Source: a virus. From it: DNA of 59,749 nucleotides. The notes under the pieces were generated by a model. It was given only the letters and a program-made list of their open reading frames with translations. It ran no database searches and was not told the origin of the DNA. This document shows positions 1 to 59,749 of the stretch, in pieces. The stretch's first letter is position 1. Each line of letters starts with the position of its first letter. The stretch lies in the IMG/VR virus record IMGVR_UViG_3300009376_000018, positions 1 through 59,749 of that record; one strand, given 5' to 3'. A program made the translations under genes and the position numbers.

Positions 1-2
1 CT

Positions 3-362
3 CCCAATGCTCGTGGGGTTGGTAGCATGAGTAGTGGGGCACCAGTCAAAAGTGAGCTTCCACCAGTAGGAGTAAGACAGCGTAATCGTTTAACAGCCAG
101 TTCTCCTACTAGTGGTTTAGACATTCACTTTAGGCAGAACCAGTTGTTAGGTACGCACATCGCCACTGGTTACCCTATAGAGATAACACTCAATGCGAAA
201 GAGATGCAGTTGGCCACAGTTAAAGGGCCATATATCAATAGGTGTTGGGAGTATATGTGCGAGAGCCTTGAGAGTAGGGGTGAGGCAGGTAGAGACCTCA
301 TCGAAGGCAACATAGAGATAGATTACATAGTGATTGAAGGCGAAGTTAATGTTTTCCACTAG
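3..362 (+). CDS. Hypothetical protein, probably 5'-truncated
   Basis: An unrecognised protein. The reading frame is open to the left edge of the window, so the ATG at 27 may be internal; no convincing ribosome binding site precedes that ATG. From the ATG it is 111 residues, with a Ser/Pro/Arg-rich N-terminus and a more globular C-terminal half ending in alternating hydrophobic and acidic residues (IEIDYIVIEGEVNVFH). No membrane segment, signal peptide or catalytic motif is visible. Its stop codon overlaps the -35 element of the next promoter, so it is the last gene of its unit. Confidence 0.55.
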   Translation, partial: PNARGVGSMSSGAPVKSELPPVGVRQRNRLTASSPTSGLDIHFRQNQLLGTHIATGYPIEITLNAKEMQLATVKGPYINRCWEYMCESLESRGEAGRDLIEGNIEIDYIVIEGEVNVFH

Positions 363-389
363 ACAAAAGTGCGTCCATTGTAGTATAAT
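360..389 (+). promoter_or_regulatory. Sigma70-like phage promoter (early-type family)
   Basis: TAGACA at 360-365, an 18-nt spacer, then a perfect TATAAT at 384-389 in the context TAGTATAATGG. It shares the CCACTAGAC and TAGTAxxATGG blocks with sites at 1785, 5753, 11541 and 14191. It would start transcription near 396, upstream of the structured region and the small membrane-protein operon. Confidence 0.65.
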
Positions 390-396
390 GGAGTAT

Positions 397-714
397 GTTA
401 AAGGGGTCATCTGATAGGGCCTTATAGTATATCATGCATATGTGAAAGTATCAGAGGTTGATGTCCGAACATCCATGCGCCGGAATGAAAACGCCGGCGC
501 CACTCTGCGCTGCTGAGATGCTCGCATAAGACATAGATGGTCTCTAAGAGTATCAAAGCGTCTTAGAAGCGCTAGGATTCGCTCTAAGCGATAGTCTGGC
601 GCTCTATGTGGGCGAAGCAAACAGTCCAGCTGAGAATTTGAGCGTTGGTCCACTGATGTTAAGGCATCGGGATGTCCATAGAGATGAGATAAAAATTTTT
701 TTTGGAGAAATATA
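397..714 (+). ncRNA. Structured, probably non-coding RNA region / long leader
   Basis: About 320 nt without a convincing plus-strand gene, and visibly richer in G+C than its surroundings. Several strong helices can be drawn: GCGCCGG (477-483) with CCGGCGC (494-500); CTTAG-a-AGCG (562-571) with CGCT-CTAAG (580-588); and ACATAGA (531-537) with TCTATGT (603-609), which encloses the second hairpin as a multi-branched domain. A short GATGT/ACATC hairpin lies at about 460-473. A promoter with a perfect -10 lies directly upstream. It may be an independent small RNA or a structured 5' leader for the gene at 715. A 73-codon minus-strand frame at 432-653 exists, but nothing supports its expression. Confidence 0.5.
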
Positions 715-798
715 ATGAGTATGACGAAAATATTAGTAGGTATTATGATACTTGATGAGTTTGTTCTTGTTGGCTTGGTCGCTTTAGGCGTACTATGA
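715..798 (+). CDS. Very small membrane peptide (27 aa)
   Basis: A 27-residue ORF preceded by a GGAG-type ribosome binding site (tttGGAGAaatata). The product is almost entirely hydrophobic: one predicted transmembrane helix interrupted by an Asp-Glu pair near residue 14. Its stop codon overlaps the next start as ATGA, so the downstream gene is probably translationally coupled. Function unknown. Similar tiny membrane peptides occur among early genes of T4-like phages, but I recognise no homologue. Confidence 0.5.
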   Translation: MSMTKILVGIMILDEFVLVGLVALGVL

Positions 799-935
799 GC
801 GGGTTAGAATTATTTTTTATGGTATTTTTTACTGTATTCGCAGGTTTATTTGCGTATGTCACTGCAAATATGGTGGCTGAACGCAGAGCAAACAAATATA
901 TTCCCTTATTTTGGGAGAAAGATATTGATGGATGA
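795..935 (+). CDS. Small membrane protein (46 aa)
   Basis: The start overlaps the preceding stop (ATGA). The N-terminal 25 residues form one hydrophobic helix (LELFFMVFFTVFAGLFAYV), followed by a short basic cytoplasmic tail with AERRANKY and IPLFWEKD. Its 3' end overlaps the next gene by 8 nt. It is one of three consecutive overlapping membrane-protein genes (715-1224), suggesting a common complex or role at the host inner membrane. No homologue recognised. Confidence 0.55.
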   Translation: MSGLELFFMVFFTVFAGLFAYVTANMVAERRANKYIPLFWEKDIDG

Positions 936-1224
936 GGATTATCCCCCTTACACAGTCTTTGAAACAGATAAGGAGAAGAAGAATAGGCTTAAGGAGTCTA
1001 TTGCGTGGTACTTAAAGTGGTTCTCTTCACTGGTTATAGTCATTGCGATGGCGATGCGAGCAACAGGAGAGGTTCAGTATCAGATATATGACTTATGGTT
1101 CAGCACGATTGGGGTCTTCGGATGGTTGGGAGTGTCTCTCTTATGGAAGGACAGAGCCCTTATTCTACTCAATGCAGTGGGTGGTATGATACTCTTGTCT
1201 GGTCTGTTTAAATCTTTTTTATGA
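928..1224 (+). CDS. Membrane protein with two transmembrane helices (98 aa)
   Basis: I chose the ATG at 928 rather than the longer frame from 850 because it overlaps the end of the upstream gene (compact operon style) and gives a normal N-terminus (MDEDYPPYTVFETDKEKK). Residues around 30-45 and 60-95 are hydrophobic, with a short Trp-rich loop between them, so two or three membrane segments are likely. Function unknown. Because it follows two other membrane peptides, a role in superinfection exclusion or in changing the host envelope is conceivable, but that is inference only. Confidence 0.6.
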   Translation: MDEDYPPYTVFETDKEKKNRLKESIAWYLKWFSSLVIVIAMAMRATGEVQYQIYDLWFSTIGVFGWLGVSLLWKDRALILLNAVGGMILLSGLFKSFL

Positions 1225-1230
1225 TATATA

Positions 1231-1686
1231 ATGTTTATTATGAATAAAATACAACTGGCAATGCACAATAAGGTGAATGAGGCCTTAGGTGAAGTTGAGT
1301 ATCAGTTAGACTTGTTTATGGATAATAACTATAAGTCTAATTTCAAGATTGAGAATTATTTGGAACAATTGAAGATGAAAAAGAAACTTGTTGTTCTGAT
1401 GCGACCTTCTTGGGATGGTCTGTTAGCAGAAGTTTGTTCCGATGAGCCAGATTATCTTGAAGGGTACTCTTTTATGACGAAGCCTCAGAAGAAGCGATAT
1501 ATTAAATTTTTGGAATCGTTGCGTGACGGTTGCGACAAATACATTGAGAAACATCAAGCAGAATGGACAGCAGCGAACAAGGCTGCACGGCAACGCAACA
1601 GACTCAAGCGACAAGCACAACAGAGAGTTAAAGAAATTGAATCGACTTCTGGATATGGAGTTCTTAAATCACAGAGGCAAAATTAA
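1231..1686 (+). CDS. Hypothetical protein, basic C-terminal helix
   Basis: A 151-residue soluble protein, or 148 if started at the second ATG (1240). The N-terminal two thirds is mixed helix with an acidic EVCSDEPDYLEGY stretch. The last 45 residues are strongly basic and Gln/Arg-rich (AARQRNRLKRQAQQRVKE) and look like a nucleic-acid-binding or coiled-coil helix. It lies 6 nt after the membrane-protein cluster and is probably co-transcribed with it. I do not recognise the family. Confidence 0.6.
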   Translation: MFIMNKIQLAMHNKVNEALGEVEYQLDLFMDNNYKSNFKIENYLEQLKMKKKLVVLMRPSWDGLLAEVCSDEPDYLEGYSFMTKPQKKRYIKFLESLRDGCDKYIEKHQAEWTAANKAARQRNRLKRQAQQRVKEIESTSGYGVLKSQRQN

Positions 1687-1784
1687 TGTCTTATCTAAGT
1701 ACATTCTGGTATCACATCGGATTATATTATATTAAATGCAGTACGAAATAATCTTTTCACATTACATATATTCACAAAAACCAC

Positions 1785-1814
1785 TAGACGAAAAGGACCG
1801 ACCTAGTGTATACT
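1785..1814 (+). promoter_or_regulatory. Sigma70-like phage promoter (early-type family)
   Basis: TAGACG at 1785-1790 in the context AAAACCACTAGACG, an 18-nt spacer, then TATACT at 1809-1814 followed by GG. This is the same arrangement as the site at 360-389. It drives the structured region that follows. Confidence 0.6.
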
Positions 1815-1920
1815 GGACTAATAATAGGGGTTTGGAAAAGAACTCGGGCTAGGGGTAAAGGGATTAAATATCACAAAATCCACAATTTTATAACACGATA
1901 GTTGTGTGCAATCCCTCCCG
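1815..1920 (+). ncRNA. Candidate structured small RNA / leader
   Basis: About 100 nt between a promoter-like site and the late promoter at 1924, without a gene. GGGATT (1860-1865) pairs with AATCCC (1910-1915). Inside that helix CACAA (1881-1885) pairs with TTGTG (1902-1906), giving a nested hairpin. The rest (1687-1784 and about 1815-1855) shows nothing I can name. It could be a short phage RNA, or the 5' leader of the membrane genes at 1937-2184. Confidence 0.35.
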
Positions 1921-1923
1921 CCA

Positions 1924-1931
1924 GATAAATA
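1924..1931 (+). promoter_or_regulatory. T4-type late promoter GATAAATA
   Basis: GATAAATA is followed by exactly 5 nt and then the ATG at 1937. In T4 the octamer covers roughly -13 to -6, so transcription would start at the A of the ATG. Confidence 0.55.
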
Positions 1932-1936
1932 TTATT

Positions 1937-2005
1937 ATGTTATCATTACACGAATTATTTTTATACATCGGTTCTTATTTAAGAACTGACCCCAAAGACT
2001 TATGA
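1937..2005 (+). CDS. Small peptide (22 aa), candidate leaderless late gene
   Basis: A 22-codon ORF whose ATG sits 5 nt after a late-promoter octamer. Its stop overlaps the next ATG as ATGA, so it may couple translation to the 60-residue membrane protein downstream. The product is amphipathic (HELFLYIGSYL, then RTDPKDL). A perfect hairpin, GTTCTT-attt-AAGAAC, lies inside the coding region at about 1970-1986. No homologue recognised; promoter and start geometry is the main support. Confidence 0.4.
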   Translation: MLSLHELFLYIGSYLRTDPKDL

Positions 2006-2184
2006 TTGAAGATTTTATTTTATTACCCTACACAATATTAGGCTGGACATTCAAATGGTTATTCAGTATCGGTATGTGGTTCGTCTTAGCGATGTGCATA
2101 CATTGGTTCTGGACAGAGAAGATTCGCTACAATGTGAATTGGAAACTTCCATTTAAAATTCGCTGGCCTTTTTATCGTGACTAA
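2002..2184 (+). CDS. Small Trp-rich membrane protein (60 aa)
   Basis: Residues 5-37 form a long Trp/Phe-rich hydrophobic stretch, enough for one or two transmembrane helices. A basic tail with KIRYNVNWKLPFKIRWPF follows. The start overlaps the preceding 22-codon ORF (ATGA) and no strong ribosome binding site is visible, so coupled translation is likely. Its stop codon is part of the next late-promoter-like motif (ACTAAATA). Function unknown. Confidence 0.55.
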   Translation: MIEDFILLPYTILGWTFKWLFSIGMWFVLAMCIHWFWTEKIRYNVNWKLPFKIRWPFYRD

Positions 2185-2187
2185 ATA
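2180..2187 (+). promoter_or_regulatory. Late-promoter-like ACTAAATA
   Basis: ACTAAATA overlaps the upstream stop codon and is followed by exactly 5 nt and the ATG at 2193. The same variant and spacing occur at 10797 and 10954. Confidence 0.45.
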
Positions 2188-2192
2188 CTAAC

Positions 2193-2366
2193 ATGGAAAC
2201 ATTACTATTAATACATGTGGTGTTCATCACAGTCATGTCAACAGTTTCATTCTTATGGGGCCAGAAAGACGGCAGAGAAAAAGGACAACGAGATATGGTG
2301 TTCGATATGTTAGAGCGTAAACTGGTGACGACTGAACAACTGGAAAAAGAATATATAAATCCATGA
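2193..2366 (+). CDS. Small single-pass membrane protein (57 aa)
   Basis: The N-terminal 22 residues are hydrophobic (LLLIHVVFITVMSTVSFLW). A charged cytoplasmic tail with an amphipathic helix follows (FDMLERKLVTTEQLEKEY). The topology resembles an N-anchored regulator or adaptor, but no family is recognised. The start is placed by the late-promoter-like motif 5 nt upstream; there is no Shine-Dalgarno sequence. It is 14 nt from the carbamoyltransferase gene. Confidence 0.55.
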   Translation: METLLLIHVVFITVMSTVSFLWGQKDGREKGQRDMVFDMLERKLVTTEQLEKEYINP

Positions 2367-2380
2367 GGTAAAATTATATT

Positions 2381-3568
2381 ATGAGTGAAGTGAAAACAGT
2401 CCTCGGAATCAACACATCTCACGACACAGCAGTCGCCGTCTTAGAAGACGGAGAACTCGTTGATGTCTTCGAAGAAGAACGCAGTCGCAGAAGTAAATAC
2501 TGGTCACCCTCCGATAGAGTCACATCGGTGGAAGAAGAGTGGGATTCTTTCGGTCTATTGTGTATCGACCACAAACAACTCCACAAACCTGACTATCTGG
2601 CATTCGCCAGTTTCGATAGGAGAGCGTTTAATATTAATGTGAGTAAGAGAGTCTATAAGGATCGTATCTTGCAAGGAGAGATGATTAAAGACTTCTCAGC
2701 ACAACAATTGAGTATGGCGAGACTTCTAGAAATCAGAGACAAATATCCAAACGACATAAAAGACTTCGACATCATCACATCGCTTGCGAATAGTGAACAC
2801 AGGAATGAAGACGACTTGATTAATCAGGCACTGGCCGAACAATGTCAAGTTGAAAAGTATGACTTTAAACAAGAACACCATTACTTCCATGCAGTGTGTG
2901 GTTCACATTTAAGCCCTTATGACGAAGCCATTGTGATTACATGGGATGGTGGAGGGTTCATGAGTCACTTTGATGAGTGGCCTAACTATCAAGAAATAGA
3001 ATGTATCTGGCATTATAAGAAAGACGATGCGACACCGATTCGCCCATTATACAAACGCTATTCAAATCATCGATTGGTCAATGACTTGTCGATGCGCCTC
3101 TTTGAGAATTGGGGTGAAGACTCTTGTGTTTGTTATGAAGACGAAACACATATCATCGATGGTGTCGAGTCAGTGTTTACTTCTATGCCTAGTATGGGTA
3201 TGAACTTTAGTAATATGTCTTACGCACTCGGGTGTGATGACCAAGGCAGAGCTGCAGGTAAGGTTATGGGTATGGCGTCTTACGGTAAAGTCGTACAGAA
3301 TGTCTGGTCTAAACACACAACAGCCAATCGTCTCGAACACGATTCATTGTTCCACGCAACGCAGGTCATACAGAAGGCAGTCGATATGATTCCAGATTGC
3401 AAGAACATTGTTCTATCTGGAGGGTATTCTTTAAACTGTACGAACAACTACAAATATCTACAAGCATTTCCTGAACATCAATTCTTTGTTGACCCTATAC
3501 CACACGATGGTGGTACAGCAGTCGGGTGTGCATTAGACTATTGGAGAAATATTCAAAATGAAAGTTAG
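2381..3568 (+). CDS. NodU/CmcH-type carbamoyltransferase, N-terminal (Kae1-like) half
   Basis: The first 395 residues match the N-terminal ASKHA/Kae1-like domain of NodU/CmcH/TobZ O-carbamoyltransferases. Visible are the opening GINTSHDTAVAVLEDG (about 9-24) with the EEER segment, the histidine-rich EHHYFHA near 165 followed by VITWDGGG (metal/nucleotide site), AAGKVMGMASYGK near 290-305, and LSGGYSLNCTNN plus DPIPHDGGTAVG near 350-385. Family members transfer a carbamoyl group from carbamoyl phosphate, via carbamoyl-AMP, to sugar hydroxyls. The second half is encoded separately just downstream with an 11-nt overlap; the summed length (about 596 aa) equals a normal single-chain enzyme. The substrate is probably a surface or DNA sugar (inference). 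Confidence 0.85.
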   Translation: MSEVKTVLGINTSHDTAVAVLEDGELVDVFEEERSRRSKYWSPSDRVTSVEEEWDSFGLLCIDHKQLHKPDYLAFASFDRRAFNINVSKRVYKDRILQGEMIKDFSAQQLSMARLLEIRDKYPNDIKDFDIITSLANSEHRNEDDLINQALAEQCQVEKYDFKQEHHYFHAVCGSHLSPYDEAIVITWDGGGFMSHFDEWPNYQEIECIWHYKKDDATPIRPLYKRYSNHRLVNDLSMRLFENWGEDSCVCYEDETHIIDGVESVFTSMPSMGMNFSNMSYALGCDDQGRAAGKVMGMASYGKVVQNVWSKHTTANRLEHDSLFHATQVIQKAVDMIPDCKNIVLSGGYSLNCTNNYKYLQAFPEHQFFVDPIPHDGGTAVGCALDYWRNIQNES

Positions 3569-4163
3569 TGAAATAATAAGAGAACAGGATGAATGTCTCG
3601 ACCAACTCATTGACAACGAACAGATTGTTGCAATCTTTCAAAATCATTCCGAATGGGGACCAAGAGCATTAGGGAATCGTTCTATATTATTTGACCCTAG
3701 AAATCCAGGTGCCAAGTCTATAGTCAATTCAGTTAAGATGAGAGAGTCTTATCGACCTTTCGCCTGTACTGTAATGTTAGAACATGCACACGAATATTTT
3801 GAGATGTTGCAATTACCAGAATCACCTTGGATGTCATTTGCAATTCAATGTAAAGAGAAAGCACACAAAGACATACCTGCATTAGTTCATGCAGACAACA
3901 CCTGTCGTATGCAGACAGTGACAGAAGAACAGAACAAGAACTATTATAATTTAATTAAAGGGTTCTATGAACGCACTGGCGTTCCCATATTATTCAACAC
4001 ATCTTTTAATTTAGGTGGTGAAGCCATTGTCGAGAATATATTTGATGCGATTGATACTTGTAATCGTTCTCATATTAATTACCTATATGTTCCAGAAGAC
4101 CAAGAGTTTGCAATCCCTTATGACTGTATAAGAGATAAATCAAAACTTTTGCATGATAAATAA
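3558..4163 (+). CDS. Carbamoyltransferase C-terminal (YrdC-like) half
   Basis: A 201-residue protein equivalent to the C-terminal domain of NodU-type carbamoyltransferases. It carries SEWGPRALGNRSIL (about 31-44), MRESYRPFACTV (about 69-80), and the conserved terminal block TGVPILFNTSFNLGGEAIV (about 146-164). The gene begins inside the end of the N-terminal half in a different frame, with its own GGAG 14 nt before the ATG, so it looks like a true split gene. An authentic or sequencing frameshift within the AT-rich overlap cannot be excluded. The two halves presumably assemble into one enzyme. Confidence 0.85.
   Translation: MKVSEIIREQDECLDQLIDNEQIVAIFQNHSEWGPRALGNRSILFDPRNPGAKSIVNSVKMRESYRPFACTVMLEHAHEYFEMLQLPESPWMSFAIQCKEKAHKDIPALVHADNTCRMQTVTEEQNKNYYNLIKGFYERTGVPILFNTSFNLGGEAIVENIFDAIDTCNRSHINYLYVPEDQEFAIPYDCIRDKSKLLHDK
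4155..4162 (+). promoter_or_regulatory. T4-type late promoter GATAAATA
   Basis: GATAAATA is followed by 5 nt and the ATG at 4168. It favours 4168 over the in-frame ATG at 4153 as the HesB start. Confidence 0.5.
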
Positions 4164-4167
4164 CCAT

Positions 4168-4494
4168 ATGGTAGAAGTCACAGACAACGCAATTACAAAA
4201 CTAATAGAAAGAAATGTTGACAAGATAAGATTGGGTGTCACAGGTGGTGGGTGTGCAGGATATGAATACATCTTTGCAGAAGATATATTAAGACCAGGTG
4301 ACGAAGTATTTGACTATGGTCGATTCTCGTTTCTCGTAGATAAGATATCTCAACCTTACTTAAAAGATGTGACAGTAGATTATGTTAAAGAAGGATTAAA
4401 TGAGTTTTTTAAAATACTTAATCCAAATGAAACTACAGCATGTGGCTGTGGAGTGAGTGTGAATTTTAATGAAGACATCGTCAGCGAAAGCTAA
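4168..4494 (+). CDS. HesB/IscA-type iron-sulfur cluster assembly protein
   Basis: An A-type Fe-S scaffold/carrier protein of 108 residues, normal for the family. It opens with the usual pattern (VTDNAITKL), has GVTGGGCAGY around Cys29, and ends with the paired cysteines in ACGCGVSV (Cys92, Cys94). The three cysteines are the cluster ligands of IscA, SufA and ErpA. HesB-like genes are known auxiliary genes in marine T4-like phages. Here it may supply clusters to phage Fe-S proteins such as the radical SAM enzyme at 9120 (inference). The start at 4168 is chosen because of a late-promoter octamer 5 nt upstream and the canonical N-terminus; 4153 is an alternative. Confidence 0.88.
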   Translation: MVEVTDNAITKLIERNVDKIRLGVTGGGCAGYEYIFAEDILRPGDEVFDYGRFSFLVDKISQPYLKDVTVDYVKEGLNEFFKILNPNETTACGCGVSVNFNEDIVSES

Positions 4495-4873
4495 AGGAAG
4501 AAATCTCCAGAAGTGGGTTGTTTCTAAATTAGTAGAACATCTGGACTTAAATCCAGACGACTTAGAATCCAGACCTATGGGTTCATCTGGTGAAGATGTT
4601 ATCATGGGTGTTCAATCAAGGGAAGTCTTTCCCTATTCAGTCGAATGTAAAAATCAAGAGAAGGTTAATGTGTGGGCCGCATACGAACAATCGGAGGCAA
4701 ACTGTGGCAAACATGAACCTTTAGTCGTAATCAAAAAGAATCACAAGAAACCTTTAGTCGTAGTCGATGCAGATTACTTTATTAAGTTGCATGGCTTTGT
4801 TCGGGAGGTTGATAGTGTTGGAGAATGGGTTGAAGGTGATTGGAGAATAGGTACAGTTTGGGAGAAAAAATAA
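4469..4873 (+). CDS. PD-(D/E)XK-fold nuclease, resolvase-like
   Basis: A 134-residue protein with the layout of small PD-(D/E)XK nucleases: an early basic helix (AKGRNLQKWVV), Asp43 in SSGEDVIMG, then the VECKNQEK strand with Glu59-x-Lys61, and a later Gln/Glu-rich helix (AAYEQSEANCGKHEPLVVIKK). The length and pattern resemble putative Holliday-junction or recombination nucleases of marine phages. It overlaps the HesB gene by 26 nt and runs directly into a tiny membrane gene. The exact substrate cannot be told from the sequence. Confidence 0.65.
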   Translation: MKTSSAKAKGRNLQKWVVSKLVEHLDLNPDDLESRPMGSSGEDVIMGVQSREVFPYSVECKNQEKVNVWAAYEQSEANCGKHEPLVVIKKNHKKPLVVVDADYFIKLHGFVREVDSVGEWVEGDWRIGTVWEKK

Positions 4874-4965
4874 TGGAATGGTATACAATTTATATGTTAA
4901 TGAACTTTGTAGTAGTGAGTATAGTTTCATACTATATTGGTCGTTGGCATGAAAGAAAAAAATAA
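4873..4965 (+). CDS. Tiny membrane protein (30 aa)
   Basis: The ATG overlaps the preceding stop (TAATG). The product is a single hydrophobic helix (MLMNFVVVSIVSYYIG) with a basic end (RWHERKK). The stop in turn overlaps the next ATG (TAATG), so it sits in a tightly coupled string of genes. No function can be assigned. Confidence 0.45.
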   Translation: MEWYTIYMLMNFVVVSIVSYYIGRWHERKK

Positions 4966-5090
4966 TGGCTATAACAAATAAAAGATTCAACAAAGATTTT
5001 AAGAAGAAAAGAATACAACACTCTCGACATATTCACACCGAGAGACTTAAGAAAGAAGCGAAGGAGAAATTTGATGGAATATCTGAATGA
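4965..5090 (+). CDS. Small basic protein (41 aa)
   Basis: A 41-residue, Lys/Arg/His-rich peptide (FNKDFKKKRIQHSRH) without hydrophobic segments, possibly a nucleic-acid-binding peptide. It starts in the stop codon of the preceding gene and overlaps the oxygenase gene by 17 nt. The ribosome binding site of that gene (AAGGAG) lies inside it. No family recognised. Confidence 0.4.
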   Translation: MAITNKRFNKDFKKKRIQHSRHIHTERLKKEAKEKFDGISE

Positions 5091-5745
5091 ATATCCAGTC
5101 ATGTATCCTTTTGGACCTCCAGTCTATATGGATCAGGTTTCAGAAGAAGCAGTAGACGAACTCGATAAACTTATTGAAGAGGCTGGTGGTAAAATAGAAT
5201 TTGATGCGAGTGGTTTACTTGCAGGAAGAATTGCGAAACAGAGTAGTTTAGAAACACTTATCTCCGATGATTTAGAATATCATATTATAAAACATTGTAT
5301 GCGATACCATGAACACGCAATAGGAGGTCGTAATTTGGGTGGCGATATGACTAAATCTCCTAGTATGACATTAGATGCTATCTGGTCTAACATTCAAGAA
5401 CCAAGAGAATATAATCCACCACACCAACACACTGGTCATTTTTCTTTCGTAGTTTATTGTAGAAATGATTTGGCTAAATATAGTTTAGAAGAGATACAAG
5501 ATAACGAATACGATTCGCCTCACAACAATCATCAGGCGCTTCAGGAGAATAGAAAACTTGCAGGCCTAATAGAATTGCAATACGGTGAACCCAATTGGAT
5601 GAATTGGAACAACTATCTATTTGTTCCGAACAGAAGAGATATTATTATATTTCCTTCTTGGTTAAGACATACGGTGTATGCACACTACATGCCAAATTGT
5701 GTTCGAGTGAGTGTCGCAGGTAATGTAAGTATAGTTGGAGAATAA
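5074..5745 (+). CDS. 2OG-Fe(II) oxygenase family protein
   Basis: A 223-residue protein of the putative 2-oxoglutarate/Fe(II)-dependent oxygenase type common in T4-like cyanophages. The core shows NPPHQHTGHFSFVVY (about 114-128), with His117/His119 as likely iron ligands, and a distal FPSWLRHTVYAH segment (about 193-204) followed by RVSVAGN, where the last His and Arg would hold the iron and 2OG. Such enzymes hydroxylate proteins, nucleobases or small molecules; the substrate is unknown. The ATG at 5074 follows AAGGAG at good spacing. The promoter of the next gene lies directly after it. Confidence 0.72.
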   Translation: MEYLNEYPVMYPFGPPVYMDQVSEEAVDELDKLIEEAGGKIEFDASGLLAGRIAKQSSLETLISDDLEYHIIKHCMRYHEHAIGGRNLGGDMTKSPSMTLDAIWSNIQEPREYNPPHQHTGHFSFVVYCRNDLAKYSLEEIQDNEYDSPHNNHQALQENRKLAGLIELQYGEPNWMNWNNYLFVPNRRDIIIFPSWLRHTVYAHYMPNCVRVSVAGNVSIVGE

Positions 5746-5752
5746 AACCACC

Positions 5753-5781
5753 TAGACTTTTAAACAGTTATATAGTACCAT
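5753..5781 (+). promoter_or_regulatory. Early-type phage promoter placed for leaderless rnh mRNA
   Basis: TAGACT (5753-5758) in AAAACCACCTAGACT, a 17-nt spacer, then TACCAT (5776-5781) inside TAGTACCATGG. The A of the rnh ATG is 7 nt after the -10 end, the expected +1. There is no Shine-Dalgarno sequence. The same block occurs at 11562 and 14211. Confidence 0.6.
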
Positions 5782-5787
5782 GGTAAC

Positions 5788-6630
5788 ATGATTTTAATAG
5801 ATTTCACACAAACTGTCATTGCAGGTCTTATGGCCCAACTTAAACATAATGATGGTGAGATAAATGAAAATATGCTTAGGCATATGATTCTAAATTCAAT
5901 AAGAAACTATCAGAGAAGATATGGACCAGATTATGGTCAGATAGTTCTTTGCACAGATGCGGCTAACTCTTGGCGTAAACAATTCTTTCCATTGTATAAG
6001 GCAAATAGAAAGAAAGCTAGAGAAGCAGACGATAAAGATTGGCAATTAATATTCGATACATTGCATAAAGTTAAAATGGAAATCAAAGAAAATTTCCCCT
6101 ATAAATATATGTATGTTAATGAATGTGAGGCAGATGATATCATTGCAGTGTTAGTTAAACACGCACCAGAAGGTGAAGATGTATTAATCGTATCTGGTGA
6201 CAAAGACTTTCAACAGTTGCATAAGTATGATTATGTTAGACAATGGTCTCCTAATTTGAATAAGATTGTTGATTGTCCGGATGCTGAAATGTTTTTAAAA
6301 GAACATATACTCAAAGGAGATAAGTCGGATGGCATACCTAATATATTATCTAATGATGATTGTTTAGATGCAGGCATTAGACAGACGCCGATGCGTAAAC
6401 AAATTCTAGAGAAGTATCTCAGGATTACTATTGAAAACGATGATAAATACTATAGAAACTATTTAAGAAATCAAACATTAATTGATTTTGAAATGATACC
6501 AGAAAGAATAAATGATGCAATTCTTAGTGAATATCAACAAGTCGAACCAGTCAGAGGTAAAGTCTTTGACTACTTACGCAACCAAAGACTTAATCAGTTG
6601 ATGGATAACATTGGAGATTTTTCGTTATGA
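5788..6630 (+). CDS. rnh: RNase H, T4 Rnh-type 5'-3' exonuclease
   Basis: The T4-type RNase H (FEN-1/5'-nuclease superfamily), which removes RNA primers and adjacent DNA from Okazaki fragments. It is 280 residues against about 305 in T4. Acidic metal-binding motifs are visible in order: LIDFTQT near the N-terminus (Asp5), LCTDAANSWRK (about 51-61), NECEADDIIAVL (about 111-122), VSGDKDFQQL (about 132-141) and KGDKSDGIPNIL, which resembles the H3TH/DNA-binding turn. It probably acts with gp32, also in this window. Its promoter places the transcript start at the ATG. The stop overlaps the next gene by 4 nt. Confidence 0.92.
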   Translation: MILIDFTQTVIAGLMAQLKHNDGEINENMLRHMILNSIRNYQRRYGPDYGQIVLCTDAANSWRKQFFPLYKANRKKAREADDKDWQLIFDTLHKVKMEIKENFPYKYMYVNECEADDIIAVLVKHAPEGEDVLIVSGDKDFQQLHKYDYVRQWSPNLNKIVDCPDAEMFLKEHILKGDKSDGIPNILSNDDCLDAGIRQTPMRKQILEKYLRITIENDDKYYRNYLRNQTLIDFEMIPERINDAILSEYQQVEPVRGKVFDYLRNQRLNQLMDNIGDFSL

Positions 6631-7145
6631 ACGATGAAACAAAAAGGGGAAGAGGTCGTCCAAAGGGCGCCCCAAATAAACCTAAGATGGAACTTATTCA
6701 AGAAAGAGTAAGACTTCCTAAAAACGCAGATGTCTATGAGATACTTTGCCAAGCAGATTTAGTTGCACAAGAGAATGAAGATAATGCCGTTAATGGACTT
6801 ATGACATTTGCTCAAACTAATGGCGCTGTTGAGAAAGTATTGATGTGGGCATTCAGCGACAGAATAACTTCTAAACTACCAAAAGGCAAAACGCCTTACA
6901 AACCTAACGATGCACCTGCAAGTGACTTGTCAGAAAGTGCATTAAGGTTTGAACATAGGAAGTTTAAATACTTTTGTACTAATGAGATTCCTGCATTGAG
7001 AAGAGAAACAATGTGGATCGAATTGTTGGAAGGTATCCCTGCTAAAGAAGCAGAATTAATGGAACTAGTCAAAGATAAAGTTTGGCCGTTCAAAAACATC
7101 ACAAAGGAAATTGCTAAAAAGGCCTTTCCTAATGTGAACTTTTAG
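6627..7145 (+). CDS. Hypothetical protein with AT-hook-like N-terminus
   Basis: 172 residues. It starts with KRGRGRPKGAPNKPK, which matches the AT-hook core (GRP flanked by basic residues) and suggests binding to AT-rich DNA. The rest is predominantly helical, with a conserved-looking SALRFEHRKFKYFCTNEIPALRRETMWIELLEGIPAKEAELMEL region split between helices. It overlaps rnh by 4 nt (ATGA) and is therefore coupled to it, pointing to a role in replication or recombination (inference). No named family recognised with confidence. Confidence 0.65.
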   Translation: MNDETKRGRGRPKGAPNKPKMELIQERVRLPKNADVYEILCQADLVAQENEDNAVNGLMTFAQTNGAVEKVLMWAFSDRITSKLPKGKTPYKPNDAPASDLSESALRFEHRKFKYFCTNEIPALRRETMWIELLEGIPAKEAELMELVKDKVWPFKNITKEIAKKAFPNVNF

Positions 7146-7152
7146 ATAAATA
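7145..7152 (+). promoter_or_regulatory. T4-type late promoter GATAAATA
   Basis: GATAAATA is followed by 4 nt and the ATG at 7157. The spacing is one shorter than in the other leaderless sites. Confidence 0.45.
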
Positions 7153-7156
7153 TAAT

Positions 7157-7246
7157 ATGTCCGCAGAGACTATAGATATAGATTTAGGGAAGTATGAGAC
7201 TTCCGATATACATACTTCTAGTCGAGTCGGACTCCATGGAGTTTAA
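7157..7246 (+). CDS. Small acidic peptide (29 aa)
   Basis: A 29-codon ORF right after a late-promoter octamer and ending 2 nt before the next gene's ATG. The product is hydrophilic (ETIDIDLGKYETSDIHTSS). No strong ribosome binding site precedes it or the following gene, so it may act as a short coupled leader ORF. Function unknown. Confidence 0.35.
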   Translation: MSAETIDIDLGKYETSDIHTSSRVGLHGV

Positions 7247-7248
7247 TT

Positions 7249-8691
7249 ATGGCAGACGAACCTAAAACATTCGCAGAACAAAGGGTGACGGAAGAAGTCC
7301 TATCTGAATCCGATAGAATCCGTAAACGCATAACGGATTACAAAGCACAACTTAATCCACAATCATTAGGAGTTATAGAGGTCATGTTGAACCAACAACT
7401 CGCTAGTGGTCAAACCAAACCAGGCGACCTAGACGCTCTTATTTTATTAAGAGACGATATAAACAAATCAAGCATTGAATATAGAACGCAATTAGAAAAC
7501 GCACAACGCAGATTAGCTGAACTCGCAGAACAAGATGCTGCCGAGAAAATTGCTCTAGAAGAAGCAAAAATAACGGCAATCGTTGATGCTAGAGATACCG
7601 AAAGACAAAGAAGAAAAGATGCAGAGAGTAGACTTGCACAAGTTGAAGCTGTTCTTGTATCACATGGTATATCTATGGACTTAAATGCAGATGGTGTTAT
7701 TGGTCTTGCAGAAGGACAAGTCGCAGATGAACTTACTGCTGAAGAACAAGAACAAGTTGATAACATTGTTTCAGTAGAGAAAGATAATATTGCTGAGATA
7801 CAACAAACAGCACTTGCACAACCAGTAGAACCAGTAGAACCAAAAGAACCTTCTCGTGCATTTCAAATGGCAAGAATGTTAAATCCAGAACCAGAAGTTC
7901 CTGAAGCAGAAACAGAAGAACCACCTACTCCAACAGATGAGCAGATGGCAGCCGCACAAGAAATGATTGAAGAACTTGAAGAAACTGATTGGTCTCACGA
8001 ATATCAAGAAGACTACGGATATGATGCAAATGGTTCTCCAACAACTGAGTCTCCTCGTATAGAAGCATCACAATCTGAAACTACACAACTGTTTCAAGAA
8101 ACTCACGATTGGGCCGACAATGAAGATAAAGAAAGAAAAACTTTTGAAGAATGGAACGAAGAACAAGCACAACAAGTCGAAGAAAGAGAACATGTTCTAG
8201 ATGTTCCAGAAGATGCTAAAGGCACAGAAGAGTTTTTGAAAACTGTTGAAGAAGTAGAGAAGACTTCTAATAGAACTGAACTTGCAGATGGTGTTTACAT
8301 AGAAGAAAGAGAAGTTGAAGAAACACCTTCACCTTCTGCACCAGTTATTACTGCTAGTCAATTGCCAGGAGATGTCAAGACTTTCGCTGAAACGGAAGAC
8401 TATCCAGGTGAGACAGAAGAAGAGTATGACGAAGTAACCATACCTACTGAATCTGAGTTGAAGGGTATGACAAAGAAAACAATTCATGCTGAAGCAGAAA
8501 CATTAAACTTTGATGTTCCTACATCATTAACTAAAACAAAAATGATTGAGAGTTTCAAACAGCAGACAGAAGATTTGATTTCTAGTCTCCAAGAAAGTGG
8601 TGAATTCGTAAGTGCTGAGACAACAGACACTAAGGATTCTGATGATGATGATGGCGATACCGATAATATCCAAGACGGCGGTTACTTCTAA
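7249..8691 (+). CDS. Acidic, coiled-coil, low-complexity protein with C-terminal SAP-like segment
   Basis: 480 residues, very rich in Glu, Gln and Pro. Residues about 60-130 are a long helix likely to form a coiled coil (EYRTQLENAQRRLAELAEQD). Residues about 160-380 are a disordered acidic region with EP/VEP runs. Near 395-445 a short helical unit (SELKGMTKKTIHAEAETL, then TSLTKTKMIESF) resembles SAP/Rho-N-type helix-extension-helix motifs, which often bind nucleic acids. The end is an Asp cluster (SDDDDGDTD). Composition suggests a scaffold-like or DNA-mimic protein, but no family is recognised. The last 50 nt overlap the next ORF. Confidence 0.65.
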   Translation: MADEPKTFAEQRVTEEVLSESDRIRKRITDYKAQLNPQSLGVIEVMLNQQLASGQTKPGDLDALILLRDDINKSSIEYRTQLENAQRRLAELAEQDAAEKIALEEAKITAIVDARDTERQRRKDAESRLAQVEAVLVSHGISMDLNADGVIGLAEGQVADELTAEEQEQVDNIVSVEKDNIAEIQQTALAQPVEPVEPKEPSRAFQMARMLNPEPEVPEAETEEPPTPTDEQMAAAQEMIEELEETDWSHEYQEDYGYDANGSPTTESPRIEASQSETTQLFQETHDWADNEDKERKTFEEWNEEQAQQVEEREHVLDVPEDAKGTEEFLKTVEEVEKTSNRTELADGVYIEEREVEETPSPSAPVITASQLPGDVKTFAETEDYPGETEEEYDEVTIPTESELKGMTKKTIHAEAETLNFDVPTSLTKTKMIESFKQQTEDLISSLQESGEFVSAETTDTKDSDDDDGDTDNIQDGGYF

Positions 8692-9130
8692 GGTAACCAT
8701 ATCAGAACTTTATAAAGATAATTTAAGTCCAATATACGGATGGATTCTTGATAAGGATTATCATCGTGTCGACTTAAGTCCAGAACTGTCGACCATTCTA
8801 GGAACAAGATACTTAGAAGACCAACCACACAAGACAATCAAAATTTATACAGCCGGAATATCAAATGGTATGGGTCTGCGAGTTAGACCTTACGGTTTCA
8901 TATTATCATTAGCACCAATGCAATTAGAACTAGAAGAAATAAAAAGTTATTCTTCCGATGTTTATTGGAGAAAGATAGGGCAGAACCCTAAGTCAACAGA
9001 GTTCAATCATGACGAAGATGCACAATGGTTCATGGTACCAGAAGACGACTTCGAATTGGGAGAATACGAAGCTACTGTGGTACTAGATAACGGCGATGTT
9101 CCAAGACACCTGGTTTGTAATGCCGTCTAA
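8642..9130 (+). CDS. Hypothetical protein, start uncertain
   Basis: About 163 residues if started at the run of four ATG codons (8642-8651), which overlaps the Asp cluster of the preceding gene. The conserved part probably begins around TISELYKDNLSPIYGWILDKD. It is a mixed alpha/beta, acidic protein with GMGLRVRPYGFILSLAPM in the middle and a FMVPEDDFELGEYEATVVLDNGD hairpin region near the end. No motif was recognised. It overlaps the radical SAM gene by 11 nt, so it may belong to that pathway (inference). Confidence 0.55.
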   Translation: MMMMAIPIISKTAVTSKVTISELYKDNLSPIYGWILDKDYHRVDLSPELSTILGTRYLEDQPHKTIKIYTAGISNGMGLRVRPYGFILSLAPMQLELEEIKSYSSDVYWRKIGQNPKSTEFNHDEDAQWFMVPEDDFELGEYEATVVLDNGDVPRHLVCNAV

Positions 9131-10040
9131 TATTCCAGTCACAGCAGTTGACCAATTTGATTTTCTAGAACATAGAAAAGAACAAGAGAAGAAACATTGG
9201 GCTAAGAAGAACCTATTAAATCCCTTAGACTCTATTCTTACAGTTGAGATTAACACCACAGAGTTGTGCAATAGAACTTGTGTGTTTTGTCCGAGACATG
9301 ACCCTAAAGTTTATCCAAATAGAAACTTGCATTTAACTGTTAAGGGTGCAACGATAATCGCAGAAGAGTTAGGAAGAAATTCTTATATTGGCAAGATATC
9401 GTTTAGTGGTTTCGGAGAGAACTTACTTAATCCACAATTCATACCTATAATAAAAGAGTTTAGATTTAATTGCCCACAAGCAACGATAGAGTGTAATACG
9501 AATGGTGATAAACTAAATGAAATGTATATACAGTCGTTGTTCAAAGCAGGATTAGACTTGCTTTATATTAATCTATATGATGGAATAGAACAGATGCAAC
9601 ACTTTGAAAGTATGCTAACTAGTATAAGAGAAGAACAATATAAGTTTCGTATGCATTGGGGTGACTTTGAGAAACATGGTTTAATATTAAACAATAGAAG
9701 TGGTGTGATAGATTGGGTTGGTATAGAAGAATCTGATATCAAAGCTCTACAAGGTAAACCATGTCATTATCCTTTCTACAAAATGTTTATCGATTGGAAT
9801 GGAGATGTGTTGTTCTGTTCTAACGATTGGGGTAAAGAACATGTTGTGGGTAATCTCTTACAACAGAGTTTGCATGATGTATGGTTTAGTAAACCAATGA
9901 ATAAGATTAGAGCGAGATTGATGAAAGGTGACCGTTCACATTCACCTTGTAATAAATGTAGTGTAGATGGTTCACTGTTTGGTAAACCATCGTTTGATTT
10001 AATCAAAGAATATTATGAAAGTAGCGATAACAGGAAGTAG
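9120..10040 (+). CDS. Radical SAM protein with SPASM-like C-terminus
   Basis: 306 residues from the ATG at 9120, chosen because it overlaps the upstream stop closely; a longer frame starts at 9096. The radical SAM signature CX3CX2C is exact: Cys50, Cys54 and Cys57 in LCNRTCVFCPR. SGFGENLL and IECNTNGD follow as SAM-binding and barrel strands. The C-terminal third has extra cysteines (PCHYPFYKMFIDWNGDVLFC, then SPCNKC), the pattern of SPASM domains carrying auxiliary Fe-S clusters and found in peptide- or carbohydrate-modifying enzymes. It overlaps the SDR gene by 26 nt, implying a shared pathway. The substrate is unknown. Confidence 0.88.
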   Translation: MPSNIPVTAVDQFDFLEHRKEQEKKHWAKKNLLNPLDSILTVEINTTELCNRTCVFCPRHDPKVYPNRNLHLTVKGATIIAEELGRNSYIGKISFSGFGENLLNPQFIPIIKEFRFNCPQATIECNTNGDKLNEMYIQSLFKAGLDLLYINLYDGIEQMQHFESMLTSIREEQYKFRMHWGDFEKHGLILNNRSGVIDWVGIEESDIKALQGKPCHYPFYKMFIDWNGDVLFCSNDWGKEHVVGNLLQQSLHDVWFSKPMNKIRARLMKGDRSHSPCNKCSVDGSLFGKPSFDLIKEYYESSDNRK

Positions 10041-10638
10041 TGGTCTAGCAAAAGAGATTGCAAATATGTTGGAGGGTACTCGACATGAAGACAACTGGAT
10101 TGAAGTTATAACTCCTAGAATAGACGACATCTTATCTCACAACACTGATTGGAAACCTTTCGAAGAGGTTGATGTTTTTATTAACTTTGCACACAGAGAC
10201 TTCGACCAAATTAAAATTCTAGATATAATTCATCGTGTATGGGAAGATGATGATAGTAAATTCGTTATTAACTTTTCATCTCGTGCATCTCAACCAAACA
10301 TATCTAAAGGATATCTTTACGCATCTCAGAAGGCATCTCTAAATCATCTCAGTAATAACTTAACATACAACTCAGATAAGAAATATAAACTCACCACAAT
10401 CAACCTAGGTTTGTTAAATCATAATGAATTGCCGAGTGTTGCTTGGTTAGATGTTTGTCGTTTAATACATTATCTAATTACAGCTCTTCCTAAGATAGAA
10501 ATACCAGAGATAACTATACAACAACATGCTAATTATCAGAGAGTTCAAAACCATAAACAAGTTCTTAAATACAGAGAGAATAGAAATCTAAAAAAAGAAG
10601 TTAAAGACGAATATGAATATTGGATTGAAGAAAGTTAA
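10015..10638 (+). CDS. Short-chain dehydrogenase/reductase-like protein
   Basis: 207 residues with the SDR/Rossmann layout: AITGSSGLAKEIA (Gly-rich NAD(P) loop, about 4-16), FINFAH (about 55-60), VINFSSRAS with Ser88/Ser89, and the catalytic YxxxK as Tyr102-x3-Lys106 in YLYASQKASL. It is shorter than typical SDRs (about 250 aa), with a charged C-terminal tail. It begins inside the end of the radical SAM gene, so the two are co-translated. A role in sugar or small-molecule modification is plausible, but the substrate is not known. Confidence 0.78.
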   Translation: MKVAITGSSGLAKEIANMLEGTRHEDNWIEVITPRIDDILSHNTDWKPFEEVDVFINFAHRDFDQIKILDIIHRVWEDDDSKFVINFSSRASQPNISKGYLYASQKASLNHLSNNLTYNSDKKYKLTTINLGLLNHNELPSVAWLDVCRLIHYLITALPKIEIPEITIQQHANYQRVQNHKQVLKYRENRNLKKEVKDEYEYWIEES

Positions 10639-10801
10639 ACCACCGAAAATAGGTGACGAGATAATTCATTACGAACCCTATTTCGAGAGAGAGTCTAAAG
10701 GTAAAGTTGTAGAATTATTATCATCTCAATTTGTATATGAAACAGAAGATGGTCAAACAAGATATTGCTTATTCAAAGAAAACTGGAACATAACACACTA
10801 A
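10613..10801 (+). CDS. Small protein, KOW/Tudor-like beta-barrel candidate
   Basis: 62 residues with a likely all-beta pattern: KIGDEIIHYEPY, ESKGKVVELLSSQFVYETEDG and QTRYCLFKENW. The G-D-x-I ... G-K-V-x-E-L ... spacing resembles small SH3-like (KOW/Tudor) folds, but the match is only structural guesswork. It starts inside the SDR gene, and its stop codon is part of the following late-promoter-like motif. Confidence 0.5.
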   Translation: MNIGLKKVKPPKIGDEIIHYEPYFERESKGKVVELLSSQFVYETEDGQTRYCLFKENWNITH

Positions 10802-10804
10802 ATA
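10797..10804 (+). promoter_or_regulatory. Late-promoter-like ACTAAATA
   Basis: ACTAAATA overlaps the upstream stop, then 5 nt, then the ATG at 10810. Confidence 0.4.
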
Positions 10805-10809
10805 AAAAT

Positions 10810-10962
10810 ATGGAAAAGGAAATAAAACACCCCTATCAAAGAGAACACATATACAACGAGTCTTTGCTACCTCAAGCAGAACAGAAGTATAGAGGTTGGT
10901 ATTGGGACCATTTAACAAAAGAATTCTATCGGTGGGATAACTTCCCTAGATTAACTAAATAG
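10810..10962 (+). CDS. Small hypothetical protein (50 aa)
   Basis: 50 residues, aromatic-rich (KYRGWYWDHLTKEFYRWDN), soluble. The start is supported by the promoter-like motif exactly 5 nt upstream. A longer frame from 10765 would run through the upstream gene's end. No homologue recognised. The spacing to the next gene (4 nt) suggests a shared transcript. Confidence 0.5.
   Translation: MEKEIKHPYQREHIYNESLLPQAEQKYRGWYWDHLTKEFYRWDNFPRLTK
10954..10961 (+). promoter_or_regulatory. Late-promoter-like ACTAAATA
   Basis: Overlaps the end of the upstream gene; exactly 5 nt precede the ATG at 10967. Confidence 0.4.
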
Positions 10963-10966
10963 TCCT

Positions 10967-11218
10967 ATGGCAGATATAGAATACAACGACTTCGGTTTTA
11001 CAGCTATGGATGCAGATGAACTTGCATCTGTAGATACAAAGATTGTAGAAAAGACAACAACCGCAACAGAAGTTATCACTAAACTAGATAACTTTATCAG
11101 ACCCCTTTTAGAGAATCTTGCTAAAGATTCAGACAAAGATTATATCTACTGGCCTAACAGATTAGATATTCTCACCAAGAAACTAAAAGAATTAGACGAA
11201 CTACAGAAAAACTTATAA
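10967..11218 (+). CDS. Small acidic helical protein (83 aa)
   Basis: 83 residues. The N-terminus is acidic (IEYNDFGFTAMDADELASV). The remainder is one or two long amphipathic helices (LDNFIRPLLENLAKDSDKD, then LTKKLKELDELQKNL) compatible with a coiled-coil dimer. Small proteins of this composition occur beside replication genes of T4-like marine phages, but no function is known. It is the last gene before a promoter region. Confidence 0.55.
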   Translation: MADIEYNDFGFTAMDADELASVDTKIVEKTTTATEVITKLDNFIRPLLENLAKDSDKDYIYWPNRLDILTKKLKELDELQKNL

Positions 11219-11224
11219 AACCAC

Positions 11225-11254
11225 TTGAGTCCAGGTACAATTTTTTGATACAAT
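11225..11254 (+). promoter_or_regulatory. Early-type phage promoter
   Basis: TTGAGT (11225-11230) in AAAACCACTTGAGT, an 18-nt spacer, then TACAAT (11249-11254). A short leader with AAGGAG precedes the GTG at 11287. The AAAACCACYT block is shared with the site at 5753. Confidence 0.55.
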
Positions 11255-11286
11255 AGTATCTAATATATTATACAAGGAGTACAAAA

Positions 11287-11544
11287 GTGCAAAAAATTAA
11301 GCAGTTTTCTTATTATGGAGATAGCCCAGCAACAAAGAAAATAGTCGATATGGGTAGAGAATTAATAACTTTATGCGAGAAGAATGAGTTATATCCAAAG
11401 GATGATTTGTTATGGAACGCCGCTGTGACAGCAGGTAATAAGATGGTTACATTCGGAACACCATGGGCAAGATTCAAAGATGTTAGTAGTTTCACGGACT
11501 TAGAACGCAAAGCAGTTCTCGGTTATCTTGAACAAAAGGGTTGA
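11287..11544 (+). CDS. Hypothetical protein (85 aa), GTG start
   Basis: 85 residues starting at GTG, 7 nt after AAGGAG. It is compact and alpha-helical (IVDMGRELITLCEKNELYP, then DDLLWNAAVTAGNKMV), ending FTDLERKAVLGYLEQKG. No motif was recognised. The leader (ATACAAGGAGTACAA) resembles that of gp32 (ATACAAGGAGAATACAA), which may reflect common translational control. The end overlaps the -35 of the next promoter. Confidence 0.6.
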   Translation: MQKIKQFSYYGDSPATKKIVDMGRELITLCEKNELYPKDDLLWNAAVTAGNKMVTFGTPWARFKDVSSFTDLERKAVLGYLEQKG

Positions 11545-11570
11545 CAATGGGCCTCACTTTTTAGTACCAT
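11541..11570 (+). promoter_or_regulatory. Early-type phage promoter
   Basis: TTGACA (11541-11546), an 18-nt spacer, then TACCAT (11565-11570) in TAGTACCATGG. The ATG at 11577 lies at the expected +1. Confidence 0.6.
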
Positions 11571-11576
11571 GGATAC

Positions 11577-11612
11577 ATGATGAGAATAATACTAAAAGGA
11601 GACAAAATATGA
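11577..11612 (+). CDS. Candidate leader peptide (11 aa)
   Basis: ATG at the predicted transcription start encodes MMRIILKGDKI and stops in an ATGA overlap with the next gene. The AAAGGAG ribosome binding site of that gene lies inside this ORF. Translation of the peptide could therefore influence initiation downstream. It may equally be untranslated leader. Confidence 0.3.
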   Translation: MMRIILKGDKI

Positions 11613-11998
11613 AAGACTTAAATGTTCTAGTCGACAAACTTTGTGAAGACCTCACAAATACTCTTTGCGGTGAATACAAACATTGCATGGACAATGGTGC
11701 TCACTACGCACCAAAAGTCGGTAAAAAATACATCAAAATCGTCTCATACGACAACGCTCACAAAGGTGGGGGTTCTGTATGGGGTTTCATTAACATTGCC
11801 GAATTCAAAAAAGGCCTTTGCGGAATCACTTTCAAAGAAGGTGATGTTCTAAAAGCTAGTGGATGGAGGGCACCCGCCCTAAACAGACCAAGAGGAAATC
11901 TCTTCGATGGTTTCACTGTTACCAGAAGAACCATGTACGGTCCTGGTTACATTTCAGGATATTCAGCAGGTGGAAAAAGAAATGGGAGGTTCGTGTAA
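11609..11998 (+). CDS. Hypothetical protein (129 aa)
   Basis: Start chosen at 11609 because AAAGGAG lies 8 nt upstream; a longer frame from 11528 would run through the promoter. It is a mixed alpha/beta protein with two Cys in the N-terminal helix region (LCEDLTNTLCGEYKHC) and a Gly-rich C-terminus (YGPGYISGYSAGGKRNG) that looks flexible. A KKYIKIVSYDNAHKGGGSVWGF beta segment occupies the middle. Function unknown. It shares its stop with the next start (TAATG). Confidence 0.6.
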   Translation: MKDLNVLVDKLCEDLTNTLCGEYKHCMDNGAHYAPKVGKKYIKIVSYDNAHKGGGSVWGFINIAEFKKGLCGITFKEGDVLKASGWRAPALNRPRGNLFDGFTVTRRTMYGPGYISGYSAGGKRNGRFV

Positions 11999-12393
11999 TG
12001 GCACAAACAATACAATTTATACCTTGCACTGAGACAAGTGCAGGCGGTTCATTAAAAGGAAATATCTTTGCTACTTACAATGAGTTAGAAACAATGTTCG
12101 GTGAACCTGCCTTTTGCGGAAACGGCGATAAAATCACAACTGAGTTCTGCATTGATTACGAAGTCAATGACGATGAAGAAGGTTGGGACACTGGCACATT
12201 CGCTCTTTATGACTGGCATTACGCAAGAAACTTTGGTGATGATTACGAAAAGATAACATGGAATGTTGGCGGGAAGAATTACAACGATTCTCTTGCTGCT
12301 GATTTGGCATTAAAACTTTTCGCTAAATCTGGAGAAAGTCTTGTGTATGCAAAATGGCATGATGTTCCAGAAGAAGACGAGTTGTTCTTATGA
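11998..12393 (+). CDS. Hypothetical protein (131 aa)
   Basis: 131 residues, acidic. It has the central pattern ELETMFGEPAFCGNGDKITTEF, an acidic YEVNDDEEGWDTGTFALYDW stretch, and WNVGGKNYNDSLAADLALKLF near the end. The fold looks like a small alpha+beta domain with an exposed Trp/Tyr face. It is coupled to its neighbours by TAATG and ATGA overlaps. No homologue I can name. Confidence 0.6.
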   Translation: MAQTIQFIPCTETSAGGSLKGNIFATYNELETMFGEPAFCGNGDKITTEFCIDYEVNDDEEGWDTGTFALYDWHYARNFGDDYEKITWNVGGKNYNDSLAADLALKLFAKSGESLVYAKWHDVPEEDELFL

Positions 12394-12608
12394 GTGTAAA
12401 TAAACCTTTTTTAGAAACACATCACAGAATCTTATCAGATACTAGTGATGATAAACTCACACCAGAAGAAGTTTACAACTTAGAGAAATATGGTGTAAAA
12501 CATCCAAGTGAGTTTGCGATAGAAGAAATTGAACTACAAGACGGTGAATGTATTTGTGGTGAATTAAACTGTAAAGATGAATATGTCCATTGGACATCAG
12601 GATGGTAA
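12390..12608 (+). CDS. Small hypothetical protein (72 aa), possible metal site
   Basis: 72 residues. The C-terminal part has GECICGELNCKDEYVHW, with three Cys and a His that could bind a metal ion. The N-terminal part carries HHRILSD and an EEVYNLEKYGVKHPSEF helix. The ATG overlaps the previous stop (ATGA). Function unknown. Confidence 0.5.
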   Translation: MSVNKPFLETHHRILSDTSDDKLTPEEVYNLEKYGVKHPSEFAIEEIELQDGECICGELNCKDEYVHWTSGW

Positions 12609-12609
12609 T

Positions 12610-12798
12610 ATGATGATAAATAATTTTAACCACTTAATAGACGATATGGAAATCTTCTTTCAAGAGTTAGATTACTTACGAGAAAGTGCTACAATGAATA
12701 TGTTTGGCGCTCCTCGTTGGTTACAAGATAACTATGACTTGAATAAAGATGAAGCAAAACATGTCTTTGTTCAGTGGACAAAAACTATAGAGGCGTAG
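12610..12798 (+). CDS. Small hypothetical helical protein (62 aa)
   Basis: 62 residues from the ATG at 12610, chosen because it follows the previous stop directly. The product is acidic and helical (LIDDMEIFFQELDYLRES, then NKDEAKHVFVQWTKTI), probably a two-helix protein. No ribosome binding site stands out and no family is recognised. It is part of the operon ending in the cell-wall hydrolase. Confidence 0.5.
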   Translation: MMINNFNHLIDDMEIFFQELDYLRESATMNMFGAPRWLQDNYDLNKDEAKHVFVQWTKTIEA

Positions 12799-12799
12799 T

Positions 12800-13312
12800 A
12801 TGACTAAAGCATATAAAGCATTCCTATATGGAATGGGTTTCGGAGCATTATTGATGTTCTTATTATTATTTCCGTCTACAGTTAAGGCGTCTGATGAAAA
12901 TGGTGATACATTCTGCCTTGCACAAAACATTTATTTTGAGGCAGGTAATCAACCACTCGCTGGTAAGATTGCAGTAGCACATGTTGTATTGAATAGATTA
13001 GAACACAGGTCTTATCCAAACAATATTTGTGGTGTTGTTTATCAGGCGAAAATGAGAGAGAGTTGGCAAGGCGAAATGATACCAGTTCGCAATCAATGTC
13101 AGTTCAGTTGGTTTTGTGATGGTAAGTCAGATGTACCATTAGACACGAAGACCTGGTTAGAAGTTTTAAGGATTGCAAGAGATATACAAGATGGTGCTTG
13201 GGCCGACATTACAGAAGGTGCAACTCATTATCATGCTACTCGTGTGAACCCTTATTGGGCAGATTCATTAAATGAAACTGTAGTTATTAACGAACATAAA
13301 TTTTACAAATGA
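12800..13312 (+). CDS. SleB/CwlJ-type cell-wall hydrolase (candidate endolysin)
   Basis: 170 residues. An N-terminal signal peptide or signal anchor (about 8-30, MGFGALLMFLLLFPSTVKA) precedes a Hydrolase_2 domain. It shows IYFEAGNQPLAGKIAVAHVV (catalytic Glu in the first helix), VVYQ, CQFSWFCDG and GATHYHATRVNPYWADSL, ending HKFYK. The family cleaves peptidoglycan (lytic transglycosylase/amidase-type activity in spore enzymes) and is used by T4-like marine phages in place of a T4 lysozyme. The secretion signal suggests a SAR- or Sec-type export route to the periplasm. It may be the host-lysis enzyme, as no other endolysin is visible here. Confidence 0.85.
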   Translation: MTKAYKAFLYGMGFGALLMFLLLFPSTVKASDENGDTFCLAQNIYFEAGNQPLAGKIAVAHVVLNRLEHRSYPNNICGVVYQAKMRESWQGEMIPVRNQCQFSWFCDGKSDVPLDTKTWLEVLRIARDIQDGAWADITEGATHYHATRVNPYWADSLNETVVINEHKFYK

Positions 13313-13446
13313 GAAAAGAATTATCAAAAGAAAATATGAACGAGTCGTTAATCAAGGAAGAAATAAGACTCTTTAAAGAAAAGATTGAATGGAATAGAGA
13401 CGGTAATATTGAATATGAAAGAAATAGAAGACATATCGAAAAATAA
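13309..13446 (+). CDS. Small charged helical protein (45 aa)
   Basis: 45 residues, nearly all charged ([20 protein letters not shown]), probably a single helix. It overlaps the hydrolase by 4 nt (ATGA) and the following gene by 32 nt. No homologue recognised. Support comes from operon-style overlap only. Confidence 0.4.
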
Positions 13447-13708
13447 ATTTAGAGAACATCTAAAGAATACAAATTATTTCCTTGGTGGTTTACAACACAA
13501 GTATTCATTCCCTAATGGTTATGGTGCGAGTGTAGTCAAACACGATTATAGTTATGGTGGTAAAGATGGTCTTTGGGAACTTGCAGTTCTAGATGCAGAA
13601 GAAGAGATAACTTATCATACACCTATAACACAAGATGTTATTGGTTATCTTTCTTGGAAGAATGTAGAGAAGTATTTACAAGAAATACAAGATTTACAAA
13701 CACCATAA
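13415..13708 (+). CDS. Hypothetical protein (97 aa)
   Basis: About 97 residues from the ATG at 13415; an upstream ATG at 13385 would add ten residues but overlaps the previous gene more. The middle is a beta-rich segment ([31 protein letters not shown]). The sequence [28 protein letters not shown] resembles small phage proteins of unknown function. The stop is part of the following late promoter. Confidence 0.55.
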
Positions 13709-13711
13709 ATA
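13704..13711 (+). promoter_or_regulatory. T4-type late promoter CATAAATA
   Basis: CATAAATA, exactly 5 nt, then the ATG at 13717. Confidence 0.5.
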
Positions 13712-13716
13712 ATACT

Positions 13717-13908
13717 ATGAGATTATTAGTAGCAAACTACGGAGATGTTCAAATCTATTCAGATAGACCTTTCGGTTATAAAAGATATCATGTTGAATGG
13801 AAATTTGATGGTAGTAAACAAATGTATAGTAGTCTTTGGTACTCTAAAGACGATGTTATACAGATGGTTGAAGATAATCTACCAGAAAGAAAAGTGATAG
13901 AAGATTAA
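13717..13908 (+). CDS. Small hypothetical protein (63 aa)
   Basis: 63 residues, basic/aromatic beta-rich N-terminus (LLVANYGDVQIYSDRPFGYK) and a helical end (SKDDVIQMVEDNLPER). The start is chosen by the late-promoter octamer 5 nt upstream; a longer frame from 13573 runs through the upstream gene. Its stop overlaps the next ATG. Function unknown. Confidence 0.5.
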   Translation: MRLLVANYGDVQIYSDRPFGYKRYHVEWKFDGSKQMYSSLWYSKDDVIQMVEDNLPERKVIED

Positions 13909-14213
13909 TGCCAACATATGAGTTTTTGAATACTATAACTGGTGAAGTGGAAGAACACTTTATGAGTTATAAAGACCTAGATGAATTTAAAGAAGAATGT
14001 CCTCATCTTCAACAACAGATAACTGCACCTAGTATCGTAGGTGGTCATGGTGACCGTGTCAAACTTGATGGTGGGTTTAAAGATGTTCTAAACAAGATTG
14101 GTGATTCACACCCAGGCTCTGAACTTCATGCAAAACATGGTTCGAAAGATATCAAAAGAGAAAAATCGGTAAAGACTATCAAAAAGCATGTAGACATTCA
14201 GAGTAAAACATAG
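13908..14213 (+). CDS. FmdB-like small protein lacking the zinc cysteines
   Basis: 101 residues. The opening MPTYEFLNTITGEVEEHFMS resembles FmdB-type regulatory zinc-ribbon proteins (MPxYEY...C..C), but the paired cysteines are missing; only one Cys (ECPHL) remains. The middle has GGHGDRVKLDGGFKDVLNKI, and the tail is basic (KHGSKDIKREKSVKTIKKH). Similar FmdB-like proteins are common in T4-like marine phages. A role in regulation or DNA binding is unproven. It directly precedes the promoter of the RecB-like nuclease. Confidence 0.5.
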   Translation: MPTYEFLNTITGEVEEHFMSYKDLDEFKEECPHLQQQITAPSIVGGHGDRVKLDGGFKDVLNKIGDSHPGSELHAKHGSKDIKREKSVKTIKKHVDIQSKT

Positions 14214-14219
14214 TACCAT
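14191..14219 (+). promoter_or_regulatory. Early-type phage promoter placed for leaderless mRNA
   Basis: TAGACA (14191-14196), a 17-nt spacer, then TACCAT (14214-14219) in TAGTACCATGG. The A of the ATG at 14226 is the expected +1. It is located within and after the end of the upstream gene. Confidence 0.6.
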
Positions 14220-14225
14220 GGACCT

Positions 14226-14909
14226 ATGACAAAATTGAAAACCACTCTATTAGAATTACATGAATTGGAAGATTTACAATTAGATACTATCTCAGAGAAT
14301 GGTCAGAGATACTACACCGATTCAACCAAGACAATAAAATATCCTAGTGTCACAACCGTGACAGGTTTACATAGTCGAAAACATATCAAGTTATGGAGAG
14401 AACGAGTAGGTGAAGAAGAGGCAAATAAAATCACTTCACAAGCCACGAAGAGAGGCACTATCTTTCACCAAAATATTGAAGACTATCTTAGAAAAGAAAA
14501 AGAGTTTATAGAGTTCCAAAATGTTATTCAAGAAGGAATGTTCAGAGCAGTTCAACCAGTTCTCGATGAAATCATTCCAATATCTTTAGAAGCACCACTA
14601 TTTTCAAATGAATTACAGATGGCAGGTCGAGTTGACTGCGTTGGTTTGTTTAATAATAAGTTAGCGATTATAGATTTTAAATCTTCCTCTAAACCAAAAG
14701 AAGACTATATGGCGAAACAGTGGTATATTCAAATGACTGCATATGCAATCATGGTAGAAGAATTAACTGGTAAACCTATAGAAGATTTAATTGCAATAGT
14801 TGGTGTAGAAGGTATGAATACATTTCAAATCTTCATGTCTAAACCAAGAGACCATATAGAAGACTTGATGCAATTGAGAGAACAGTATAGAAATCTCTAC
14901 GGTTTATGA
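14226..14909 (+). CDS. RecB/Cas4-like PD-(D/E)XK exonuclease
   Basis: 227 residues with the full RecB-nuclease signature: His81 in GTIFHQNIEDYL (motif I), Asp137 in AGRVDCVGLF (motif II), Asp150-x-Lys152 in LAIIDFKSSSK (motif III) and QxxxY as Gln169/Tyr173 in YIQMTAYAIM. This layout is typical of phage-encoded single-domain RecB/Cas4-like exonucleases thought to act in DNA end processing and recombination. It lacks the four cysteines of Cas4, so an Fe-S cluster is not expected. It has its own promoter. The 3' end overlaps the following oxygenase by 4 nt. Confidence 0.82.
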   Translation: MTKLKTTLLELHELEDLQLDTISENGQRYYTDSTKTIKYPSVTTVTGLHSRKHIKLWRERVGEEEANKITSQATKRGTIFHQNIEDYLRKEKEFIEFQNVIQEGMFRAVQPVLDEIIPISLEAPLFSNELQMAGRVDCVGLFNNKLAIIDFKSSSKPKEDYMAKQWYIQMTAYAIMVEELTGKPIEDLIAIVGVEGMNTFQIFMSKPRDHIEDLMQLREQYRNLYGL

Positions 14910-15514
14910 TAAATGTATACAACAATGAGAAGTTAGCCTTCTCAGTTGTCCATAACTTTATATCTATAGAGGAGTGTGAAGAAATACTCGCACATACATG
15001 GCAGAATTTAAAACCAGCTGATGTAATTAGTTCAGATGGTAAAGGACAGAAACACAAAGGAAGAACAGGTTCAAACACATGGTTAGAACACGATGCATCT
15101 CCTTTGATTGAGAATGTCGCAAACAGAATTTCACAAATGGTTCGTATGCCTTTAGAAAATGCCGAACCCTTTCAAGTGGTACATTATGAAGAAGGTCAAT
15201 TATATGATTATCATCATGATAGTTTCCATGAAAGTGATGAATCATATAATAAAGACTATGTGAAAACAGGAGGTCAAAGAATATTGACCGTTTTAGGTTA
15301 CTTACGAGATGTACCTCAAGGTGGTGAAACAGGATTTTGTCACCATGGACTTAGTGTTCACCCTAGAGCAGGAACAGTTGTCTCGTGGTATAATGTAAAC
15401 ATGGAAACGAATGAGAGAGATGATATGTCTCAACACGCAGGATTACCTGTAATTATAGGAGAGAAATACGCATTTAATCTTTGGTTCCGTGAAGGAAAAT
15501 TTAAGAATGATTAG
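14906..15514 (+). CDS. 2OG-Fe(II) oxygenase, prolyl-4-hydroxylase type
   Basis: 202 residues with the P4Hc core: QVVHYEEGQLYDYHHDSF containing His103-x-Asp105 (iron ligands), GQRILTVLGYLRDVPQGGETGF (jelly-roll strands), PRAGTVVSWYN, and the distal His177 with Lys187 in HAGLPVIIGEKYAFNLWFRE (third iron ligand and 2OG-binding residue). Such proteins are very common in marine T4-like phages. The target (protein proline, or other) is unknown. It overlaps the nuclease and the gp33 gene by a few nucleotides each, so the three are co-expressed. Confidence 0.88.
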   Translation: MINVYNNEKLAFSVVHNFISIEECEEILAHTWQNLKPADVISSDGKGQKHKGRTGSNTWLEHDASPLIENVANRISQMVRMPLENAEPFQVVHYEEGQLYDYHHDSFHESDESYNKDYVKTGGQRILTVLGYLRDVPQGGETGFCHHGLSVHPRAGTVVSWYNVNMETNERDDMSQHAGLPVIIGEKYAFNLWFREGKFKND

Positions 15515-15743
15515 TAGAAAAGAATTTACAGAACAAGTGGAGAAATTACTTGTTGGTAGTAGGACGGATATCATGAGTGCAATACTCTTGGTGTGTGAAA
15601 AAAACGGAGTAGAACCGGAAGGTGCAAAACGATTACTTTCAGTCCCATTGAAAGAGAAGTTGACTGCGGAAGCAGAAAGACTTAAACTTATCAATAGAGA
15701 TAAAGCAAGTCGTGGTTCATTAGAAAGTTTTATCTCAAAATAA
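15507..15743 (+). CDS. gp33: gp33-like late transcription co-activator
   Basis: 78 residues from the ATG at 15507; the longer frame from 15489 is less likely. Its pattern matches the short gp33 proteins of T4-like marine phages: an N-terminal helix (KEFTEQVEKLLVGSRTDIM), the ILLVCEKNGVEPEGAKRLL motif, and a C-terminal helix with EKLTAEAERLKLI. In T4, gp33 bridges host RNA polymerase and the gp45 sliding clamp, together with gp55, to activate late promoters. That fits the many NATAAATA late promoters in this window. The position close to gp59 and gp32 is the usual one in marine T4-like phages. Confidence 0.78.
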   Translation: MISRKEFTEQVEKLLVGSRTDIMSAILLVCEKNGVEPEGAKRLLSVPLKEKLTAEAERLKLINRDKASRGSLESFISK

Positions 15744-15753
15744 AGGATAGATT

Positions 15754-16059
15754 ATGAAAGAAGGCGATATCATAACAGTAGTCACCGTAAGTGGTGAATA
15801 TATTGGTGTGTATACAGATAGTCCACAAGCACATAACTGTATAAAACTACAAGACCCAAGAATGATAGTTCAGATGCCAGAAGGCGGCGGAATGGGTTTT
15901 GCTCAAGGTGTAGCAGTTACCGGTGTTAAAGACCCAACCTGGATGCTCATCGAAAACTTTGTGTTTACCACAGAAACGAATGAACAAGTTCAAGAAGCTT
16001 ATAGAACTGCTGTATCAAAAATAAAAGTAGCACCAAAGAACATTATAGTAGATAAGTAA
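15754..16059 (+). CDS. Small conserved phage protein, Sm-like beta fold candidate
   Basis: 101 residues between gp33 and gp59, where T4-like marine phages usually carry a small conserved protein of unknown role. The N-terminal part (GDIITVVTVSGEYIGVYTD, then CIKLQDPRMIV) has the bent-strand spacing of Sm/LSm-like barrels. The middle is Gly-rich (PEGGGMGFAQG) and the end is a short basic segment. The start has AAGGATAG upstream. The stop overlaps the gp59 ATG (TAATG). Confidence 0.65.
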   Translation: MKEGDIITVVTVSGEYIGVYTDSPQAHNCIKLQDPRMIVQMPEGGGMGFAQGVAVTGVKDPTWMLIENFVFTTETNEQVQEAYRTAVSKIKVAPKNIIVDK

Positions 16060-16652
16060 TGTCAAGTCGGGAAGGATTTGATAGTTATCAGTTATATCTC
16101 GGAATAAAATTACATTTTCATTCTGAGTCATATGACTTTATAAAGTATAACGGTAAAGTCAAAGCAGACTTACCCTCCTTCCTGAAACGCAATGACAGAT
16201 TTCACTTTGGTAAACTCTCAAGATTATACAAGAGTGAACTACTAAATTTCTATGTTGCAAACTTATCATTAAAGGATAAGTGGGTGGGAGATTTACTTGA
16301 TAACGAATCTAAGAAAGTATACTTAGAATGGAAGAAAAGAAACCAACGACTCACTTATCAGTTCGAACAAGATGTCACAAAACTATTAGAGAAGAAAACT
16401 ATACAAGAGGTACTAACAGTCAATAAGGGACAACACCCTTATCTCTTGAAACAGTTCTTAGGTAAGAAGATATCTTTAGAAACAATGTGTATTCTAGATG
16501 ATATAACAGAATACAGTAAGAAGTGGAACACACTGATTACCGAAACATTGATATATCCAGAAACGATAAACAAAATTAATAAGTATAAATCATTTATATC
16601 TTATAACAAGAATACTTACAAACAGAAACTAATAAAACTATGCTCTACCTAG
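16059..16652 (+). CDS. gp59: gp59 loader of the gp41 replicative helicase
   Basis: 197 residues, close to T4 gp59 (217). The N-terminus follows the family pattern: SREGFDSYQLYLGIKLHF, FIKYNGKVKADLPSFLKRND, then the F-x-KLSR segment (HFGKLSRLYKSELLNFYVAN). The rest is all helical and strongly basic, as in the two-domain HMG-like helicase loader. gp59 binds fork DNA, gp32 and gp41 and loads the helicase. gp32 is encoded two genes downstream, which is the standard neighbourhood. It shares overlaps with both neighbours. Confidence 0.88.
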   Translation: MSSREGFDSYQLYLGIKLHFHSESYDFIKYNGKVKADLPSFLKRNDRFHFGKLSRLYKSELLNFYVANLSLKDKWVGDLLDNESKKVYLEWKKRNQRLTYQFEQDVTKLLEKKTIQEVLTVNKGQHPYLLKQFLGKKISLETMCILDDITEYSKKWNTLITETLIYPETINKINKYKSFISYNKNTYKQKLIKLCST

Positions 16653-17386
16653 TCGGAAATGGACCATCAAGAAAGAATGTCGATTTAAACGAATTAGACA
16701 ATTGGTGGGGAATGAATATGATATATCGTGACTACACACCAGACTTATTGTTTGTTCAAGATGTTGCACCTCAGAATGAAATGATTACAGACCAATGGTA
16801 TAAGAAACATAGAGTCTGCGTAGGCGAGTGGAATGAGATTCCTATGGAGATGTGGGACATGATGAAACACGGATTGCCAGGAGAAGTAGTAGAGAATCGA
16901 TTGCCAGACGATGATAGATTTGTAGTCCAAGGAGAGAATTATAGGGGAGAAGGACAGAGGAGTTATATGATTGGATATTCTTTTTCCTATGTCAACAACA
17001 TAGTTATATATACAAATGAACTCCTCAAGAACACCTTTGCTGGAATATATGCATTAGGATATGCTGTCCACCATGGACATAATAAGATATGTTTATTAGG
17101 ATATGATTCATTACAGTTCGGAGATTTACAAAACATATATGGACCAGATGATTGTTATACATACAATACAGTCTATACAGAAGAGAACTCAGGTGTGGGA
17201 AGACCGCAACAAGCACAATTTATTGCGTTGTTGGAACACATAAATAAGGAGTATCCAGATGTGGAGTTATTTTTCAAAAACCCCATTGACGGATTCGATA
17301 AGATTGAGTATAATGGAATTATATCTCGATTTAATATCGATGATAGGTGGATTCTCGGCACGGCGTGCTTTGAATCCGAGTTATAA
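16640..17386 (+). CDS. GT42/DUF115-like putative glycosyltransferase
   Basis: 248 residues. The opening LYLVGNGPSRKNVDLNEL matches the GNGPS-x-K/R motif of GT42 sialyltransferases and the related DUF115/MptE-like fold. Later segments align in order with that fold: FAGIYALGYAVHHGHNKICLLGYDS (about 127-155; compare the SGVY...LGY...IYLSGID core) and PQQAQFIALLEHINKEYPDVELFF near the end. GT42 enzymes use CMP-activated nonulosonic sugars. A KdsB-type CMP-sugar synthetase is also in this window, so a CMP-sugar-dependent transferase is an attractive guess, not proven. It lies between gp59 and gp32, an insertion compared with T4. Confidence 0.55.
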   Translation: MLYLVGNGPSRKNVDLNELDNWWGMNMIYRDYTPDLLFVQDVAPQNEMITDQWYKKHRVCVGEWNEIPMEMWDMMKHGLPGEVVENRLPDDDRFVVQGENYRGEGQRSYMIGYSFSYVNNIVIYTNELLKNTFAGIYALGYAVHHGHNKICLLGYDSLQFGDLQNIYGPDDCYTYNTVYTEENSGVGRPQQAQFIALLEHINKEYPDVELFFKNPIDGFDKIEYNGIISRFNIDDRWILGTACFESEL

Positions 17387-17433
17387 TAAGATGCGATACG
17401 ATGCAATACAATTGTTAATACAAGGAGAATACA

Positions 17434-18339
17434 ATGTCAACATCTTTAGATAAGCTTAGACAGGCCATGGAGTCTGCATCACCAGCTCAAGGTGATAAAA
17501 AATCCTACAACGATGATAACTACTGGAAACCAGAACTCGATAAGAGTGGTAACGGATACGCAGTAGTTCGTTTCTTACCAACACCAAATGACGAAGAGAT
17601 GCCATGGGTATCTTACTTCGACCATGGATTTCAAGGTCCAGGTGGATGGTATATTGAAAAGTCTTTGACTACCATTGGTAAGAAAGACCCTGTAAGTGAC
17701 TACAACACCTCGTTGTGGAACACTGGAATAGAAGCAAACAGAGAATTGGCTCGTAAACAGAAGCGTAGACTTCATTATGTGTCAAACATTTATGTTGTTT
17801 CTGACCCTAAAAATCCTGATAATGAAGGTAAAGTGTTCATGTACCGTTATGGTAAAAAAATCTTTGAAATGCTAAAAGAGGCAATCTCTCCTGCATTTGA
17901 AGATGAGAGTGCTATCAATCCTTTCGACTTAAGAGAAGAAGGTGCGAACTTCAAAATCAAAATCAGAAAAGTAGATGGTTATTGGAACTATGACAAGTCA
18001 GAATTCGATGCCCAAGCACCACTTTTTGATGATGAAAATCAGTTGAATGATATAAATAATTCAACTCATTCATTAACGGATATAATTTCACCTGACCAGT
18101 TCAAGTCATATGAAGACTTGAAAACAAAACTCGATAGAGTTCTTGGACTATCAGGTGGCGTTGCAAACTCTACTGCTGAATCAGTTGCTGAAGACATGGA
18201 AGAAGTGCCATGGTCTGGCGTGAATACTGAAACAGTAGCAGAAGAACCTGTAATCTCATCAGCGGAATCTACATCGGTAGGTGATTCAGATGAAGATAAT
18301 GCGATGGATTACTTTAAGAAGTTAGCTACAGAAAGCTAA
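17434..18339 (+). CDS. gp32: gp32 single-stranded DNA-binding protein
   Basis: 301 residues, the T4 gene 32 family. It shows the N-terminal self-association segment (SLDKLRQAMESASP), the OB-fold core (NGYAVVRFLPTPNDEEMPWV, GPGGWYIEKSLTTIGKKDPV, LWNTGIEANRELARKQKRR, VFMYRYGKKIFEML, GANFKIKIRKVDGYWNYDKS) and a very acidic C-terminal tail (SVGDSDEDNAMDYFKKL) for contacting replication partners. The protein contains no Cys, so the zinc site of T4 gp32 is absent. A strong AAGGAG lies 7 nt before the ATG, in an AT-rich leader fit for autogenous control. The C-terminal linker is rich in Ala, Glu and Val. Confidence 0.93.
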   Translation: MSTSLDKLRQAMESASPAQGDKKSYNDDNYWKPELDKSGNGYAVVRFLPTPNDEEMPWVSYFDHGFQGPGGWYIEKSLTTIGKKDPVSDYNTSLWNTGIEANRELARKQKRRLHYVSNIYVVSDPKNPDNEGKVFMYRYGKKIFEMLKEAISPAFEDESAINPFDLREEGANFKIKIRKVDGYWNYDKSEFDAQAPLFDDENQLNDINNSTHSLTDIISPDQFKSYEDLKTKLDRVLGLSGGVANSTAESVAEDMEEVPWSGVNTETVAEEPVISSAESTSVGDSDEDNAMDYFKKLATES

Positions 18340-18519
18340 TTTCTATAGGGTGTAGTTGTGTTTATAATGTGTCCTTTGATTGCAACTACAGACTTCGGCC
18401 GTGGATATGGGGGTATCGAAGTAGGGGAAAGATTATCGGCAAAATCAAGCGGGATAATCGGTGAAGAGCGGGTTGCTGTAAGCGTTGGGGCGACTTCACA
18501 CCATTTAAGAAAATGAATT
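18340..18519 (+). promoter_or_regulatory. Highly structured leader between gp32 and ribosomal protein S21
   Basis: 180 nt without a gene but with at least four clear helices in order: GTAGTTG (18351-18357) with CAACTAC; CTTCG with CGAAG around 18393-18421; GATTATC with GATAATC around 18432-18460; and GTGAAG with CTTCAC around 18462-18500. A TATAAT hexamer lies at 18363-18368 without a clear -35. The last helix ends about 20 nt before the rpsU ATG. It looks like a cis-regulatory RNA or a small RNA. No known riboswitch class was recognised. Confidence 0.55.
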
Positions 18520-18765
18520 ATGACAAGTGTTTCGCCAAGAAGACATCCAAAATCGAAAAGGGTCGAAAACTTCGACCAGCTTCTTCGTAGGTTTAAAAAG
18601 GCCTGTGAGAGAAAAGGTATAGTTCAAGAATGTAGAGATAGACAATACTACACTAAACCAAATGTCGTAAAGAATCAAAAGAATCAAGCACTCAAAAGAA
18701 AGAAGAAGCTTGATGCCATCAAACGAGAAAAAGAAAGTCGTCCTAGACAACGCTGGATGTATTAA
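18520..18765 (+). CDS. rpsU: Phage-encoded ribosomal protein bS21
   Basis: 81 residues (bacterial S21 is about 65-75). The S21 signature is clear: [20 protein letters not shown] (about 16-35), [13 protein letters not shown], then a Lys/Arg-rich helix ([16 protein letters not shown]) and a basic end. bS21 sits by the 16S rRNA 3' end in the 30S subunit and influences initiation and start selection. Phage copies, known in marine viruses including pelagiphages, are thought to replace host S21 on ribosomes during infection. The structured leader directly upstream may carry its control. It is coupled to a small basic gene by TAATG. Confidence 0.9.
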
Positions 18766-18890
18766 TGAAATTAATAAGAACTACAAAGCGTGAACTAAAG
18801 TCTCGTAAAGAAACACCTTCACATGCATCTACTCAGGTGCATAAAGATAAAACGAAAGTTATTCCTCGAAAGAGAAAGTATAAGAGTTAA
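18765..18890 (+). CDS. Small basic protein (41 aa)
   Basis: 41 residues with high Lys/Arg content (TTKRELKSRKE, then TKVIPRKRKYKS), likely to bind RNA or DNA. It begins in the S21 stop codon, so the two are co-translated. A ribosome-related role is conceivable but unproven. Its stop shares the palindrome TTAA at 18887-18890 with the stop of the convergent minus-strand gene. Confidence 0.5.
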   Translation: MKLIRTTKRELKSRKETPSHASTQVHKDKTKVIPRKRKYKS

Positions 18891-20953
18891 CCAAGTTTAC
18901 CAGAAGGAGTTGCTGTTGCAAACTCAAGGCCTCTATCAATCATATCCGGAGTCTTTTCATAGCGGACATCTGTATGTGATGATGAATCAATATTCATAGC
19001 TGTGTTGGAGCTCGAACCACCTGGTGTTTGGGCAGATGCCGATGCATCATCAACATCTGTCTGCAAGTTTGACATGTCAGCACCTTGTTCAACTGGTGGA
19101 AGGTTTTTGTATAAATTGTCAATCATTCCTTGAGCATCATCAATTTCTGAACCTTCAACTAGATTTGTAGCAACTGAATCTCCTGCCATACCGCCTGCTA
19201 CAGCAGAACCGATAACACCAAGCCCATAAACTGCCCAACCAAGTGGACCTGTAGCAAGCAATGGTGATAATACAGTTGCAGCTGTGGCAGCAGCTGCTAA
19301 TGAACCAGTACCTTTACCAACTGAACCTGCTCTATTAGCAGTATGAGCTCTTTGAATCAATTCCCATTCTTCATCAGTTATTGTTCTCATAGTGACATTA
19401 CCTGATCCATCGGGCATTGGTAGTTCTTCTCCTGATTCGTATGCCATTTTGATTCTTTCAAATTTTTCATTTTGGTCTGTCCAATCCATATAGATTTCTG
19501 CTCCTGCTCCAGCTGGACCCAAAGCTTTGGTTGCAGTGACTTTGGCGGCCTTTAAAAGATTGGTACCTGTAGCTCTAGCTACATCGTCACCAGCTGAAGT
19601 TGCAACTTTAGCCGCATCGTCAGCAAGACTAGTTGTTTTACTTCCAGCTTTAGCCGCATCGTCAGCAAGACCACTTCCAGCTTTAGCCGCATCATCAGCA
19701 ACTTCTGGCGCCAACCATCCAAATAGTCTTGGCATTTTTTCCGCAAGAGTTTTTCCCAAACCAGTGAATATGCCTGTTATCTTACTAATCGTTTTCTGAG
19801 CTGCAGTGGTAAGCCCAGCCCATGGATCCCAATCATCCCACTTCATCCAGAGCGTCATTAAACCAGCACCAACGAGAAGCCATGGTAGCAATGCCGCCAG
19901 AGAAGCAATCGCTTGTTTTTTCAGGTTTTTCAGTTTTAATTTATGTTCTATTACGGCATTCTTTAATCTTGTTTTATGATATTCTACTTCGCTTTGTTTT
20001 CTTTCTTCGTCTGCTTCTTTTTTATCTGATAATAAAGCTTTGCCATCAGGACCAAGAATAGATTTGGATTGTTTTTCTATTGCTTCCTTCACGCTAACAA
20101 CAAATAAAGGATCATCTTTAGTTCCAAGAGGACCGGTTCCTCCACCCACAGCATCTTTTTCATCATCGTCACTTTCGGTTTCACTGGATCCAAACCCAAA
20201 GAATCCTTTAACTGAACCCCACATATTTGAGAAGGCCTCTTTTGTTTTTTGCCATGTTTCTTTAACCCAAGCCATGGCTACATCCAATGCCTCTCCTACT
20301 ATAGGAATTTTTTTAATGAGAAAAACCAAACCTTTTAAAAGGGGTATAGCTATAAGTTTTGATAAAGTTTTAAGAGGTGCAATGACAAGCATTCTTAAAG
20401 CACCTGTGAGCACATTCACGCCAGCGACTGTTTTATGAACAGCTAATTTAAACAGGTTCATAGCTGGGCCAATAGCACCTATACCATTTGCCAGTTCTTT
20501 AACACCTCTACCAAATTGTTCGCTTCCTCCAATTGCAGTTTCCATAGGAGTTTTAGCAAACCAGGAGACTGTATCTCCAGTTTCTTCAAGGTTATTTCTA
20601 AGTTTCTTAAATGGTTTCGCTACTTCTTCAAACGCAAATCCTAAGCCTTCCTTTAATCCGCCCCAAAAACTTTTCTGGTCCTCGTTCTCAGGGTCTAAAT
20701 TCTTTTCTAATTTTTTACCTTGTTCAACACTAATTGCAGAGAAAACATTATTGTCTTTGAAAAGTTTATGAAGTTTTTCCATACCTTCTTTGCTTTCAGA
20801 GTAAGTTCTAAAAGTGTTTATATCAACATTTTGAGAATACTTATCAATCTCTTTGTGGTGACCTAATGAACTTGTGAGAGTATCGAATTGGGCTTTTTCG
20901 TGCTTAGTAGGATTTGGTAACCTTGTAAGTTCTATTGTATTATTAGTTGCCAT
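18887..20953 (-). CDS. Large virion protein, tape-measure candidate
   Basis: 688 residues. Charged helices fill about 1-150. Residues about 155-235 are long hydrophobic helices (VLTGALRMLVIAPLKTLSKL, IPLLKGLVFLIKKIPIVG). A helical linker, a second hydrophobic stretch (AIASLAALLPWLLVGAGLMT near 350), an Ala-rich repeat with three LADDAAK copies near 420-450, and a Gly/Ala-rich hydrophobic part near 560-600 follow. Helical proteins with internal hydrophobic segments just downstream of a frameshifting chaperone-like gene are typical tape measures. T4 gp29 (590 aa) has a similar size. The 608-residue coiled-coil protein at 31135 is a competing candidate. Its own late promoter (GATAAATA) lies 5 nt before the ATG. 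Confidence 0.55.
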   Translation of the reverse strand: MATNNTIELTRLPNPTKHEKAQFDTLTSSLGHHKEIDKYSQNVDINTFRTYSESKEGMEKLHKLFKDNNVFSAISVEQGKKLEKNLDPENEDQKSFWGGLKEGLGFAFEEVAKPFKKLRNNLEETGDTVSWFAKTPMETAIGGSEQFGRGVKELANGIGAIGPAMNLFKLAVHKTVAGVNVLTGALRMLVIAPLKTLSKLIAIPLLKGLVFLIKKIPIVGEALDVAMAWVKETWQKTKEAFSNMWGSVKGFFGFGSSETESDDDEKDAVGGGTGPLGTKDDPLFVVSVKEAIEKQSKSILGPDGKALLSDKKEADEERKQSEVEYHKTRLKNAVIEHKLKLKNLKKQAIASLAALLPWLLVGAGLMTLWMKWDDWDPWAGLTTAAQKTISKITGIFTGLGKTLAEKMPRLFGWLAPEVADDAAKAGSGLADDAAKAGSKTTSLADDAAKVATSAGDDVARATGTNLLKAAKVTATKALGPAGAGAEIYMDWTDQNEKFERIKMAYESGEELPMPDGSGNVTMRTITDEEWELIQRAHTANRAGSVGKGTGSLAAAATAATVLSPLLATGPLGWAVYGLGVIGSAVAGGMAGDSVATNLVEGSEIDDAQGMIDNLYKNLPPVEQGADMSNLQTDVDDASASAQTPGGSSSNTAMNIDSSSHTDVRYEKTPDMIDRGLEFATATPSGKLG

Positions 20954-20957
20954 TTAA

Positions 20958-21359
20958 CTATTTATCTCCTCCGAACGCTTTACCAGCCTCTGATATTCCA
21001 AATGCACCAAGTGTCACTACAACAAATGAAGTGTAGATTGTTTCGGAAACTTTTAGGTCTATGTCCCAAACTACTGCTGTAAGTAAGTCGGTGACACCAA
21101 AACACATCATTAGGAAGAATGAGATAAATCCTATAATAGCCTTTTCGTTTAAATCGTTTGAGTCTAAGAATAAGTCGATGAATTTTCTTTTAGGTGGTTC
21201 AACACCTTCTTTTAATTTTCTTGCATCATCTTTTAACTGTTTGATTACATCTTCTTGGTCATCGAGCTTGTCCAAGAGAGCCATATATTTTTCCAAGTCA
21301 ATTTCGACTTCATTTCTTTCATCTCTATCATCGTAATCTCTATCTCTATCTCTAGCCAT
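20958..21359 (-). CDS. Two-helix membrane protein (133 aa)
   Basis: 133 residues. An extremely charged N-terminus (MARDRDRDYDDRDERNEVEID) leads into a coiled-coil-like helix (KYMALLDKLDDQEDVIKQLK), followed by two transmembrane helices (IIGFISFFLMMCFGVTDLL and IYTSFVVVTLGAFGISEA) and a short tail. Size and topology suit a holin or a virion-associated membrane protein, but no holin family is recognised. It lies between the gp26 frameshift region and the tape-measure candidate and starts in the stop codon of the 46-residue ORF (TAATG). Confidence 0.6.
   Translation of the reverse strand: MARDRDRDYDDRDERNEVEIDLEKYMALLDKLDDQEDVIKQLKDDARKLKEGVEPPKRKFIDLFLDSNDLNEKAIIGFISFFLMMCFGVTDLLTAVVWDIDLKVSETIYTSFVVVTLGAFGISEAGKAFGGDK
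20959..20966 (-). promoter_or_regulatory. T4-type late promoter GATAAATA (minus strand)
   Basis: Read on the minus strand: GATAAATA, exactly 5 nt, then the ATG at 20953. It overlaps the end of the upstream 133-residue gene. Confidence 0.5.
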
Positions 21360-21499
21360 TATCTTCTCCTGTTGGCAGCTGCTTTCTGCCGTTCTTTCTC
21401 TTCTTCAAGATATTGCATCAGTAAGTTAATGTATATATCCCTTTCCCATGGAATCATGTTCTCCAATTCTGTAAGTGAATACTTGTGGTGTTGCATCAT
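21359..21499 (-). CDS. Tail-chaperone-like C-terminal extension ORF (46 aa; -1 frame open from gp26)
   Basis: A 46-residue ORF if started at its first ATG. The frame is open further upstream to 21553, exactly in the -1 frame of the gp26 gene at its terminal T-run. It would then add 64 residues to gp26 (234 + 64 = 298). The sequence HKYSLTELENMIPWERDIYI, then LLMQYLEEEKERQK, resembles the short second domains of phage tail assembly chaperones, whose members often carry a PxERD-like motif and a charged helix. Free translation from the ATG is possible but has only a weak upstream ribosome binding site. It overlaps the membrane-protein gene by TAATG. Confidence 0.6.
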   Translation of the reverse strand: MMQHHKYSLTELENMIPWERDIYINLLMQYLEEEKERQKAAANRRR

Positions 21500-21549
21500 T
21501 TGAAAGTTTGTTTGGTAATAGTTAAACAAACTATCATGCGAAAGGGTTA

Positions 21550-22254
21550 CTAAAAAAAATTTTGTAAACCTTGAATTACATTATTAGATACTTCTCCACA
21601 TTTATCGCATTTGTATTCCATCTCTCTTTTCAAAGTAGGCATTGAATCAAAATACTTAGTAATCTTTTCGAATTGATTAACAGTAAGATTCTCTATAAAT
21701 TCATCTATTTCTGAATCTCTATGTTCTGCCATTTCGTAGATGTTTTCTTCATCATATATTCTAACCATACAAGTTCGAAGAATTGGTTTAATCATTTCGA
21801 CTTCATCTAGTCCTTCTACTTCGTATATTAGTTGAGAACCTGGTGGTGACAATTCAACCATAAGATGTTCATTAAGTTCAATCTTATTGTCTAGTATGTT
21901 TGAGGTATCAACTTCAACTGTTGTTAAGTCTAACTCCTGAAAACCTAGTCCATCACAACCATCTTTCTTACACATTAAAGGAATTTTGGCAGTTTCTCCA
22001 ACTGATTTAGTTCTAATTTGTAAAAATAAGTATTCTAAATCAACTAGAGGTAGTTTTGAACCATCTACCTTTCCTTCTGTGACTGATTTAATCATTGCCA
22101 TAATTGCATCAAAAATCGCAGTCGCATTTTCACTTTCTCTTGCAACTAACAGATGATTCTGTTCTTTTACAAGAAAGGGTCTATAACTCACTTCAATTCC
22201 TGATACAGGTAGCTCACATTTATATGTTGGAGCCTTTTGTATTGGTAAACTCAT
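21550..22254 (-). CDS. gp26: gp26-like baseplate hub subunit / assembly factor
   Basis: 234 residues of the T4 baseplate protein gp26 family. Features: N-terminal beta region (YKCELPVSGIEVSYRPFLVK), helical part with IFDAIMAMIKSVTEGKVD, a first Cys pair (MCKKDGCDGLGF), a long acidic middle, and a C-terminal second Cys pair (YKCDKCGEVSNN) that completes a probable four-Cys zinc ribbon. In T4, gp26 takes part in hub assembly. The gene ends in a run of eight T on the coding strand just before the stop, where -1 slippage would fuse a 64-residue extension. It follows gp54 in a minus-strand structural operon. Confidence 0.8.
   Translation of the reverse strand: MSLPIQKAPTYKCELPVSGIEVSYRPFLVKEQNHLLVARESENATAIFDAIMAMIKSVTEGKVDGSKLPLVDLEYLFLQIRTKSVGETAKIPLMCKKDGCDGLGFQELDLTTVEVDTSNILDNKIELNEHLMVELSPPGSQLIYEVEGLDEVEMIKPILRTCMVRIYDEENIYEMAEHRDSEIDEFIENLTVNQFEKITKYFDSMPTLKREMEYKCDKCGEVSNNVIQGLQNFF
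21553..21559 (-). other. Candidate -1 programmed ribosomal frameshift site
   Basis: On the minus strand the gp26 frame ends AAT TTT TTT TAG. The heptamer T-TTT-TTT allows P- and A-site tRNAs to slip one base back with full re-pairing, directly before the stop. After slippage the frame reads TTA GTA ACC and stays open through 21359. Confidence 0.6.
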
Positions 22255-22276
22255 AATATAGTTTCTCCTAATTTAT

Positions 22277-23320
22277 CTATCCAAAAAGACCGCCTAGTGT
22301 TGCTAAACGGTCATTAAATCTTTGAAGACTGTTATTTGCACTGTTGCCACCTTTTCGGAGGTTGGTGACACTAGCCCATACATCTAACCATCTTCTTCCT
22401 TTATTTATACCACTTACAGGATTTGGATTTGAGTATTCAGATTCCCAAGTCCTAAAAGCGAATGTAGTCTCAAATCGCATCAATTGGTCACTATTTTCGG
22501 CACTTAATTCCATAGGGGCAAATGAAATTGGATATGCCTCATGTATTCTATACTGTAGTGACTTCTTATCAGACCTTGTAATTTGTTTTACAACTATTTC
22601 ACCCACATAGTTATCGTAGTATTCGAACTGTGGATTAATTGAATTGCCTACTCCAGTATCGCCCATTTTTGATGATAGGTTTTTGTGCTGTTCAGCAAGT
22701 TCTGGCATTTTACTTCTTAAGTCAGGATCATTTCTGACTGCCTCTTGTAATTTCTCGTTCTCTGCTATAAGGCCTCCAAGTTTCTTTTGTTCTGATGCTA
22801 CGCCTGATTGACCCATAAATATTGCACTTTGCCATGCTTCAATTATGAATCTATCTGCAAATGATGAATCGCACACGAATGTAAATGATACTTCTTGTCC
22901 ATCCATTCCTAACATATATGGCATTTTTCTTGTTGGTCCATATTCAGACCAGTCTGCTGTTTCTAATTGACGACCAGGTAATGATGCAGTTATACATCTA
23001 ACACCTTCTAAGTTTAACCCTAACTTAGGACAATAGAAGTCTACGGTGTATCTATTTGGTCTCGCCCCTTGGTCGAATTGATATCTTAATTTATCTATAT
23101 TTAATCTAGCGGTCTTATTTTTACCCATATGGGATCCACTTTTAGCAGCCTCAGCAGCAGCTGTTCTTGCAGCTCTTCTATTCCTTCTACCTTCTTGTCT
23201 TGCTTGTCTACGAGCTTGTCGTTGTTTTCTTCTTCTATAACTACTTGAACCAAGTTGTTTGTTTAGTTCTTCTATTTTCGCCGCCGTGGCCTCTATTTCT
23301 GCTCTATATTTAGTTACCAT
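22277..23320 (-). CDS. gp54: gp54-like baseplate-tail tube initiator
   Basis: 347 residues with the tube-like fold pattern shared by T4 gp19, gp48 and gp54: RPNRYTVDFYCPKLGLN, VRCITASLPGRQLETADW, VSFTFVCDSSFADRFIIEAW, then a variable insert, YVGEIVVKQITR, YRIHEAYPISFAPMELSAEN and FETTFAFRTWESE. The first 75 residues are a very basic Arg/Gln/Ala-rich helix (RKQRQARRQARQEGRRNRR), unusual and perhaps needed to interact with DNA or neighbouring proteins. gp54 starts tube polymerisation on the baseplate. I assign gp54 rather than gp48 because a gp48-like gene is at 26556; the two could be swapped. Confidence 0.72.
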   Translation of the reverse strand: MVTKYRAEIEATAAKIEELNKQLGSSSYRRRKQRQARRQARQEGRRNRRAARTAAAEAAKSGSHMGKNKTARLNIDKLRYQFDQGARPNRYTVDFYCPKLGLNLEGVRCITASLPGRQLETADWSEYGPTRKMPYMLGMDGQEVSFTFVCDSSFADRFIIEAWQSAIFMGQSGVASEQKKLGGLIAENEKLQEAVRNDPDLRSKMPELAEQHKNLSSKMGDTGVGNSINPQFEYYDNYVGEIVVKQITRSDKKSLQYRIHEAYPISFAPMELSAENSDQLMRFETTFAFRTWESEYSNPNPVSGINKGRRWLDVWASVTNLRKGGNSANNSLQRFNDRLATLGGLFG

Positions 23321-23909
23321 TTATTTTTCTTATACTTTCTGTATAAACCTCTCTTACTTGTTTCTTTTGCCAATCGGCGAGCGGCAACATTGCCATTACA
23401 TCCCAATAATCAGATGTAATTTCTAATGCACGACCATCGATGTGTTGTGTTAAGTACCTCTTATAACATGGTTTAAAAAACCTCATTTTACTCATACCTC
23501 TTAACATTTCATATCTAACTCTTATATGAGGTTTCATATTCTCGTCTCTAGTATCATCGTCTAATCTTATATACTTGTATAGTTCATAGAGTAATCTAAC
23601 ACGATATCTAGGTGGAATATAATGAAGATTTAAACCACTAAAACCGCCTTGATACATATCTAGTATTAATACTACAGGAAATCTATCCCAATAAGGTAAC
23701 TTTTCTTTAGTCTTTGCATCGTAAAAGAATGTATACATTCTACCTTCGAGATATCTTCTTGCCTTATTAAGACTAGATTGTCTGTAAAAAGCTTCAGAAG
23801 TTGTTTTTATAGTCCTAACTCTTTGTTGAAACCATCTTAAACTTTCTAATGACCTTGCTTCTAACTCAGCGGGTGTTTCTTGTTCTAATCTCTTTATTAG
23901 ACTTTCCAT
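23310..23909 (-). CDS. Conserved T4-like phage protein, gp2-like candidate
   Basis: 199 residues, basic and aromatic. The central block GRMYTFFYDAKTKEKLPYWD, then RFPVVLILDMY and GGFSGLNLHYIPPRYRVRLL, is a distinctive pattern I associate with conserved structural or DNA-end proteins of T4-like marine phages. Assignment to gp2 (DNA end protector) would fit the nearby gp4 gene, as 2 and 4 are neighbours in T4, but I cannot verify it from memory. An alternative is a hub assembly factor. It has a late promoter (CATAAATA) just upstream and overlaps gp54 by 11 nt. Confidence 0.5.
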   Translation of the reverse strand: MESLIKRLEQETPAELEARSLESLRWFQQRVRTIKTTSEAFYRQSSLNKARRYLEGRMYTFFYDAKTKEKLPYWDRFPVVLILDMYQGGFSGLNLHYIPPRYRVRLLYELYKYIRLDDDTRDENMKPHIRVRYEMLRGMSKMRFFKPCYKRYLTQHIDGRALEITSDYWDVMAMLPLADWQKKQVREVYTESIRKINGN

Positions 23910-23915
23910 GCCTAT

Positions 23916-23923
23916 TATTTATG
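23916..23923 (-). promoter_or_regulatory. T4-type late promoter CATAAATA (minus strand)
   Basis: Read on the minus strand: CATAAATA, 6 nt, then the ATG at 23909. It lies in the 14-nt gap after the preceding gene. Confidence 0.5.
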
Positions 23924-24775
23924 TCAGAAAGTATAGATTTTGTAGTTTTCTTTTTCTATAGTTTCTACCGAATTGGGATAAAGTTCAAGAATTGTGGAAA
24001 GGTCGGCGAGTTTTAGGGTATAGCCATTTTTAGTCTCAATTGCCACACCTGTTGAACCTTCTGTTCTAACATAGGGCATTATATCATCTGCTCCGACTCC
24101 AATTAAAACGGGTAGTTTATTATCAAACATAGATTTGATATCTTCTGTTGAATTAACAATAGTCGGTCTATCTTCTTGCATATGCATCTCTAATATCTTA
24201 CCATTAACACTCGCAATAAAGAATGTCTTGTCTTTTACTTTCATGAAGATGTTTTTCCACTCTTCAAATGTTAATGGTGTTCTATCAGAGAATGTTTCGT
24301 TGGTATCCCACATAACAACATCATCTTTTAATGTTTTTAAGTACCATAATGCGTATATTCTTGACATTCCTGGATGAATGAACATATGTTTGCCTTCAAT
24401 GACGCCTTGAATGGTGGAATCGAGGCCAACTGTTCGATATTGGTCGATTAAATACATAATTTTGCAACAATGATAGACTTTATTCTGCTTTTCCTTCATA
24501 GTTTCTTCGGAAAATGTATTTTTATCGATGGTTGGGCCATCTATACCTTCGAGTAAGGTTACGACATAATCCACCAATCTACCGTCATTATATCGAGTAT
24601 TGTTTTCTCCGATTAACCCCTTTTCGACACAATCACCTAGATTAATAAGATACGGTTTAGACTTGTTTTCACATATCCAATTAAAGTATTCTTCTGCTTC
24701 AATTAGGGTTTCGGGTTCTTCGGATATAAGAAAGTGTTTAAACTCTTCATACGGACTTTTCTCATCAGTGAACAT
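23924..24775 (-). CDS. Hypothetical protein (283 aa)
   Basis: 283 residues with no family recognised. The N-terminal half is acidic and helical (EEFKHFLISEEPETLIEAEE); the middle has IEGKHMFIHPGMSRIYALWY, which looks like a conserved active or binding site. The C-terminal half is alpha/beta (FFIASVNGKILEMHMQ, LPVLIGVGADDIMPYVRTEG). It overlaps the KdsB gene by 11 nt in the same direction, so it may belong to the same sugar pathway (inference), for example as a substrate-modifying or transfer protein. Confidence 0.6.
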   Translation of the reverse strand: MFTDEKSPYEEFKHFLISEEPETLIEAEEYFNWICENKSKPYLINLGDCVEKGLIGENNTRYNDGRLVDYVVTLLEGIDGPTIDKNTFSEETMKEKQNKVYHCCKIMYLIDQYRTVGLDSTIQGVIEGKHMFIHPGMSRIYALWYLKTLKDDVVMWDTNETFSDRTPLTFEEWKNIFMKVKDKTFFIASVNGKILEMHMQEDRPTIVNSTEDIKSMFDNKLPVLIGVGADDIMPYVRTEGSTGVAIETKNGYTLKLADLSTILELYPNSVETIEKENYKIYTF

Positions 24776-25517
24776 TGTTTAGAAATTTCTCCACTCGTTT
24801 TAAATCTTCGATTGTATCTACGGAAAGACCTTCATCTTGAACTTCAACCATTCTAACTGCATAACCATTTTCAATGTATCTTAACATCTCTACTGATTCT
24901 GCTTTCTCATTTTCACCCACAATCAATTCAGGAAACATCTCTAACATTTGTCGATTGAAAACATACAAACCCAATTGTTGTTTAAATGGTGTTTCTTCTT
25001 TTTGATGATATGGTATTGCAAGTCTAGAATAGTATATTGCATTACTGTTCAAGTCGGTGATAACTTTAACCACATTCTTATCTTGTAGTTTATTACTGTT
25101 GTTGACATCGACATATGCATTTGATACACCTATATCTCTATTGTGACTCAATATAAGACTATCAATTGCATCTGGATCGATAAGTGGTTCATCGCCTTGA
25201 ATGTTTACGAAGATATTACCATCTAGCAGCTCAAGTGCTTTCGCACATCGGTCTGTTCCACTTCGTACATCATCTTCAATAACTATACATCTCATTTCGT
25301 TTTTAGAACAGTAGTTAGCGATTCTTTGGTCGTCTGTAAGAATAACAACAGTATCTAAATGTTTACAACTACATGCACGGTCATAAACTCTTCGTATCAT
25401 GGGAACACCATTAATGAGTGCTAGGGGTTTACCTTCGAATCGAACCGAACTCCATCGTGCAGGTATTAAACCTACAGTGAGATTAGTTCCTTTATCTGGC
25501 TTATTGAGTGTTCGCAT
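24765..25517 (-). CDS. kdsB: CMP-Kdo synthetase (KdsB-type cytidylyltransferase)
   Basis: 250 residues from the ATG at 25517; the frame extends further to 25580 inside the upstream gene. It has the KdsB signature: VGLIPARWSSVRFEGKPLAL (about 15-34, CTP-binding Arg and Lys), VVILTDD, VRSGTDRCAKAL, NIFVNIQGDEPLI (about 105-117, metal and sugar site), KVITD, YYSRLAIP, LGLYVFNRQML and a final SVEMLRYIENGY and SVDTIEDL. The enzyme makes CMP-3-deoxy-manno-octulosonate from Kdo and CTP for LPS or capsule. Its place inside a baseplate operon, beside a HAD phosphatase, is unusual and suggests a phage-directed change of host surface sugars. Confidence 0.88.
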   Translation of the reverse strand: MRTLNKPDKGTNLTVGLIPARWSSVRFEGKPLALINGVPMIRRVYDRACSCKHLDTVVILTDDQRIANYCSKNEMRCIVIEDDVRSGTDRCAKALELLDGNIFVNIQGDEPLIDPDAIDSLILSHNRDIGVSNAYVDVNNSNKLQDKNVVKVITDLNSNAIYYSRLAIPYHQKEETPFKQQLGLYVFNRQMLEMFPELIVGENEKAESVEMLRYIENGYAVRMVEVQDEGLSVDTIEDLKRVEKFLNNVH

Positions 25518-26077
25518 GTCACATTTCCATAACCATAATTTGCGTGTATGAATTTTATATTCGCCCTTTGAGCAGCCCAATAATCAACATTCATATCTCC
25601 TACATAGACTGTATCTTGTGGGTCAGCATTGCACATAGCCATACAAAAGAGTAGTTGGTCTGGTGCAGGTTTGCCTCTTAGACCTTGTTTGGGCGAACAT
25701 ACAAACTCAAATTTTGGTAAATTCTTTATCATTACCTGAGTTCTATCTGCATGTTTAGAGGTAACAATTGCAATCTTGTTACCTTCTTTTTTTAATTTAC
25801 GCAATGTTTTAACTGCGCCTGGATATATAGTGATTAAATCTTGATTGTCTAAAGATGCACCACCATAAGTATCGTAAATTTCTTTGTGTTCTTCTTCTAT
25901 GCCGATTGAAGTAAGAATATCGTTGAATGGCAGTCCAACATGTGCAAAATAGTCTGTAAAACTTGGTTCTAGACTATGTACTATCTTACATCTGTTCCAA
26001 GATGCTTCCATGTTTCTTTTAGAATCAATTAAAACACCATCTAAATCGAAGATATAAAGTTTGGGGAGTTCGTTCAC
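25472..26077 (-). CDS. HAD-superfamily phosphatase (PGP/PGMB-like)
   Basis: 201 residues with all HAD motifs: FDLDGVLIDS (Asp11 nucleophile and Asp13), IVTSKHAD (Thr106-Ser107), GKPAPD (Lys136), and YVGDMNVD (Asp161). The insert after motif I is a helical cap, as in phosphoglycolate phosphatase/beta-PGM relatives, unlike the capless KdsC. Next to KdsB it could still serve Kdo-phosphate or another sugar phosphate (inference). It is coupled to gp4 by a 4-nt overlap and overlaps kdsB by 46 nt. Confidence 0.82.
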   Translation of the reverse strand: MNELPKLYIFDLDGVLIDSKRNMEASWNRCKIVHSLEPSFTDYFAHVGLPFNDILTSIGIEEEHKEIYDTYGGASLDNQDLITIYPGAVKTLRKLKKEGNKIAIVTSKHADRTQVMIKNLPKFEFVCSPKQGLRGKPAPDQLLFCMAMCNADPQDTVYVGDMNVDYWAAQRANIKFIHANYGYGNVTCEHSISQIKELISL

Positions 26078-26514
26078 TTTTTAGGTACTAAATGTTCCTC
26101 TGTTAAAATTCTAAAACCTAGTTTTCTTTCATTGCAGAAAGCTTCTGCGGCTTCGAATTTTGCTTGGTTGGTTATATAGTTAGATACTTCGGTGATATAT
26201 CTCTTAGTTCTTCTTTTGGGTTCTTTTGGGGGTGAAAGATATTTTTTTGGTTTAACTTCTATGATTTCACGAATAATTTTAGCGTTTTTGTCTTTGTATT
26301 TAATATAAAAGTCGGGAAAGTATCTATGAACTTTCTTATCTATAGGTGAACGATAAGGTATTATGATTTCTTCACTTCCCCATTCTAGTATATTTGCGTT
26401 ATTATCACAATAAACCATAAATCTTCTCTCCCAAAGAGAGCGATAATAGATTTTTGTAGGGTCTCCTTTATATTTTTTATAGTTCTTTGGTTTGAACCTT
26501 CCACTGTATGACAT
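26074..26514 (-). CDS. gp4: gp4-like head completion protein (nuclease fold)
   Basis: 146 residues, the T4 gp4 (gp50) head completion family. It starts MSYSGRFKPKNYKKYKGDP, with YRSLWERRFMVYCD, WGSEEIIIPYRSP, RYFPDFYIK and IIEVKPKK. The PDFY strand (Asp68) and EVKPKK (Glu86-x-Lys88), with Glu29 in the first helix, form the TnsA/PD-(D/E)XK-like active site of this family. gp4 acts on packaged heads to prepare the neck for tail joining. It is the first gene of the minus-strand unit, and its ATG overlaps the plus-strand late promoter of gp48. Confidence 0.88.
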   Translation of the reverse strand: MSYSGRFKPKNYKKYKGDPTKIYYRSLWERRFMVYCDNNANILEWGSEEIIIPYRSPIDKKVHRYFPDFYIKYKDKNAKIIREIIEVKPKKYLSPPKEPKRRTKRYITEVSNYITNQAKFEAAEAFCNERKLGFRILTEEHLVPKK

Positions 26515-26519
26515 AAATA
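26512..26519 (+). promoter_or_regulatory. T4-type late promoter CATAAATA (plus strand)
   Basis: CATAAATA; the ATG of gp48 is 36 nt downstream with AAGG in between. Its first three bases are the complement of the gp4 start codon. Confidence 0.55.
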
Positions 26520-26548
26520 ACTATATTAAAAACATTAACTATTAAGGT

Positions 26549-26556
26549 TATTTATA
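26549..26556 (-). promoter_or_regulatory. T4-type late promoter TATAAATA (minus strand)
   Basis: Perfect TATAAATA read on the minus strand, 34 nt before the gp4 ATG. Its last base on the plus strand is the A of the gp48 ATG. Confidence 0.6.
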
Positions 26557-27764
26557 TGGCATACATAGACAAACTCCTAGGCAAATTCAGTAAGGTCAAA
26601 CAGGCCATCAACAGTTTAAAGGGAATTCAGGCAAAAATACAGGCAATAAACTACACTACTGCTATGGATGCTTTGGGTGAAGAGAAAGCAAAGGCCGAAG
26701 AATTGTTAAATGCTAGAAGGAGTAGTTTAGAAAAATCTATAGGTTCTCAAGCAATAGCAGGGAACTATGTTAAAGATGCACCAACTGTAGATGGCCAAGA
26801 TTTAGTATATCCAATATATGATAAATTAACTAATTACATTGTATTTGTAAGTAGACCACGAAGAAAGAGACCAGAAGCTTCCGGTTCAAAAGCTCCCATA
26901 TATACAAGAAGACAAGTAGCACTTTATGTTCCGGATGCAGTAATATCACAAGCAACTGTATCTTATCAAGCAGATGGAGTTAATAATGTAGCGAGAGCTT
27001 TAAATGAAGTTGTAGAAGCGTGGGATAGAGGCGGCGCATCTGACGCTTGGGAGGCAACTAAAGAACAAAGTAATAAGGTTGCAACTAAGTTCATACAACA
27101 GACCTTAAATACAATGACAGGTGGATTATCAAACTTAAAAAGAGGTCGTGCTATCAATCCAATGCAAGAACAAATGCTCAACGGTATTCCTTTCAGGTCG
27201 TGGGATTTCACATTTGACTTTTGGCCCAAATCAGCTGCTGAAGCAACGAATGTAAGAAATATTATTTATTTCTTTAGGTCTTCAATGTTACCAGATGTGT
27301 ATTCAGAAGTAATGTCAATTACAGATGAAGATGGTAAATTGGTTATGCCACATGCAGATGATGTGCAAAAAGGTCAAGCCGCTGCTCATAATGGAGAAAA
27401 ATTCAATGCTGAAGTAAATGCAAGTTATTTTAATTATCCAAATGTATTTGAAATCTTTTTTGAAGGTCCTCTAGGAGATAAAGTAGATGGTTTCTTACCT
27501 GCTGTATGCACAAATGCACAAGTAGACTACACAGGCGGTCAGAAGTTCTCAACCTTTGCAGATGGACAACCAGTTCATATTCAATTAACACTAAACTTCT
27601 TAGAGATTAAGACTATGACTCTTGGAAATTACGAGGCAATCAAAGCATCGGAACTAACACTAGATGGAAAAAACAAAGGAACAGGAGATCCAGGACAGAA
27701 CATGTCTATCGTAGATAGAGCATCAAGAGGAGATTACTCAGATGAACCACCACCAGGAACATAA
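26556..27764 (+). CDS. gp48: gp48-like baseplate tail tube cap
   Basis: 402 residues. The core matches the gp48 family: VALYVPDAVISQATVSYQ, MLNGIPFRSWDFTFDFWPKS (compare the FRTFSF-x-F pattern), AAEATNVRNIIYFFRSSMLPD, and a C-terminal tube-like part with FNYPNVFEIFFEGPLGD, LPAVCTNAQVDYTGGQKFST and VHIQLTLNFLEIKTMT. The N-terminal 100 residues are helical. gp48 forms the hexameric ring between baseplate hub and tube. It heads the plus-strand hub operon 48-53-27-5. The tail is a short Pro/Gly-rich segment (SDEPPPGT). Confidence 0.8.
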   Translation: MAYIDKLLGKFSKVKQAINSLKGIQAKIQAINYTTAMDALGEEKAKAEELLNARRSSLEKSIGSQAIAGNYVKDAPTVDGQDLVYPIYDKLTNYIVFVSRPRRKRPEASGSKAPIYTRRQVALYVPDAVISQATVSYQADGVNNVARALNEVVEAWDRGGASDAWEATKEQSNKVATKFIQQTLNTMTGGLSNLKRGRAINPMQEQMLNGIPFRSWDFTFDFWPKSAAEATNVRNIIYFFRSSMLPDVYSEVMSITDEDGKLVMPHADDVQKGQAAAHNGEKFNAEVNASYFNYPNVFEIFFEGPLGDKVDGFLPAVCTNAQVDYTGGQKFSTFADGQPVHIQLTLNFLEIKTMTLGNYEAIKASELTLDGKNKGTGDPGQNMSIVDRASRGDYSDEPPPGT

Positions 27765-27766
27765 AC

Positions 27767-28495
27767 ATGGCAGCTAAATATTTTACTAACTTTCCAGAAA
27801 TACAATACCAACTTTCAGATGGTAAAATTGTTTATATAAAAGACTTCTTTCGTAAATCTAAAATAGAACAAGAGGCTGTAAATTCTATTGTTGAATATAA
27901 CTTATATAATATAGAAGAGGGCGATAGACCAGATATCACTGCAACAAAGATATACGGTAATGCAGATTTACATTGGACATTCTTTTTAGTCAATGACATA
28001 GAAAATTATTATGATTGGTATAAAGACCAACAAACATTTGAGAGATACATATCTAAAAAATATCCAGGACAATATGCAATCGCAAGTTCTTCAACAGATA
28101 TCGTTGCACGAAAATCAAACACTGGTGATGTCGCAAATAAATTCTTACTTGGAGAAAAGGTAACAAGTGTATCATCAGAAGGAAGAGTTATAGAAGTTAT
28201 GCCAGAAAAAAACAGAATTGCAATTGAAGGCGGAAGTTTCGTTGCAAACGAATTAATAACAGGTAAAGTTTCAACAAAATCATTCACACCAACATCTGTA
28301 GTTAATCATAAAGATGGTGTTTCATATTATAAGAATGGAAACTTAAGAAGAAATCAAGAGGCATCTGGTTATACATCAGTAAGTTTATATGATGATGAAT
28401 ACGAAAAAAATGAGGCCAAGAGAAAAATTAAAATCATTTCACCAAGTATCATTGCTAAAGTAGTGAGAAGATTTGAACAAGTAATGACAGCATGA
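27767..28495 (+). CDS. gp53: gp53 baseplate wedge subunit
   Basis: 242 residues. The N-terminal half is typical gp53: YFTNFPEIQYQLSDGKIVYI, KDFFRKSKI, YNLYNIEEGDRPDITATKIY, NADLHWTFFLVNDIENYYDW and the following TFERYISKKYP. The C-terminal half is a variable beta-rich and charged region (YDDEYEKNEAKRKIKIISPS). gp53 joins wedge subunits to the hub in the T4 baseplate. The gene is 2 nt from gp48 and overlaps the next by 4 nt, so the three are one operon. Confidence 0.85.
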   Translation: MAAKYFTNFPEIQYQLSDGKIVYIKDFFRKSKIEQEAVNSIVEYNLYNIEEGDRPDITATKIYGNADLHWTFFLVNDIENYYDWYKDQQTFERYISKKYPGQYAIASSSTDIVARKSNTGDVANKFLLGEKVTSVSSEGRVIEVMPEKNRIAIEGGSFVANELITGKVSTKSFTPTSVVNHKDGVSYYKNGNLRRNQEASGYTSVSLYDDEYEKNEAKRKIKIISPSIIAKVVRRFEQVMTA

Positions 28496-29991
28496 CAACA
28501 GTTAATGTCCAACAAGGTGAACTTGTTGTTGATGCATTAACAATAGTTAATCCTGAAAAGGAATCTATTGATATCACCGCATTAACATCAAACATCACAA
28601 TATTTGAAGCGATAGATAAACCCTTTTTATCTGGTCGTATAACCGTTGTTGATGGACTTGATATTCTAAAGAACTATAAAATAGTTGGTCAAGAATCACT
28701 CACAATCAAAATCAGACAAGCAGAAGGACAAGGAGAATACTCTACACCAGAATTTTCTATGGACAAAGTTTTCAGAATTTATATGGTGACTGATGTTCAA
28801 AAGAATTCTCAAAATGCAATGACTTATGTTATGCATTTTATAGACCCTAAATTCTTTACTTGTCAGAAGACAGTAGTAAGTCAAACTCTTCGTGGTACAT
28901 ATTCAGGTATGTTAATAAAAGTATTACAAGAGTATGCTGGGTTTAATAAGTTACCCAAAACTGCATACGATAAATGGGACGAATCAGAACCAGAATACAA
29001 TCAGTTCATTGTACCTAATTGGAATATAAATCGATTTATTGATTATGTTTGCGCTAACGCAGAACTACAAGGAAACAAAACCTTTAAGAACAGTATGTTC
29101 TTTTATCAGACAATGAATGGCGAATTTAGATTTGATAGTTTTCAGAGTATGACAGCGAGAGAATTTCCTTTAAGATTCTCTCATATGCCTAGAAACGCTG
29201 GACCAAGTGAAGATGTAGATATTAACGCAGAAGACACTGGATTAAATACTCAGATTTTAAATGTTGAAGTTCCACAAAGATTCAATACAATGAAGGGTTT
29301 AATGGGTGGTGCATATTCATCTAAATTATCAACTTACGATCCTATAAGAAAATTAATAGAAGAGAATGTATATTCTATATCAAAAGTTTTTGAAAGAGGA
29401 AATGATGATGGTCATGTATCTAAACACCCCCTAATACGAACATCAGATATGGAAATTACTTACAGAGCAGATGAGATAATGTCGATAGACGAAAGTCCAG
29501 ATTTCAGTGAAGAGTTTGTTGATTTAGCACCAGATGCTTCGTATGATGCCAACAGATTTTATAAAGTCAATATGACTAATTCATTCTCCGATGAAGCGAA
29601 GTTGGTCGATGCAACAGAAGGTAAATCAATTACGCAACAAAAGGGACAAGAATACAGAGATTCAGCTCATTTAGAAAGAGCCGCATTGTTATCTTTATTT
29701 GAACAAAGTCAAGTTATAGCTACAATACCATTTAGAAGTGATATATCAGTAGGGACAGTTGTTAAATTAGATATACCAACAACTGAACAGAAAACAGATG
29801 ATATGCCTGGTGATGAGATGATGGATGGAAGATATTTAATAGGTAAAATTACATACCAAATTAGTCCATTAGGAGGTTCGGGAACAATGACTATGCAAGC
29901 TATGAAAGAAAGTTATGGTGTAGACATAAACACATACAAACCTTTAGAGAAAGATACAGTTGGTCCAAAAATAGAACGAGGCGGAGGATAA
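28492..29991 (+). CDS. gp27: gp27-like baseplate hub protein
   Basis: 499 residues (T4 gp27 is 391). The N-terminal domain shows ESIDITALTSNITIFEAIDK, FLSGRITVVDG, and YMVTDVQKNSQNAMTYVMHF. This is the tube-like fold of hub proteins, as in gp27, gpD of P2 and VgrG N-parts. Middle and C-terminal parts (SQVIATIPFRSDISVGTVVKLDIP, GRYLIGKITYQISPLG) are further barrel domains. The order 53-27-5 and its overlap with the gp5 gene by 1 nt support the assignment. It forms the trimeric hub that holds the gp5 spike. Confidence 0.78.
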   Translation: MTTVNVQQGELVVDALTIVNPEKESIDITALTSNITIFEAIDKPFLSGRITVVDGLDILKNYKIVGQESLTIKIRQAEGQGEYSTPEFSMDKVFRIYMVTDVQKNSQNAMTYVMHFIDPKFFTCQKTVVSQTLRGTYSGMLIKVLQEYAGFNKLPKTAYDKWDESEPEYNQFIVPNWNINRFIDYVCANAELQGNKTFKNSMFFYQTMNGEFRFDSFQSMTAREFPLRFSHMPRNAGPSEDVDINAEDTGLNTQILNVEVPQRFNTMKGLMGGAYSSKLSTYDPIRKLIEENVYSISKVFERGNDDGHVSKHPLIRTSDMEITYRADEIMSIDESPDFSEEFVDLAPDASYDANRFYKVNMTNSFSDEAKLVDATEGKSITQQKGQEYRDSAHLERAALLSLFEQSQVIATIPFRSDISVGTVVKLDIPTTEQKTDDMPGDEMMDGRYLIGKITYQISPLGGSGTMTMQAMKESYGVDINTYKPLEKDTVGPKIERGGG

Positions 29992-31130
29992 TGCAATACT
30001 GTTATGGCATAGTAGAAGATAGAAACGACCCTTTAAAGATTGGTAGGGTTAGAGTTCGTGTTCATGTTCATCATTCAGATGATAAAGGTAAAATATCAAC
30101 ACCAGATTTACCTTGGTCGCATGTTATTATGCCTGCGACAACAGCGGGTCTTGGTGGTTTTGGTAATCAACATTCTTTAGTAGAAGGTACAACAGTATTT
30201 GGTTTCTTTAGAGATGAAGACATGCAAGATTTTGTTGTCTTGGGTGTTCAACAAGGTATATCACAACAAGGTTACAAAGAAACAATTACAGATGAACTTA
30301 TAGAGAGAAGTGTAGATAAGGGCTTCAACGACCCAAGAAGAAAAACACAAGCAGATTATTCAGGTACACATGATGGTTTAAATCCACCAAGTGCGCCTTC
30401 AAGACCAAATGAACTTACATCATCATTAGATTCATCACCACAATTACTTAAAGATGCAGGTATCACATATGGTGGCGCAGGTTCAAAGAAAGAAGAATAT
30501 ACAGAAGCAGACAAAGAATTACCATACTATCCTATAGTTAAAGATGCAACAGATGTAAATGTATTTACAACAGGCGATGCAGATTATAGTTCTAGAGATT
30601 TAAGTGAATACATTAAAGATAAGAAGACTACTATAAGTTATCTTGAACCTGCTTTCAGCAACCCGCTCGTCTCCGATTATTCGCCCGCTGTTAGAAAAGA
30701 TAAAGAAGTCACTGGTGCAAAATCAAATGCAACACCTATGTATCCTTATAACAAGGCATTATATACTGAGTCTGGTCACATAGTAGAATTAGATGACACT
30801 AGAGGTAATGAAAGAATATCAGTAGAACATAGAACAGGAACTTTCTATGAGATAGATGCAGAAGGTAATCAGATTCATAGAGTAGTTAATGACAACTATA
30901 CAGTTATATGCAAAGATAATGAAGTATACATTGGCGGAAAGGTCAATGTTAAAGTCTTGGGTGATGCATCAATCACATCTAATGGAAATGTAACCATCAA
31001 AGGTTACGGCGATGGTAAGATTGATATCACTGGTAAACTTGATATTGATGCAGGTGATAATATCAATATCAGTTCTGCTAAGATAATTAAGTTAAGCGCT
31101 ATGGAAGTTATTAATAATTCAGGCGGCTAA
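29991..31130 (+). CDS. gp5: gp5-like baseplate spike protein without lysozyme domain
   Basis: 379 residues (T4 gp5 is 575). Residues about 1-95 are the OB-fold: YGIVEDRNDPLKIGRVRVRV, PWSHVIMPATTAGLGGFGNQ, VFGFFRDEDMQDFVVLGV. The middle (about 100-240) is a low-complexity linker. The C-terminal 140 residues (SGHIVELDDTRGNERISVEH, GNQIHRVVNDNYTVICKDNE, INISSAKIIKLSAMEV) are a repetitive beta-helix spike. There is no sign of the T4 lysozyme domain that sits between the two in T4 gp5. The spike may therefore pierce the outer membrane only mechanically, or the lytic function may come from another virion protein. Confidence 0.83.
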   Translation: MQYCYGIVEDRNDPLKIGRVRVRVHVHHSDDKGKISTPDLPWSHVIMPATTAGLGGFGNQHSLVEGTTVFGFFRDEDMQDFVVLGVQQGISQQGYKETITDELIERSVDKGFNDPRRKTQADYSGTHDGLNPPSAPSRPNELTSSLDSSPQLLKDAGITYGGAGSKKEEYTEADKELPYYPIVKDATDVNVFTTGDADYSSRDLSEYIKDKKTTISYLEPAFSNPLVSDYSPAVRKDKEVTGAKSNATPMYPYNKALYTESGHIVELDDTRGNERISVEHRTGTFYEIDAEGNQIHRVVNDNYTVICKDNEVYIGGKVNVKVLGDASITSNGNVTIKGYGDGKIDITGKLDIDAGDNINISSAKIIKLSAMEVINNSGG

Positions 31131-31134
31131 TAAT

Positions 31135-32961
31135 ATGTCAAATGAAACAAGCGAAGTTAAGCCTTTAGAAGAAGAAATCCCAAATAAACTCCCTTGTCCT
31201 GAGGGGGATATATTTTCCTTACCAACAGTAGCAGATTTAACAAATATGTTCGCTGAAATAGCTCAATTGCCTGGTAAACTTGATGCTAAAATCTTAGAGT
31301 TGAAAGCGGAAAAGGAAAAGGAGATTGCTGAATTAACTGAACAATTAAAGAATCCAGACTTAACAGCTGAAGAAATAGCTGCTATAAATGAACAAATTGA
31401 AGAGAAAGAAAATTACATTGAAAAAGTAATATTAGGTGAACTAAAAGAAGAAATTGATAAAGTCATTGAAGATATTACAGGATTTGTAGATACTCTTGCT
31501 AGTGCTTTAGACCCATTTTGGACAAAAGAACAAACTCGTAATTGGCAGAAAGAGGCGAGAGACGCTTTTGCAGAATTATTACAAGAGTTCCATACATATG
31601 TTCCAACAAAGATAGCAGAACTTGTTGGTAAGTTAGTTCCGGCTTTACCTACTATTAATGTTTTGGGTCTAGAAATCGATATCATAAAATTAGTTTCTTC
31701 TCCTTCTTATCAAAAAGAAATACAAGCACAGATTGGAGGTTCACAATTCGTCACTCAAATAAAGGACATAAAGAAACAACTTGCTGACTTACAAGAGAAA
31801 CAATCGAATAAAGATTTAACAGATGAGGAAAGAGAAGAATTACAAAAAGAAATTGATAAACTAAAAGAAAGTGTTATCGATTTAGAAAAATTGAGAGATG
31901 AATGGATTGATAAATTCTTTATGCTTATTCCAGAAGAGTTTAGACAATTTGATGGTGAGTTTGGTGTTGTGGATCCAGATGCAAAAGCAAAACTAACTTG
32001 GAAATATATAAAAACCGAAATCAAAGAGTGGATACAGAACTGGTATCTAAAAGCATTTGAAAAATTAATAAGTATATTCAAAGAAATTTGGGACTTGTTG
32101 GGTTTGCCAGGTCTTCCTATTAGCCAACTACTTGATATTATGTCTTTGGACATAGGTGCATTGATAAAGGCGCAGATTGAATCTATAAAAGAGAAATGGA
32201 AAAGTACAAAACTCGGTAAGAAAAGAGAAATTAAAAAACTAGCAGAAGAGATAGAAGAAATTAAAGAAAAGATGGCTGCTGATGATATTGAGATGGATGA
32301 ACATATTAGATTATCAGAAGAATTAGATAAGAAAGTTGAAGAGAAGAAGAAACTAGAAAAAGAACTATTAGAAGAAAAGGATAAATTTCTATCAGATGTT
32401 AAAGATGCGTTGGGAGGAATTAGTATCTTTGGTTTTGATATTCTGAAAATGATAGGTGGTGAAATTAAATCAACTGCTGAATCATTGGAAGAAGAGATTG
32501 CTGAGATTTGTATGACACTAAAAGATTTCAAATCGAATTGGCATAAGAAAATAATGTTTGAATGGGTAAAGGTAATTAAGAAGTTCATTAGTGCAATAGG
32601 ATTGGGAGCGATATTCGACTTTATGTTCTTAACATGGTGTGACTTCTTAAAGATAATTGGTATGCCTATGGGAGTTAATATTTCTCTACCTGCAATTGCA
32701 GGTGTTATCACTGCTGTTAAGTCAACAACTAAGAGTGATAATCGACCAACTCAAGATAGAGGTAGTGACGAAGGCGTCTCATACAAACAAGGAGATGGTG
32801 AACTAACATCATTTTCTGTTAGTAGTGGAACAGGAACAGTTCACGCATTTTTAGATGGAGTTGAAATTGAAGACGGAAGTGGAGTGACGATTTCAGGTAA
32901 TACGGCAACATTTGATTCAGCACCGGCAATAGGAGTTGGTGTTTCTATAATTAAGATTTAA
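31135..32961 (+). CDS. Large coiled-coil virion protein with C-terminal beta-sandwich
   Basis: 608 residues between gp5 and gp25. Residues about 30-130, 190-260 and 360-430 are Glu/Lys-rich coiled coils (KELADLTEQL-like heptads). Between them are hydrophobic helices (FEKLISIFKEIWDLLGLPGL, IFGFDILKMIGGEI, IGLGAIFDFMFLTWCDFLKI). The last 60 residues switch to a small beta domain (LTSFSVSSGTGTVHAFLDGV, VTISGNTATFDSAP). The length and helix content would fit a tape measure. It could instead be a hub-lumen or fibre-anchoring protein. The 688-residue minus-strand protein at 18887 is the competing tape-measure candidate. Confidence 0.55.
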   Translation: MSNETSEVKPLEEEIPNKLPCPEGDIFSLPTVADLTNMFAEIAQLPGKLDAKILELKAEKEKEIAELTEQLKNPDLTAEEIAAINEQIEEKENYIEKVILGELKEEIDKVIEDITGFVDTLASALDPFWTKEQTRNWQKEARDAFAELLQEFHTYVPTKIAELVGKLVPALPTINVLGLEIDIIKLVSSPSYQKEIQAQIGGSQFVTQIKDIKKQLADLQEKQSNKDLTDEEREELQKEIDKLKESVIDLEKLRDEWIDKFFMLIPEEFRQFDGEFGVVDPDAKAKLTWKYIKTEIKEWIQNWYLKAFEKLISIFKEIWDLLGLPGLPISQLLDIMSLDIGALIKAQIESIKEKWKSTKLGKKREIKKLAEEIEEIKEKMAADDIEMDEHIRLSEELDKKVEEKKKLEKELLEEKDKFLSDVKDALGGISIFGFDILKMIGGEIKSTAESLEEEIAEICMTLKDFKSNWHKKIMFEWVKVIKKFISAIGLGAIFDFMFLTWCDFLKIIGMPMGVNISLPAIAGVITAVKSTTKSDNRPTQDRGSDEGVSYKQGDGELTSFSVSSGTGTVHAFLDGVEIEDGSGVTISGNTATFDSAPAIGVGVSIIKI

Positions 32962-32978
32962 TTTTAATGCAAGAAGAG

Positions 32979-32986
32979 TATAAATA
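32979..32986 (+). promoter_or_regulatory. T4-type late promoter TATAAATA
   Basis: Perfect consensus octamer, exactly 5 nt before the gp25 ATG at 32992. Confidence 0.65.
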
Positions 32987-32991
32987 GATAT

Positions 32992-33417
32992 ATGGCTACA
33001 AGAGATTTCAGAAAAACAAACACCATAAATTCCGCAACTAAGGAATCATATACAGATATTGATATCATGTTCACAGCACATCCAGTATCAAAAGATGTGA
33101 CTACAAAGAAAGATGCTGATGCAGTAAAAAGGTCAGTGAGAAATATCCTACTTACAAATAATTATGAAAGACCGTTTAAACCTAATTTTGGTGCTAATCT
33201 TAGAGGCCAATTATTTGAGCTTCAAGGAATTGGAGCGAAAAGAAGAATTATAGGCGACATAAAGGAAGCCTTGTATGCGCTTGAACCTAGAGTAAGAAAT
33301 GTTCAAGTTGCGATTGGAGAAAACAATAGAAACAATGTAGATGTCATGGTCAAGTATGATATCATAAATGGTTTAGGAAGAGATTCCGTAGACTTTACAG
33401 TAAATAGGGTACGATAA
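32992..33417 (+). CDS. gp25: gp25 baseplate wedge subunit (lysozyme-like sheath initiator)
   Basis: 141 residues, normal for gp25 (132 in T4). The family core is clear: VKRSVRNILLTNNYERPFKP (about 46-65), NFGANLRGQLFEL (about 66-78), IGDIKEALYALEPRVRNVQV and the final YDIINGLGRDSVDFTVNR. gp25 joins the wedge to the first sheath ring and starts sheath assembly. The start is placed by the late promoter 5 nt upstream; there is no Shine-Dalgarno sequence. It shares its stop with the gp6 start (TAATG). Confidence 0.93.
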   Translation: MATRDFRKTNTINSATKESYTDIDIMFTAHPVSKDVTTKKDADAVKRSVRNILLTNNYERPFKPNFGANLRGQLFELQGIGAKRRIIGDIKEALYALEPRVRNVQVAIGENNRNNVDVMVKYDIINGLGRDSVDFTVNRVR

Positions 33418-35294
33418 TGGCAACAGTAAAAAGTTCACAAATAAACGCAACAGACTTAGACTTCGATGCTATTTCTGATAATATCAAACAATATCTTAAA
33501 GGTCAAGAAAAGTTTAAAGACTACGACTTTGAAGGTTCAAATCTAAATGTCATAATAGACATGTTGGCATATGCAGGCCATATTAGTGGTCTGAACACAA
33601 ACATTGCCGCTTCAGAGTTGTTCTTAGACTCAGCACAGATAAGAAAGAATGTAGTATCTCGTGCAAAAGATTTAGGGTTTATTCCTGCATCAGAGAAAGC
33701 AACATCTGCTCAGGTAGAAGTTAAGATGATTAACATTAGAAATGCAGACCAAACTATTCCGACTGCAAATGATATGACAATGCCTAGAGGTCATAACTTT
33801 CAGACTATCTACGATGGTGTAAGTTATAACTTTGTTAATTCATCAACAGTTGTTCCCACAAGAGACAATACAACCTTCTCATTTCCTACAGTAGATTTAG
33901 TTCAAGGACAATACATAACAGATTCTTTTATATTCGATAGTCAAATTAAAAACGCTAAGTTTGTGTTATCAAACGCAAGAGTTGATAGGGCAAAATTAGA
34001 AGTAGAAGTTAATTCAAATGGCTTAGTGTCCAAATACGCACTATCAACAGATGTATCAACAATAACAAGTGCATCAAAAGTCTTTTATGCACAAGAGAAC
34101 GAAGAAGGATTTATCGAGATATACTTTGGTGATGATGTCTTAGGGTTGGGGTTAAAAGATGGTGACTTAATTAAAGCAACATACATTACTGTAGATGATG
34201 TTCATGCTGATGGCGCAAAAATATTCTCTATGGCTGATTCACTTAACGGATTTGCTACGGCAACTATCACAACACTTTCAGATGCATCGGGTGGTGCAGA
34301 GAAAGAAGATATAGAATCAATCAAGTTTAAGGCAACAAAGTTCTATACATCTCAAAATAGATTAGTCACATTGAATGACTACAAAGCAAAGGTTCAAGAA
34401 TACTATCCAAACGCAGACGCTGTTGCAGTATGGGGTGGTGAAGACAACGACCCACCACAATATGGTAAAGTATTCATATCTCTTAAACCACAAAACTCAG
34501 ATTACTTATCGGAGAAAGAAAAAGCAGAAGTGACAAAGAAACTAAATCAACTTAACATGTTGACTGTTAGACCAGAAATAATAGATGCAGAAATAGTTAA
34601 GATTCTAATCACAACGGTATTCAAATATAACGATAAAGAAACAACATTATCAAAGGGAGAGGTAGAGACATTGGTAAGAAACGCAATAGTAAACTTTGAT
34701 AATACAAAATTAAACAACTTTGATAGTATATTCAGACATTCAAATCTAGTTAAAGAGATAGATGATACTAATGTTTCTATATTATCAAATATAACAAATG
34801 TAAGATTAAGAAAAAGAAAAACAATTAAGTTAAACTACTCAGAAGGTTTAACCATAAACTTTGGAAATGGTTTTTACCATCCAAATGACGGTTATAACAA
34901 GGCTTCTGGTGGGATTTTAACAACAACAGGTTTCAAGGTTGACGGAGATACAGTAAATACATATTTCTTCGATGATGATGGTTCTGGAGTTATCAGACGA
35001 TACTCAGTGAACGCATCTGGAGTAAGAGTCTTCGCAGACCTAACCGCTGGTACTATAGATTATACCAACGGAAAGATTTCGATTGATGCCATCAAGTTTA
35101 CCTCATCGGTGAACAATGACACATCGATAGACTTCACTATAATGCCTGTATCAGACGATGTTGTTGCAATTAGGGGTTCTCTAATTGACATCAGTGTTGA
35201 TGATATCAAGGTAACAGGTGAAGTCGACACCATTAGTAGTGGTGAGAGTAGTGCTGGGGTAGGATATAATTCTACTTCCAGTAGTTCATATTAA
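33417..35294 (+). CDS. gp6: gp6 baseplate wedge subunit
   Basis: 625 residues (T4 gp6 is 660). The start region matches gp6: LDFDAISDNIKQYLKGQEKF, YDFEGSNLNVIIDMLAYAGH, NTNIAASELFLDSAQIRKNV and LGFIPASEKATSAQVEV. The Baseplate_J-like part is in YTSQNRLVTLNDYKAKVQEY and YPNADAVAVWGGEDNDPPQY. gp6 dimers form the continuous inner ring of the baseplate. The C-terminal 150 residues are a more variable beta domain ending in a Ser/Gly-rich tail (SAGVGYNSTSSSSY). It is coupled to gp25. Confidence 0.92.
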   Translation: MATVKSSQINATDLDFDAISDNIKQYLKGQEKFKDYDFEGSNLNVIIDMLAYAGHISGLNTNIAASELFLDSAQIRKNVVSRAKDLGFIPASEKATSAQVEVKMINIRNADQTIPTANDMTMPRGHNFQTIYDGVSYNFVNSSTVVPTRDNTTFSFPTVDLVQGQYITDSFIFDSQIKNAKFVLSNARVDRAKLEVEVNSNGLVSKYALSTDVSTITSASKVFYAQENEEGFIEIYFGDDVLGLGLKDGDLIKATYITVDDVHADGAKIFSMADSLNGFATATITTLSDASGGAEKEDIESIKFKATKFYTSQNRLVTLNDYKAKVQEYYPNADAVAVWGGEDNDPPQYGKVFISLKPQNSDYLSEKEKAEVTKKLNQLNMLTVRPEIIDAEIVKILITTVFKYNDKETTLSKGEVETLVRNAIVNFDNTKLNNFDSIFRHSNLVKEIDDTNVSILSNITNVRLRKRKTIKLNYSEGLTINFGNGFYHPNDGYNKASGGILTTTGFKVDGDTVNTYFFDDDGSGVIRRYSVNASGVRVFADLTAGTIDYTNGKISIDAIKFTSSVNNDTSIDFTIMPVSDDVVAIRGSLIDISVDDIKVTGEVDTISSGESSAGVGYNSTSSSSY

Positions 35295-35365
35295 CATGAA
35301 TAAAGTGGTCACGGTTTATGCCGTGAGTAGTTTCCCATTCAATTGGATTATAGGAGGAAAATAGA

Positions 35366-35854
35366 ATGGCAGATAAGAAAATAACCGCATTAACAGAGAT
35401 TGCAGCTGGTGATGTAAACGCAGTAGATTTACTACACATCGTTGACAACCCAAGTGGAACTCCAGTTAATAAAAAAATGAGTCTTTCAAGATTGTTTAAC
35501 AATCTTCCGACTTACTTAGCATTTGACGATGTTGAAACATTAGTCGATGATGGTGCTATCAGTGTCACAAAGGCAGTCACTTTCATAGACATGACTGGCG
35601 AAACAACTGATAATGCATTATCACTCGCAAGAGGAACATCAGTTGGTCAAGTTAAAATCATCGTAAGAAAAGACGATGGTGTGGCTAAAGATGCAGACAT
35701 TACCGTGACTGGATGGACAGATGCTTCAGGTGCACCACAGATTCTTTTAAAGACTGGTGGCGCATGTGTATTGATTGCATTGGGTTCTGAGGGCGCATTA
35801 GTTTGGCACCCAATCAGTATCATAGGTACAGGTTCAGTCGCAGCTGGTATATAA
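35366..35854 (+). CDS. Small virion protein, probably structural
   Basis: 162 residues with a good ribosome binding site (AGGAGG, 9 nt before the ATG). The opening DKKITALTEIAAGDVNAVDL and LLHIVDNPSGTPVNKKMSL resembles N-terminal modules of phage fibre and structural proteins that begin with KITxLxE. The rest is a beta-sandwich-like segment (VTFIDMTGETTDNALSLARG, WHPISIIGTGSVAAG). It is located between gp6 and the gp7-like gene, where marine T4-like phages often carry such a protein. The 71-nt gap upstream (35295-35365) holds a small hairpin CACGG-tttatg-CCGTG. Confidence 0.6.
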   Translation: MADKKITALTEIAAGDVNAVDLLHIVDNPSGTPVNKKMSLSRLFNNLPTYLAFDDVETLVDDGAISVTKAVTFIDMTGETTDNALSLARGTSVGQVKIIVRKDDGVAKDADITVTGWTDASGAPQILLKTGGACVLIALGSEGALVWHPISIIGTGSVAAGI

Positions 35855-35871
35855 TACCAATAGGATTCTAA

Positions 35872-38800
35872 ATGGCACATGAAAATCATATTGTAGATAG
35901 ACTATCTACTCGATTGCCGAGTCTACTTCCGGAACATATTCAGGAAGATGCACCAGTATTCGAGATGTTCCTACAGGCGTATTTCGAGTACCTAGAATCC
36001 GAAATAATAGTCCTCTCTTCTATAAAAGAATTAGAGGGCATCAGGTTAGAAGACGGTACCTCCGAATCAGCAGCTAAGATACTGATTGAGACAGGTACCG
36101 CTTCGGCCGAACCAGATGTAGATACATCTAAAATAGTGCATGAATCAGAATTCGAACCCTTTCAGGTAGGTGAATATATCTATGGTGAGAAGAGTGGTTC
36201 AATCGCAAAAATCAAAGTTATAAATGGTCTAACATTATATGTTGATACTATATCAGGAACAGGTTTCTCAGAAAGCGAAACAATAACAGGAAGAGATGGT
36301 AAATTAACTGGTGTAATTAAAACATATAAAGAAAACCAGATAGTTGCAAACAACAGACTATTAGATTATTCAGATATAGACCAAACATTAGAAACATTCT
36401 TAAAATACTTTCAAAAAGATTTCATACCATCTCTAGATTTAAAAGAAACACAAAACGCAAGATTAACATTAAAGAACATAGGTACACTTTATAAACAAAA
36501 AGGTACCGCTGAATCAGTTAAGTTCTTAATGAGACTCTTATATGGTCAAGATGCAGAATTAAAGTATCCAATAGACGAAACGATTCATATGTCTGAATCA
36601 GAATACTCAGAAGAAAGAAGAGTAAGTATCACTATGGATGTTGGTGGTGTTCCTAAACAAACTGATAAGTTAGTTCAATACAATGATTTAGATTCATCTG
36701 TTATCGATGCAGAGGCTGTTGTAGAAAATGTATATATTACTGATTTATCTAATAGAGAATATAGTCTTTCTATCTCATATACTCATAGAGGCGAGTTTGT
36801 CAAGAACAAAGCTGCTACATTAATTGATAGAGATGGTGTCACATCATATACAGGAACACTTAAAGGTATTGTCTCAACTATAGACTCTACAAGGGGTTCA
36901 ATTTACATAAGTCAAGAAGACGATAGTGGTGATTTATTAGATGAAGATGGAAATGGTTTACTATTAGAAGAAGTATCTAAAGGTTCGATGTATGAAGCGC
37001 AAGATATTGTTAATTTCACAGGTGGTAAATTAGATACAGATACCTTACGAGCAGATACAAACATAACAGGTTTATCGAGAGGTGGTATTGAAACCATTTA
37101 CATCGAAGACGGTGGACAAGATTATGTCTCCGGAGATATGATTGTATTTGATGACGATGCTACAGCAGGTGGTGGTGCAGAGGCGATTATTGGTTCAACA
37201 GGTGATGAGTTAATCTTAGAAGATGCTCTCGCATTTGAACAATATGAAATAACTGCTGTTGCAAACCAAACAGTATTTGGTGGTGTAAGTAATGGCGCTG
37301 CTGTTAGAGATGACCACAACAAACCTATTGCAATAAACTTGATGCATGGTAAACTAGAAGTTCATATAGATGGTATAGTTCAAGCACAATCAACATATTC
37401 ATTCGCACCAGATAATATAACATTCACAACTAATCCGAATCTAACAGGTGGAGAAAGAGTAGAGATATTTACAGATAAAAGTAGACTCTTAATGGAAGAT
37501 GGTAATGAAGTTTTGTTAGATGGATACAAAACTACTAACGCAGGAAGTATCACTTCAACAGACCAAAGAATTAGAAGAATTCAAATAACAAATCCTGGTT
37601 CAGGTTACGAAAAATTGCCGTCAGTATTTCCAGGTGGTTGGTTATACTTTGAAAGTATAACAAATGGTGGAGAAGATTCAACACCATCAGACTTCCAGAA
37701 AGGAGAAAACATTACTGGCGCAACATCAAACGCAACAGGAACTATTCTTAGACTAGACATACCAAATAACAGATTATTAATTAAGAGAGCTAGTTCTAAT
37801 ACTGGTGCATTCCAAGACGGTGAAACTATAACAGGTTCGAACACTTCTACTGCAAAAACACTTGTTAGTGGAAAAGTATCCGATGGTCAAGGCGCAAAGA
37901 TATACGCATGGTCATCACAAATTGGTGCTGTAGAGAAACTTACGATATACAATCAAGGTAATAAGTTTGATGCAGACGCTGTTATAGATACGGCAACGAC
38001 TTATCATAACATGTTGATTAGAACACCAACATCAACATTAAACAAAGATGTAGTAATAACAGGAAGTAAATCGGGTGCAACAGCACAAGTTCAGGCATAC
38101 GATGCTATAAGACATATTCTTAAGTATAAAAATCTTAATGGTATGTTCATTGAAGATGAACAAGTTAATTTCCAGAGTAGTGATACTTTCCTTATACTTA
38201 AAAATGATCCTTATACTGCAAGAGGTAAAGTTGCAGGTGAAGGTTTATTAAACGACAATTTCTTAAGTGATAAAGGTTATGTATCATCAGAAGTAGGGAA
38301 CATACAAGATAGTAAGTTCTATCAAACACACTCTTACATCATTAAAGTTGGTGAGAGTATAAACAGTTATCGTTCAATCGTAAAAGATTTAGTTCATCCA
38401 TCTGGTCATATCTTCTTTGGTGAAGTTGCCCATGAATCTTTACTATTGGGTTCTTCACTTGATGGTGTTAGAAGTCCACCATTTGAAGTTAATCCACAGA
38501 ATAATATGGTACCAAGTACCACATTCGTACCAACTATTATTATACCTTCATACCCAACAGACAATGTGTTAATGGAAGATTCGCCGACAGATGGTTCTGG
38601 TGCGAAGATAAGAGTATTATTAGAAAACAACTCTCTATTAGAGAACGAAGATTCAAGAGACAATATTGCTCAGACATCTAAAGAAACTGTAGTATTGTTG
38701 TATACTACACAGGCAGAAGTTAATGCACAAGACATGATATTCCAGTGGAAAGATGCACAAGGTGTAAATGATACAGGCAGAGAAGATGGTGCAGGTCATG

Positions 38801-39708
38801 TCAACATACTCAATAGAAAAGAATTTATTACAACCGCACTGGACACAAAACTAGACAGCGAGATTGGTGCATCATCAAGACCCGCTATAACAGAATTCAA
38901 TACATTCATACAAAAATCTCCTAGAAGAGATGGTCTTGTGACTGTATTAAATCTTGAGACAGCAGACCACGATTACTATGTGAACAATACAGATGTTCCA
39001 TTGAATAGTGAATATGGTAATGTCGCAATTAGACCTGCTGACTCGGGAAAAGTATTTCAATTTTGGGACGATGAGGAGTTTTTAATTAACGAAGATGGTA
39101 CCAGAATTTTAAATGAAGAACCTCTTAACTATGTAAGATTCGATCCATTCACCAGAGATTTACACGGCGAAAGAATCTTATTAGAAGATGAATCAGGAAG
39201 TTTCTTATTAGAAGATGAAACTGTAGAAGATTCAAAAGAGTTCTTTGTGACCGAAAGGTCAATAGAATTAGATAATCCTTACATGTATTATGAAGCTGGT
39301 GATTCTGCTGGCGATAGAATGATATTTGAAGATGGCGATGTTATGGTGAAAGAAGATTCAGGTCAAACTGTTAATACCTTTGTACCAATTGGTCCAACTT
39401 TAAAGACACTAAATAAGATTGCATTCCAAAACTGTTATAAGATATCTTATTACATTTTAGATGAGACACCGAAAACTGGTCAAGGAAACGATGCAGAATC
39501 AGATAAGATTCTTATGGAAGATGGCATCAGTGGCATACTATCAGAAGCTTCTGTACCTGAAGGATTAAGTATTAAACAAATGGATGACATGTTAGGCACC
39601 ATGTATATCGATGAATTAGACCCAAAAGCTAATAGAAGAACGAATATTGCATTTAGTTCCTATGTTAATTCATCAAATATTACAAATAGTGCCCTTAATG
39701 CATTATAA
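35872..39708 (+). CDS. gp7: gp7-like baseplate wedge protein
   Basis: 1278 residues (T4 gp7 is 1032). The first 240 residues match the marine gp7 form: DRLSTRLPSLLPEHIQEDAP, FEMFLQAYFEYLES, and LKNIGTLYKQKGTAESVKFL, MRLLYGQDAEL. The remaining 1000 residues are beta-rich and carry at least seven copies of a hairpin-like motif of the type LLEDGxxxLLxE (for example GNGLLLEEV, RLLMEDGNEVLLD, ERILLEDESGSFLLEDE, RMIFEDGDVMVKED). gp7 organises the wedge with gp10, gp8, gp6 and gp53. Position between gp6 and gp8 supports the call; the C-terminal part is probably lineage-specific. Confidence 0.78.
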   Translation: MAHENHIVDRLSTRLPSLLPEHIQEDAPVFEMFLQAYFEYLESEIIVLSSIKELEGIRLEDGTSESAAKILIETGTASAEPDVDTSKIVHESEFEPFQVGEYIYGEKSGSIAKIKVINGLTLYVDTISGTGFSESETITGRDGKLTGVIKTYKENQIVANNRLLDYSDIDQTLETFLKYFQKDFIPSLDLKETQNARLTLKNIGTLYKQKGTAESVKFLMRLLYGQDAELKYPIDETIHMSESEYSEERRVSITMDVGGVPKQTDKLVQYNDLDSSVIDAEAVVENVYITDLSNREYSLSISYTHRGEFVKNKAATLIDRDGVTSYTGTLKGIVSTIDSTRGSIYISQEDDSGDLLDEDGNGLLLEEVSKGSMYEAQDIVNFTGGKLDTDTLRADTNITGLSRGGIETIYIEDGGQDYVSGDMIVFDDDATAGGGAEAIIGSTGDELILEDALAFEQYEITAVANQTVFGGVSNGAAVRDDHNKPIAINLMHGKLEVHIDGIVQAQSTYSFAPDNITFTTNPNLTGGERVEIFTDKSRLLMEDGNEVLLDGYKTTNAGSITSTDQRIRRIQITNPGSGYEKLPSVFPGGWLYFESITNGGEDSTPSDFQKGENITGATSNATGTILRLDIPNNRLLIKRASSNTGAFQDGETITGSNTSTAKTLVSGKVSDGQGAKIYAWSSQIGAVEKLTIYNQGNKFDADAVIDTATTYHNMLIRTPTSTLNKDVVITGSKSGATAQVQAYDAIRHILKYKNLNGMFIEDEQVNFQSSDTFLILKNDPYTARGKVAGEGLLNDNFLSDKGYVSSEVGNIQDSKFYQTHSYIIKVGESINSYRSIVKDLVHPSGHIFFGEVAHESLLLGSSLDGVRSPPFEVNPQNNMVPSTTFVPTIIIPSYPTDNVLMEDSPTDGSGAKIRVLLENNSLLENEDSRDNIAQTSKETVVLLYTTQAEVNAQDMIFQWKDAQGVNDTGREDGAGHVNILNRKEFITTALDTKLDSEIGASSRPAITEFNTFIQKSPRRDGLVTVLNLETADHDYYVNNTDVPLNSEYGNVAIRPADSGKVFQFWDDEEFLINEDGTRILNEEPLNYVRFDPFTRDLHGERILLEDESGSFLLEDETVEDSKEFFVTERSIELDNPYMYYEAGDSAGDRMIFEDGDVMVKEDSGQTVNTFVPIGPTLKTLNKIAFQNCYKISYYILDETPKTGQGNDAESDKILMEDGISGILSEASVPEGLSIKQMDDMLGTMYIDELDPKANRRTNIAFSSYVNSSNITNSALNAL

Positions 39709-39711
39709 ATA
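39704..39711 (+). promoter_or_regulatory. T4-type late promoter TATAAATA
   Basis: Perfect octamer overlapping the stop of the gp7-like gene, 40 nt before the gp8 ATG. A second copy follows at 39725. Confidence 0.55.
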
Positions 39712-39724
39712 ATAGAACAACTTA

Positions 39725-39732
39725 TATAAATA
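39725..39732 (+). promoter_or_regulatory. T4-type late promoter TATAAATA (second of a pair)
   Basis: Second perfect octamer, 19 nt before the gp8 ATG. Here a leader with TTGGAG is present, so this gene uses a normal ribosome binding site. Confidence 0.6.
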
Positions 39733-39751
39733 ACTTGGAGTTATAAGAAAA

Positions 39752-41233
39752 ATGGCAGCAATAATCACAGAAAAATTTAGAACGCACAATGCGAAGCAGT
39801 TCATTGAAGACTTTGCAGAAAGTGGTCAATCGAACTACATTTTCATTGGGCGTCCACACGCATGGGCAGATGACACGAGTCCTCCTGCACCTGCGAATTC
39901 AGAATCAGAAGAGATATCCGCATTTGAAGACATGATTGCTTTGAAGAAGGTTTCAAACACTGATATATCACACGGATTAGTAAGATACAACTGGACAACA
40001 AATACTAAGTATGACGAATGGAGAGATAATTACTCCGCTTCTAATACTACTAATGTCACAAATGTATCGAACTTCTACGATGGAAGAGGGTATGTAATAA
40101 CAGACGAATTTAAAGTATATAAATGTATAAAAACAGGAGTATCTGGTGGTTCTACAGTAGTTTCTACTCAGAAACCACAACATACTAGTGGAATTAATAC
40201 CGAGAGTGATGGTTATATATGGCTTTTCATGTATTCAGTAACCGCTTCAGATGTTATTAAATTTGTAACCAACGACTTTATACCAGTTAAAACTTTGGGT
40301 GCTAAAGCAGCTGTTGTTGGTTCAGGCACAAACGGTGGTTTCGGAACTACTGCAACAGATGATGGTTCTGCTCAATGGGACGCAGAAAACGGCGCTGTAG
40401 ATGGTGCGATTTATCATTATGTAGTCACTGCTGCCGGTGGAAGCTATAGTAATGGTTCAACAACTACATTTACACTAGATGTTGCTGTCGAGGGTGATGG
40501 CTCAGGTGCTGTTGCAACTCTATCATTTGTGAGTGGTGCTTTAAGTTCAGTAGCTTTTAAAGATTCAAGTTCATATGGAACAGGTTATAAGAGGGCATCG
40601 TTCCCAACTCTTAACTCTACTATATCAGGATTAACTGCTGGTACAGGCGCAACTATACATGCAGTTATCTCACCAATCAATGGTCATGGTGCAAACCCAA
40701 TCGAAGAATTAGGTGGAAACTATTGTATCGTAAACTCTAGACTAGAGTTTGCTGAAGGTTCAGGTGATTTCCCAACTGATAACGATTTCAGACGAATTGG
40801 TCTTATTAAGAATCCGGTTCAATCATCGGGTGGTACTATCACACAATTAACTTCATTGACTGCAACTAATCAAATAACGGTTACTAGTGCTACTGCTATA
40901 TCAGTTGATGATTTACTTACCAATAATGGTACAGAGTCAGCATCTACTGCTAAAGTAAGAGTTGTTTCTAAGTCAGGTAATGATTTAAAAACTCTACCTG
41001 TAGTAAATGTAGGTGGTGAATATGTCGCATTTGCAAACTCTAACAATGTTCATGTAAATGGTGGTGGTAGTCCAACTACAACTGTTACCTCTGATGGTGT
41101 TTCAAAAGCTGCTAATGCCGCTCATCCAGAGTTGACAAGATTTACAGGCCAAATTCTCTATGTCGAGAATAGAGGCGCAGTCTCAAGAGCTGCAGACCAG
41201 ATTGAAGATATCAAACTGATTATTGAAATGTAA
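39752..41233 (+). CDS. gp8: gp8 baseplate wedge subunit
   Basis: 493 residues (T4 gp8 is 334). The N-terminal part matches gp8: IITEKFRTHNAKQFIEDFAE, NYIFIGRPHAWADD, VRYNWTTNTKYDEWRDNY and YVITDEFKVYKCI. The later conserved part is GYIWLFMYSVTASDVIKFVT, followed by FIPVKTLG. A beta-rich insert of about 200 residues (GNSYSNGSTTTF-like, Gly/Ser/Thr-rich) follows, and the end VENRGAVSRAADQIEDIKLI is typical for gp8. It dimerises in the outer wedge. Two late promoters precede the gene. Confidence 0.88.
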   Translation: MAAIITEKFRTHNAKQFIEDFAESGQSNYIFIGRPHAWADDTSPPAPANSESEEISAFEDMIALKKVSNTDISHGLVRYNWTTNTKYDEWRDNYSASNTTNVTNVSNFYDGRGYVITDEFKVYKCIKTGVSGGSTVVSTQKPQHTSGINTESDGYIWLFMYSVTASDVIKFVTNDFIPVKTLGAKAAVVGSGTNGGFGTTATDDGSAQWDAENGAVDGAIYHYVVTAAGGSYSNGSTTTFTLDVAVEGDGSGAVATLSFVSGALSSVAFKDSSSYGTGYKRASFPTLNSTISGLTAGTGATIHAVISPINGHGANPIEELGGNYCIVNSRLEFAEGSGDFPTDNDFRRIGLIKNPVQSSGGTITQLTSLTATNQITVTSATAISVDDLLTNNGTESASTAKVRVVSKSGNDLKTLPVVNVGGEYVAFANSNNVHVNGGGSPTTTVTSDGVSKAANAAHPELTRFTGQILYVENRGAVSRAADQIEDIKLIIEM

Positions 41234-41237
41234 TTTG

Positions 41238-41256
41238 TGTCTCCTTATAGGAGACA
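41238..41256 (+). terminator. Perfect 8-bp hairpin after gp8
   Basis: TGTCTCCT-tat-AGGAGACA in the 56-nt gap between gp8 and the following large gene. Only a weak T/A-rich tail follows (ttaattta), so it may be a partial terminator or an RNA-processing or stability element. Confidence 0.4.
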
Positions 41257-41289
41257 TTAATTTATAAACAGACTAAAGAAGAATAAACT

Positions 41290-44200
41290 ATGTCAGAGAA
41301 AACGGACTTAAACATAACACCATACTACGATGATTACTCAGAATCAGATAATTACCACAAGGTTTTATTTAGAGCAGGTAGACCACTACAGGCAAGAGAA
41401 CTAACTCAATCGCAATCGATATTACAAAATCAAATCCAACGATTTGGTAATCATATGTTCAAGGAAGGTTCCATTGTTAATGGTGCCCAAACCGACATCG
41501 ATATGGATGTCGAGTTCGTTAAAGTTGATGCAACAAATCCAAATACATCAGGAACAGAAGATGTCAGTTCATACTTAACTAGTTCTGTAGGTAAAATATA
41601 TCAAGGTGAAACATCTGGTGTAATCGGAGAAGTGGTAACAACAGTTGCTCAAACAGGAACAGACCCTGATACTCTTATTGTAAAATATCTACAACAAGGA
41701 ACAGACGGAACATCTACAACAAATAATTCAGAAAGATTCACTGCATCAGAAGAGATAAGTGAAGTCACTTTGTCTTCTGCTGGTGCACCTAGTTCAGCTG
41801 CTAATAATAACGAATTTAAAGTCAAACAATCTGGTGATACACCAGTTGGTCGTGCATCTATTGCTAAAATCGCAGAAGGTGTAGTATTCTTAAGAGGTTA
41901 TTTTGTTAAAACAGATGCACAAACAATTGTATTAGAAAAGTACAATGGTAAACCTTCTTATAGAGTTGGTCTAGACATAACAGAGTCATTAATAGATTCA
42001 TCTAGTGATACATCTCTATTAGATAATTCACAAGGAACCACCAATGAGAACGCACCAGGCGCTGATAGACTGAAGTTTACGCTTACTTTGAGTAAGTATA
42101 CCCTAACTGCTACGACAGATACGAACTTTATAGAATTGGGTAGAGTTAATGAAGGTATTATAGAGTTAGAAATAAATAGACCAATTTATAGTCATATAGA
42201 AAACACACTTGCACAACGAACATTTGATGCAAATGGTGATTTTGTATTAAACCAATTCACACATTCATTTAGAGAACACTTAAACGATGGAACTTTCAAC
42301 AGAGGGTTCTATGAAGCATGGGAAGGTGGTGATGAGAGTAAATTCATCATGCAAGTATCGCCAGGTAAAGCATATGTTAAAGGTTACTCAATAGACAAAA
42401 CAGGAACAACCAATCTAGAATTAAACAAGGCAAGAACAACAGAATCACTTACAAACGCAAACACACCCGCTAGATTAGGAAACAAATTAAGAATAAATGA
42501 TGCTCATGGATATCCAGAGTTTGGAGATTCAACTGCGACTTCTTCATATAGTCCAATTCAAATATTCGATACTGCACCAACAACAAATGGAACATTAGAA
42601 GCATATGAAAGTGCAAACAGTGTTGGTCATATTGGTTGGGCAAGAGTCAGAAACATAGACGAATATTCGTCAACTTACGACAACTTATATCTATTTGATA
42701 TCAAGATGTTTACAATGCTTTCATATGGAAGTAATATACTCGGAATAAACAGTATGAAAGTTGGTGATAAAGTCACAGGTTCAACATCAGGTGCAACAGG
42801 TATAGTTGCATATCAAAATCATCCGCAGGATTTTGTCATGCTTCACGATGTTGTCGGAAAATTTACAACATTAGATTATTTAACAGTAAAGGGTGCAGGA
42901 ACACATTCAAGTAGCACAACAATTAGTAGTGTAAGAAGTTTCCAAATAGAAGATGCAAGAGGTGTTGGTCAAACTAAATCTAGTGAGACTGGTGCTACGC
43001 AAAACTTTACTGCTAATGTCGCAACAGACCATGATAAAATTATATCAGGCCTTGCAACAATTACAACCGGTGGTGCTATCACAGGTGTAGGAACTGCGTT
43101 CTTGACAGAACTAAGAAAAGGCGATATCATATTAGATGGTGGAGGTAATGCTCGAGTAATCAACACAATTACTGATAACTCAACCGCTCAAACAGTTGCA
43201 ACCACAGGTGTAACCGCTGCTGTTCAAGTTGGTCTTTTAAGAAGAAGAGCTAAACTTTATGACCAAGACCAATCTGCATCAATATTTGCATGGCCTAGAG
43301 ATAAAGTATCTGGAAATACACCAACAGAAATTACAGTCAGATATCAAAAAGAATTTACAGTAGGAAGTAGTGGTGAGATAACATTAACAAAAGAAAATAG
43401 CGAAAGTTTTGAACCAAAGAACAACGATAACTATCAATTCGCAATAGTAAAAGCTTCAGGAAGTCCATCTTCGGGAAGAGGTAATGGTGCAGTATTACAA
43501 GGTGATGATGTAACCATATCTGGAGCAACCGTCACAATCGGTACCAGTGCTGACCAAAATGCAATAGTAAGAGCATCGTATACAGTAAGTGTCACAAATC
43601 CTACCGCTAAAGCAAAAAATTTACGAGAGTTTCGTGCTGTAAGATTCAGTAAGAGTGATTCTCATACAGACAATCCATTCTATGGAACTGCATATGACCA
43701 TAAAGAATTATCACTTGGTGTTGCAGATGTATATAAGATAAGAGGAATATTTGAGGCAGTTCCAGGTACAACAACAAATAGTGTCGCAACACCACCCAAT
43801 GCAGTAATAGACCAAACATCGGGAGCTTTCGCAACAGGTAATATTATTAAAGGACAAACATCGGGTGTTCGTGCAAAATTAATAGATTGGAATGGAGATG
43901 ATACTACATCATACTTCTATTATCTAACAAACCACACATTCACAGCAGGCGAAACAATAGTAGATGAAACATCAGGTGCAATTGGAACTCTAACATCTAT
44001 AGGAACTAATTCACCAGAGATTACAAACAGATATTCTTTAGACAATGGTCAAAGAGATGGTTATTATGACCACGCTAAACTAGTTTTAAAACAAGGCGAA
44101 CCTACACCAAACAATCAGATAACAGTTATCTTTGATATGTTCACAGGTGGTTCTGGTGACTTCTATGATGTATCATCATATTCTGGTATTGCATATAAAG

Positions 44201-47200
44201 ATATTCCAAACTTTTCACCAAACAAAGTTGACTTGGGTGGTTTCGAACCAGATGGTCAATTTGAACTTGCAGATGCAGTAGACTTTAGACCATCAGTTGG
44301 TCAGTTATTTGGTAACGCTACTTTTGGTGGTAATAGTTATATATATGACCAAACATCAATCTTAGACTTGAGTGCATTTGGAACAGCAGGTAATGGTGAA
44401 GGTATATTAAAATCTCCGTTTGCTTATGAAGCAAGAAGTTTTGAGGCCACAAGAGCAGATATTGATGGTAATTCAAATGCTGACATAACAACTGCAAGGT
44501 CATCTTATTCAAGATGTGCATTACCAACATCAATGATTAAAGGTAATATTACTTTCTATGTTCCAAGAATTGATAAAGTATTCTTACATAGAAGTGGTTC
44601 ATGGGAAGTATCACAAGGTAATCCTTCAATAACACCACAAAGACCTATCGCAATTGATGATGCATTAGAATTATTTGAATTGTTCATTCCTGCCTTCACA
44701 CAAAAGGTAAGTGAAATAACTGTTAAGTCAAAAGATTATCGAAGATTCACAATGGGTGACATTGGTAAAATCAATCAAAGAGTCACAACTCTAGAAAGGG
44801 TCACTGCATTATCCTTATTAGAGAAAGATACACAAACAAAACAAATTTTAGATGCAGACGGTTTCGATAGATACAAATCAGGTTTCTTAGTAGATAACTT
44901 TAGAGGCCATAAGATTGGTGATGTATCTCATCCAGATTATCATGTTGGTATCGATACTAAAGTTGGTCAATTAAGACCACAATCATATTCACAATTCTTT
45001 GATATAAATTTAAACACATCATATTCATCAGGTTACCAAAAGACTGGTGACTTAATTACATTACCTTATACACAATCATCATATGTGAATCAAAGTAAAG
45101 CATCAAGACATGTTAATGTTAATCCATATCATGTATTCGCATTTATAGGTAATGTAAAATTAGAACCAGAATCAGATATATGGAATGATTCAGAACAATT
45201 ACCAGAAGTTAGAATTAATAGAGAAGGAAACTTTGATGCTGTTCTTGCTGAAAATGCTAACTCACTTGGAACAGTTTGGAATAACTGGCAAACGACATGG
45301 GTTGGTGAACCAACAGTTGTAGATACATCTGTTGAATCAACAGTACCTGGTTCGTGGTCTGGTGACCCTGCTCAAGGTGGTGAATGGGTTCAAGGAACAA
45401 TAATAGGAAAAGAAATTACTGATACACCAGAAGTTCAGTCAAGACAAGGAGTTAATACATCAGTAGTTGAAGACTTCGTAGAAACAAGAAACAACAGAAT
45501 TGTAAGTGTGTCTGTTATACCTTTTATCAGAAGTAGAGAAATAAAGGTAACAGCAACAAACTTAAAACCATTTACGAACCATTACATATACTTTGATGGT
45601 ATCAGAGTAGACCAATATGTAAGACCAGATTCAGCAACTTATTCACAAGATAGTGGAACAACAGTTGCATCTGGAGTAAAAACAGATGGTAATGGTAAAG
45701 TAATATGTCATTTCAATATACCAAATGATACTTATCAAAGATTCCCAACAGGACAAAGAGAACTTAGAGTTACCTCTAGTGCAACGAATCTGAGTAATCC
45801 AGATTCATCAGGTAGTGGAATGTATCAAGCACAAGGATTATTAAACAGTTCACAAACAGAAGTTGTTTCAACGAGAAATGGTAGAGTAGTCACAGAGAGA
45901 CTAACAGGCGAAAGAACAATAGTCAGGAAAGGTGAGAGACAAAATGTGACACAAGATGGTTCATTACCACCACCTCCGCCTCCGGCGCCACCACAACCAG
46001 TTGCGCCGCCACCACCACCTCCGCCGGCGAACTTACCGATTGTATCACCACCTCCGGCACCGACACCTGCTCCAGTGCCTGCACCAGTTCCAGCACCTGC
46101 ACCAGTTCCGGCGCCAGTGCCAGTTCCGGTACCAGTGCCACAACCAGTTGCATTGCCTGTAGGTGATAGAATGGAAACATTACAAGACTTCAATAGAAAC
46201 TTTCCATTTAGATTGGAACCAGAACCAAGAGGTTGGAGTGACCCATTAGCAGAATCGTTCTTAGTAGAATCAGATGGTGGTATGTTCTTAACATCTATAG
46301 ATGTATACTTTAAATCTAAGTCTGCAAGTCTACCTGTTTCAATAGAAATTAGAAATATGGTTAATGGTTATCCAGGCCAAGTGACAATACCATTTTCAAT
46401 AGTCACAAAGAATCCTGCTGATGTTAATATTTCAGAAGATGGTTCATCTGCAACAACATTTACATTCGAATCACCAGTATACTTAGAAGACATGCAAGAA
46501 TATTGTTTCGTAGTATACACTAATTCAACAGATTACAATTGTTTCATATCAAGAATGGGTGAAAAAGATTTAATTACAGGACAAACTATATCAGGTCAAC
46601 CATATGCTGGTTCATTGTTTATGTCACAAAATGCATCTACATGGACAGCAGAACAAACAGATGACCTCAAATTTAACATGAAAACTGCTAAGTTTACAAC
46701 AAACGCATATGCAAATGTTATATTTGAAAATGCACATTTACCAGAATCAAAATTACAAAATAACTCAATAGAAGTTTATAACAATCAACCATTCTTTAGA
46801 GTTTACTCTTACGCTCATGGATTATACGATACAGATTCAAATGTCGTTATATGGGGAGTTGAAGGAGATAAATCAAACGGAGCACTTAAACTTGCAACAC
46901 CAAGTGCGATTACTGGTGCTGTGACAGCTCAGACTTATACAACAGGTTCAGGCGGCGGTACAGAGGCTTCAGTAGCTAGTAGTGGTTCAGGTATAGGTCT
47001 GAAAGTAAAAGTAGTTGTTGATGCAAGTGATACAGATGCAGTAAATGCTATTAGTATTGTTGATCCAGGTTATGGATATACAACTACAGAGACAATCACA
47101 GTCACAATTAACAGTCAAACATTCACAGTCGGTATTACAACAATTGGAGACACATTGGGTGGTATACCAATTGCGGCCATTAATAAAAGTTTTGCTAATA

Positions 47201-48087
47201 TTGGAAACTATGAAATAGATTCGTTCACTTGCACACCAGATTTAACAAGTTATGGTTTAGATTACACTAACGCTGTTGAATCGACAATAGGTGGTGGTGA
47301 GACTTCTTATATGACTAAAAACTTGTATTATGATGTATTACATACAATGATACCTTCTTTGACCTATAAAGATTGTGCAATGATTAGTAGTGTAAGAAGA
47401 ACAGGAACAAATTCTCCTGAGTCTTCTTCATTAGATACAACATATACATTACGCTCAACAAACGATTTCATAACATTGAATGATAACAATTACTTTGAGA
47501 GACCAAGTATAATTTCATCAAGTATAAACGAACAAGAAGAACAAACAGGCGGAACTACAAGTAAATCGTTTGAATGTAGATTACAATTCTACACTAGTAA
47601 TCAGAATGTATCTCCAGTTGTCGATATTGGAACAATTGGTTGTTTAGGTATTATGAATAGAATTAACGATATCGATTCTTCAGCTGATTTAACAACAAAT
47701 TCAGTTTATATAGATTCAACAGAACCAGATGGCGACAATAACGCAATGGTTTATATAACAAGAAAAGTTAATCTTAAGAATCCTGCAACGCAATTGAAAG
47801 TTATTTCAGATAACTTTAGACCGCCAGACACAGATTTAAAATTTATGTATAAAATATTGAAGAATGATGAAACAACACCTATAGATGATTTAGGGTTTGA
47901 ATTCTTCAACACAACAGGTGCGCCAGATACAGCAATAGAACAAGATGCTAGAAACTTTAAAGAGTATGAATATACTGCTGATGGTTTACCAGAGTTCACA
48001 GGTTTTGTAGTGAAGATAGTTGGCCAGGCAAAAAATACTTCGATTGTTCCATTAGTGACATCGCTTAGATGTATTGCACTGGCATAA
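41290..48087 (+). CDS. Giant virion protein (2265 aa) with DUF4815-like N-terminus and Pro-rich linker
   Basis: 2265 residues. The N-terminus (NITPYYDDYSESDNYHKVLF, RAGRPLQARELTQSQSILQN, QIQRFGNHMFKEGSIVNG) matches the DUF4815-type module of large T4-like marine virion proteins, thought to sit at the baseplate edge, perhaps replacing gp9/gp10. Residues about 200-1550 are beta-rich, with repeated TSGxxG units. Residues about 1557-1620 are an extreme proline tract (runs of 6-7 Pro, then PAPVPAPVPA-type repeats). The C-terminal 640 residues resume with globular beta domains (FRLEPEPRGWSDPLAESFLV, then SIDVYFKSKS). The Pro tract probably forms a stiff linker between a baseplate-bound part and a distal fibre-like part. 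Confidence 0.75.
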   Translation: MSEKTDLNITPYYDDYSESDNYHKVLFRAGRPLQARELTQSQSILQNQIQRFGNHMFKEGSIVNGAQTDIDMDVEFVKVDATNPNTSGTEDVSSYLTSSVGKIYQGETSGVIGEVVTTVAQTGTDPDTLIVKYLQQGTDGTSTTNNSERFTASEEISEVTLSSAGAPSSAANNNEFKVKQSGDTPVGRASIAKIAEGVVFLRGYFVKTDAQTIVLEKYNGKPSYRVGLDITESLIDSSSDTSLLDNSQGTTNENAPGADRLKFTLTLSKYTLTATTDTNFIELGRVNEGIIELEINRPIYSHIENTLAQRTFDANGDFVLNQFTHSFREHLNDGTFNRGFYEAWEGGDESKFIMQVSPGKAYVKGYSIDKTGTTNLELNKARTTESLTNANTPARLGNKLRINDAHGYPEFGDSTATSSYSPIQIFDTAPTTNGTLEAYESANSVGHIGWARVRNIDEYSSTYDNLYLFDIKMFTMLSYGSNILGINSMKVGDKVTGSTSGATGIVAYQNHPQDFVMLHDVVGKFTTLDYLTVKGAGTHSSSTTISSVRSFQIEDARGVGQTKSSETGATQNFTANVATDHDKIISGLATITTGGAITGVGTAFLTELRKGDIILDGGGNARVINTITDNSTAQTVATTGVTAAVQVGLLRRRAKLYDQDQSASIFAWPRDKVSGNTPTEITVRYQKEFTVGSSGEITLTKENSESFEPKNNDNYQFAIVKASGSPSSGRGNGAVLQGDDVTISGATVTIGTSADQNAIVRASYTVSVTNPTAKAKNLREFRAVRFSKSDSHTDNPFYGTAYDHKELSLGVADVYKIRGIFEAVPGTTTNSVATPPNAVIDQTSGAFATGNIIKGQTSGVRAKLIDWNGDDTTSYFYYLTNHTFTAGETIVDETSGAIGTLTSIGTNSPEITNRYSLDNGQRDGYYDHAKLVLKQGEPTPNNQITVIFDMFTGGSGDFYDVSSYSGIAYKDIPNFSPNKVDLGGFEPDGQFELADAVDFRPSVGQLFGNATFGGNSYIYDQTSILDLSAFGTAGNGEGILKSPFAYEARSFEATRADIDGNSNADITTARSSYSRCALPTSMIKGNITFYVPRIDKVFLHRSGSWEVSQGNPSITPQRPIAIDDALELFELFIPAFTQKVSEITVKSKDYRRFTMGDIGKINQRVTTLERVTALSLLEKDTQTKQILDADGFDRYKSGFLVDNFRGHKIGDVSHPDYHVGIDTKVGQLRPQSYSQFFDINLNTSYSSGYQKTGDLITLPYTQSSYVNQSKASRHVNVNPYHVFAFIGNVKLEPESDIWNDSEQLPEVRINREGNFDAVLAENANSLGTVWNNWQTTWVGEPTVVDTSVESTVPGSWSGDPAQGGEWVQGTIIGKEITDTPEVQSRQGVNTSVVEDFVETRNNRIVSVSVIPFIRSREIKVTATNLKPFTNHYIYFDGIRVDQYVRPDSATYSQDSGTTVASGVKTDGNGKVICHFNIPNDTYQRFPTGQRELRVTSSATNLSNPDSSGSGMYQAQGLLNSSQTEVVSTRNGRVVTERLTGERTIVRKGERQNVTQDGSLPPPPPPAPPQPVAPPPPPPPANLPIVSPPPAPTPAPVPAPVPAPAPVPAPVPVPVPVPQPVALPVGDRMETLQDFNRNFPFRLEPEPRGWSDPLAESFLVESDGGMFLTSIDVYFKSKSASLPVSIEIRNMVNGYPGQVTIPFSIVTKNPADVNISEDGSSATTFTFESPVYLEDMQEYCFVVYTNSTDYNCFISRMGEKDLITGQTISGQPYAGSLFMSQNASTWTAEQTDDLKFNMKTAKFTTNAYANVIFENAHLPESKLQNNSIEVYNNQPFFRVYSYAHGLYDTDSNVVIWGVEGDKSNGALKLATPSAITGAVTAQTYTTGSGGGTEASVASSGSGIGLKVKVVVDASDTDAVNAISIVDPGYGYTTTETITVTINSQTFTVGITTIGDTLGGIPIAAINKSFANIGNYEIDSFTCTPDLTSYGLDYTNAVESTIGGGETSYMTKNLYYDVLHTMIPSLTYKDCAMISSVRRTGTNSPESSSLDTTYTLRSTNDFITLNDNNYFERPSIISSSINEQEEQTGGTTSKSFECRLQFYTSNQNVSPVVDIGTIGCLGIMNRINDIDSSADLTTNSVYIDSTEPDGDNNAMVYITRKVNLKNPATQLKVISDNFRPPDTDLKFMYKILKNDETTPIDDLGFEFFNTTGAPDTAIEQDARNFKEYEYTADGLPEFTGFVVKIVGQAKNTSIVPLVTSLRCIALA

Positions 48088-48091
48088 TATT

Positions 48092-48304
48092 ATGAAACAA
48101 TATATTAATGTAGAAGGTCATAGTGATATAGTAAGAGAAGAAAGTTCTCAAGCAATTATCAACACCGATACAGAACAATATAGATTGACAATGAGAAGAA
48201 GACAACTGATGAGAAATCAGAAAGAAGAGATAAATACTTTAAAGGAAGAAGTATCAGAAATTAAAAATTTATTGGAAGAAATAGTAGAGAAATTACATGG
48301 CTAA
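48092..48304 (+). CDS. Small coiled-coil protein (70 aa)
   Basis: 70 residues from the ATG at 48092. The C-terminal half is a clear leucine/isoleucine heptad coiled coil (EEINTLKEEVSEIKNLLEEI); the N-terminal half is hydrophilic (INVEGHSDIVREESSQAII). It is probably a fibre-assembly factor, trimerisation element or small structural protein, judging only from its place between the giant virion protein and the tail-fibre genes. It overlaps the next gene by 8 nt. Confidence 0.55.
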   Translation: MKQYINVEGHSDIVREESSQAIINTDTEQYRLTMRRRQLMRNQKEEINTLKEEVSEIKNLLEEIVEKLHG

Positions 48305-49889
48305 AACAGTAGACAATTTTGCAACAATAGAAGATTTTAGAAAGCAATATAATGAACTCGCATACGATGTGGGAGACATCAATGGTTTGAATGGTTCCAT
48401 GAAACTTGGTTCAAATGATACTGTAATAGATGCACTTAATGTATTAGACAATAAACAATTCTTCTTACAAGAATATGTATATGTTGCAACAGCAAACCAA
48501 GTCACCTTTACTGGAGCAGATAATTTTTCAAATACACTTCTCTTTAGAAAAGATAAGATTCAAGTTTATAAAAACGAAAGACACTTAGTAGAAGATGTAG
48601 ATTACATTGTTGCAAGTCCAGATGGTGCTGGTAATCATGAATCAGTAGTATTACAAGGAACTTACGCATCGGGTCAAGCAAATGCAATGTCTGCTAATGA
48701 TAGACTTACAATATACTCATACACTGGTGCATTTATAGGAACCGAAATTAGTGGTTCTGCAACATCATTCTTCCAGAAGAGTGCTGAAAATACAATTTAT
48801 AATTCAAACGCAAATGGTGTTATTTTAAATGGTACTAATTCGCCTGCAACAACTTTATTAGAATCAGGATATAAAATTCAACTTGCAGGCAAAACTTTTG
48901 CAGAAGATGATGTTATATCAACAGTATCAGGTAAGAAAGTTCAGTTTCCAACTGTATCAGATGGCACTGCATCATTATCAAGTGGTTCAATAACAGGTGC
49001 AGTAAACATAACCGCATCCGGAGAATTAGAAGGTGGTTCATTAGATATTAATGGTGTTGCTGATATATCTGGCAATACACTATTGGGTGGTACTTTAGGT
49101 GTCACAGGCACTACAACATTAACAGGCGCATTAGTAGCAAATGGCAATGTCGACTTGGGTAATGCGATTTCAGATACAATCACATTTGCTGGAACAGTTG
49201 ATTCAAATATAACACCTAATACAAACAATACACAACAAGTTGGTATCTCATCTAGAAAATTCAACAAAATGTACGCTACAGATTTTCATGGCAATCTAAC
49301 AGGTAATGTCACAGGAAATGCAGACACAGCTACTGCGTTGGCCACTGCAAGAAATATAAGTGGTGTAGCATTTAATGGTACTGCAAATATAGAATTAAAC
49401 ACTTCTCATATTGATGAAGATTCAAGTAATCTTTATTATACAGATGCAAGAGCAGATGCTCGTGCAAATGCTAGAATTGGTGCTTCAACTGCAGCTGCAT
49501 TATCTGATATTAATTATACAAGTTCTCCAACCGCAGGTCAAATACTAGTATGGGACGCAGGTAATAGTTATTGGGAACCTTCAAACAATTCAAATACAAC
49601 TGATGCTGTATCAGAGGGTTCAAATAACAAATACTTTACAGACGATAGGGTTAATGATGTTATTGTCGCTGGTAGTGGTTTGGCAAAAGCATATGTTGAC
49701 AATCCAGATGGTGGTAGTGACACTCAATTAGATGGACAAACAACTTTAAGTGTGAATACAAGTAATGGGGTTAAGTTAGATGGAGACGATGTCGAGTTAG
49801 ACTATAGTATTATAACTGATAGTGATTTAACTAGTGGTTTGCCAAGTGGTTCAGGTAAATCAGTCGGCCATATATACTTTTTAATATAA
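48297..49889 (+). CDS. Tail-fibre-like structural protein (530 aa)
   Basis: The N-terminal 150 residues (FATIEDFRKQYNELAYDVGD, QEYVYVATANQVTFTGADNF, IQVYKNERHLVEDVDYIVAS) form a globular attachment domain common in marine T4-like fibres. The rest is built from short beta-helix or triple-helix repeats: VDLGNAIS, FHGNLTGNVTGNADTATAL and the SSNLYYTDARADARANARI type module, followed by NNKYFTDDRVNDVI. The C-terminus (SGSGKSVGHIYFLI) is short. It probably forms part of the adsorption fibre. It shares modules with the genes at 53170, 57012 and 57269. Confidence 0.7.
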   Translation: MAKTVDNFATIEDFRKQYNELAYDVGDINGLNGSMKLGSNDTVIDALNVLDNKQFFLQEYVYVATANQVTFTGADNFSNTLLFRKDKIQVYKNERHLVEDVDYIVASPDGAGNHESVVLQGTYASGQANAMSANDRLTIYSYTGAFIGTEISGSATSFFQKSAENTIYNSNANGVILNGTNSPATTLLESGYKIQLAGKTFAEDDVISTVSGKKVQFPTVSDGTASLSSGSITGAVNITASGELEGGSLDINGVADISGNTLLGGTLGVTGTTTLTGALVANGNVDLGNAISDTITFAGTVDSNITPNTNNTQQVGISSRKFNKMYATDFHGNLTGNVTGNADTATALATARNISGVAFNGTANIELNTSHIDEDSSNLYYTDARADARANARIGASTAAALSDINYTSSPTAGQILVWDAGNSYWEPSNNSNTTDAVSEGSNNKYFTDDRVNDVIVAGSGLAKAYVDNPDGGSDTQLDGQTTLSVNTSNGVKLDGDDVELDYSIITDSDLTSGLPSGSGKSVGHIYFLI

Positions 49890-49893
49890 TGAT

Positions 49894-51162
49894 ATGTCAG
49901 ACGATATTTTTATAAAACATGGTTTAGGAACTTTTCAACAGCCTTACAACGCAAGACAACCTGTAATTGCTCAAGAACCTAATATTCGTAATACGCAAGA
50001 ACCTAATATTAGGAATGCTCAAGAACCTAACATTAGGTCTCAGCAAGAGCCAAATATTAGACCGGCTAGACAACCTTTAACATACGACCATAGGTCACCA
50101 TTTACATATGACCATAGGTCGCCTTCTACATATCAACATAGAAGTCCTGGTATTTCTCGAGCATCATATCAAGCAAGACAACCTGCTACATACGACCACA
50201 GAAGTCCTTCGACCTATAGGCATCCTATAATATATCAACACCCTTCAACTTATAATCATAGAATTCCTTATATTGCTAGTGCTCGAGCACCTACGATTAA
50301 GTCTGCTCAAGAGCCAAATATTAGGGGTGCTCAACAACCTACGATTAAGTCTGCTCAACAACCAAACATTAAGAGTGCTCAGGAACCCAATATTGCTCAA
50401 GGAAGACAACCTACGATTAAGTCTGGTCAAGAACCTAATATTGGTCAAGGAAGACAACCTGTGACATATGCTAGACAAGGGCAAACACCTACTACCTATC
50501 AACATAGGTCACCGTTTACATATGACCATAGGTCACCGTTTACATACAACCATAGGTCTCCGTTTACATACGACCATAGGTCACCTTTAACATATAATGC
50601 ATCAGGAACAAAACCATTTAATTGGGTAGATGATATTACTCATGTTTACGGTCAAGCTATTGATTTCGTAATGGATGATACTTCTAATAGTTATGTAAGA
50701 ATTAGAGTAACCTGTAAATATGTGTCTGGTCGTCTTGAAGCTTGGGTTAAAACTATTGCTCATAGAGACCATGCTGGTGCTTTAACTTCTAGTCATTCGA
50801 CTTTGACTCGGGCCTTTTATGTGAATTCTTCTGACCATACGCTTGCTGGAGACGGTGCATATACAGTAAAATTTACACAAACAACTCCACAAGAAACCGG
50901 AACTTATGGAACATTTAATACCGATGGTGATGATAACGCCAGCACCATAACTGCTTCAGCTACAACAGTTCCGGCAACTGTTGACACTAAGTATTTTGAG
51001 TGGGAGGTTACTGCTGAAAGTGAAGAAAGTGGTGGTGAACCAACGGTTGAAAGAGCGGATTTTTCCCTTAATCTGATTTTTGAACATTCATCTTTACCTA
51101 CAATTACATATGTTTGTGATTGGTCTTTAAGGGCAGAAGCAAATGGAGAATCTAGCGCTTAG
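49894..51162 (+). CDS. Octapeptide-repeat virion protein with C-terminal globular domain
   Basis: 422 residues. Residues about 20-235 are tandem octapeptides with an invariant proline at position 3: RSPFTYDH, RQPATYDH, QEPNIRNA, QQPTIKSA. The pattern is [RQ]-[SEQT]-P-x-[TIP]-[YRK]-x-[HAQ]. The remaining 185 residues (FNWVDDITHVYGQAIDFVMD onward) are a beta-rich domain (VRIRVTCKYVSGRLEAWVKT, FYVNSSDHTLAGDGAYTVKF). The repeats resemble no family I know by name, though YxHRSP-type repeats occur in marine phage proteins. Placement among fibre genes suggests a stalk plus tip. It may be variable between relatives through repeat recombination. Confidence 0.7.
   Translation: MSDDIFIKHGLGTFQQPYNARQPVIAQEPNIRNTQEPNIRNAQEPNIRSQQEPNIRPARQPLTYDHRSPFTYDHRSPSTYQHRSPGISRASYQARQPATYDHRSPSTYRHPIIYQHPSTYNHRIPYIASARAPTIKSAQEPNIRGAQQPTIKSAQQPNIKSAQEPNIAQGRQPTIKSGQEPNIGQGRQPVTYARQGQTPTTYQHRSPFTYDHRSPFTYNHRSPFTYDHRSPLTYNASGTKPFNWVDDITHVYGQAIDFVMDDTSNSYVRIRVTCKYVSGRLEAWVKTIAHRDHAGALTSSHSTLTRAFYVNSSDHTLAGDGAYTVKFTQTTPQETGTYGTFNTDGDDNASTITASATTVPATVDTKYFEWEVTAESEESGGEPTVERADFSLNLIFEHSSLPTITYVCDWSLRAEANGESSA
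49972..50590 (+). repeat. 24-nt tandem repeats encoding octapeptides (copy array 1)
   Basis: The array repeats units of 24 nt such as those containing CATAGGTCACCG and CAAGAACCTAATATT. Blocks of RSPxTYxH and of QEPNIRxx alternate. Several adjacent units are nearly identical at the DNA level (50500-50590). Confidence 0.75.
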
Positions 51163-51174
51163 TAGGAGAATATA

Positions 51175-52020
51175 ATGGCACAGAATCAAACACCATACCC
51201 TTATCCATACATTGCAAGTCAGCAGCAACCTGTTATTAAGAACGCTCAGCAACCTACGATTAAGTCTGCTCAAGAGCCAAATATTAGGGCTTCTCAGGAA
51301 CCCAATATAAGGAATCAACAAAACCCCTATCCTTATATTGCAAGTAAGCAGAGTCCGTTTACCTATCAACATAGGTCACCGTTTACATACAACCATAGGT
51401 CACCATATGCCTATCAACATAGAAGTCCGTTTACCTATCAACATAGAGTGCCGTTTACCTATCAACATAGGTCGCCGTTTACATACGACCATAGGTCGCC
51501 TTTTACATATGACCATAGGTCGCCGTTCACTTATAGTGCTCGACAACCGAATATAAGAAACGCACAAGCTACTTCTAATAAACAACAACCTAGTGATGCA
51601 CAAGAACCTAATATAAGAAACAATCAGACACCTTATATTGCAAGACAGCCCCTTGTTGTTCAAGAACCAAATATAAGAAACCAACAAGAGCCTAATATTA
51701 GGGCTGCTCAAGAACCCAATATTAGAGTTAAACAAAGTCCATTTACATATGACCATAGGTCGCCATTGACATACGACCATAGGTCACCTTTTACATATCA
51801 ACATAGGTCTCCTGCAACATATAACCACAGAAGTCCCTATGATGCTCAATCACCATATATTGGTACCAGACAAATAAATCAAGTTGCAAAAGCTAAAGGT
51901 GTTTTCATGAAAACTGCACCAAATACAGTAGAGAAAGTAGAAGAAGTATTCGTTAAGAAGGATGCATCAAATGTTAATAAAATTCATCAATCAGTACCCA
52001 CAGGCCAGTTTAGTAATTAA
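51175..52020 (+). CDS. Octapeptide-repeat virion protein, second copy
   Basis: 281 residues, almost wholly repeats (about 5-228) of the same octapeptide as the preceding gene: QTPYPYIA, QQPTIKSA, QEPNIRNQ, RSPFTYQH, RSPFTYDH. The C-terminal 50 residues (QVAKAKGVFMKTAPNTVEKV, EEVFVKKDASNVNKIH) form a short module. That module resembles the GAWVKTGPTTWKDVDQIYIK segment at the start of the third repeat protein (59363). It follows the first copy by 12 nt with an AGGAG site. It probably came from duplication of the neighbour with loss of the large C-terminal domain. Confidence 0.7.
   Translation: MAQNQTPYPYPYIASQQQPVIKNAQQPTIKSAQEPNIRASQEPNIRNQQNPYPYIASKQSPFTYQHRSPFTYNHRSPYAYQHRSPFTYQHRVPFTYQHRSPFTYDHRSPFTYDHRSPFTYSARQPNIRNAQATSNKQQPSDAQEPNIRNNQTPYIARQPLVVQEPNIRNQQEPNIRAAQEPNIRVKQSPFTYDHRSPLTYDHRSPFTYQHRSPATYNHRSPYDAQSPYIGTRQINQVAKAKGVFMKTAPNTVEKVEEVFVKKDASNVNKIHQSVPTGQFSN
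51193..51860 (+). repeat. 24-nt tandem repeats encoding octapeptides (copy array 2)
   Basis: Same 24-nt units as at 49972-50590, including a run of nine or more RSPFTY[DNQ]H units at about 51350-51540. The DNA identity between arrays is high enough to allow recombination between the genes. Confidence 0.75.
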
Positions 52021-52024
52021 AATG

Positions 52025-52032
52025 TATAAATA
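52025..52032 (+). promoter_or_regulatory. T4-type late promoter TATAAATA
   Basis: Perfect octamer, exactly 5 nt before the ATG at 52038. Confidence 0.65.
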
Positions 52033-52037
52033 GTTGT

Positions 52038-52370
52038 ATGGCTATTATCGCAAATTTATTTATTGACCAAGGAACAGACTTTGAAATAGTAGTCGATGTG
52101 TCTGATGCAACCGGTGAAACTCTAAATTTAACTGGATATTCATCAGCGGGTCAGATTAGAAAGACATATGGTTCTAGTACCAAAGTAGATTTCACTACTG
52201 CTCATGGAACACCGGCTGACGGAAAAATAACAATGTCTTTAACTGATACACAAACAGCAGCATTAACGGCGGGTAGATATGTTTATGACATGAACATAAC
52301 TAGTTCCGGAGGAAAAATAACAAGAGTTGTTGAAGGACAAGCAATTATAACACCAGGAGTAACCAGATAA
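52038..52370 (+). CDS. Small beta-sandwich structural protein (110 aa)
   Basis: 110 residues with an immunoglobulin-like or BppU-N-like layout: FIDQGTDFEIVVDVSDATGE, LTGYSSAGQIRKTYGSSTKV, GKITMSLTDTQTAALTAGRY and VYDMNITSSGGKITRVVEGQ, ending AIITPGVTR. This pattern is common in small adhesin or fibre-associated proteins of marine phages. The start is placed by the late promoter and no Shine-Dalgarno sequence is visible. It shares its stop with the next start (TAATG). Confidence 0.65.
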   Translation: MAIIANLFIDQGTDFEIVVDVSDATGETLNLTGYSSAGQIRKTYGSSTKVDFTTAHGTPADGKITMSLTDTQTAALTAGRYVYDMNITSSGGKITRVVEGQAIITPGVTR

Positions 52371-52609
52371 TGGCAATTAAAGGAGTAGTATCAAGAGTCG
52401 CTACAATAGGTGGTGTATTATCAAATACAACCAACTTGAGAGCAAAACAAGTATCAGTTGGTAGTGGAGGAGCAGCCGACCTATCTGCTAAGAGTATTCA
52501 AGAACTCGCAGATGTAAATGCGACAGAAACAGATGATGGACTTTTAACTTATAATGCAACCACTGATAAATGGGAGACCACAACTGTTTTAGACGGCGGA
52601 ACTTTTTAA
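52370..52609 (+). CDS. Small fibre-module protein ending in GGTF (79 aa)
   Basis: 79 residues. SIQELADVNATETDDGLLTY, then NATTDKWETTTVLDGGTF, is the kind of short module found at fibre ends (LxDVxxxxPxDGxxLxYN...KWxP). It ends in DGGTF, as do the products at 53170 and, with NGGTF, at 57012. It is coupled to the upstream gene by TAATG and is probably a small fibre or fibre-tip component. Confidence 0.6.
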   Translation: MAIKGVVSRVATIGGVLSNTTNLRAKQVSVGSGGAADLSAKSIQELADVNATETDDGLLTYNATTDKWETTTVLDGGTF

Positions 52610-52622
52610 ATTAGGAAGACCA

Positions 52623-53006
52623 TTGAAGTGGTTATTAACATTCCTTTTAATTACGGCTGCTGTTGTTAGTTCTAATGCTGTAGCTCTTCCAGCAGATGAT
52701 TGGGAAGATGATGAAAAAAAACTCTGGCGTTCATACTTAACATTATCTGCTATAGACACATATCAAACATTCAGGATGATAAATTGTCAGAAAAAACCTC
52801 ATTGTCCTCTCATTGAAAAGAATCCAATATTAGGCGAAACACCCCATAAAATGGATGTAGTCGCTATAAAACTTGTGGGCAATGTTATTATCTATGAACT
52901 TCTAGACAATACTACAGATGATAGACTCAAAGCTTTGAAATGGATAACAAGTGTTCAAGGTTTAGTTATAACTCACAACGGAATCTATTATCACAAAAGA
53001 TTTTAG
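52623..53006 (+). CDS. Exported hypothetical protein (127 aa), TTG start
   Basis: 127 residues starting at TTG, with AGGAAG 4 nt upstream. A typical signal peptide (KWLLTFLLITAAVVSSNAVA, about 2-21) is followed by a charged region (DDWEDDEKKLWRSYLTLSAI) and CQKKPHCPLIEKNPILG with two Cys. A moderately hydrophobic helix (VVAIKLVGNVIIYELL) follows. The mature protein would be periplasmic or membrane-bound, unusual among tail-fibre genes. A role in lysis or superinfection exclusion is possible but not shown. Confidence 0.6.
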   Translation: MKWLLTFLLITAAVVSSNAVALPADDWEDDEKKLWRSYLTLSAIDTYQTFRMINCQKKPHCPLIEKNPILGETPHKMDVVAIKLVGNVIIYELLDNTTDDRLKALKWITSVQGLVITHNGIYYHKRF

Positions 53007-53023
53007 ATAGAGCATTCTAATCG

Positions 53024-53031
53024 TATAAATA
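53024..53031 (+). promoter_or_regulatory. T4-type late promoter TATAAATA with long hairpin leader
   Basis: Perfect octamer. The leader up to 53169 (about 130 nt) contains GTGTC...GACAC (about 53048-53067) and CCTC...GAGG (about 53072-53086) hairpins and ends with AGAGGA before the ATG at 53170. It may control stability or translation of the fibre gene. Confidence 0.6.
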
Positions 53032-53169
53032 CTATTACAAACATCAATGTGTCATTCAGTGAGACACGAACCTCATAGTGAGAGGATAGATACAATATGT
53101 TCTTTCTCGGATAGTGAAGAGAAAATTAAATTAATTTCATTTACACAATTTATTTTAGAGGAATAAAAA

Positions 53170-54729
53170 ATGGCAACAGTAATTCAAATCAAACGAAGCA
53201 CAGGAGCGAGTGCGCCAGCAATCAGTGATTTAGCTGAAGGCGAATTGGCATATGTGCAAGATAGGTCGAATTCCGGTGCTAGTGCAAAACTTTATATTGA
53301 GTCAGTAGATTCAGATAACTCTACCGCATTAATCCAAGCGATTGGTGGTAAGTATTATACTGATATGCTTGCTGGTTCAACTGCAACTCCTGCTGATTTT
53401 AAAATCGGTAATAGTGCATCTACAGGTGGTACTTTAAAGATTATGGAAGATACCGATAACGGTTCTAACTATGTAGGTCTTAAAGCCCCTAACAGTGTGG
53501 CAAGTAATGTCACATGGACTTTACCAGGTTCAGATGGTAGTGCAAACCAAGTTTTAGCAACTAACGGAAGTGGAGTCCTATCATTCGCTTCAACAACATC
53601 TACTGTCGCAGGTGCAACAGATACTAATCTGACAACTCCTGCTGATGGTTCGATGATGTTGTACGACACAGGTACATCTAAATGGATAGATAACATCATG
53701 TCAGGTGATGCTACCATGGCAGATACCGGTGCAATAACAATCGCAAATGACGCTGTAGAACAAGCGATGATTGCTGATGACGCTGTTGGTGCAGACCAAT
53801 TAGCATCTAACGCAGTTGTCACCGCTTCTATTGTGAATGATGCAGTCACAGCAGACAAATTGGCAGACGATGCAGTAGTATTCGCATCTTTCGCTGATGC
53901 AACAATTGTATTAGAGTCAGAAGGTATCGGTTCAAACGATAACGACACAACTCTAGCAACATCAGCTGCAATTAAAGATTATGTCGATACACAACTAACT
54001 GGTTCAGACTTGGATTTCCAAGGTGATTCAGGTGGTGCGTTATCCATTGACTTAGATAGTGAAACACTAACTATCGCTGGTACTGCAAACGAAATCGAAA
54101 CAGCTGGTTCGGGTAATACCTTAACAGTTGGACTTCCAAATAATGTGACTATAGGAAATAACCTTGTGGTTACAGGTGGATTAACAGTTAATGGTACAAC
54201 CACAACAGTTAATTCAACAACTACAACAGTGGACGATCCAATCTTTACGGTTGGTGGTGATACTGCTCCAGGCTCTGACGATAACAAAGACAGAGGTATT
54301 GAGTTTAGATATCACAATGGTTCAGCTGCTAAAGTTGGATTCTTTGGATTTGACGATTCAACAAGCAAGTTTACCTTTATTGCAGATGCTACTAATACTT
54401 CTGAGGTATTCTCAGGAAGTGCTGGTAACGCAGTATTTGGTGGATTAGAAGCAACAGGTCTTGCTCTTTCAGGTTCAATAACATCAGTAGATGGATCCGC
54501 TCCATCAGCTGGTCAATTATTGATTGGTCATGGTGGTAATGGTGACTTTGCAGCTGGAACATTAACAGCTGGTGAAGGTATCGATATCACTAATGGTAAC
54601 GGAAGTATAACAATCGTTGGTGAAGAAGCATCTACAACCAATAAGGGTGTGGCTTCTTTCGCTAGTGCAAACTTCACAGTAACCAGTGGCGCAGTCACTA
54701 TTACTGGTATAGACGGCGGTACATTTTAG
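53170..54729 (+). CDS. Tail-fibre protein (519 aa) ending in GGTF
   Basis: The N-terminus TVIQIKRSTGASAPAISDLA, EGELAYVQD is a widespread module of phage fibres (hyaluronidase-like/major tropism determinant N-type start) that probably binds the virion. The middle has WTLPGSDGSANQVLATNGSG and DAVxADxLAxxAV repeats (about 195-240), then LTVNGTTTTVNSTTTTVDDP and a GIEFRYHNGSAAKVGFFGFD domain. The C-terminus TSGAVTITGIDGGTF shares its last residues with two other gene products. It is preceded by a late promoter and a hairpin leader. It is a likely receptor-binding or fibre shaft protein. Confidence 0.75.
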   Translation: MATVIQIKRSTGASAPAISDLAEGELAYVQDRSNSGASAKLYIESVDSDNSTALIQAIGGKYYTDMLAGSTATPADFKIGNSASTGGTLKIMEDTDNGSNYVGLKAPNSVASNVTWTLPGSDGSANQVLATNGSGVLSFASTTSTVAGATDTNLTTPADGSMMLYDTGTSKWIDNIMSGDATMADTGAITIANDAVEQAMIADDAVGADQLASNAVVTASIVNDAVTADKLADDAVVFASFADATIVLESEGIGSNDNDTTLATSAAIKDYVDTQLTGSDLDFQGDSGGALSIDLDSETLTIAGTANEIETAGSGNTLTVGLPNNVTIGNNLVVTGGLTVNGTTTTVNSTTTTVDDPIFTVGGDTAPGSDDNKDRGIEFRYHNGSAAKVGFFGFDDSTSKFTFIADATNTSEVFSGSAGNAVFGGLEATGLALSGSITSVDGSAPSAGQLLIGHGGNGDFAAGTLTAGEGIDITNGNGSITIVGEEASTTNKGVASFASANFTVTSGAVTITGIDGGTF

Positions 54730-54761
54730 TTAATAATAACGCTTGTTTATAGGAGGAAGAT

Positions 54762-55586
54762 ATGGCAACAGTTATTCAGTTTAAACGAAGTTCTACTCAG
54801 AATGATACTCCAGCTACAAGTGATTTAGCACTTGGTGAGTTGGCGATAAACACCTATCACGGTAGGGTATACACTGAGAAAAATGACGGTTCAGCTGCTA
54901 TAGTAGAAGTTGGGTCAATCCCAAAAACTTTTACTATCAATGACGCTATAACATTCCCAACCAGTGATGGTACAAATGGTCAAGTAATAAAGACCAACGG
55001 TTCAGGTACGCTCTCATGGGGCGATATCGGAGGTTCCGGTATATCAATATTCAAATATACCATAACAAGTAATACAACTGCTATTACAGGTAATGATGAT
55101 GATGGAAATTCATTATCTTACACAGTAGGCGCAGAACAAGTATACTTAAATGGTGTTAAATTGATAGATGGTGGTTCAGATTATACTGCAACCAATACCT
55201 CTACCGTCACATTAGCACAGAACGCAATATCAGGTGATGTTGTAGAAGTAGTAGCAATAACAGCTGCGGACTTAGTCCAAGGTTATTTTACTGCTACAGC
55301 TTTCACTACAACTAACGCAAACCAAGTATTGAGTTCCAATGCAGTTGCGAATAAGGCAATCAAGTATGTGTTGTGTGCAACGCATGCTTCTGCTGGCACC
55401 CACGCTGCTGAAGTTTTGTTAATTAATAATGGATCGGCCGCATTTTTCGTTCAATACGGAGATGTATATTCAACGGCATCGTTGTTTACGCTGAGTGCAG
55501 ATGTTAATTCAGGAAACATGAGACTTTTATGTACTCCTGCTAACACTAACACAACAGTAGACACTTTCCAAATAAGGCATACATAA
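54762..55586 (+). CDS. Tail-fibre-like protein with paralogous C-terminal domain (274 aa)
   Basis: Shares the TVIQFKRSSTQNDTPATSDL, ALGELAINTYHGRVYTEKND start with the upstream fibre gene. The middle part (VGAEQVYLNGVKLIDGGSDY, then TNTSTVTLAQNAISGDVVEV) is a small beta domain typical of fibre tips. The C-terminal 85 residues (HAAEVLLINNGSAAFFVQYG, then NSGNMRLLCTPANTNTTVDT) form a domain also found at the end of the proteins at 55601 and 56092. It has a strong AGGAGGA ribosome binding site. Confidence 0.7.
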   Translation: MATVIQFKRSSTQNDTPATSDLALGELAINTYHGRVYTEKNDGSAAIVEVGSIPKTFTINDAITFPTSDGTNGQVIKTNGSGTLSWGDIGGSGISIFKYTITSNTTAITGNDDDGNSLSYTVGAEQVYLNGVKLIDGGSDYTATNTSTVTLAQNAISGDVVEVVAITAADLVQGYFTATAFTTTNANQVLSSNAVANKAIKYVLCATHASAGTHAAEVLLINNGSAAFFVQYGDVYSTASLFTLSADVNSGNMRLLCTPANTNTTVDTFQIRHT

Positions 55587-55600
55587 GGGGGATATAAAAA

Positions 55601-56011
55601 ATGGCTATAACAAATAGTTTTAAACTCGCAGAGTTGATTAGACACCTTACTTATGACTCAACATCAGATAGTATCACAACTACTAAATCTATGACATCTA
55701 AACAGAAGACTAGAGGGGCTACTACAAAAACAGCCACTACTCAGTTTAATTTAGATACATTTGCTCACGCAAGTTTTAGAGCTGCAAGATACATCGTTGC
55801 AATGTCTAGAGGAAGTGACTTTCACTCTACGGAAATAATGTTAGTCCATGATGGTTCGGCTGTGACAATAACACAATACGGCACATTAAAGGATGCAACT
55901 ATAGCGACATTTGATGCAGACATATCTGGCAGTAATGTCAGATTAAGATGCACACCAGCATCTAACTCGTCAAGTGTAATTAAGTTCGAGAGAATTTTAG
56001 TAGACGCTTAA
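55601..56011 (+). CDS. Stand-alone copy of the paralogous fibre-tip domain (136 aa)
   Basis: 136 residues made of the domain shared with 54762 and 56092: FHSTEIMLVHDGSAVTITQY, then ISGSNVRLRCTPASNSSSVI and KFERILVDA. The N-terminal 50 residues are a short Thr/Lys-rich leader. There is a good GGGGGA-type ribosome binding site 11 nt upstream. The stop is followed by a strong terminator, so this is the end of a transcription unit. Confidence 0.65.
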   Translation: MAITNSFKLAELIRHLTYDSTSDSITTTKSMTSKQKTRGATTKTATTQFNLDTFAHASFRAARYIVAMSRGSDFHSTEIMLVHDGSAVTITQYGTLKDATIATFDADISGSNVRLRCTPASNSSSVIKFERILVDA

Positions 56012-56033
56012 AGAAACAAAACATTATGTTTAA

Positions 56034-56058
56034 GGGGGACCTTCGGGTCCCCTTTTTT
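56034..56058 (+). terminator. Rho-independent terminator
   Basis: GGGGACC (56035-56041), loop TTCG, GGTCCCC (56046-56052), then six T. The 7-bp GC-rich stem with a UUCG tetraloop and U-run is a textbook intrinsic terminator. It is the strongest in the window. Confidence 0.92.
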
Positions 56059-56078
56059 GTCTTACAATCCTAAAATAA

Positions 56079-56086
56079 CATAAATA
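56079..56086 (+). promoter_or_regulatory. T4-type late promoter CATAAATA
   Basis: CATAAATA, exactly 5 nt, then the ATG at 56092. It sits directly after the terminator. Confidence 0.6.
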
Positions 56087-56091
56087 ACATT

Positions 56092-56904
56092 ATGGCAACT
56101 AAAGCGAAATTTTATGCAGATTTAGGTCTGCAATCCGAATTAAATACCCAAGTAGATGGAAATTTAACTGTTGATGGAAATTTAACAGTCACAGGAACTT
56201 CGGTGACAGTTAATTCAACCACCACATCAGTTGGTGATTCGTTGTATGAATATGCAAATCAGAACACTTCTTCCGATTTAATTGATATTGGTTTCTATGG
56301 AAACTATAACGATGGTTTATCAGATGGTGGAGCATCAGAATTTACAGGTTTATTCAGAGATGCATCAGATTCTACATGGAAACTATTTGATGGTTTAGAA
56401 GAAGAACCAACCACAACTGTAAATACTGGTGGAACAAATTATGCATATGCAGATTTAAGAATTGGTGATTTAACTTCTACTACTCTAACAGCTGCAAGTT
56501 TATCATATCCTACAAGTGATGGTTCTGCAAATCAAGTTCTACAAACAAATGGTAGTGGAACATTAGCATTTGCAAATCGTGATTTAGTATCTGGAACATT
56601 AACTACAACATCGACAAGTGCATCGACCTTAGATAGTCTTGCAATTGCCACATATAGAGGTGCAAAATACTCTATATCAATCTCAGACGCTACAGGAAGT
56701 GATTATCAAATAACAGAAGTTCATGTTGTTCATGACGGAACAAATGCATCTATATCTCAATTTGGAACAGTATTGCAAGGTGGTTCTAGTGACTTAGGAA
56801 CATTCTCAGTTGATATCAATAGTGGCAGTCTTAGACTTAGGGTTGCAAGTGCTACTACAAACTCAACAGTATATAAGTTCAAAAGAATCGACCACACTGT
56901 CTAA
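56092..56904 (+). CDS. Tail-fibre-like protein with paralogous C-terminal domain (270 aa)
   Basis: 270 residues. The N-terminus ATKAKFYADLGLQSELNTQV, then LTVDGNLTVTGTSVTVNSTT, is a marine fibre module. The middle has the YEYANQNTSSDLIDIGFYGN type domain. The end (SDYQITEVHVVHDGTNASIS, then INSGSLRLRVASATTNSTVY) is the third copy of the domain at the ends of the proteins at 54762 and 55601. It sits between a terminator and a further late promoter, so it is an independent unit. It probably acts in fibre-tip variation. Confidence 0.7.
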   Translation: MATKAKFYADLGLQSELNTQVDGNLTVDGNLTVTGTSVTVNSTTTSVGDSLYEYANQNTSSDLIDIGFYGNYNDGLSDGGASEFTGLFRDASDSTWKLFDGLEEEPTTTVNTGGTNYAYADLRIGDLTSTTLTAASLSYPTSDGSANQVLQTNGSGTLAFANRDLVSGTLTTTSTSASTLDSLAIATYRGAKYSISISDATGSDYQITEVHVVHDGTNASISQFGTVLQGGSSDLGTFSVDINSGSLRLRVASATTNSTVYKFKRIDHTV

Positions 56905-56963
56905 AAAATATACAATAAATTAAACTTTATTCTAAATTAGACCTTTAGTAGAGAGTTTAATTA

Positions 56964-56971
56964 CATAAATA
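56964..56971 (+). promoter_or_regulatory. T4-type late promoter CATAAATA
   Basis: CATAAATA, 40 nt before the ATG at 57012, in the 107-nt gap after 56904. The rest of the gap is AT-rich and shows no gene. Confidence 0.5.
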
Positions 56972-57011
56972 ATTACAGTATTACACTTAAACCACAAGGG
57001 ACACATAAGAA

Positions 57012-57269
57012 ATGGCGACACAAAACACTTTCGTAATTGAGTATGGGTTATCAGTAGGTTCCACAGAAGTAATTAGTTCAGCTGGTAAAATAGTAGCTTC
57101 AGCACTATCTACAATAGATACAGATGATGTTAGTGAAGGTTCAAGTAACCTTTATCACACTACCGCTCGAGCTAGAGGCGTTATATCAGTGGCTGCAGGT
57201 GGAGATTTAGCATATAATTCAACATCAGGAGTATTGACATTAGCGACAATTAATGGGGGTACCTTCTAA
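57012..57269 (+). CDS. Short fibre-module protein ending in GGTF (85 aa)
   Basis: 85 residues. TFVIEYGLSVGSTEVISSAG matches the beginning of the next gene's product (NFIIKNGLSVGTAAVLDSSG). DDVSEGSSNLYHTTARARGV matches a module near the end of that product (DDLTEGSSNLYHTTARARAA). It ends TINGGTF. It therefore looks like a miniature version of the 691-residue neighbour, lacking the repeat and middle regions. The stop overlaps the next ATG (TAATG). Confidence 0.65.
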   Translation: MATQNTFVIEYGLSVGSTEVISSAGKIVASALSTIDTDDVSEGSSNLYHTTARARGVISVAAGGDLAYNSTSGVLTLATINGGTF

Positions 57270-59344
57270 TGACAGACAAGAATTTTATAATCAAGAATGG
57301 GCTATCTGTAGGAACAGCTGCAGTTTTAGATAGTTCAGGAGATTTAACGGCAGCCGCATTTGGAACAGCGGCACTAGAGGTAATTGACGACCAAGTCAAT
57401 ACACTATTAACAGCAGGAACAGGAGTATCATTATCATATGATGACGCTGCTGGTACATTAACAATAAACGGACAACAAGGTGATGTCACAGGTGTCACCG
57501 CAGGCGATGGTTTATCAGGTGGCGGAAATTCAGGTGCAGTCACAGTTGCATTAGACTTAAATGAATTAACGGCAGCTGCAGTCGATGTTGCAAACGATAG
57601 TGTTGCAATAGTAGATGCTTCTGCCAGTAATGGATCAAGAAAAGAATCAATCGCAGACCTTGCCACCGCAATGGCAGGTACAAACATAACTGCAACAAAT
57701 GGTGTTCTTTCTACAACCGCAGATTTAACAGGAGTCACAGCAGGTGACGGTTTATCTGGTGGTGGAACAAGTGGTGCAATAACAGTCGCACTTGACTTTA
57801 ATGAATTAACAGCAGCTGCTGTAGATGTTGCAAACGATAGTATTCCAATAATCGATGCAACAGGTAACACAAGTAAGAAAGAATCAATTGCAGACCTCGC
57901 TACTGCAATGGCAGGAACTAATATCACTGCAACCAATGGTGTATTATCATCAACAGCAGACTTAACAGGAGTCACAGCAGGTGATGGTCTCTCGGGTGGT
58001 GGAACAAGTGGTGCAATAACAGTTGCATTAGATTTAAACGAATTAACGGCAGCTACTGTAGATGTTGCGAATGATAGTGTTGCAATAATAGATGCAAACG
58101 ATTCAAATGGAAGTAGAAAAGAAGCAATCGCAGATATATCTACTGCAATTGCAGGAACTGGTATAACCGCTTCAAGTGGTGTTCTTGCGATAGGACAAGC
58201 AGTTGCAACTTCTGATAAACCTTCATTTGCAGGTGTCACAACAACTGCGGCCTCTACAATAGGAGGTCATTTAATACCAACTACAGATGATACTTACGAT
58301 TTAGGTTCATCTACAAAAACATGGAAAGATGTATACATCGGGCCAGGTTCATTATATGTTAATGGACAAAAAGTGGTTGAAGATAGTTCAGGAACAATTG
58401 TTATTTCTGCTGACTCTAACCAAAATGTTAGTGTGCAAACAGGTGGTTCAGGTGATGTTGAGTTAGACCCAACTGGTAGTGGTAGTATACAACTTAAAGG
58501 TCCTGTCGAAGTTCAGGCAGGTTCTAATATCACTTCATCAGATGGTAATGCAATCACTTTTGCAAACTCAATAGATGTAGATGCAATAGAATCAAGAACT
58601 ACAAACGGCAACTTAACAATAAGTGCAAACGGAACAGGTGTAGTTGCAATTAGTGATTCAATGACAATTTCTGGTGACTTAACAGTTTCCGGAACTACAA
58701 CAACTGTAAACTCAGAAACAATTAACCTTGCAGATAATATAATCGCACTTAACAGTAATTTCACCTCAGGTACACCATCAGAAGATAGTGGTATCAGTAT
58801 TACTAGAGGTAGTTCATCTGCTAAAACTTTAATTTGGGACGAATCAGAAGATGAATGGTCAATAGGTTCTGAACACTTTAAGGCAGGAACTCTTGAAGGT
58901 AATCTTACAGGTAATGTCACAGGTAATGTATCTGGAAGTGCTGGTACAGTCACAGCATTAACTGGACATGATACAGATGATTTAACAGAAGGTTCAAGTA
59001 ACCTTTATCACACAACTGCAAGAGCTAGAGCTGCAATCTCAGTCACAGATGCTGGTGGAGATGGTTCAGCCGCATATAATAGTTCAACAGGTGTGATTAC
59101 ATACACTGGTCCAAGTGCAGCTGAAGTAAGAGCTCACATTACCGCAGGAACTGGTGTTGCAATATCAAACGGTGCAGTTAGTATCGGACAAGCGGTAGGA
59201 ACATCATCAAATGTTGGGTTTGGCCAAATAACTACAAGTCATGCCGCTAACAGTGGTGCTGTTGCAAGAAATATTCATCAATCGACTTCTGCACCAGGTG
59301 GAGGTGACGGCGCAATCGGCGATTTATGGATTCTTTACTCTTAA
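57269..59344 (+). CDS. Tail-fibre protein (691 aa) with three tandem repeats
   Basis: 691 residues. After the N-terminal module (about 1-70), three tandem units of about 80 residues start at GVTAGDGLSGGGxSGAxTVA (about residues 75, 155, 234), each with NELTAAAVDVANDS and RKESIADLATAMAGTNITA. Then come GGHLIPTTDDTYDLGSSTKT and WKDVYIGPGSLYVNGQKV, a DLTVSGTTTTVNSETINLAD module, EGNLTGNVTGNVSGSAGTV, and SSNLYHTTARARAAIS. The end SAPGGGDGAIGDLWILYS resembles the terminal GxxGDxW-x-Y motif often seen in fibres. It is probably the main host-range fibre of this cluster. Confidence 0.78.
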   Translation: MTDKNFIIKNGLSVGTAAVLDSSGDLTAAAFGTAALEVIDDQVNTLLTAGTGVSLSYDDAAGTLTINGQQGDVTGVTAGDGLSGGGNSGAVTVALDLNELTAAAVDVANDSVAIVDASASNGSRKESIADLATAMAGTNITATNGVLSTTADLTGVTAGDGLSGGGTSGAITVALDFNELTAAAVDVANDSIPIIDATGNTSKKESIADLATAMAGTNITATNGVLSSTADLTGVTAGDGLSGGGTSGAITVALDLNELTAATVDVANDSVAIIDANDSNGSRKEAIADISTAIAGTGITASSGVLAIGQAVATSDKPSFAGVTTTAASTIGGHLIPTTDDTYDLGSSTKTWKDVYIGPGSLYVNGQKVVEDSSGTIVISADSNQNVSVQTGGSGDVELDPTGSGSIQLKGPVEVQAGSNITSSDGNAITFANSIDVDAIESRTTNGNLTISANGTGVVAISDSMTISGDLTVSGTTTTVNSETINLADNIIALNSNFTSGTPSEDSGISITRGSSSAKTLIWDESEDEWSIGSEHFKAGTLEGNLTGNVTGNVSGSAGTVTALTGHDTDDLTEGSSNLYHTTARARAAISVTDAGGDGSAAYNSSTGVITYTGPSAAEVRAHITAGTGVAISNGAVSIGQAVGTSSNVGFGQITTSHAANSGAVARNIHQSTSAPGGGDGAIGDLWILYS
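57491..58200 (+). repeat. Three tandem ~240-nt coding repeats
   Basis: Copies begin at 57491, 57731 and 57968 (periods 240 and 237 nt) and encode the unit starting GVTAGDGLSGGG. The DNA stays similar between copies, with differences mostly at third codon positions. Confidence 0.8.
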
Positions 59345-59362
59345 TAGTTAGGACTTTATAAT

Positions 59363-59749
59363 ATGGCGACAGGCTCTCAGAAGGTAAAAACTCCCACAGG
59401 TTGGAATGCCACTAAAGGCGCTTGGGTAAAAACTGGTCCTACTACATGGAAAGATGTAGACCAAATCTACATCAAGACACCTACTGGTTGGAATAACGCA
59501 TCAGGACAACAGAGTGTTCAACAACCTTATCCTTATATTGCAAATGCACAAGAACCAAATATTAGGAATAGGCAAACGCCATATCCTTATATTGCAAACC
59601 AACAAGAACCAAATATAAGAAACGCACAAACGCCATATCCTTATATTGCAAATGCACAAGAGCCAAATATTAGGCAGGCTAGACAACCTGTTATCTATCG
59701 TCATCCTTCTAATGCACAAGAACCAAATATTAGAAACCAACAAGAACCT
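59363..59749 (+). CDS. Octapeptide-repeat virion protein, third copy (3'-truncated)
   Basis: 129 codons to the window end without stop. The N-terminus SQKVKTPTGWNATKGAWVKT, then GPTTWKDVDQIYIKTPTGWN, is a repeated W-kT...W-kdV module. From residue about 50 the octapeptide array begins: QQPYPYIA, QEPNIRNR, QTPYPYIA, QEPNIRNA, QEPNIRQA, RQPVIYRH. In this copy the YPYIA-type and QEPNIR-type units alternate. The gene continues beyond the window, so its full size is unknown. It starts 18 nt after the long fibre gene, which suggests a joint structure. Confidence 0.7.
   Translation, partial: MATGSQKVKTPTGWNATKGAWVKTGPTTWKDVDQIYIKTPTGWNNASGQQSVQQPYPYIANAQEPNIRNRQTPYPYIANQQEPNIRNAQTPYPYIANAQEPNIRQARQPVIYRHPSNAQEPNIRNQQEP

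Follow-up and report, generated by a model that had tools for sequence, protein, structure and literature searches.

Towards the 3' end of gp26, the marine virus analysed here carries a long run of T, and the reading frame one base back stays open well past the gp26 stop. This raises the question of whether gp26 and the small open reading frame that follows it are two genes or one gene decoded in two ways. We addressed it in the window, i.e. the whole 59,749-nucleotide stretch of the IMG/VR record. On the minus strand, gp26 extends from 22254 to 21550 and encodes 234 residues ending in Asn-Phe-Phe; its final codons are CAA AAT TTT TTT TAG TAA. These include a slippery heptamer, T TTT TTT (21559 to 21553, minus), in the gp26 frame and directly followed 3' by the 0-frame stop TAG (21550 to 21552, minus), such that eight consecutive T occupy 21559-21552. 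When base 21553 is re-read, the -1 frame gives LVTLSHDSLFNYYQTNFQMMQHHKYSLTELENMIPWERDIYINLLMQYLEEEKERQKAAANRRR and then a stop, i.e. an extension of 64 codons (21553 to 21359, minus) closed by a TAA at 21361-21359. The last base of this TAA is shared with the next gene, which starts at 21359. Joined to gp26, the extension makes a fusion of 298 residues, in which peptides across the junction would contain QNFFLVTLSHDSLF. The end of gp26, the slip site, the 64-codon frame and the length of the fusion had been proposed in a sequence-only reading of this DNA, and every coordinate that we checked was accurate.

Many stops interrupt the -1 frame upstream of the heptamer, so that a shift is possible only close to the T-run. 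Downstream of the site, the +1 frame is closed. The X XXY YYZ heptamer lies in the upstream frame and inside the overlap of the two frames. We scanned the whole window for such heptamers in the last 20 codons of open stretches of at least 60 codons, requiring a -1 extension of at least 40 codons. This returned only two candidates, the gp26 junction and an AAAAAAG at +11807. The frame of the latter is unremarkable and we dropped it as meaningless.

Both pieces can be assigned to T4 families. The gp26 protein matches PF12322 (T4_baseplate; 2.9e-47, 161.6 bits for a cut-off of 24.5) and positions 5-232 of the 282 in phrog_150 (2.4e-48). The -1 peptide matches phrog_634, the family of gp51, the baseplate hub assembly catalyst (E = 1.1e-29), as well as positions 235-278 of the gp26 family profile phrog_150 (5.5e-7). 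Hence, gp26 and the -1 peptide cover neighbouring stretches of a single profile. T4 gp51, which has 249 residues, covers positions 13-280 of the 282 in that profile (2.6e-84), and its residues 1-201 match PF12322. By these matches, T4 gp51 is itself gp26-like and bears the tail as an in-frame continuation. In a three-way alignment, the -1 extension of the window aligns with the C-terminus of T4 gp51, T4 gp26 ends just past Phe-Phe, and the window fusion is homologous to T4 gp51 over its full length. The added part had been likened to the second domains of tail assembly chaperones (TAC); it turns out to be a homologue of the C-terminal portion of T4 gp51. In T4, gp26 and gp51 are separate genes on opposite strands. 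We found no second copy of the gp26 family in the record, which is a fragment of 59,749 bases. Residues 216-219 of the window gp26 (21598-21609, minus) include a C-x2-C pair (KCDKCG) that is also present in T4 gp26 and in KVP40; NPKT-like residues replace it in most marine relatives.

We gathered 221 gp26/gp51 loci from IMG/VR, from contigs of bacterial and archaeal genomes and from GenBank phages, of which 217 have both pieces. Removal of near-duplicates (more than 90% identity) left 174 non-redundant loci. The gp51 tail is in the -1 frame in 216 of the 217 loci, and the sole frame-0 locus is that of T4 (gp51). All 216 loci of the -1 type have T TTT TTN at the identical junction, as do all 174 non-redundant ones, among which TTTTTTC is the commonest variant (118), followed by TTTTTTT (45), TTTTTTA (10) and TTTTTTG (1). 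The second slip codon is therefore TTA (Leu) in 10 loci and TTG in one, i.e. the residue changes and the slippery run is kept. At the first slip codon, 174 of 174 loci use TTT, compared with 73% TTT among the other Phe codons of these genes. From codon usage, a T just before this codon would be expected in 111 loci, and all 174 have it. Conservation of the junction over these relatives is far beyond chance, although the loci share ancestry, and the counts thus measure conservation and not independent trials. The slippery signal is very probably real. The base at -16 from the heptamer is also T in 174 of 174 loci; this may reflect coding for a hydrophobic residue whose codon has a middle T.

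We then considered elements that could stimulate the shift. The window has a Shine-Dalgarno-like CAAGG (21569 to 21573, minus) 9 nt upstream of the heptamer, which is weak (-3.3 kcal/mol). Most relatives have a strong one, GA[AG]GG, at -14 to -10 from the heptamer. Across loci, the energy of pairing between this element and the anti-SD is -5.95 kcal/mol, compared with -4.67 kcal/mol under synonymous codon randomisation (z -14.5), and Glu codons at the site are GAG in 73 of 116 cases, compared with 26% elsewhere. Downstream, the window has a predicted hairpin of 9 bp, AGTTTGTTT/AAACAAACT (21532 to 21505, minus), which begins 20 nt past the heptamer and whose contribution is uncertain; the 70 nt after the heptamer fold at -11.0 kcal/mol (z -3.05). 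When the folds of single loci were compared with dinucleotide shuffles, the mean z was -1.57 at +3 and -0.12 at +100, and the fraction of loci with z < -2 was 44% and 2%, respectively. RNAalifold over the 174 loci revealed no consensus downstream helix. A broader proposition, which we regard as evenly balanced, is that the gp26/gp51 shift relies on a dnaX-like composite signal, i.e. GA[AG]GG about 9 nt upstream combined with T TTT TTN and often with local downstream structure, across nearly all sampled T4-like phages outside the T-even branch, while T-even phages make the two forms from two duplication-born genes that lack the heptamer.

The -1 frame is under coding constraint already upstream of its usual first ATG. 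Among the non-redundant loci, the commonest first ATG of the gp51 frame lies 18-19 codons downstream, and conserved -1 residues sit 5' of it. Over codons 3-17, the -1 frame is free of stops in all 159 loci, whereas this stretch is interrupted in 111 and 150 of them when read in either of the other frames. Divergence in these codons is 0.35, 0.28 and 0.57 for the three codon positions, i.e. highest at the third. Mean Shine-Dalgarno energies across loci are -0.1 at the first ATG of gp51, -5.1 at gp26 starts and -0.9 at random sites. Within the window, the gp26 ATG and the next gene both have good ribosome-binding sites (-7.3 and -7.4 kcal/mol). We rejected three possible free starts for gp51, TTG 21529 and ATG 21499 and 21496, all of which lack one; the frame opened by the ATG at 21499 corresponds to the free product of 46 residues named in the sequence-only reading. 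Taken together, the stop-free codons 3-17, the excess of third-position divergence and the lack of a gp51 ribosome-binding site indicate that translation enters the -1 frame at the slip site and does not begin at an internal start. The expectation of the sequence-only reading that relatives would keep the T-run and an open -1 frame without a free start signal was borne out in the 174 non-redundant loci, with no exception.

The T TTT TTY junction with gp51 at -1 is present in KVP40, Vibrio phage D480, phiAS5, Sinorhizobium phage phiM7, Stenotrophomonas phage Moby, Rhizobium phage LG08 and Pelagibacter phage HTVC008M. Two phages, Serratia phage 3M (Ackermannviridae; L226 3250-3270) and Vibrio phage K471 (L228 3205-3225), have a gp26 homologue whose gp51-like tail is also at -1, with GTTTTC or CTTTTC in place of T TTT TTN. 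These may use another slippery site or mechanism. T-even relatives have a long in-frame gp51; matches spanning 80% or more of T4 gp51 occur in 1334 GenBank records. In this group the heptamer is missing at the homologous place of gp26 (T4, Acinetobacter phage PhT2, phiAS4 and phiP4-3) and at the in-frame junctions of gp51 (T4 and Krischvirus). The T-even genes are thus a natural control for the frameshift type. An unrooted tree separates T-even gp51 (100/100), T-even gp26 (96/92) and gp26 of the frameshift type (98/94). Such a topology is compatible with a single duplication in the T-even branch, a direction that we infer, the tree being unrooted.

Several other explanations could account for the locus. 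The gp51 frame could be an ordinary separate gene that is read either from a start of its own or through termination-reinitiation behind gp26, with the T-run as a by-product of two conserved Phe codons. GenBank records do annotate gp26 and gp51 as separate genes, and in a minority of loci an ATG is found no more than a few codons from the gp26 stop (e.g. TAATG in KVP40). Yet, the first ATGs lack ribosome-binding sites, and the usual first ATG is preceded by conserved residues of the -1 frame. Conserved Phe codons would not explain why the heptamer is kept where Phe is replaced by Leu, nor why the T before the Phe pair and the TTT first codon are invariant beyond codon usage. Furthermore, the heptamer is absent where gp51 is a long gene of its own. 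We thus regard two separate genes as improbable.

The same two proteins could also arise without ribosomal slippage, if the RNA polymerase added or dropped a U at the T-run. Eight consecutive T in the window, and TTTTTTT in 45 of the 174 loci, would suit such a process, but 118 of the 174 have T TTT TTC, and a run of only six T speaks for tandem tRNA slippage. The heptamer also keeps an invariant phase with respect to the gp26 frame, and the upstream Shine-Dalgarno-like element makes sense for ribosomes only. These observations make transcriptional slippage very unlikely. Finally, an error in sequencing or assembly might have split one continuous gene, given the homopolymer at the site. Such an error is refuted by the finding of the same frame relation in 216 loci from many assemblies, cultured GenBank genomes included, and at sites with no homopolymer longer than six, and we give it almost no credence. 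We consider it highly probable that gp26 and the downstream small open reading frame are one tail assembly chaperone gene decoded in two ways, of the lambda G/GT type. The short chaperone (TAC-N, G-like) would be gp26 and the extension (TAC-C, T-like) the gp51 domain.

Directly upstream of gp26 lies a protein of the tail tube family (22277 to 23320, minus; phrog_45, 1.4e-28). Downstream is a protein of 133 residues (20958 to 21359, minus) with its own ribosome-binding site and one clear hydrophobic segment; it had been called a membrane protein from the sequence, and it has no significant family match. It is followed by a protein of 688 residues (18887 to 20953, minus), a candidate tape measure by position and size. 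The order is therefore tail tube, TAC, 133-residue protein and, two genes downstream of the TAC, candidate tape measure. HTVC008M has the same order, with a 687-residue 'putative tail tape measure' at the same place, to which the 688-residue protein shows no significant sequence similarity. The earlier suggestion of a tape measure at this place is hence plausible from position and size, but sequence searches gave no family match for this protein. Beside the tail genes, overlapping open reading frames at 24765-26077 (minus) encode a cytidylyltransferase (PF02348, 5.9e-42) and a HAD-type hydrolase (PF13419, 1.5e-30), which may be sugar-nucleotide (KDO-type) enzymes. At 26074-26514 (minus) lies a TnsA-like endonuclease N-terminal domain (PF08722, 7e-23), possibly a head completion protein of the T4 gp4 type given its context. 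A gp32 single-stranded DNA binding protein (PF08804, 2.2e-38) is encoded at 17434-18339 (plus), in the orientation opposite to that of the tail module.

For gp26, AlphaFold gave a confident model (pLDDT 90). Its best-scoring named matches in a fold search of a viral library are baseplate hub proteins of the gp26 type, and a fold search of the PDB gave nothing significant. Sequence searches against solved structures retrieved leucine-rich repeat proteins alone (E of at least 0.002), which we judged spurious. In lambda gpGT, the tape measure is bound by the G part, and the T part brings in the tube protein (PMC5009743). The gp26 and gp51 parts of the window protein may divide labour in a similar manner. 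A chaperone role for the tail or tape measure is well supported by the homology with T4 gp26/gp51, the gene order and the G/GT architecture. The sequence-only reading presented such a role as a recasting of gp26, but an earlier list of hub assembly chaperones includes both T4 gp26 and gp51, with gp51 absent from the particle (PMC3004832). In the window phage, we infer both this role and the slippage in the host from sequence comparisons. Most ribosomes would stop at TAG and release the short gp26 of 234 residues. A minority would slip back by a single base while both tRNA-Phe sit on U UUU UUU, and would thereby produce the 298-residue fusion with the gp51 domain at its end. By analogy with lambda gpG/gpGT, the tape measure protein would then be coated with many short copies and a few long ones, and the gp51 domain would recruit the tail tube or hub protein during assembly.

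The lambda slippery heptamer is GGGAAAG. As in lambda gpG/gpGT (Levin 1993; Xu 2004, 2013, 2014), the window locus would give a short chaperone and a minor -1 fusion, and it lies between a gene of the tail tube family and the tape measure candidate, the latter placed by position. Unlike in lambda, the gp26 module is larger, and we found no sequence relation between gpG/gpGT and the window gp26. Among solved TACs, HK97 gp13 (2ob9) is a weak match to the predicted gp26 fold (prob 0.21, E ~4, rmsd 3.2, ~55 columns). The dnaX signal of E. coli combines a slippery run with an upstream Shine-Dalgarno-like element and a hairpin (PMC3711429). It resembles the present one in the internal element upstream of the heptamer and, in many relatives, in the downstream structure. 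It differs in that it belongs to another gene, its heptamer is A AAA AAG, and the gp26/gp51 loci lack a conserved downstream stem. The TAC of phage Adele, among Vandenendeviridae and Andersonviridae (PMC12846349), also has a conserved poly-T -1 site at the end of the TAC-N gene and a downstream open reading frame mis-annotated as a separate gene, but these are other phage families, with GTTTTT instead of T TTT TTN.

The sequence-only reading knew of no described case built on a T4-type gp26, but its novelty is not supported. Vladimirov, Gautam & Davidson (2022, Virology 566:9-15) are cited in the PRFect paper (PMC10885494) for the presence, in T4-like phages, of a short TAC gene together with a long, fused one. 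The 2025 Adele paper (PMC12846349) credits them with TAC-N/TAC-NC and poly-T -1 slippery signals in T4-like TAC-N genes. The T4-like TACs concerned are of the same family (PF12322/phrog_150 with a phrog_634 tail), with the same short and long forms. On this account, the frameshift TAC of T4-like phages is already described and the window is a further example of a known switch.

The gp51 of cyanophages and of marine vibriophage has been described as reduced, with about 200 residues missing (Sullivan et al., PMC3037559). Since gp51 is in the -1 frame of gp26, the 'missing' residues would be gp26 itself, joined by the frameshift. In many marine T4-like genomes, gp26 and gp51 are entered as separate genes, and these annotations need correcting. 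For the window itself, the result pins down where the tail assembly module lies and lends support to the large gene nearby as a candidate tape measure. T4 makes the two forms from two separate genes, whereas the window phage would use one gene and a frameshift. T-even and other T4-like phages thus provide a natural experiment in which a short and a long chaperone are obtained either by duplication or by frameshifting.
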